IMG/VR virus record: IMGVR_UViG_3300021356_000185
Location: 1 to 22,449 of that record
Length of the DNA: 22,449 nt
Strand: one strand, 5' to 3'
Source: a virus
Positions within the stretch are counted from its first letter, which is position 1, and each line of letters starts with the position of its first letter. The notes below the pieces were generated by a model. The model had not been told where the DNA came from and did not search any database. It saw only the letters and a list, made by a program, of their open reading frames with translations. This document shows, in pieces, positions 1 through 22,449 of the stretch. Both the position numbers and the translations under genes were made by a program.

Positions 1-1684
1 ATTCTGGCACCAATTCAAGGGCAGTAATGATACAATCATCAAGAGGTGTACCACCAAGATCAAACCACTTTGGTGTTCTCATATAACCCATTTTCCACCA
101 CATTTCATTGTCGTATCTTACTTTTAGAAACATCATCATTTGCATAGCATAATTATACTCTGCCGTTGACATGGTGTTACTAAAAAGATTCAACAAACTT
201 AAATCACGACCAAGGTAAAGATCTTTTTCATTTTCAGAATAATCTTTCATTCCTGGTACACGTGGCATCATTTGTTCATGATTACGATCAGAAAAAGCAT
301 AAACCTCAAAAGGAATATTTACTTTTTTGCAGAACATAACTAAATTGAGAAGTTGATCAATTGTACCAGCCATGTTTGCATTCATCGAACCAGACCAGTC
401 AATGAACAAAACCAAACCATGATTCTTACCAGAGGTTACTGTAGCAACTTTCTTGAAAAGTTGATCATTGTATTTGTAAGAATAAATCGATGACATATCA
501 AGCACACCAGTATTTGCAGTGGCAGTTCGCTTGTATTCATCAGCCCGCTTCTTCATTTCAAATTCTTTAACAAGAAAGTCAACTGTTTTAACATTCTTGG
601 TTTTGAAATCTTTAAGCATTTCTCTTGTAATGCGATCAATTTTTTCAACTCCATGACCACCATATCTTTCTGATGAAAGATATTCTTTAGTATAACTATA
701 AAGTTTTTTGTGAGGAATAATAATTTGAGAAGGTTTTGCTTTTGGTACATTAACATAAACATATTCAACATCACTATCTTGTGCAAGATCTTTAGATCTT
801 TCTTGCCATGTATCATCTGTAATTGACCTAGGATCGAAAGAATCATCATCTTGAGATCGACCGCCTTCTAAACCATTCTGAAATTCAGTATCATCACTTT
901 CTTCATCAGACTCATCATTACCCTGACCTGCTTTCATTGATTCATCAGATTCTTCATCAGATTCTTCAGAATTGCTATCAGGTTTGTCTGATTTGTTTTC
1001 TTCATCATATGGCCAATCCCAATTGGCTTCTTCATCACCAGCCATTTGTTCTTCTTGTTCCGAATCATCTGATTCGTCACCATATGCACTCAAATGTGAT
1101 AAATCTTGAAAATCAGTTTGACTTTCATTTTCTTTTGAAAACTGAAAAAGTCTTTTAGCAATATCAAAAACTTCATCAAAAGTTTCAGCATGATCCATCT
1201 CATCAATGAATACTTGTTCAGTCTCATTAAATGAGATACCAGCAGAAGCACCCATCTTGTAATGAAGATTGATTCTGTCAATCAAATTCAATTTGTTAAG
1301 ATCAATACCACGTGTGCCAAAGAAATCTTCTGATACCAGTTGTCGGTAACCCTCAGTCATAGGCTTCGCACCACCAGGAAACTTACGTTTGATCTTCTTT
1401 TCAATTCTTGCATCTTCAACAACATTGAGATATGATTTGAACCCTGGACCATCAATACTGTCAGCAGAATGCAAACCCTCAAGAGGAGTATACAAGGCAT
1501 GGCCGACTTCATGAAGAACCATCAAGTCATAAATCGAACCACTCATGTATTTGAAAACAGGAAGATGAATAACACGGTTTTTCACATCAAAAGATGCGGT
1601 AGAAAAATTACCGTGTTCAACTGTAAGATTCTCACTAGCAAGCAGTTTTGCAAGAAGTGATTTAGTAGTTTGAACTTCGTTCAT
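1..1684 (-). CDS. CobT-like metallopeptidase/VWA-domain protein (3' end cut by window edge)
   Basis: This open frame starts at ATG 1684, with AGAGGT a few bases upstream, and runs off the left edge without a stop, so about 560 residues are visible. The N-terminal region carries a zinc-peptidase-like HEVGH motif (about residues 58-62), followed about 30 residues later by NVVEDARIE, whose Glu could be a third metal ligand. A long Asp/Glu/Ser-rich, probably disordered stretch follows (DNA about 1080-830). The C-terminal part is a von Willebrand A domain with a DWSGSMN MIDAS motif (DNA about 380-402). This architecture matches CobT/VWA proteins of marine T4-like phages, which resemble the cobaltochelatase subunit and usually work with a MoxR/CobS-type AAA ATPase. 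No such ATPase is in the window. Whether it has peptidase, chelatase or chaperone activity cannot be told from sequence. Confidence 0.85.
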   Translation of the reverse strand, partial: MNEVQTTKSLLAKLLASENLTVEHGNFSTASFDVKNRVIHLPVFKYMSGSIYDLMVLHEVGHALYTPLEGLHSADSIDGPGFKSYLNVVEDARIEKKIKRKFPGGAKPMTEGYRQLVSEDFFGTRGIDLNKLNLIDRINLHYKMGASAGISFNETEQVFIDEMDHAETFDEVFDIAKRLFQFSKENESQTDFQDLSHLSAYGDESDDSEQEEQMAGDEEANWDWPYDEENKSDKPDSNSEESDEESDESMKAGQGNDESDEESDDTEFQNGLEGGRSQDDDSFDPRSITDDTWQERSKDLAQDSDVEYVYVNVPKAKPSQIIIPHKKLYSYTKEYLSSERYGGHGVEKIDRITREMLKDFKTKNVKTVDFLVKEFEMKKRADEYKRTATANTGVLDMSSIYSYKYNDQLFKKVATVTSGKNHGLVLFIDWSGSMNANMAGTIDQLLNLVMFCKKVNIPFEVYAFSDRNHEQMMPRVPGMKDYSENEKDLYLGRDLSLLNLFSNTMSTAEYNYAMQMMMFLKVRYDNEMWWKMGYMRTPKWFDLGGTPLDDCIITALELVPE

Positions 1685-1716
1685 TTGACCTCTTGTTTGA
1701 GATTAGTTACCAACAA

Positions 1717-1724
1717 CATTTATA
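1717..1724 (-). promoter_or_regulatory. possible T4-type late promoter (TATAAATG) before the VWA gene
   Basis: On the minus strand the 47-base gap before ATG 1684 contains TATAAATG, one base from the T4 late consensus TATAAATA. It lies 32 bases upstream of the start codon. Its placement in a gene gap is like the two exact matches elsewhere in the window, but the mismatch makes it weaker. Confidence 0.4.
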
Positions 1725-1731
1725 TGGTACC

Positions 1732-1977
1732 TCAGGCCACCTCAGATGTCAAGACTTTTTTTGGTACTTCAACCTGCATCAAAGATTTTCTCCAATCAAT
1801 CTCTTCGGTGGGCGGAAGAAACAATCTCATGAAGTGACCATCTTTGACATCCCACATGTCATCTACACATCTCGGTTTCTTTTCGAAACAATACCAATGC
1901 TCGTTCCAGTCTTTGGCCGCATACTTCATATTGTACTTAACTAATTTTTCATTTATAAGTTTTTTAACATTAATCAT
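1732..1977 (-). CDS. hypothetical protein, 81 aa
   Basis: I do not recognise this protein. It starts at ATG 1977 with AGGT upstream and follows the CmoA-like gene by only 10 bases, so it is probably the last gene of the same transcription unit. It is soluble-looking, with no membrane segment or signal peptide. It is rich in Trp, Lys and Asp in the middle (for example KDWNEHWYCFEKKP near residues 22-35) and has a DMWDVKDGHF segment. Small marine-phage proteins of this kind are common. A role with the neighbouring modification genes is possible only by position. Confidence 0.6.
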   Translation of the reverse strand: MINVKKLINEKLVKYNMKYAAKDWNEHWYCFEKKPRCVDDMWDVKDGHFMRLFLPPTEEIDWRKSLMQVEVPKKVLTSEVA

Positions 1978-1987
1978 AATATACCTG

Positions 1988-2668
1988 TTATCTTTTGATT
2001 GCGATTAATCCGACAAAATTAAAATTTTGCCAGAATGGTTGAATAGAATCAAAACCTGCTTCTTCACACATTTCAATTAATTCATGATGTTTGCAAGGTT
2101 TCATTAAGTAACGTAACGTCCTTTCTTTTTCTAGAATTGATTTTTCAGTATAAAACTGACTTTTGAAATCATAATAACAAAATGTCATCATGTCTTGAAT
2201 CTGAGGATCATCTGAATATGTCTTCTCAGAAAATATAAATGCACCACCAATATTAAGACCATCATAAATGCTATTGATAACATTTTGTCTCGCATGATGA
2301 GGCATAAACTGCAATGTAAAAATAGAAGTAACCAGATTACAATTTTCGAATTCATAACCTCTTACATCACCTTTTACAATCTGAATATTTTTAGTCAATG
2401 GATTAATTACCATTTGATCATAAAAATCTTTTTCTATTTCAACACCAATGTAATTTGATTCTGGTGCTATGTCTACATTCTGTTTAAACATTGCATCGAT
2501 TAGTTTACCCGTAGAACAACCAACGTCAACTACATTTGTGTAATCTTCAACAAAGTATCTAGAAAATTTCAATACATCATTCCAAAGGTCTTCATAACCT
2601 CGTATTGAATGTAGGATATGACTATCGAAACCTTCTTTCTCACTTGAAGCAAAAGTAAATTTAGCCAT
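1988..2668 (-). CDS. CmoA-like carboxy-SAM synthase / class I methyltransferase
   Basis: A 226-aa Rossmann-fold protein whose motifs follow E. coli CmoA along its length. The SAM-binding loop is DVGCSTGK (48-55), followed by GDVRG (100-104), FTLQFM (117-122), IYDGLNIGGAFIFSEK (134-149), YYDFK (165-169) and the C-terminal WQNFNFVGLIAIK. CmoA converts SAM plus prephenate to carboxy-SAM; in bacteria CmoB then uses this to carboxymethylate wobble uridine of tRNA. No CmoB is visible here. Instead the gene overlaps a DNA C5-methyltransferase by 8 bases, which suggests the product may feed that enzyme. E. coli CmoA recognises the carboxylate through an Arg in its late helix. An Arg (183) lies next to that position here, but the helix register is uncertain. 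It could instead be a plain methyltransferase. Confidence 0.72.
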   Translation of the reverse strand: MAKFTFASSEKEGFDSHILHSIRGYEDLWNDVLKFSRYFVEDYTNVVDVGCSTGKLIDAMFKQNVDIAPESNYIGVEIEKDFYDQMVINPLTKNIQIVKGDVRGYEFENCNLVTSIFTLQFMPHHARQNVINSIYDGLNIGGAFIFSEKTYSDDPQIQDMMTFCYYDFKSQFYTEKSILEKERTLRYLMKPCKHHELIEMCEEAGFDSIQPFWQNFNFVGLIAIKR

Positions 2669-3893
2669 TTGTAATCTCTGAATATGGTTTTAAAACACTT
2701 GTGTAAATTGATTTAGCAATCTCTCTCATCATCTTAGGTGCAACCATTCTACCAAGTCTTTCTGCTTGTTGATCGAAATCACCAGTTAAAATAAAATCTT
2801 CTGGCATACCCATCAATCTTTTAAACTCTATTATAGTAGGTTTTCTGTTCTCTGCATAGTGAAAAACACCAGAAAGACCTTTTTTCTGACCTTGTTGTGT
2901 TAATGTAGGAGATGCTAGTTTTGGGGAGGGTCGAATCATGTTGAAACATGATCCTTTTGGATTTTGTTCTCTGAATTGTTTGTCAGATGGTTTGGTTGGT
3001 TTCTCTGGACTAAATGGCAGAAAACTCAGAAATTTATTCTGATAAGAACCTTCAACAAAGTCTAATAACATTTGAACTTCTTCAGGATCATTTTCAATGC
3101 CTTCAAATGCTTCAAGCATACTTACATGACTTGGTACAGTTTTTGCAGGAAAAATACTATTGATGTTCATCCAATTCAAACCAACTTTGTCACACACATC
3201 ATTTCTTACACAAATAAAAATAGTTCTTTCTCTTAACTGTGGTGTACCAAAATCTGCGGCATTCAAAACTTCATATGAAACATTGTAACCTATTTCTTCA
3301 AATGCAAGAATAAATTCTTGAAGTTTTTCTTTTGCTTTTCCAAACGTAATGCCTTTGACGTTCTCAGCAACAATAACTTTAGGTTGTATTCCTTTTGCAA
3401 TACGAATAAATTCTATGAATAGATCTTCAATACCTTCTTGTATTTTATCTTCAGAATATTTCTTAATACCTTCTTTCTCAATCAATTCGCCTTTGCTTAC
3501 AACTTCACCAGTTTCAAAATCTATGTAAGATTCTCTCGTATCTTCTATTGCACCTGCCCAACCTTTATCTCGTTTACCCGCAAGTGAAAATGCTGAACAT
3601 GGTGGTGAACCATCAAGTAAATCCAATTCACCAGATTCTATTTCAGCCATTTTTAAAAAATCTTCTGATGAATATTTTTTGATATCATCTACTAAAACTT
3701 TTGTATCAGGAAAGTTTGCTTGATATGTAGAAATTGCTTCAGCAACAAATTCATTGATTAAAAGAATGTTACCGCCAGCATATCGATAGCCAGTTGAACT
3801 GCCACCACCACCAGCAAAACAACTGATTACATTAAAAAGTTTTTTCGATGATTCGTCTTTGACATCTTGTAAATAATATTTCTCGTATTTCAT
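2661..3893 (-). CDS. DNA cytosine-C5 methyltransferase with altered motif X (possible carboxymethyltransferase)
   Basis: A 410-aa Dcm-family enzyme. Visible motifs are I (FAGGGG, 26-31), IV with the catalytic Cys99 (SPPCSAFS), VI (ENV, 177-179), VIII (QLRER, 219-223), the RLMGMPEDF block near 359-367, and motif X as LGRMVAP. The usual motif X is IGNxVPP, so Arg382 replaces the conserved Asn that lies near the cofactor. An insert of about 40 residues sits between motifs IV and VI. I chose ATG 3893, which overlaps the upstream stop as ATGA behind GAGGGG; a longer frame would need TTG 3923. No restriction endonuclease is adjacent, so it is an orphan enzyme. With the CmoA-like and AsnB-like neighbours, a carboxy-SAM-dependent modification of cytosine is a good hypothesis. 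Ordinary methylation for restriction evasion is the alternative. Confidence 0.9.
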   Translation of the reverse strand: MKYEKYYLQDVKDESSKKLFNVISCFAGGGGSSTGYRYAGGNILLINEFVAEAISTYQANFPDTKVLVDDIKKYSSEDFLKMAEIESGELDLLDGSPPCSAFSLAGKRDKGWAGAIEDTRESYIDFETGEVVSKGELIEKEGIKKYSEDKIQEGIEDLFIEFIRIAKGIQPKVIVAENVKGITFGKAKEKLQEFILAFEEIGYNVSYEVLNAADFGTPQLRERTIFICVRNDVCDKVGLNWMNINSIFPAKTVPSHVSMLEAFEGIENDPEEVQMLLDFVEGSYQNKFLSFLPFSPEKPTKPSDKQFREQNPKGSCFNMIRPSPKLASPTLTQQGQKKGLSGVFHYAENRKPTIIEFKRLMGMPEDFILTGDFDQQAERLGRMVAPKMMREIAKSIYTSVLKPYSEITNG

Positions 3894-4762
3894 AACCCCT
3901 CTATTGTAGATGTTGGATACCAATCTCTCATGAGATCAAGCATTCTTCCTCTATTATGAATGTTTATTCTGTCATTGTCAAGTAATTTCTCAAAATAAGA
4001 TGGAATGTCTGCGGCAAGTTGAAGATTTAAATGATCTCTTCTTTTTATTTCATGCAGTCTTGGGAAGGCATCAAAGATAGGTGCTTTTTGAAATGGTTTG
4101 TTAAAATAGTTCCAGTCGTATTGTGTCATCCAATCCCACACTTCTTTATGTACGTATGGTGCTACAATAACAGAACCGATTGATTCTGCAAGCAACATTT
4201 GTTGCCTTATACCTACTGGATTATCTATAATAAATGTTTGAGTGGCTTCGTCTAATCTACCAAAGTAACCTCTTCTAAATTGATCGATTAATTCCTTTGT
4301 ATGTTTAAAATGTATGTTTGCTCTTTTGCTCACACCATAGTAACCATCTGCGGCCCAACCTGTCAAAATGTATTTTTCTTTGATATGTGGATAGACATAA
4401 AGAAATGGAAATGTACATTCAACATGCGTTTTTTTCCTACACTCATATTTTCTCATAAGTGTAAGAAAATCTTCTTCAATATTGTCAACTGGGACATCTA
4501 TGATTTTTAGATTCCAATTGAAATGTTCACATGCTTTTTGAGATGCTATGCTATCTGGAGAGTCTGTACCATCTATACGAAACGTATAGCAATTTAAATT
4601 TTTACCCAAAGCATCAGCGGCCACTGCAATAGAAAGACTATCTGTACCGCCTGACATTAAAACTGCTACTTCATTATCAGGAACCTCTTTTTCCAGAATC
4701 TTCGTTATGATCTCGTTTAGCAAGTTCTTCGGATTGTTTAAGTTTTCTTTTGAGGATGTCAT
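3890..4762 (-). CDS. asparagine-synthetase-like PP-loop ATPase (amidating domain only)
   Basis: A 290-aa protein with the PP-loop SGGTDS at residues 37-42 and a second block LTGWAADGYYG (133-143), which corresponds to the SGEGADELFGG region of asparagine synthetase B. The spacing between these blocks and the C-terminal helical part fit the AsnB synthetase domain, which adenylates a carboxylate and lets an amine attack it. The N-terminal Cys2 glutaminase domain is absent, so it would use free ammonia, another amine, or a separate partner. ATG 4762 is taken as the start; the codon before it is TTG. It overlaps the DNA methyltransferase gene by 4 bases. In this context the acceptor could be a carboxylate placed on DNA. 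Other AsnB-like enzymes act on peptides, sugars or tRNA, so the substrate is not proven. Confidence 0.78.
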   Translation of the reverse strand: MTSSKENLNNPKNLLNEIITKILEKEVPDNEVAVLMSGGTDSLSIAVAADALGKNLNCYTFRIDGTDSPDSIASQKACEHFNWNLKIIDVPVDNIEEDFLTLMRKYECRKKTHVECTFPFLYVYPHIKEKYILTGWAADGYYGVSKRANIHFKHTKELIDQFRRGYFGRLDEATQTFIIDNPVGIRQQMLLAESIGSVIVAPYVHKEVWDWMTQYDWNYFNKPFQKAPIFDAFPRLHEIKRRDHLNLQLAADIPSYFEKLLDNDRINIHNRGRMLDLMRDWYPTSTIEGL

Positions 4763-4832
4763 CAACGTGTGTTTTTAATTCTCTTAGTTGTAAAATGTTC
4801 ATAGATTCTAAATGAACTTTTGTCCAGGTCAT
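4677..4832 (-). CDS. possible small protein, 51 aa, overlapping the AsnB-like gene
   Basis: An open frame begins at ATG 4832, sharing one base with the stop of the deformylase gene (TGATG), a typical coupled start. It predicts 51 charged residues (begins MTWTKVHLES, helix-like, Lys/Glu rich). Its last 86 bases overlap the AsnB-like gene in another frame. That gene has no clear ribosome site at ATG 4762, so this small frame could serve to carry ribosomes to it. It may also be a chance frame. Confidence 0.4.
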   Translation of the reverse strand: MTWTKVHLESMNILQLRELKTHVDDILKRKLKQSEELAKRDHNEDSGKRGS

Positions 4833-5377
4833 CATTTCTTCTTCTTTAATTTTCTCATATAAATTTTTCTTTTCTTTCTTGCCTGATTCATATGATAAGG
4901 TTTTGCACGATCAAAAAATGTATATCCATTCAAGTGATCATATTCATGTAATATGATTCTAGCAGAAAGTTCTGTAAATGATCCATTATATTCTTCTCCA
5001 TCTCGATCAAACCAAGAAATAGAAACACCTGCAGGTCTTGCAATATTTGGAAACAAACCATACCAAGTTAAACATCCTTCTTTCATCATTGACAACTGAT
5101 CCGTGACAACGATGACTTTAGGATTAATCATAACTAATGATTCACCTTCATGCATCATTGCAAATGCTCTTGCATTTATACCAATTTGATTGGCAGATAA
5201 TCCCAATCCTTGATACTCATGCATATTATCCACAAGAGTTTCTTCCAACTCTTTAGCATTCAATGATTGTAATACATTTTCTTTATCAAAATATGAAACC
5301 TTATTAGATTCAAAATCAAAATCATTTAATTTGGTTTCAATAATTTTATCTGTTCCTTGTACGAGATCTAAAATCAT
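4832..5377 (-). CDS. def: peptide deformylase
   Basis: A 181-aa protein with all three deformylase motifs: GLGLSANQIG (motif 1, the usual form being GxGLAAxQ), EGCLT (motif 2, with the metal-binding Cys) and HEYDHLNG (motif 3, HExxH with two metal His and the catalytic Glu). Deformylases remove the formyl group from the N-terminal Met of new proteins. Phage and cyanophage versions are known and have been proposed to support translation of phage or host photosynthetic proteins. The C-terminus is short and strongly basic (ends RKLKKKK). ATG 5377 overlaps the gp46 stop as ATGA, so it is read with the recombination genes. The Ser and Thr changes in motifs 1 and 2 are mild. Confidence 0.93.
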   Translation of the reverse strand: MILDLVQGTDKIIETKLNDFDFESNKVSYFDKENVLQSLNAKELEETLVDNMHEYQGLGLSANQIGINARAFAMMHEGESLVMINPKVIVVTDQLSMMKEGCLTWYGLFPNIARPAGVSISWFDRDGEEYNGSFTELSARIILHEYDHLNGYTFFDRAKPYHMNQARKKRKIYMRKLKKKK

Positions 5378-7089
5378 TTTGCAATCTTGCTAAAGTTTTT
5401 ATTCTTTTCGAATTTAATCATGCTTCTAAACTTGTCATATAAAACTTCGCCTTTATGACTTATTACAAACACATTAGATTCATTGCCTAGTGAATGAAGT
5501 ATTTTTAGAAAATCACCTGTACCATCTTCATCAAGTGAACTATCAAATACTTCGTCAAGAATGAGTAGGTTTGTACTCATACTATTTTTCAACTTGGCGA
5601 TTGCTCTCCATGTGAAAAGCAAGGCCAAGTCGATTCTCATTTTCTCACCTTCACTAAATGATGCGTAGGTGAATTCATCACGAAATCTGGATTTGATTGT
5701 CTCGTTAAAATTTTCATCAAGATTAAACGATACATAAAAATCCATAGATGCCAAATACTTGTTGATTAGTTTATTCATAATCGGCAAGTATTTTTTAATA
5801 ATTATTGCTTTGATACCACCATCTTTTAACAAGACTCCAGCGGTGTCATACAATGATTGTATATTACTATGTTGCTCCTTCAATGTCAAGAGATTTTTTT
5901 GGTCTGATTTTAATTTCTTGAGTTTCTTTACTGCATCAGCAACATCAGCACCATTTTCGTTTAATGTTTGAATCTCTTCATTTATCTTTTGTATATATTG
6001 ATTGATGGCAGAAATTGATGCATTATGTTTTGTAATCTCTCCTTGAAAATCTGTAATCGATTTTTGTGTTTCGGTCATCTCTTGAATTAATTTAATTGAT
6101 GATTGTAATTCTTCATCAATTTTTGATACCGCATCACCAAGTTCTGTTCTCTTTTTTTGCTTCTCTGTTATTTCACATTCTCTATGATCTTCGTCAATCG
6201 TCTGTTTGCATGTAGGACAGTCTGTATTCTTTCTATAAAACTCAATTTCTTTTTCTACTTTTTTGAGATTTTTATTTATCTCATCTTCATATTTTTCTAA
6301 TTTTCTATGTTTGTTTTGTTGCTGGTCGAAATTTTCGACCAGTTTATTCAATCCTTCAATACGAGTTTCAATATCTGCAATCTGTAAATTGTATGTTGCA
6401 ATATCTTCATTTGATTTGTTTATTTTTTCTTGATTGGCAGAAATCAGTTGTTCATTATTCTGCTTCATCTTTGAGATATAATCTTCTTGTAATTCTACTG
6501 CATTTTCTGTCTTATCTAATTCTAATTCATTTTGGTTGATTGTATTTTTTAATTCAGAATTTTTATTTTTCAATAACAAATTCATTGTAGAAAATACTTG
6601 AATGTCAAGAAGATCTTCAATAATAATTCTTCTATCTTTAGATCTCAATTGCATAAAAGGCACAAAGGAAGAACTACCTAGAATTACTATTTGTGTAAAT
6701 GATTTATAATTTAATTTAAGGATATTTTTCTCAAGATGCTCTTGATAGTCTCTTGATTTAGAATCTTGATTTATTAACTCACCATCAACTTCTATTTCAA
6801 ATCGATTAGGTTTTGCACCTCTACGTACTAAAAAATTTTTTCTACCAATGGTGAATTCGACTTCTACAAGACAATTAGATTCGTTGATTGAATTGACAAG
6901 TTGTGGTTTATTGATGTTTCTAAATGCAGTACCAAACAAACTAAATGTTAATGCATCAAGTATAGTAGATTTACCAGATCCATTTTCACCTACAATCAAA
7001 GTTGTTGGACTTCTATTTAAATCTATTTCTGTGAAACTTTGACCAGTAGATAAAAAATTCTTCCAACGAACTTTACGAAAGTTTATCAT
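5374..7089 (-). CDS. 46: recombination endonuclease subunit gp46 (SbcC/Rad50-like ATPase)
   Basis: A 571-aa SMC-like ATPase. It shows a Walker A motif GENGSGKST (34-42), two long coiled-coil arms around a zinc-hook CPTC (Cys291 and Cys294), an ABC signature FSEGEKMR (478-485) and Walker B LLILDEVFD (508-516). T4 gp46 pairs with the nuclease gp47 to process DNA ends for recombination-dependent replication and to degrade host DNA. Length is close to T4 gp46 (560 aa). The start overlaps the preceding small gene by 17 bases. The order gp47, small gene(s), gp46 is usual in marine T4-like phages. Confidence 0.96.
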   Translation of the reverse strand: MINFRKVRWKNFLSTGQSFTEIDLNRSPTTLIVGENGSGKSTILDALTFSLFGTAFRNINKPQLVNSINESNCLVEVEFTIGRKNFLVRRGAKPNRFEIEVDGELINQDSKSRDYQEHLEKNILKLNYKSFTQIVILGSSSFVPFMQLRSKDRRIIIEDLLDIQVFSTMNLLLKNKNSELKNTINQNELELDKTENAVELQEDYISKMKQNNEQLISANQEKINKSNEDIATYNLQIADIETRIEGLNKLVENFDQQQNKHRKLEKYEDEINKNLKKVEKEIEFYRKNTDCPTCKQTIDEDHRECEITEKQKKRTELGDAVSKIDEELQSSIKLIQEMTETQKSITDFQGEITKHNASISAINQYIQKINEEIQTLNENGADVADAVKKLKKLKSDQKNLLTLKEQHSNIQSLYDTAGVLLKDGGIKAIIIKKYLPIMNKLINKYLASMDFYVSFNLDENFNETIKSRFRDEFTYASFSEGEKMRIDLALLFTWRAIAKLKNSMSTNLLILDEVFDSSLDEDGTGDFLKILHSLGNESNVFVISHKGEVLYDKFRSMIKFEKNKNFSKIAK

Positions 7090-7264
7090 AGTTTGATTTC
7101 AATATATCAATAATTTCTGTTGTTTTAGAATATAGTTTTGCATGTACGATATCTCGCATATGCATTTTACCTTTTGTTACTGATTTACATTCATGAAGTT
7201 CTCCTTCAAGAATTTGTAGTTCATCAAGTTTGATTTTCAGCAAGGAGTTGAGGTTGTGTTCCAT
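7073..7264 (-). CDS. small coiled-coil hypothetical protein, 63 aa
   Basis: I do not recognise a family. The protein begins MEHNLNSLLKIKLDELQILE and looks mostly helical, with Leu/Ile heptad-like spacing. ATG 7264 is preferred over an upstream TTG. It overlaps the ribbon-helix-helix gene by 41 bases and gp46 by 17 bases, so it is translated within the gp47-gp46 operon. Its size, place and helicity make a small partner or regulator of the gp46/47 complex conceivable, but there is no direct evidence. Confidence 0.55.
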   Translation of the reverse strand: MEHNLNSLLKIKLDELQILEGELHECKSVTKGKMHMRDIVHAKLYSKTTEIIDILKSNYDKLS

Positions 7265-7427
7265 TCTCAAAATGATATTCAGAATCTTTTATTTTATCTT
7301 TTATCACATCAATAATATGTGTATTGAGTGTTACATTTCTTTCGTGTGCTTGCAATGCAAGTTTCAACAAAACATCATCAGATAAATCTAATTCAATAGA
7401 TTTTGTTTCTTCAGGCTGTGATTTCAT
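7224..7427 (-). CDS. small ribbon-helix-helix-like protein, 67 aa
   Basis: After a short N-terminus there is a strand-like KSIELDLSD, then two helices (about 18-30 and 36-48) separated by a turn with NVTLN. This is the pattern of Arc/CopG ribbon-helix-helix DNA-binding proteins. Similar small proteins sit between gp47 and gp46 in many marine T4-like phages. I chose ATG 7427, which overlaps the gp47 frame by 17 bases; ATG 7442 is possible and neither has a strong ribosome site. Its DNA target or any regulation of this operon is unknown. The C-terminal 20 residues are Gln/Asn-rich and probably flexible. Confidence 0.6.
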   Translation of the reverse strand: MKSQPEETKSIELDLSDDVLLKLALQAHERNVTLNTHIIDVIKDKIKDSEYHFENGTQPQLLAENQT

Positions 7428-8262
7428 AGTCCAAGGCTTCATTGTAAAGTGTTCTAATAAGGTTATCAAGTTCTTTTTTATTTTTTTGTATATTTAATGT
7501 ATCTATATAGTTGCTCAGTATTGTTAATGTATCTTCTGCTTCATCGACTACAGAATCATCATCCTCAAATTCAAGATCAACATTCTCAACCACAGATACG
7601 TCTGCGACATCCGCCTTGTACAATTCATCCAATAATGTATCAAACCAATATGGATTGTTCTTTTGAGCAACAATAACTTTAACAATTGTACCTGAATATG
7701 GTGTGTAATCTTTCTCTTTAATACTTTCGAAAGTTTCTTTAGAATCATCATAGTAGATCTTATAAAACATCCTATACGGATTTTTGATGAATGTTAATTC
7801 TCTAGTCTCTGTATCAAAAACATGAAAACCTCTTTCATCATTATAATCAGACCATGTGATCTCGTAAGGATTACCTAGATAAGATATTCCTCCTTGAGTT
7901 GATTTGTGGTGAAAATGACCACTAAATACTGTATCAAATTTAGAAAACATATTGATATCAAAACCAGTATCACATATATGTCCTCTATGCATTTCAAAAC
8001 CATTTATCTCAAGATGACCCATCATGATTTCTGCCCTTGTTTCTTTTATAGCATCCATGCATTCAAGATAATTATCAGAGTTGATCCATGGCATCATAAG
8101 AATCTTCGTACCATCAAAATCATACTCTCTAGGTTCAGCATAAATCCATGGTTCAAGAATGTGGTCAGCGGTACTAAAAAGTTCTGTAAGTGAATTGACC
8201 TGATTTGTATTCTTGTAGTAGATATCGTGATTGCCGACAATCATATGTGTGTCAACATTCAT
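7411..8262 (-). CDS. 47: recombination endonuclease gp47, C-terminal part (separated by frameshift)
   Basis: This 283-aa frame holds the rest of a Mre11/SbcD-like nuclease: VGNHD (9-13), MGHLE (81-85) and the metal-binding FSGHFHHKS (114-122). The N-terminal 75 residues, with the first two phosphoesterase motifs, are in the next frame upstream (8486-8259). The two frames overlap by 4 bases as ATGA, so the downstream part could be translated by coupling, but neither piece alone holds the whole active site. Reading one base twice near 8265-8270 would join them into a continuous protein of normal gp47 length. A sequencing or assembly error is the simplest explanation. Confidence 0.9.
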   Translation of the reverse strand: MNVDTHMIVGNHDIYYKNTNQVNSLTELFSTADHILEPWIYAEPREYDFDGTKILMMPWINSDNYLECMDAIKETRAEIMMGHLEINGFEMHRGHICDTGFDINMFSKFDTVFSGHFHHKSTQGGISYLGNPYEITWSDYNDERGFHVFDTETRELTFIKNPYRMFYKIYYDDSKETFESIKEKDYTPYSGTIVKVIVAQKNNPYWFDTLLDELYKADVADVSVVENVDLEFEDDDSVVDEAEDTLTILSNYIDTLNIQKNKKELDNLIRTLYNEALDYEITA

Positions 8263-8486
8263 CTCCCATATCGTTCTACAAAATTTTCTCTCAAATCATT
8301 TGCAGTCTTAAAATTAATATATTTTCTTCTATCAACAACATCCCCAAGATGAATACATGTTTTTATATTATGCTCATCAAGATAAGGAAAAAATACATTG
8401 TCATAAAACTTGGAGAAAAAATTTGCAAATATTGCACTATCATTTCTCGCACCCCAATGAGTATCAGTTATTAAGGCTATTTTCAT
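8259..8486 (-). CDS. 47: recombination endonuclease gp47, N-terminal part (separated by frameshift)
   Basis: A 75-aa frame with the first metallophosphoesterase motifs of gp47/Mre11: TDTHWG (7-12) and GDVVDRR (48-54). It ends early at TGA 8261-8259, just before the GNHD motif found in the next frame. In intact gp47 homologues the segment between these motifs is continuous. The start ATG 8486 overlaps the end of gp55 by 23 bases. Together with the downstream frame it would be a 350-360 aa protein, near the usual gp47 size. Confidence 0.88.
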   Translation of the reverse strand: MKIALITDTHWGARNDSAIFANFFSKFYDNVFFPYLDEHNIKTCIHLGDVVDRRKYINFKTANDLRENFVERYGR

Positions 8487-9027
8487 AATCGTAGACAGTT
8501 GCTATATTGGATATTTTATCGTCTTTCTTTTTTCTTTTCTTAAATCTCTTCTCTTCAAAATCTTCTATGAATTCAGAAATCATATTTCTTGTGTCAGCAG
8601 AACCAACTAAAGAAAGATATTCAGAACTATCACCACTATTAGTATCTATATGATCTTCAAGGTATTGAAGTCTCTCCATCTCTTTGTATTTGATGTAAAG
8701 ATTTTTCTTTTCTTTTTGAATTCTACGAACAAAAGCCCAGTATATAATTTGTGTAAAATATGCGAACGGATTCTTTGATTTCTCAGGATTAAAATTATTA
8801 ACATACTGTAGACAATTTTCTATACCATCTGAAATCATGTCTTCTTTAAATGCATAATTTATAAAATTAGGTCTGTATGAAAGTCTTTCTGCAATGAGAA
8901 GAAAACACTCGCCAATATAATCAGGTACAGGAGGCGTTTGTTTGCCCTCGTTTTCTGCTTGTTTGATTTCCTCTTTATACACAATCATAGCATTGAGAAA
9001 ATCTTCATTATTAATATAATTGGACAT
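8464..9027 (-). CDS. 55: sigma factor for late transcription gp55
   Basis: A 187-aa protein matching the T4 gp55 family of very short sigma factors. The core segment around residues 60-110 (NYAFKEDMISDGIENCLQYV, then NPFAYFTQIIYWAFVRRIQKE) is a sigma-region-2-like helix set that recognises the TATAAATA late promoter. gp55 replaces the host sigma on RNA polymerase and works with gp33 and the sliding clamp gp45 to activate late genes. It starts at ATG 9027 behind a strong AGGAGG. Exact late promoter matches at 17547 and 20208 are likely targets. A sigma70-like promoter sits upstream. The C-terminal tail is highly charged. Confidence 0.94.
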   Translation of the reverse strand: MSNYINNEDFLNAMIVYKEEIKQAENEGKQTPPVPDYIGECFLLIAERLSYRPNFINYAFKEDMISDGIENCLQYVNNFNPEKSKNPFAYFTQIIYWAFVRRIQKEKKNLYIKYKEMERLQYLEDHIDTNSGDSSEYLSLVGSADTRNMISEFIEDFEEKRFKKRKKKDDKISNIATVYDYENSLNN

Positions 9028-9055
9028 TAATCCTCCTATTTAAAGTTTAGCATAC

Positions 9056-9084
9056 AGTCTATCAGAATGAAGTATGATTGTCAA
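9056..9084 (-). promoter_or_regulatory. possible sigma70-type promoter driving gp55
   Basis: On the minus strand there is a TTGACA -35 box (9084-9079), a 17-base spacer and TAGACT as -10 (9061-9056; 4 of 6 matches to TATAAT). Transcription would start near 9049, just ahead of the gp55 ribosome site. This would let host polymerase make gp55 before late transcription. Its -35 shares an inverted repeat with the plus-strand promoter next to it. Confidence 0.5.
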
Positions 9085-9087
9085 TAG

Positions 9088-9116
9088 TTGACAAACACCA
9101 AAAGTCTTGGTATAAT
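9088..9116 (+). promoter_or_regulatory. consensus sigma70 promoter on the plus strand, facing uvsW antisense
   Basis: The plus strand has an exact TTGACA (9088-9093), exactly 17 bases, then an exact TATAAT (9111-9116) preceded by TGG, an extended -10 element. All known genes here run the other way, so transcripts starting near 9123 would run antisense into the 3' end of uvsW. No credible plus-strand gene is downstream. Confidence 0.6.
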
Positions 9117-9130
9117 AGGTATGTCGACCG

Positions 9131-10609
9131 TTAATCAATATTAATAGGTACAGTAATTATCTTGTAGTCAAACTGTTCCTCGTTGTATATCTTAACTCTT
9201 TCGATGAAATGTTGAAGTGTATAATTCTTGTAATTCTTATATGAAAAATCATCCGCTATGTCGTATAGTGTGGCCATTTCTTTTTCTTTGTTTTTCCTCA
9301 GTCCTCTTCCTATGCTCTGTAGATTTCTCACACGGGATTTAGAAGGGGAAGCAAAAATGACATTATGAAGATTAGTGATATTGATACCAGTAGAAAAAGT
9401 GCCGTAACTCGCAACGATGATGGCATCTCTTTCTGACTCAACGATTCTTCTGATATCTTCTCTGTCATTTGTATCGGTTCCTCCGTAGACGAAAAAGACT
9501 TTTCTTCCATCTTCAACCTTTTTTTGGATCTGTTCATAGATAGTTTTGCCGTGTTTTTCTACCATCTGAAATAACACAAGTGTATTGTTTTTCAGACTAA
9601 CGGCAAGATTACGAATGAAACGATTTCTCGCTTCGTTCAATATAATATAATTTATCTCTTGCTTATAGTTATATGACTTAATTTCTTTGCTTATTTCATC
9701 GTTGTATTGTAAAACTAAACATTTGATTTGAAATGGAGATAATGTTTTATTGTCAATTAATTCTTTTGTAGATGTTACAGTATAAGTCTTACCGAACAAT
9801 CCTTCTAATACTAATTTGTGTGTAAGAGTCCCATCCAATGTTCCTGTAGTCCCAAACTTATATTTTGTCTTAATGCTCTTTTCCATAATCTGTGAAAGAG
9901 ACTTTGCTTTGAACATATGAGCCTCATCACCAAGTATCATATCAAATTCAGCATAGTAATTTAATGTCATTTTATATAATGATTGCCATGTTGAAATGTA
10001 AATAGGTTTTGGTGATACTCTGTCTTTACCTGCCCATATTTCATGTATATTTTCTAGTGCATCCCAATTATCATTTTTAGAATACTCTATGAAGTCACTT
10101 CTCATTTGAGCAACTAAAGATGTTGTAGGCACTATGATGAGTGCTTTAAATGTAGGTGATTTCTGTTGATAGTATCTAAGAAGTAAATATATTATGAAAG
10201 ATTTGCCAGATGCCGTTGGAGAGAGAAGCAAGCATCTTTCGTGATTAATCGCATATAAAAAAGCATCAATCTGATAGTCTCTAGGTGTAATGTTTAATAC
10301 AAGACTATTGACAAATCTTTCATAATCCCCTTTATCATATTTATTCAAAATCCTAGGAAAACTTTTATACTCAATTTTATATTCTCTATCTTTTGCAAAT
10401 TTAATTACATGATCTATTAAACCAGTATATAATTCTTTAGATCTTAAATTGTATAGTCTAATTTTACCATCCCACATTTTACTTTTAAATGCAGGCATGA
10501 ATCGATATCCTGGTACAAAAAATGTAAAGTATTCACTTAGTTCTTGCTCTACACCAGGTTCAGACTGAACCAACATGTGAACTTCATTTTTCTTATCAAT
10601 TGATATCAT
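9131..10609 (-). CDS. uvsW: DNA helicase UvsW
   Basis: A 492-aa superfamily 2 helicase. Visible motifs are motif I SPTASGKS (130-137), motif II GDEAH (227-231), motif III GTTGT (253-257) and motif VI SIGRGLRK near residue 443. The N-terminal domain, with PGYRFMPAFKSKMWDGKIRL, is like the T4 UvsW DNA-binding domain. UvsW unwinds R-loops and branched DNA, and in T4 it switches origin replication to recombination-dependent replication. Length matches T4 UvsW (about 500 aa). It starts at ATG 10609 overlapping the gene before it by 4 bases, and is next to gp55 as in cyanophages. Confidence 0.95.
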   Translation of the reverse strand: MISIDKKNEVHMLVQSEPGVEQELSEYFTFFVPGYRFMPAFKSKMWDGKIRLYNLRSKELYTGLIDHVIKFAKDREYKIEYKSFPRILNKYDKGDYERFVNSLVLNITPRDYQIDAFLYAINHERCLLLSPTASGKSFIIYLLLRYYQQKSPTFKALIIVPTTSLVAQMRSDFIEYSKNDNWDALENIHEIWAGKDRVSPKPIYISTWQSLYKMTLNYYAEFDMILGDEAHMFKAKSLSQIMEKSIKTKYKFGTTGTLDGTLTHKLVLEGLFGKTYTVTSTKELIDNKTLSPFQIKCLVLQYNDEISKEIKSYNYKQEINYIILNEARNRFIRNLAVSLKNNTLVLFQMVEKHGKTIYEQIQKKVEDGRKVFFVYGGTDTNDREDIRRIVESERDAIIVASYGTFSTGINITNLHNVIFASPSKSRVRNLQSIGRGLRKNKEKEMATLYDIADDFSYKNYKNYTLQHFIERVKIYNEEQFDYKIITVPINID

Positions 10610-11091
10610 CTAATCCAAACTTTAGATCCTGCCCAAACATTATCTGGTAAGATCCAAACTTCTTTGAAATACTCGCCCACCGTTTTTGCTACGTCACCCC
10701 AATTATAATTGCATCCCATAAGTAAACCATCTTCGTGTATTTTAGATGACCAACATTCTAAGTCTGATGGTTTGCATTCATTTATAAAAACAAAATCAAC
10801 TGATTCGTCTTTAAATTCTTTTGATGCATTTTCTGAAGTATCTAAAATTAAATTTATATCAGGTGTTTCATTTACTTTTTTAGTCCACTTACTCATAGTA
10901 TCATCGACCGCATAATATTTTAATCTATCCCTTTTCACTTCAAGAGTGCCTTTATCTATACCAATCTCTACACCAACCTTGTAATTAAATTGTATAGAAA
11001 AAATTTTTATTACTTCCCATCTTTTCCAATAAAAAGGGTAGGCGAATTGTGCGCCAGTTTTTATCAAGTCTTTGGGACTAGGTCTTCTCAT
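10606..11091 (-). CDS. small class I methyltransferase-like protein
   Basis: A 161-aa protein with a methyltransferase-like core: KVGVEIGIDKGTLE (about 39-52) is like a SAM-binding motif I, and DSVDFVFINE later resembles motif IV. The acidic residue and Gly-rich loop are weaker than in active enzymes, so it may be a divergent or non-SAM version. I chose ATG 11091, which overlaps the glycosyltransferase stop as ATGA and has GGAG 8 bases upstream; ATG 11109 would add 6 residues. It follows a glycosyltransferase, so a sugar- or protein-modifying role is possible. No substrate can be named. Confidence 0.6.
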   Translation of the reverse strand: MRRPSPKDLIKTGAQFAYPFYWKRWEVIKIFSIQFNYKVGVEIGIDKGTLEVKRDRLKYYAVDDTMSKWTKKVNETPDINLILDTSENASKEFKDESVDFVFINECKPSDLECWSSKIHEDGLLMGCNYNWGDVAKTVGEYFKEVWILPDNVWAGSKVWIR

Positions 11092-12101
11092 TTCATCAAC
11101 TCCAACCATTTCTTGACAATCAAATCTGGATCAAATTTTTTCATATCAACTTTTGTTTGTCTCTTGTCTACATCTAACATCCAAGCGTAAATGTCATCTA
11201 AAGTAGTGTGATCTCTAACAAACATATTATTTTTATCTGTCAGTATTTCTTCAGCGGCATCTTGTTCATGTGTTATTACAGGCACACCTAATTTATTTGC
11301 TTCAAGATAAACAAGACCAAATGTTTCTTGGGGCATACCCATTCTGAATAAACATGCACTATTGCTAAGATTTTTTAGAACGGCTTCATAACTTAGTTCT
11401 CCTAAGAAATGTATTGGATATCCGTGCTTATTTGCTTTTTCAATTGTGTCAGTAAAAATGCTAACATCTCTTCTTTGTCTTTGTGGAGGGCAACAAACAT
11501 AATACGGTCTTTTCATTCCTTTGTCGTACAATGCAATATAAGTCATTATTGATTCTTTGAACCCTTTACCGTATGCACTCATCCAAAAAAGATAATCACC
11601 TCTCTTCTTTTTGATAGGTTGAGTATCAACCCCTTTTGGCACCATATAATGAATTGTTTTATCACCCTTAACTTTTTCACTTCTATGTTGAACATATTTT
11701 TCTAGAGCATGTGACAAAAAGATTCTTGGTGCTTCTACATGACATTCAGACCAATTATGCATCCATATAAAAGTTTTCTCTGATGAATTTAATTCTATAG
11801 GTGACAATGCTCTTATGTGAGGATTAAACATTTGATATCCTAGAAAACAATTTCCAGCATATGCTAATTTGTTACAGTCTAATCTGACTTTTGATTTAGC
11901 ATAATAATGTCTAAAATGATCTAAGTGTTTCACACCATTGATCACTTGATCATGACCATTTAAAGAATGAACAATACCTACATTCAATCCCTCTTCTGCT
12001 AGTCTTTCTGCTACAGTAATTATTTGTCTTTCAGTACCACCTTTAGCCCCACCATCTGTTTCGAACAATGGCATGTTTGCTATCATTAAAAAATCGTACA
12101 T
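11088..12101 (-). CDS. GT4-like glycosyltransferase
   Basis: A 337-aa protein of the GT-B fold (GT4/group 1). The N-terminal half has a Gly-rich acceptor-side loop (FETDGGAKGGTERQ) and a helix with AERLAEEGLNVGI. The C-terminal half carries an ETFGLVYLEANKLGVPVI segment, the typical E-x7-E nucleotide-sugar site. It would transfer a sugar from a nucleotide-sugar donor to DNA, a capsid protein or another acceptor. It starts at ATG 12101, one base over the UvsY stop, with an ideal AGGAG. The TTG start 12128 is less likely. Standing between uvsY and uvsW it might act on DNA, but virion or envelope glycan targets are equally possible. Confidence 0.82.
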   Translation of the reverse strand: MYDFLMIANMPLFETDGGAKGGTERQIITVAERLAEEGLNVGIVHSLNGHDQVINGVKHLDHFRHYYAKSKVRLDCNKLAYAGNCFLGYQMFNPHIRALSPIELNSSEKTFIWMHNWSECHVEAPRIFLSHALEKYVQHRSEKVKGDKTIHYMVPKGVDTQPIKKKRGDYLFWMSAYGKGFKESIMTYIALYDKGMKRPYYVCCPPQRQRRDVSIFTDTIEKANKHGYPIHFLGELSYEAVLKNLSNSACLFRMGMPQETFGLVYLEANKLGVPVITHEQDAAEEILTDKNNMFVRDHTTLDDIYAWMLDVDKRQTKVDMKKFDPDLIVKKWLELMK

Positions 12102-12544
12102 TATGCTCCTGATGTAAATTTTCTCCAATCAATTATATTTTTAATCAAAAAATTTCTATTGACAACTGTTTTTATAATTGATTCAAGATATTCAATTTTT
12201 TCTTTTTGGTATGCAATTTTTTCTTGTATATCGATCATGTCTTTGTCTGATTCTAAAAATCTGTCTAGGTCAACTTTATTTCTAGATTTTATATCAAGTT
12301 CAAAAGGTTCCCAACCCATGTTGTCTAAACTATCTCTATCAATCTTACCTGTATAGTAAAGCCATTTGAGTCTGGATAATTCTTTTTTTCTTGATTCAAA
12401 TTTTACAAGTCTCAGTTTTTCATCAGAAAAAATTTTATAATATTTGTTGTGAAGTTCTGGTATTCTTTTCGATTCTAAATCTAATTGTACATCGTCAAGA
12501 ACACAATCACTGGTCCATAATTCTTGTATATCCTCTAATTTCAT
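12101..12544 (-). CDS. uvsY: recombination mediator UvsY
   Basis: A 147-aa helical protein close in length to T4 UvsY (137 aa). It begins with MKLEDIQELW, like the T4 start MRLEDLQEEL, and ends with FLIKNIIDWRKFTSGA, close to T4 FAIKHIQDMRAFEAGK. UvsY loads the UvsX recombinase on SSB-covered single-stranded DNA. ATG 12544 behind GAGG is chosen over TTG 12547. It sits beside uvsW as in many T4-like phages, though here a glycosyltransferase and a methyltransferase-like gene separate them. Confidence 0.9.
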   Translation of the reverse strand: MKLEDIQELWTSDCVLDDVQLDLESKRIPELHNKYYKIFSDEKLRLVKFESRKKELSRLKWLYYTGKIDRDSLDNMGWEPFELDIKSRNKVDLDRFLESDKDMIDIQEKIAYQKEKIEYLESIIKTVVNRNFLIKNIIDWRKFTSGA

Positions 12545-12556
12545 CAAACCTCATAA

Positions 12557-13093
12557 TTAATGTTCGCCAATCATCCTTTCAATGTTATATGTAGTATACG
12601 CAAATGTAGCATCTGAAGCAACTGTATCTACATCTGAAACATCCGATTGCATTTCAATATCTGTTAAATCAACAGGAAACATGTTCGAAAATTTTGCAAC
12701 ATATTGTGCATTTTTATTACTCGTAAGTATAGTCAATGATCCATCAGAATAAACATCACCCATGGGATTGGGTACATCTGCTTGTCTTAATCTTCTGTAT
12801 TGATCTGTGGAATCTGGAAAAGTAATACCCTTGATCCAATTATAAACTTCTAACCAATTCTGTAACTCTTCATCTACAATAAATCTAACTCTTAATTCAT
12901 TGTATTGAACCTTATCACCAGCAATAGGATAATCTCTATTTGGTGTAGTTACAAGTGCTTGTCCTGCGGCAATGCCAGGAAGATTAGCAGATTGTACAAA
13001 GAAGTTTACGTGAGGTAATTTTTCAATCTGAAATTTAAACCCTGTAGGTAAAAAATAATTTAGATTCGTTGGTTGTTTGCTAGATTCTGCCAT
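12557..13093 (-). CDS. 19: tail tube protein gp19-like
   Basis: A 178-aa protein of the T4 gp19 tail-tube family. It has the family-like N-terminal segment FLPTGFKFQIEKLPHVNFFV, then a loop with NLPGIAAGQALVTTPNRDYP, then GDKVQYNELRVRFIVDEE, similar to the beta-barrel tube strands of gp19 and related baseplate proteins. It would line the tail interior as stacked hexamers, or act as a tube-initiating baseplate protein. A gp19 paralogue beside uvsY is common in cyanomyoviruses. The start ATG 13093 overlaps the preceding gene by 34 bases. It may be a second, divergent gp19 copy because the main one normally follows gp18. Confidence 0.8.
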   Translation of the reverse strand: MAESSKQPTNLNYFLPTGFKFQIEKLPHVNFFVQSANLPGIAAGQALVTTPNRDYPIAGDKVQYNELRVRFIVDEELQNWLEVYNWIKGITFPDSTDQYRRLRQADVPNPMGDVYSDGSLTILTSNKNAQYVAKFSNMFPVDLTDIEMQSDVSDVDTVASDATFAYTTYNIERMIGEH

Positions 13094-13740
13094 AATTCTT
13101 CTTCAGGAACATTGGGTATACCTTTGAGAGAGGTCCATTGTTCTATTACTCTTTTGATTTTAATTCTCTCATATGTATTTATGAGATATTCAAAACCCTC
13201 TATAAATTCTTTTTCCATTTCATTTGGGTAGTCTTCAGAAGGATATCCATTTGTACCATCATAGATATTATCTCTTTTTCCGAAAATATCAAAACCAATG
13301 AGATAAATTATATCAGTAGGAAACTGATGATGTGCAAATCGTGTAGCCATTAATCCTGCACTTAGTCCCACGCCATCATCTGGCCATGGAGTTTTCATTA
13401 TCTTGCTTCCTTCTTTTATCCATGTGATGTACGTATAGTCACCCCAACCAGTACAAAAAAATTCAAAACCTGTTGGTTCATTTTCAACAACTTTGCCTTC
13501 GAAAGACAAACCATCTCTCGCCATTGCTGGAATAGACTCCATGTTGTTTAGAACAACTGTATTATTTAAAGCATAGTCACTACTTAAAACTTCATGTGTT
13601 ACATGAGGATCACCTGTGTACAAATAATCTGGCGAAAAATCTCTGTATAATGCATTACAACCATATACTTTAGCATTCTTTTTTATTTTTTCTAAATCCA
13701 TATTCTGTCTAGATTTACCATTACCTACAACAACTAACAT
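13060..13740 (-). CDS. 'GNGKSR' family protein, copy 2 (possible sugar-transferase-like)
   Basis: A 226-aa protein that is paralogous to the gene just upstream. Shared blocks are VVGNGKSR at the N-terminus, GCNALYRDFSPDYL, CTGW, YLIGFDIFGKRDNIYD and IKRVIE. The N-terminal GNG loop followed by a 'CN' segment is reminiscent of GT42-type sialyltransferases and DUF115/MptE-like proteins, but I cannot name a function. ATG 13740 is chosen (TTG 13752 is possible) and overlaps the copy 1 stop by 7 bases. It is longer than copy 1, with an extra middle segment (around residues 75-130). Similar proteins occur in marine phages as conserved hypotheticals. Confidence 0.72.
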   Translation of the reverse strand: MLVVVGNGKSRQNMDLEKIKKNAKVYGCNALYRDFSPDYLYTGDPHVTHEVLSSDYALNNTVVLNNMESIPAMARDGLSFEGKVVENEPTGFEFFCTGWGDYTYITWIKEGSKIMKTPWPDDGVGLSAGLMATRFAHHQFPTDIIYLIGFDIFGKRDNIYDGTNGYPSEDYPNEMEKEFIEGFEYLINTYERIKIKRVIEQWTSLKGIPNVPEEELWQNLANNQRI

Positions 13741-14297
13741 ATTTCTTTCCAAAAATTTTCATAAGTTATGTTTTTAATATTAGGAATTTCAAGTGTATCA
13801 TCGATAACTCTTTTTAATTTGATACCAGGACAAAAATGTTCTTCGATCATACTAAACATACTTTCCCATTCCCTTGACATGTGATGAAATTCTGTAGATT
13901 TTGGATAACACGATGTATTATCATAAATGTTATTTCTTTCACCATGTATATCATATCCAATCATGTATATTTGATCTTCAGGAAATAAACTATACGCAAG
14001 TCTTACATTTGCCCAACCAGTATTGATTGGATGTAAAGTATCGTTCCATGGTGCTAATTTAAATTTATGCTCTGGAGGAATATTTAAACTAGGGTTTTGT
14101 TGAACAAGGTAAACAATATTATGTTTTGAATAATTGTTTTTGATAATTTCGTTTACCATTTCATTATCATTTGTAATTAAATAATCAGGTGTAAAATCTC
14201 TGTATAATGCATTGCACCCAAAAATTTTTCCGTGTTTTTTTAATTTATTCAAATCAAGATGTTCTCTCGACTTACCATTTCCAATACAGAATATCAT
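13734..14297 (-). CDS. 'GNGKSR' family protein, copy 1 (possible sugar-transferase-like)
   Basis: A 187-aa protein with the same conserved blocks as copy 2: CIGNGKSR (4-11), GCNALYRDFTPDYL, NTGWANVRLAY, MIGYDIHGERNNIYD and LKRVID. The matched DIxGxRxNIYDxTxxYP block suggests a real active or binding site. It overlaps the methyltransferase upstream as ATGA, so the three genes may act together, for example on a small molecule or glycan. The GNG loop could bind a nucleotide or nucleotide sugar, by analogy with GT42 or DUF115 proteins, which is only inference. No signal peptide or membrane segment is visible. Confidence 0.72.
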   Translation of the reverse strand: MIFCIGNGKSREHLDLNKLKKHGKIFGCNALYRDFTPDYLITNDNEMVNEIIKNNYSKHNIVYLVQQNPSLNIPPEHKFKLAPWNDTLHPINTGWANVRLAYSLFPEDQIYMIGYDIHGERNNIYDNTSCYPKSTEFHHMSREWESMFSMIEEHFCPGIKLKRVIDDTLEIPNIKNITYENFWKEIC

Positions 14298-14842
14298 TCT
14301 TTTTTATATGTTTCGTAGTGAATTTTATCAAGACTATGATCGAATGAATACAAAGCATGAACTTCAATGTTGCTTGTTAAACTGTCAGACATTTTAGATC
14401 TCCACCAATCAATTGATTTGAGTGTGCAATGAGCATTTTCGCCATTTGATAGAGTTGTTGATGCTGGATACATTGCGATATTAATAAAAGAACATAATTT
14501 ACTTAATCCAAAAATTTGACTTAGTGTATCTGGTATTTCTTCTTCAGGAACATGTTCTAAAACATCAGTACATATAACTAAATCATATTCAGTACCAGGC
14601 AAAGCACCAAATTGAGATACTGCTGGATCATAAAGACCCATATCTTCAAGTCCCCATTTTAAATGAATTCTATCATCAATATATGCAGATGCACCACCAC
14701 AACCATAGTCTAATGCAGTCCTACAATTTTTTTCTTTTATTAAATTATCAATGCTTTTGAAATGCATTTTTAACGAATTACCAGAATAGTGGTTGGTTGG
14801 GTCACTATGATATTCACGATATAGATCTATTTTAGAATGCAT
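14294..14842 (-). CDS. class I SAM-dependent methyltransferase
   Basis: A 182-aa protein with the SAM-binding motif ALDYGCGGAS and a motif IV-like DLVICTDVLEHVPEE, typical of Methyltransf_11/23-type enzymes that methylate small molecules or sugars. ATG 14842 has GGAGA at a good distance; ATG 14854 is possible but sits next to the terminator. It is the first gene after the gp23 terminator and is coupled by ATGA to the GNGKSR genes. The substrate cannot be told. There is no target recognition domain, so DNA is unlikely. Confidence 0.85.
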   Translation of the reverse strand: MHSKIDLYREYHSDPTNHYSGNSLKMHFKSIDNLIKEKNCRTALDYGCGGASAYIDDRIHLKWGLEDMGLYDPAVSQFGALPGTEYDLVICTDVLEHVPEEEIPDTLSQIFGLSKLCSFINIAMYPASTTLSNGENAHCTLKSIDWWRSKMSDSLTSNIEVHALYSFDHSLDKIHYETYKKE

Positions 14843-14862
14843 ATTGTTCTCCATAAACAAAA

Positions 14863-14890
14863 AAAGGAGTAGGTTTTACCCTACTCCTTT
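14863..14890 (-). terminator. intrinsic terminator after gp23
   Basis: An 11-base inverted repeat (AAAGGAGTAGG at 14863-14873 and its complement at 14880-14890) encloses a 6-base loop. On the minus strand the stem is followed by TTTTTTTG, giving a typical hairpin and U-tract. It lies 28 bases past the gp23 stop and would end the highly expressed capsid transcript. Confidence 0.93.
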
Positions 14891-14917
14891 ATGTATACCA
14901 CGAATTTTCAGAGAAAA

Positions 14918-16270
14918 TTACATTAAGTTATTTACTCTTACGATTCTGTAATACTCGTTGGATGATGCACCAGCATTGTCGGCACTAATATCGGAAGAGC
15001 CTGTGCTTGTGATATCAGCGGCACCAGTCGAGAATGGATTTCTTACGAGACCATAACGGGTCTTGAATCCAATTTTTGGCTGGAATGTGCTTGTGTCAAC
15101 TGCACGAACCATTTGCAATGGAACGTATGGGCAGTAGAACATACCTGCATCGTAGGATGAGGAACCTTTGTATCCAACTACAAAGTAGTTTGCGGCGTTT
15201 GTTACTGCATATGGATCAACATAAACTCTGTATCGTCCATTGAGTACACCAACAAAAGTGTTACCTGCATCGTCAACCGAAAGGTTGTTGCTATCAAGTG
15301 CTGGAGCGTAATCAAGTACGCCAGCCATTTGAAGTGCGGAAGCAACATCAGAAGAAGTGATAATGATATTACCTTTTCCTCTACGTGTCTTCTTCGCAAT
15401 TTCGTTTGCTTCTCTCTCAATCTGGAACATGAGACCTTTGAATTTCTCAACGGACCAGCGACCATTTGAGTCTGTGTCAAGATCAAAGATACCTGTTACT
15501 GTTGTGTCCTGAGCGGCACCAACAACGGCTTCTCTGTAGATCTTACGTACAACTTCTCTGTTGATCTCAGCAAGAATCTCAGCGGAAAGGATGTTGCTGA
15601 GTTCTGTTTCTGCATCAAGACCATGGACTGCTTTAAGATCTTGAGCAACTTCCATTGTGTAGTCGGCTCTCAAGGCTCTTGTTCTAGCGGTAACTGTGAC
15701 CTTCTCAATTGAGAAAGCCATGTTCTGAGGTGTAACACCTTCGCCAGTTGCAGTATCCATACCACCTGAAGAAGTGATCTGGGCTGTGTTTGCTCTGTAA
15801 GTACCAGATGCAGTATTAGCAACAATGCTAAGACCAGGTACGTTGTCAACCTGTGTGACATTATTGTTACCAGAGAATGCGGTATCTGCTTCGTTGTAAT
15901 GCGCCTCTGGGGACTGGTTCATTGTGGCATATCTTGCTCTCATAGCAAAGATAAGACCAGTAGGACCTGTCATTGGCTGAACACCGCAGATGTCATAAGC
16001 AATCAAATTAGGCATTGATCGTCTTACGAGCGAAATCATGATAGGATCATATTTCGCTACACCGCCTTTGTCTGGGAATGCGCCAGAAGCAAGACCTTCT
16101 GACAAGAAATTCTGTGATGCAAGAACTTGATTATCCTCTTGCATGGCCTTTTCTTGGTTTTCCAAAAGAACAGTTGTTACTGCTTTTCTGTATGAGTCAT
16201 TAATTTGACCCAACTCTGGATGATCAAGAATAGGAGCCCACTTTTTCTGTAAACCTTCTGAAAGATACAT
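14918..16270 (-). CDS. 23: major capsid protein gp23
   Basis: A 450-aa protein of the T4 gp23 family. Characteristic blocks are SLVRRSMPNLIAYDICGVQPMTGPTG (start near 85), IFAMRARY, and the C-terminal PKIGFKTRYGLVRNPF. It forms the hexamers of the head after processing. A gp21-type cleavage site may be FLSE followed by GLASG (after Glu58), close in position to T4 cleavage at residue 65. ATG 16270 follows GGAGATTACAA. Base composition is richer in GC than neighbouring genes, as expected for a highly expressed gene. It follows gp22 by 15 bases and ends at a strong terminator. Confidence 0.97.
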   Translation of the reverse strand: MYLSEGLQKKWAPILDHPELGQINDSYRKAVTTVLLENQEKAMQEDNQVLASQNFLSEGLASGAFPDKGGVAKYDPIMISLVRRSMPNLIAYDICGVQPMTGPTGLIFAMRARYATMNQSPEAHYNEADTAFSGNNNVTQVDNVPGLSIVANTASGTYRANTAQITSSGGMDTATGEGVTPQNMAFSIEKVTVTARTRALRADYTMEVAQDLKAVHGLDAETELSNILSAEILAEINREVVRKIYREAVVGAAQDTTVTGIFDLDTDSNGRWSVEKFKGLMFQIEREANEIAKKTRRGKGNIIITSSDVASALQMAGVLDYAPALDSNNLSVDDAGNTFVGVLNGRYRVYVDPYAVTNAANYFVVGYKGSSSYDAGMFYCPYVPLQMVRAVDTSTFQPKIGFKTRYGLVRNPFSTGAADITSTGSSDISADNAGASSNEYYRIVRVNNLM

Positions 16271-16285
16271 TTGTAATCTCCTTAC

Positions 16286-17503
16286 TTATTTTATAGATGT
16301 TTTAGATATCGCATCAGCATATCTTCTGATAGACTCAGGTGCTTCCGCAAAGTTTGAAGAATCATTATCTTCATTGACTTCCATATCATTTTCTGTAGTT
16401 TCTTCATTCAAAGGTTGTTGTTCCTCTGATTTGACTTCTTCACCGCGGAAGTAATTTTCTTTAATGATTTGAAGTTTTTCAGCATATTGTTCTTCATTCT
16501 CATACTCAATGCCTTCTGCCAACTTCGCCATTTTTTCTGAATCTACTTCAGTCATTCCTTCTGCTACTGTATAAAGAACGTCCATCTTTTGGTACTCTTT
16601 GAGTTCCTTGGAGTTCTCAATGTTCTTCTGAATCTCTGTATTAAGAGACTCTTCCAAATCTTCTACCTTAGCAAAGAGATCGTCAACAAGGTCAACTTTC
16701 TCATCTGGAATATCAATGTAATGTTCGACAAAAAGATTTTTAAGTCCAACCATGAAGTCTTCAACAATTTCAGAGCGGATTCCTTTTTCGACTGCAAGTT
16801 CATTTTCTTGCATCCACTCTTTTACAACATAATTCATGAAGTCATCGACTTTTTCAACCATGTCTTTGCGGTTGTTGTCAACGGCTTCTTCGAGTTCTGT
16901 TTTGTATTGCTCATCAAGTTTTTCGATTCTCGATGAAACTTCCTCATTAACTCTAGCAAATACGGCCGCTTCGAAAATTGTAGCCGCTTTTTCTTTGAAT
17001 TCATCTGAAAGTTCTTCGCCCTCGATGAGTGCTTGTACATCACCCTCAAGATTGAATTCTTCTTTTGCTACAACTTGCTTTGTTTCTTTTTGCTCTTCGG
17101 AAACAATTTCGTTGCCCTCTTCGTCAAATTCCATTTCGTCTACTTCGTGGATAGCACCGAGAATTTCAGCAACCTCTTCTTTGCTCATCTCGTCCAACTT
17201 ATTATAGATGTCTTTGATCATTGACATTTTGGTTGCACTTTCAGACATACCTCCCTTGTCGGCAGGTCGCTTTTTAGCAGATGGAACACCCTTTGTAAAA
17301 TTAGGTTTTGGTCCATCTGGAACCTCGTTATTAACACCAGTATCTTGTGCAGATCCTGATGCTTTCGCCATAGGTTCTTTATCTTTCCCGGCACCTGGAT
17401 ATGAAGCCTCGTCAACTTGAGTATCTTCGCTCACCTCTTCATGAGCATTCTCGTTCATTTCAACTTCTTCTTGCTCCAGAGCCTCAACTTTAGTTTCTGA
17501 CAT
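16286..17503 (-). CDS. 22: prohead core scaffold protein gp22
   Basis: A 405-aa, very acidic, helix-rich protein between gp21 and gp23, which is the gp22 position. The first 100 residues are disordered-looking (Glu, Asp, Gly, Pro), and the middle is long coiled coil (about 180-300). T4 gp22 (269 aa) is the main internal scaffold, cut to peptides by gp21 during maturation; marine versions are usually longer. Start ATG 17503 has AAGGAG at 7 bases; a TTG at 17557 would overlap the late promoter. The C-terminal SSNFAEAPESIRRYADAISK resembles the conserved scaffold tail. Confidence 0.9.
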   Translation of the reverse strand: MSETKVEALEQEEVEMNENAHEEVSEDTQVDEASYPGAGKDKEPMAKASGSAQDTGVNNEVPDGPKPNFTKGVPSAKKRPADKGGMSESATKMSMIKDIYNKLDEMSKEEVAEILGAIHEVDEMEFDEEGNEIVSEEQKETKQVVAKEEFNLEGDVQALIEGEELSDEFKEKAATIFEAAVFARVNEEVSSRIEKLDEQYKTELEEAVDNNRKDMVEKVDDFMNYVVKEWMQENELAVEKGIRSEIVEDFMVGLKNLFVEHYIDIPDEKVDLVDDLFAKVEDLEESLNTEIQKNIENSKELKEYQKMDVLYTVAEGMTEVDSEKMAKLAEGIEYENEEQYAEKLQIIKENYFRGEEVKSEEQQPLNEETTENDMEVNEDNDSSNFAEAPESIRRYADAISKTSIK

Positions 17504-17546
17504 GTGATAACTCCTTAGATTTTTGAGAATTTCTGTCTCATGTTTA

Positions 17547-17554
17547 TATTTATA
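17547..17554 (-). promoter_or_regulatory. T4-type late promoter for gp22-gp23
   Basis: The minus strand reads TATAAATA, an exact match to the T4 late promoter consensus recognised by gp55-polymerase. It lies just past the gp21 stop and 43 bases before the gp22 start, so it would drive gp22 and gp23 up to the terminator at 14863-14890. Confidence 0.85.
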
Positions 17555-17557
17555 CAA

Positions 17558-18205
17558 TTATAGATTTGAAAGAAATTTATTGAATGCATTTAACTTAACA
17601 TTCTCTAAATTTGCTGATGGTGCCCTAGAAACTTCTTTCTTGATCGCAGAGATCACTTTTTCCCGTAATACACCAGATTCCCAAACCCATTCCTTTCCTT
17701 CCATGATTCCTTGAACAAAGGCCTCAGGAGCAGAAGGATCTGCAACTATATCGGCGGCAGTTGCTAAATAAAAATCATCTTTAACAACTTTAACATCGCC
17801 TCTTTCTTCAAGAGATCCCATGCCTCTTGAAGACACACCTAATTGTGCGCCATTGTTAATTAAATTTTGCACAATTTGTCCATAAGGGGTATCCATAATT
17901 TTGGCTTTACCCATCACATTATTACCATCTTCTTTTAGAGAAGTAATCATGTGGGATACCCTTTCTAAATTAATACCAGGACCATCTGGGTGTCCTAGTT
18001 CACCGAATGCTCTATTTTTTTGAACGTAATTCTCATTGTAACGTGACATTTCGTTCATTAGAACATCTCGTGGATACATTCTACCATTTTTGTTTTTCAC
18101 TTCGGCCATCATAAATGGACCAAGAATATACAGAGATTTTTTACCATCAGGTCCAGCCTCTGTAAGATATTCCACGTCCTCTGTTATTTCTGTCATTAAA
18201 TGCAT
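17558..18205 (-). CDS. 21: prohead core protease gp21
   Basis: A 215-aa protein with the gp21/peptidase U9-S78 motifs: NGRMYPRDVL (40-49), AFGELGHPDGP (66-76) with His72, and GVSSRGMGS (123-131) with the likely catalytic Ser. It processes gp22, gp23 and other core proteins during head maturation and then cuts itself. Length is near T4 gp21 (212 aa). ATG 18205 has AAGG upstream; ATG 18196 is possible but has no ribosome site. A late promoter lies right after its stop. Confidence 0.96.
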   Translation of the reverse strand: MHLMTEITEDVEYLTEAGPDGKKSLYILGPFMMAEVKNKNGRMYPRDVLMNEMSRYNENYVQKNRAFGELGHPDGPGINLERVSHMITSLKEDGNNVMGKAKIMDTPYGQIVQNLINNGAQLGVSSRGMGSLEERGDVKVVKDDFYLATAADIVADPSAPEAFVQGIMEGKEWVWESGVLREKVISAIKKEVSRAPSANLENVKLNAFNKFLSNL

Positions 18206-18208
18206 ATC

Positions 18209-18583
18209 TTAACCTTTTTTTCTTCTGAGTTCTTGTTGTCGTTTTACTTTAACAAGTCTTTTGGCCATTTTCTTTATCCGTGGCAAAAATCTTTCTAACT
18301 TGGTAGCAAGCATCATCTTTTGTCCAGGAGACATTGCGGCAATGTCTTTACCCTGTGACAATCTTTTTTTCATCACATTTCTAGCACTACGTTGTGCCCT
18401 TTTCATCAAGACTTCAGGACTCGCCATTCGTCTTAATGCTCTTTGTTTTGCTCTCACTAACAACTTAGATCTTCTTCTTGCTCTTTGACCTGCTTTCAAT
18501 CTTTGTTGAAGTGTGAACTTCCTTTCTTCTAAAGGCACATGTTGATATTCTGCTTCGTCTTTGAAAATTCTAAATGTTTTCAT
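18209..18583 (-). CDS. very basic head-module protein, 124 aa
   Basis: A protein dominated by Arg and Lys (for example RARRRSKLLVRAKQRALRR in the middle and RRKKG at the end), probably helical. It lies immediately upstream of gp21, where T4 has the small core genes 67 and 68, and gp68 is a prohead core protein. A core or DNA-binding internal head protein is therefore plausible, but I recognise no sequence motif. It is coupled by ATGA to another basic protein upstream. Confidence 0.75.
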   Translation of the reverse strand: MKTFRIFKDEAEYQHVPLEERKFTLQQRLKAGQRARRRSKLLVRAKQRALRRMASPEVLMKRAQRSARNVMKKRLSQGKDIAAMSPGQKMMLATKLERFLPRIKKMAKRLVKVKRQQELRRKKG

Positions 18584-18915
18584 TTCTTATTCAACTTTGA
18601 TACGCCTTTGTATAGACCAGATCTCAATGTCTTTTTTCTTTTAAGTGATATGAGTCTTTGTCTAACTTTCTTTTTACGTAATGCTTGTCTTAGTTTTAAA
18701 TTCGTGAGAGGATTAAATTTTCTTCTTTCTTTTGCAGTCATCTTTTTAAGAAGTTTTTTACCTTTAACTTTCTTAAATCCTTTACCTATTAATCCTCTAT
18801 TCTTTCTAAAGATATTTCTAAATGCTTTTCTTCTACCACCTACTGTTCTAACTCGATTAACTTTTTGAATACGAGCAGAATTTTCAGATAATTCTTCTTC
18901 AACTTCTTCAGTCAT
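18580..18915 (-). CDS. very basic head-module protein, 111 aa
   Basis: Another Arg/Lys-rich protein with a short acidic N-terminus (MTEEVEEELSE) and a long basic tail (KGFKKVKGKKLLKK, RKKKVRQRL). It overlaps the 124-aa basic gene by 4 bases and the 77-aa gene by 1 base (TGATG). The two basic proteins share only composition, not clear sequence. A scaffold, internal head or DNA-condensing role fits their place between structural genes, but is not shown. Confidence 0.72.
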   Translation of the reverse strand: MTEEVEEELSENSARIQKVNRVRTVGGRRKAFRNIFRKNRGLIGKGFKKVKGKKLLKKMTAKERRKFNPLTNLKLRQALRKKKVRQRLISLKRKKTLRSGLYKGVSKLNKK

Positions 18916-19148
18916 CAGTCTGTATGGGCAATTTTTGTAGCCTTGCCAGTAAATGTTAAAGTTTGTGCTTTGTCTTTTACAATTTTATGTGTACCAGCCG
19001 CTAAATTAATTGTACCTACTGCATTACCTGCACCATCTTCTAAGGTGATGGTTCCTGCTGATGCTAAAGTACATGCAACCGCAGTTGCCATACCTATATT
19101 GTTATTTGCTGGATCACTTACTAATGCCGCTAAAATTTTATAAGCCAT
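18915..19148 (-). CDS. small beta-rich hypothetical protein, 77 aa
   Basis: A small neutral protein with alternating Gly/Ala and beta-prone residues (TLASAGTITLEDGAGNAVGT). It has no Cys-rich or enzyme motif. A strong GAGGAG precedes ATG 19148, and the start overlaps the previous stop (TAATG), so it is probably well expressed. Such proteins in this position could be a capsid decoration or vertex component, which would need structure prediction to support. Unrecognised by sequence. Confidence 0.7.
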   Translation of the reverse strand: MAYKILAALVSDPANNNIGMATAVACTLASAGTITLEDGAGNAVGTINLAAGTHKIVKDKAQTLTFTGKATKIAHTD

Positions 19149-19708
19149 TATTCTCCTCTGCTTCTGGAAAATGCTACCATGTTCCAGAAATGTTCTTTAC
19201 TTTCAAATAGACGATGTGAAAATTCATCTTTGTTCATATCATCTAATTTTTTGTATGTTTCGTAAACTACTTTTGCATCATCTGGTTCGACAATGACTTG
19301 AATCTTATCTTTTAAACTGATCTTGTGTGCTTCTTGAACTTTATAAATTTGTTTTAAAACTGGAATGAGATCATTGATATGATGTATATCTTCAATCATA
19401 TCATCATCAAATTTATAGTCAACCTCTTCATATGGGTTTTCTTCAGTTCCATGTTCCATCTCATATTCAAGATAATGCTTGACTGAACCAATGTAATCAG
19501 CGGCCTTTGCAATTTTTGCTTGAACCCATGCCTCTAATTCTATCTGATCATCAAGCATTTCAAACAAATCTCTACTGTACTTGTGTAATTTATAGAGACT
19601 TTGTTTTGCCATTCTACCTTCATGATCATTATAATTCATGGTTGGCATGTCGTGGTCTTCTTTAATGTTTTTTCTGACTGTCTCTGATAGACGTTTAAAT
19701 TTTTTCAC
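19148..19708 (-). CDS. conserved marine-phage hypothetical protein, 186 aa (GTG start)
   Basis: A helical acidic protein. The segment from about residue 42 to 80 (starting KYSRDLFEMLDDQIELEAWV) with ADYIGSVKHYLEYE is typical of a conserved protein family in T4-like marine phages, usually in the head gene region. Its function is unknown. The start is GTG 19708, with AAAGG upstream and a 4-base overlap (GTGA) with the preceding gene. A later start at Met21 is possible but would lose the ribosome site. Confidence 0.75.
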   Translation of the reverse strand: MKKFKRLSETVRKNIKEDHDMPTMNYNDHEGRMAKQSLYKLHKYSRDLFEMLDDQIELEAWVQAKIAKAADYIGSVKHYLEYEMEHGTEENPYEEVDYKFDDDMIEDIHHINDLIPVLKQIYKVQEAHKISLKDKIQVIVEPDDAKVVYETYKKLDDMNKDEFSHRLFESKEHFWNMVAFSRSRGE

Positions 19709-20019
19709 AATTTACCTTTACCGAAATTTGAGACATTAATTGGTTTACCTTTTCTGTCAGGATTAGAATCATGTCTTCTTTTTGCTTTAGCGGCATTACC
19801 TCGTTCTTTTTTAGAGAGTTGTTGTCTTTTTTTTCTCGACATGCATTTAGGTTTTGGACCATCTGCTTTACCATCACCGTCTGTATCATCTCTAGCACAA
19901 TCACCTACAACTTCACCTTTAGTATTAACTCTTTTCCAATCCCCTTCAGGATTAGATTTACTAAACCATTTTCTCAAATCTTCTACAAAGACTCCGTATG
20001 ATTTCAACCTGACTTCCAT
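19705..20019 (-). CDS. small Gly/Lys-rich DUF5872-like protein, 104 aa
   Basis: The protein begins MEVRLKSYGVFVEDLRKWF and carries a patterned set of blocks: WKRVNTKGEVVGDCARDD, a GDGKADGPKPKCMSRKK stretch, and a C-terminal KGKPINVSNFGKG. This pattern of Trp, CAR and PKC, with Lys-rich tail, matches the small DUF5872-type proteins common in marine phages. It has two Cys that could bind metal or make a disulfide. ATG 20019 has AAAGG at a good distance and overlaps the preceding small gene by 16 bases. Function unknown. Confidence 0.68.
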   Translation of the reverse strand: MEVRLKSYGVFVEDLRKWFSKSNPEGDWKRVNTKGEVVGDCARDDTDGDGKADGPKPKCMSRKKRQQLSKKERGNAAKAKRRHDSNPDRKGKPINVSNFGKGKL

Positions 20020-20177
20020 CCGCCACCTTTTGATTTGTACCACTTTGCGGCCCACCCGTTGGCATATGCTGATGGATACACATCAAACTTTGACTTAGCC
20101 ATTGCTTTGGCTTGTGACCAAAGTTTAGGATTTGTAGGGATGCTTTTTTCTACAATGAAATCTTTAAATCTTAACAT
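20004..20177 (-). CDS. small conserved marine-phage protein, 57 aa
   Basis: ATG 20177 opens a 57-residue frame just after a late promoter, with AGGGAGAGTT upstream. The core, from IPTNPKLWSQAKAMAKSKF through DVYPSAYANGWAAKWYKSKGG, is a block seen repeatedly in marine T4-like phage proteins. Trp and Tyr spacing suggests a small DNA- or protein-binding fold. It overlaps the DUF5872-like gene in another frame. Its function is not known. Confidence 0.75.
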   Translation of the reverse strand: MLRFKDFIVEKSIPTNPKLWSQAKAMAKSKFDVYPSAYANGWAAKWYKSKGGGWKSG

Positions 20178-20207
20178 AACTCTCCCTAAATTTTATTATC
20201 TAATTTA

Positions 20208-20215
20208 TATTTATA
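20208..20215 (-). promoter_or_regulatory. T4-type late promoter before the head module
   Basis: Exact TATAAATA on the minus strand, in the gap between the 227-aa gene and the small gene starting at 20177. It is 30 bases before that start, the normal spacing for a late promoter, and would drive the head genes from here through gp21. Confidence 0.82.
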
Positions 20216-20219
20216 TAAG

Positions 20220-20903
20220 TTATGGCCTAGATAGAATATGTTGTATCATATTATTCAATTTATTAAAAATGATATTGTTTCCTTCTTCACTTATTCCATT
20301 TACAGATTTATTAAATGATACACTATACTCTCTTTCAATTTCATAGATATCTTCGTCTATGATACCTGATTTAAAAGTAAACCAATCAGGAATACGTTCA
20401 TCTATTACATGTATTGTTGATATTTTTTTTGAGCAAACGTAATCGTCAATTAGTGTCAATGCCCCATCAAATCTACTTCTATTAACATCTTTGTTAAAAT
20501 GTAATTTCATAAAATCTTTTATAATTGTTGAATCTATGGATTCAATGGGTACACTATAATTTGTAACTATATCTCTTTTATTTTGTTTATAAGCCTCAAC
20601 GTAATGTAAAAATTCTTGTCGATTATTCCAGTCATCAATTTCATTATCTTTCATGAATTTAAAATCTCTGGTAAAATTTGGAAAGTAAATGAATTGAGGA
20701 GTTGAATGAAAAATTATTGCTATATCAATTTCACTGGTTTTTTTTAAGTTATATAAAATTCTTTCTTCTGAACATTGTGCTACCATTCTATTTAATGATT
20801 CAGCATTAAAATAATCAAGTGTTAAATCAAAAAAACTTTTAGGTTTTTCTGGTTGAAATGTGTTTGATCCTATTATGCTAGAACCATAAAATTCAATTTT
20901 CAT
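20220..20903 (-). CDS. unrecognised protein, 227 aa
   Basis: I cannot assign a family with certainty. The N-terminus MKIEFYGSSIIG has the look of a short first strand and Gly-Ser loop of SGNH/GDSL-type folds, and a later strand EIDIAIIFHSTPQ also fits an alpha/beta protein, but a clear catalytic Asp-His pair is not visible. It is acidic and soluble, with no signal peptide or membrane segment. It starts at ATG 20903 just after the tRNA gene and ends before a late promoter. Confidence 0.72.
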   Translation of the reverse strand: MKIEFYGSSIIGSNTFQPEKPKSFFDLTLDYFNAESLNRMVAQCSEERILYNLKKTSEIDIAIIFHSTPQFIYFPNFTRDFKFMKDNEIDDWNNRQEFLHYVEAYKQNKRDIVTNYSVPIESIDSTIIKDFMKLHFNKDVNRSRFDGALTLIDDYVCSKKISTIHVIDERIPDWFTFKSGIIDEDIYEIEREYSVSFNKSVNGISEEGNNIIFNKLNNMIQHILSRP

Positions 20904-20918
20904 GATATACTTTTAGTT

Positions 20919-20991
20919 TGGTCGGGGTGATGAGATTTGCACTCACAACTTCCCAACACCATGTTGGCTGTTTTAATTAAACTACACCCCT
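20919..20991 (-). tRNA. degenerate proline-type tRNA (anticodon position TGG)
   Basis: On the minus strand a 73-base cloverleaf can be drawn: acceptor AGGGGTG with CACCCCG (first pair A-G mismatched), D arm GTTT/AAAC with a 5-base loop, anticodon arm GCCAA/TTGGG around loop CATGGTG, T arm GTGAG/CTCAT with loop TGCAAAT, and an encoded ACCA end. The acceptor and A73 are as in bacterial tRNA-Pro, and the anticodon position reads TGG. Odd points are A33 instead of the universal U33, T37, no GG in the D loop, and a G27-G43 mismatch. It may be a pseudogene or a very divergent functional tRNA. Confidence 0.6.
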
Positions 20992-21040
20992 GCCCAAAGC
21001 GGGACTATCGTCTCCACTCTTTGGTGTAAATATATATTAT

Positions 21041-21814
21041 TTAAATTTTGATCATTCTAATAAAAAAACCAGTCAAATCAGTTTGCCACCATTTATTGTC
21101 TTTTGGAAGTGTAGTATAGTTGGATGGGTTATTGTGATGATTTAAATGATATCCCTCACCTGCTAATATAAAATTTAATAATTCTCCTGTATTCGAAGGT
21201 TCACCTTTTCTATGTGTATATGCATTTACAATTGCAGATGAATGAATAGTCATAATTACAGGAATACAAAAACCAAATACAAATAACAAAGGATCTATTA
21301 GTAGAAATACAACTATGATAGTGGTAATCAAACGTAAATAATTACTATAAAACCATTTTACGACAGGATCTTTTGCACCTGTTAACCAGTCTTTCAAATC
21401 TTCTTTTGTTACTGGATAAAAATAAATGGCTCCTCGAAATTGAATAAACCACACGTCCCAAAAACCTCTATGTGCAGGACTGTGAGGATCGATATCCGTA
21501 TCAACATACTTATGATGCATTTGATGAATACCACCCCATATTAAAGTTGGACCTGTGTTTCCAAACAATGCTATTATTTGATAATAATAATCATACCAAC
21601 GTGGTGCTTTAAAAGACCTATGAGCATAGTATCTGTGATACCCTGCGAGATTGCCAGTACAATTAACCAAATACCCCCATAATATTCCTAATATCCACAT
21701 CCACCATTCGCCATATAAAATTGCAGGTATAATTGCTAAATGTGCTATTGTGTTTATTGCAAAAAATATTAAATTTTTTGACTTAATTAGATTCTTCGGC
21801 TTATCTATTTTCAT
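21041..21814 (-). CDS. membrane fatty acid desaturase (delta-9 type)
   Basis: A 257-aa membrane protein with the three His boxes of acyl-lipid/acyl-CoA desaturases: HRYYAH (60-65), HQMHH (97-101) and HLNHH (223-227). Hydrophobic segments near 16-34, 37-55 and 160-190 would form the usual pairs of transmembrane helices, with the His boxes binding two irons on the cytoplasmic side. It would insert a double bond into fatty acids using oxygen, probably to change host membrane fluidity. Phage desaturases are known from marine myoviruses. ATG 21814 overlaps the stop of another desaturase as ATGA. Confidence 0.94.
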   Translation of the reverse strand: MKIDKPKNLIKSKNLIFFAINTIAHLAIIPAILYGEWWMWILGILWGYLVNCTGNLAGYHRYYAHRSFKAPRWYDYYYQIIALFGNTGPTLIWGGIHQMHHKYVDTDIDPHSPAHRGFWDVWFIQFRGAIYFYPVTKEDLKDWLTGAKDPVVKWFYSNYLRLITTIIVVFLLIDPLLFVFGFCIPVIMTIHSSAIVNAYTHRKGEPSNTGELLNFILAGEGYHLNHHNNPSNYTTLPKDNKWWQTDLTGFFIRMIKI

Positions 21815-22449
21815 GTCTTCATTAAAAATTTTTCAATTAGAAAAACATTTATATCATCTCTTTCATACCATTTGTCAGACATTTTATGATTATATCTTTC
21901 AGGATAAGCATGATGATTATTTTGAAGTACCGATCCTCCAGTCAAAATATTAGACCAAATACAATTATGACTTTTATCTTTTGTATCAAAATTTCTATAA
22001 TTTGAAATTAAGAAACCTGCATTTTTTAAATGTCCTGTGGTATTTACTAATCCACCAACATGAAAAGTAATAACACTAGGCAACGCAAACAAATAAACAA
22101 ATATTCTCCAATCAATAAAACATAATAAAAATGGTAAAACGCAAATTAAAATATAATTTCTATGAGTCCATTTTAAAATATCACTCTTTAATAAGTCTTT
22201 GTAATATTTGTGATCTGCTTGTTCACCGTCTCCTATAAATTTTGAATAAATCGTACAGTATGCTCTAATCAATGACAAGTAATGTGGTGAATGTACATCA
22301 TCTTCGGTATCTGAATATTTGTGATGTATTCTATGAAAAGGAGCCCATACTAATACTGGACCCATGTAGACATAGCAAGAACATATAGCCATTAATTTTT
22401 CTGCCCAAGGTTTTGCTTCAAATGCAACATGAGCAAAATATCTATGTGC
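21811..22449 (-). CDS. second membrane fatty acid desaturase (5' end cut by window edge)
   Basis: The frame is open from the right edge (22449) to the stop at 21811, about 212 residues. At the edge it reads AHRYFAH, the first His box, followed by HRIHH as the second and QNNHH as the third, so the His of HxxHH is replaced by Gln. It is a paralogue of the downstream desaturase but clearly different in sequence. Two hydrophobic segments lie near the middle (ILICVLPFLLCF, VYLFALPSVITF). An internal ATG at 22392 is not the start. The QNNHH form occurs in some proteobacterial desaturases as far as I recall, so it is not taken as inactive. Confidence 0.9.
   Translation of the reverse strand, partial: AHRYFAHVAFEAKPWAEKLMAICSCYVYMGPVLVWAPFHRIHHKYSDTEDDVHSPHYLSLIRAYCTIYSKFIGDGEQADHKYYKDLLKSDILKWTHRNYILICVLPFLLCFIDWRIFVYLFALPSVITFHVGGLVNTTGHLKNAGFLISNYRNFDTKDKSHNCIWSNILTGGSVLQNNHHAYPERYNHKMSDKWYERDDINVFLIEKFLMKT

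Follow-up and report, generated by a model that had tools for sequence, protein, structure and literature searches.

Three overlapping genes of a marine T4-like phage very probably encode a pathway for DNA hypermodification. The DNA that we analysed, a stretch of 22,449 nucleotides that we call the window, carries a trio that, judged by homology and by diagnostic residues, we assign with high confidence as a CmoA-CmoX-CmoY operon. A full-text search turned up a single paper on such a trio, which appeared in December 2025 and reports its chemistry for Synechococcus phage S-B43 (Yang et al., Nat Commun 2025; PMC12783734). In that phage CmoA produces carboxy-SAM (Cx-SAM), CmoX generates 5-carboxymethylcytosine in GC motifs, CmoY caps it with glycine to give 5gcxmC, and virion DNA contained the modified base (PMC12783734). 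The pathway is already published, and the window trio extends this known system to a further phage group.

The proposed mechanism in the window has three enzymes acting in turn. CmoA would convert SAM and prephenate to Cx-SAM. CmoX would flip a cytosine out of duplex DNA, attack C6 with Cys99 and, with Arg382 holding Cx-SAM, move the carboxymethyl group to C5 to give 5-carboxymethylcytosine. CmoY would adenylate the carboxylate of this base with ATP and then couple it through an amide bond to an amino acid, of which glycine is the likeliest, yielding 5gcxmC. That Cx-SAM synthesis and C5 carboxymethylation occur as proposed is, in our analysis, just as strongly favoured as the operon assignment. 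We infer the same reactions in this phage, together with the amine, the target sequence and the biological role, from the S-B43 homologues; the benefit of the modification is likely to be resistance to host restriction. An initial annotation of this DNA had proposed the same succession of Cx-SAM synthesis, C5 carboxymethylation and ATP-dependent amide formation, and both the S-B43 homologues and the diagnostic residues argue for it.

That annotation had also placed three overlapping genes at 1988-4762, and this is what we found, on the minus strand with overlaps of 4 and 8 nt. The first is the cmoY-like gene (3890..4762, 290 aa), predicted to encode an ATP-dependent amide ligase of the asparagine-synthetase/beta-lactam-synthetase type. 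It is followed by the cmoX-like gene (2661..3893, 410 aa), for a predicted cytosine-C5 carboxymethyltransferase, and the cmoA-like gene (1988..2668, 226 aa), for a predicted carboxy-SAM synthase. As read from the sequence, the cmoY stop and cmoX start share ATGA (3890..3893, minus strand) and the cmoX stop and cmoA start share ATGGCTAA (2661..2668, minus strand); these stop/start overlaps make translational coupling of the trio plausible, and the 8-nt overlap places cmoA in one operon with cmoX. Chance open reading frames were ruled out as the source of the trio, because it has a stop-free run of 424 codons, whereas 300 shuffles of the same 2.8 kb gave none above 113. The mechanical list of reading frames gave TTG starts for cmoY and cmoX, for which the in-frame ATGs at 4762 and 3893 are better candidates. 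The cmoY start is likely to be the ATG at 4762; it is the sole uncertain boundary of the trio, and the first ~14 residues of the ligase are not conserved.

The phage itself is a marine T4-like myovirus, whose capsid protein has its nearest counterparts, at 62-63% identity, in Pelagibacter phage HTVC008M and the Melnitz phages. The trio is flanked by gp46/peptide deformylase and by a gene for a large VWA-type protein, a neighbourhood common to the loci L002 and L005. Elsewhere on the minus strand of the window, a gp47-like recombination nuclease is present as two reading frames of 75 and 283 aa (7411-8486) with an ATGA overlap at 8259-8262, which is either a real gene split or a sequencing frameshift. 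The interval between capsid and helicase (10606-14860, minus strand) holds a cluster suggestive of surface sugar chemistry, made up of a group 1 glycosyltransferase, a small methyltransferase and two related GNGKSR proteins, with a tail-tube-like gene breaking it up. Two adjacent fatty-acid-desaturase-like genes lie at 21041-22392 (minus strand).

CmoX belongs clearly to the C5-methyltransferase family (Pfam DNA_methylase PF00145, E 8.8e-52), its top PDB match is SpCmoX of S-B43 with bound Cx-SAM (8YF3, E 1.5e-100), and it is 47.4% identical to SpCmoX. Its catalytic motif SPPC occupies residues 96-99, and the alignments and sequence place the predicted nucleophile, Cys99 (SpCmoX Cys98), at codon 3597..3599 of the minus strand. 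The alignment with 8YF3 identifies Arg382 (codon 2748..2750, minus strand), equivalent to SpCmoX Arg350 and HhaI Asn304, as the predicted residue that binds the Cx-SAM carboxylate. This arginine bears directly on the reading that CmoX is an ordinary 5-methylcytosine methyltransferase that adjoins cmoA and an AsnB-like gene by chance. Family membership speaks for such an enzyme, as does the finding that some close relatives have no cmoA next to cmoX. However, wild-type SpCmoX takes Cx-SAM only and uses Arg350 to bind its carboxylate (PMC12783734), and the gene order is conserved in 21 contigs. We therefore rejected the plain methyltransferase on Arg382, and consider it highly improbable.

Of 17 aligned proteins, 16 carry this arginine in the column of HhaI Asn304, as do all full-length CmoX proteins of the window lineage that we examined beside cmoY and/or cmoA. 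The one exception, with leucine, is the methyltransferase of Methylophilales phage Melnitz, ~37% identical to window CmoX (tblastn); CmoA was not found in the whole Melnitz record, and this leucine-bearing enzyme is a useful negative control for the arginine as a diagnostic. In Melnitz-3 (L044:82-5227) a gene for a RimK-like ATP-grasp ligase lies a few genes upstream of the leucine-bearing methyltransferase. Dinucleotide composition of the window is neutral for the modification question: GC, the SpCmoX motif, has an observed/expected ratio of 0.96 and is not depleted, and that of CG is 0.58.

The family assignments of the initial annotation (CmoA-like, C5-methyltransferase and AsnB-like) held up in Pfam for the methyltransferase and ligase, in matches to solved structures and in AlphaFold folds. 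For the CmoA-like protein, the best solved structures are those of E. coli CmoA (E 1e-23); 4iwn and 4gek are the top fold matches (TM 0.81-0.86; 0.86 to 4gek) of its AlphaFold model, which has a mean pLDDT of 83. It is 48.5% identical to SpCmoA. Against the NCBIfam CmoA equivalog it scores 106.5 bits, below the 193.3 cut-off; SpCmoA, which is active with a kcat ~10x that of E. coli CmoA (PMC12783734), scores 115.6 and also falls below, so the cut-off shuts out the phage CmoA branch.

Window CmoA has a charge swap at the site that holds the product carboxylate in the E. coli enzyme. In E. coli CmoA, Arg199 forms a salt bridge with the Cx-SAM carboxylate (PMC3663124). The window protein has Glu182 in the Arg199 column and, one helical turn on, Arg186 at the position of Glu203 (E. 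coli residues being numbered by counting backwards from the C-terminal end). The alignments thus make helix segment E182-RTL-R186 (2111..2125, minus strand) a charge-swapped counterpart of E. coli R199...E203. They also show the swap in all CmoA proteins of the window lineage and in SpCmoA, and the E. coli Arg/Glu arrangement retained in Erwinia- and Alcaligenes-type phage CmoAs. From the sequence we infer that Arg186 may take over binding of the carboxylate. The main text of PMC12783734 makes no mention of the swap which, being common to the assayed SpCmoA, is a sequence mark of the phage CmoA branch that standard models reject.

PHROGs and the sequence records label the cmoA-like gene a tRNA methyltransferase. 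Read literally, CmoA would serve wobble cmo5U formation in tRNA of the infected cell, and the methyltransferase and ligase would be unrelated to it. Against this stand the overlap of the cmoA start with the methyltransferase gene stop and the occurrence of the same gene grouping in S-B43, whose modified DNA has been demonstrated (PMC12783734); there are also no tRNA genes in the window, which is a fragment and the only sequence that a search of the phage's own genome brought up. On the overlap and the S-B43 precedent we rejected a role for CmoA in tRNA modification alone, to which we give almost no credence, and retain its assignment to the DNA pathway.

The ligase determines what is finally attached to the base. 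It matches Pfam Asn_synthase (PF00733, E 6.9e-11) and has an SGGTDS P-loop. In fold, its AlphaFold model (mean pLDDT 79) resembles beta-lactam synthetase and AsnB in their synthetase domains. The 290-aa protein consists of the synthetase domain only, no glutaminase domain being found by Pfam, and for this reason ammonia is a less likely substrate than glycine or another amine. The ligase is 45.7% identical to SpCmoY, or 45% over 271 aligned positions, with long blocks common to both (KKTH.ECTFPFLYV, ADGYYGVSK, HFK, NKP.QK and H.NLQL). On this resemblance, glycine is probably the amine joined by window CmoY.

The initial annotation had left the amide end product as either 5-carbamoylmethylcytosine or a conjugate with another amine. 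The conjugate fared well, given the resemblance to glycine-using SpCmoY; 5-carbamoylmethylcytosine became less likely, given the missing glutaminase domain. A pathway that keeps the first two steps and has CmoY use another amino acid or ammonia, giving for example 5-carbamoylmethylcytosine, is unlikely. The conserved blocks and the stand-alone synthetase domain speak for glycine, whereas an identity of just 45% to SpCmoY leaves room for change, and the survey in PMC12783734 describes ligase clusters with distinct pocket residues, one of them glutaminase-bearing. Because the ligase sequence has changed and the presence of cmoA and cmoY is modular among relatives, a non-glycine amide is conceivable; there is a small chance that the window ligase attaches such an amine, which would give a cytosine amide new to science in this phage group. 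Glycine remains our preferred amine.

Is the trio a stable unit? The initial annotation had made its reading depend on conservation of the three genes in relatives, and this was borne out in part: most relatives keep the trio, and some lack cmoA or cmoY. Of the 30 viral loci recovered with the ligase, 21, in IMG/VR contigs, have cmoY-cmoX-cmoA in that order, although these contigs are partly near-identical and 21 is not the number of independent cases. The remaining ligase loci either have no cmoA downstream or lie on a contig that stops short. No cmoA was found in the records (26 to 77 kb) of the close relatives L003 and L005-L007, whose CmoX is 80-82% identical to that of the window. The window has an 81-aa reading frame after cmoA, and its homologue in L005 comes right after cmoX. 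CmoX in close relatives with cmoY-cmoX on a contig without cmoA would use host Cx-SAM, a cmoA located elsewhere, or plain SAM, and phages of this kind are a natural case for whether host Cx-SAM suffices. A further close relative (L004, the same contig as L036) has a cmoY broken internally into two reading frames, with cmoX and cmoA intact. The system is modular, as PMC12783734 also reports; in this other marine T4-like phage group the gene content is stable, and the gene order and the retention of cmoA and cmoY are variable.

Other phages carry variations on these genes. Erwinia phage pEa_SNUABM_13 (L045:21413-23545) has a CmoX homologue of 711 aa with an intein-like insert directly after SPP (Pfam Intein_splicing, E 4.4e-07, below its cut-off; Hint_2, E 1.8e-04). 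Because the insert sits at the catalytic motif, this CmoX could be active only after splicing. In the Staphylococcus phages vB-SscS-F1 (L046:5042-7560) and SPbeta-like (L049:4393-6092), cmoA lies beside a C5-methyltransferase of a different lineage, together with cmoY in F1. These methyltransferases have the motif X sequence VVGGVINQ, with glycine instead of arginine at the carboxylate-binding position, so that loci of this type would be missed by the published R350 filter; their sequence suggests that they may bind Cx-SAM in another way. In Moraxella phage Mcat8 (L047:3226-4966) an arginine-bearing CmoX homologue precedes a short CmoA-like protein, which stops before the CmoA C-terminal part. 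In Alcaligenes phage Afa-NA1 (L050:1679-6223) a CmoA homologue and a Dam-family adenine methylase are separated by ~2.5 kb, and no C5-methyltransferase was detected in the complete phage record. This pairing is a possible lead to N6-carboxymethyladenine; PMC12783734 reported finding none of this kind.

Comparison with known systems places the window trio closest to S-B43. The tRNA wobble pathway of E. coli CmoA/CmoB shares the CmoA fold and reaction, with 4gek among the top fold matches. Its acceptor is tRNA ho5U, via CmoB, whereas that of the window is predicted to be C5 of DNA cytosine, via a C5-methyltransferase homologue, and Arg199/Glu203 of E. coli CmoA are swapped in window CmoA. M.MpeI N374K offers a parallel for Arg382, in that a basic residue at the HhaI Asn304 equivalent gives Cx-SAM use (PMC12783734); that enzyme is engineered and CG-specific, whereas window CmoX is natural and has arginine. 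In Synechococcus phages S-CRM01 and RN05-S cmoA likewise adjoins cmoX, in the order cmoA-cmoX, but cmoY was not found in the whole record of either, and these phages therefore probably carry bare 5cxmC or another cap. S-B43 differs from the window in gene order (A-Y-X rather than Y-X-A), in having no counterpart of the extra ~29-residue stretch after KGW in window CmoX (residues ~113-142), and in that its reactions were shown biochemically. Nevertheless, all three window proteins are homologous to those of S-B43 over most of their length (45-49% identity), and in both phages the genes are adjacent and overlapping, CmoX has SPPC and the carboxylate-binding arginine, the ligase stands alone without a glutaminase domain, and CmoA is charge-swapped.
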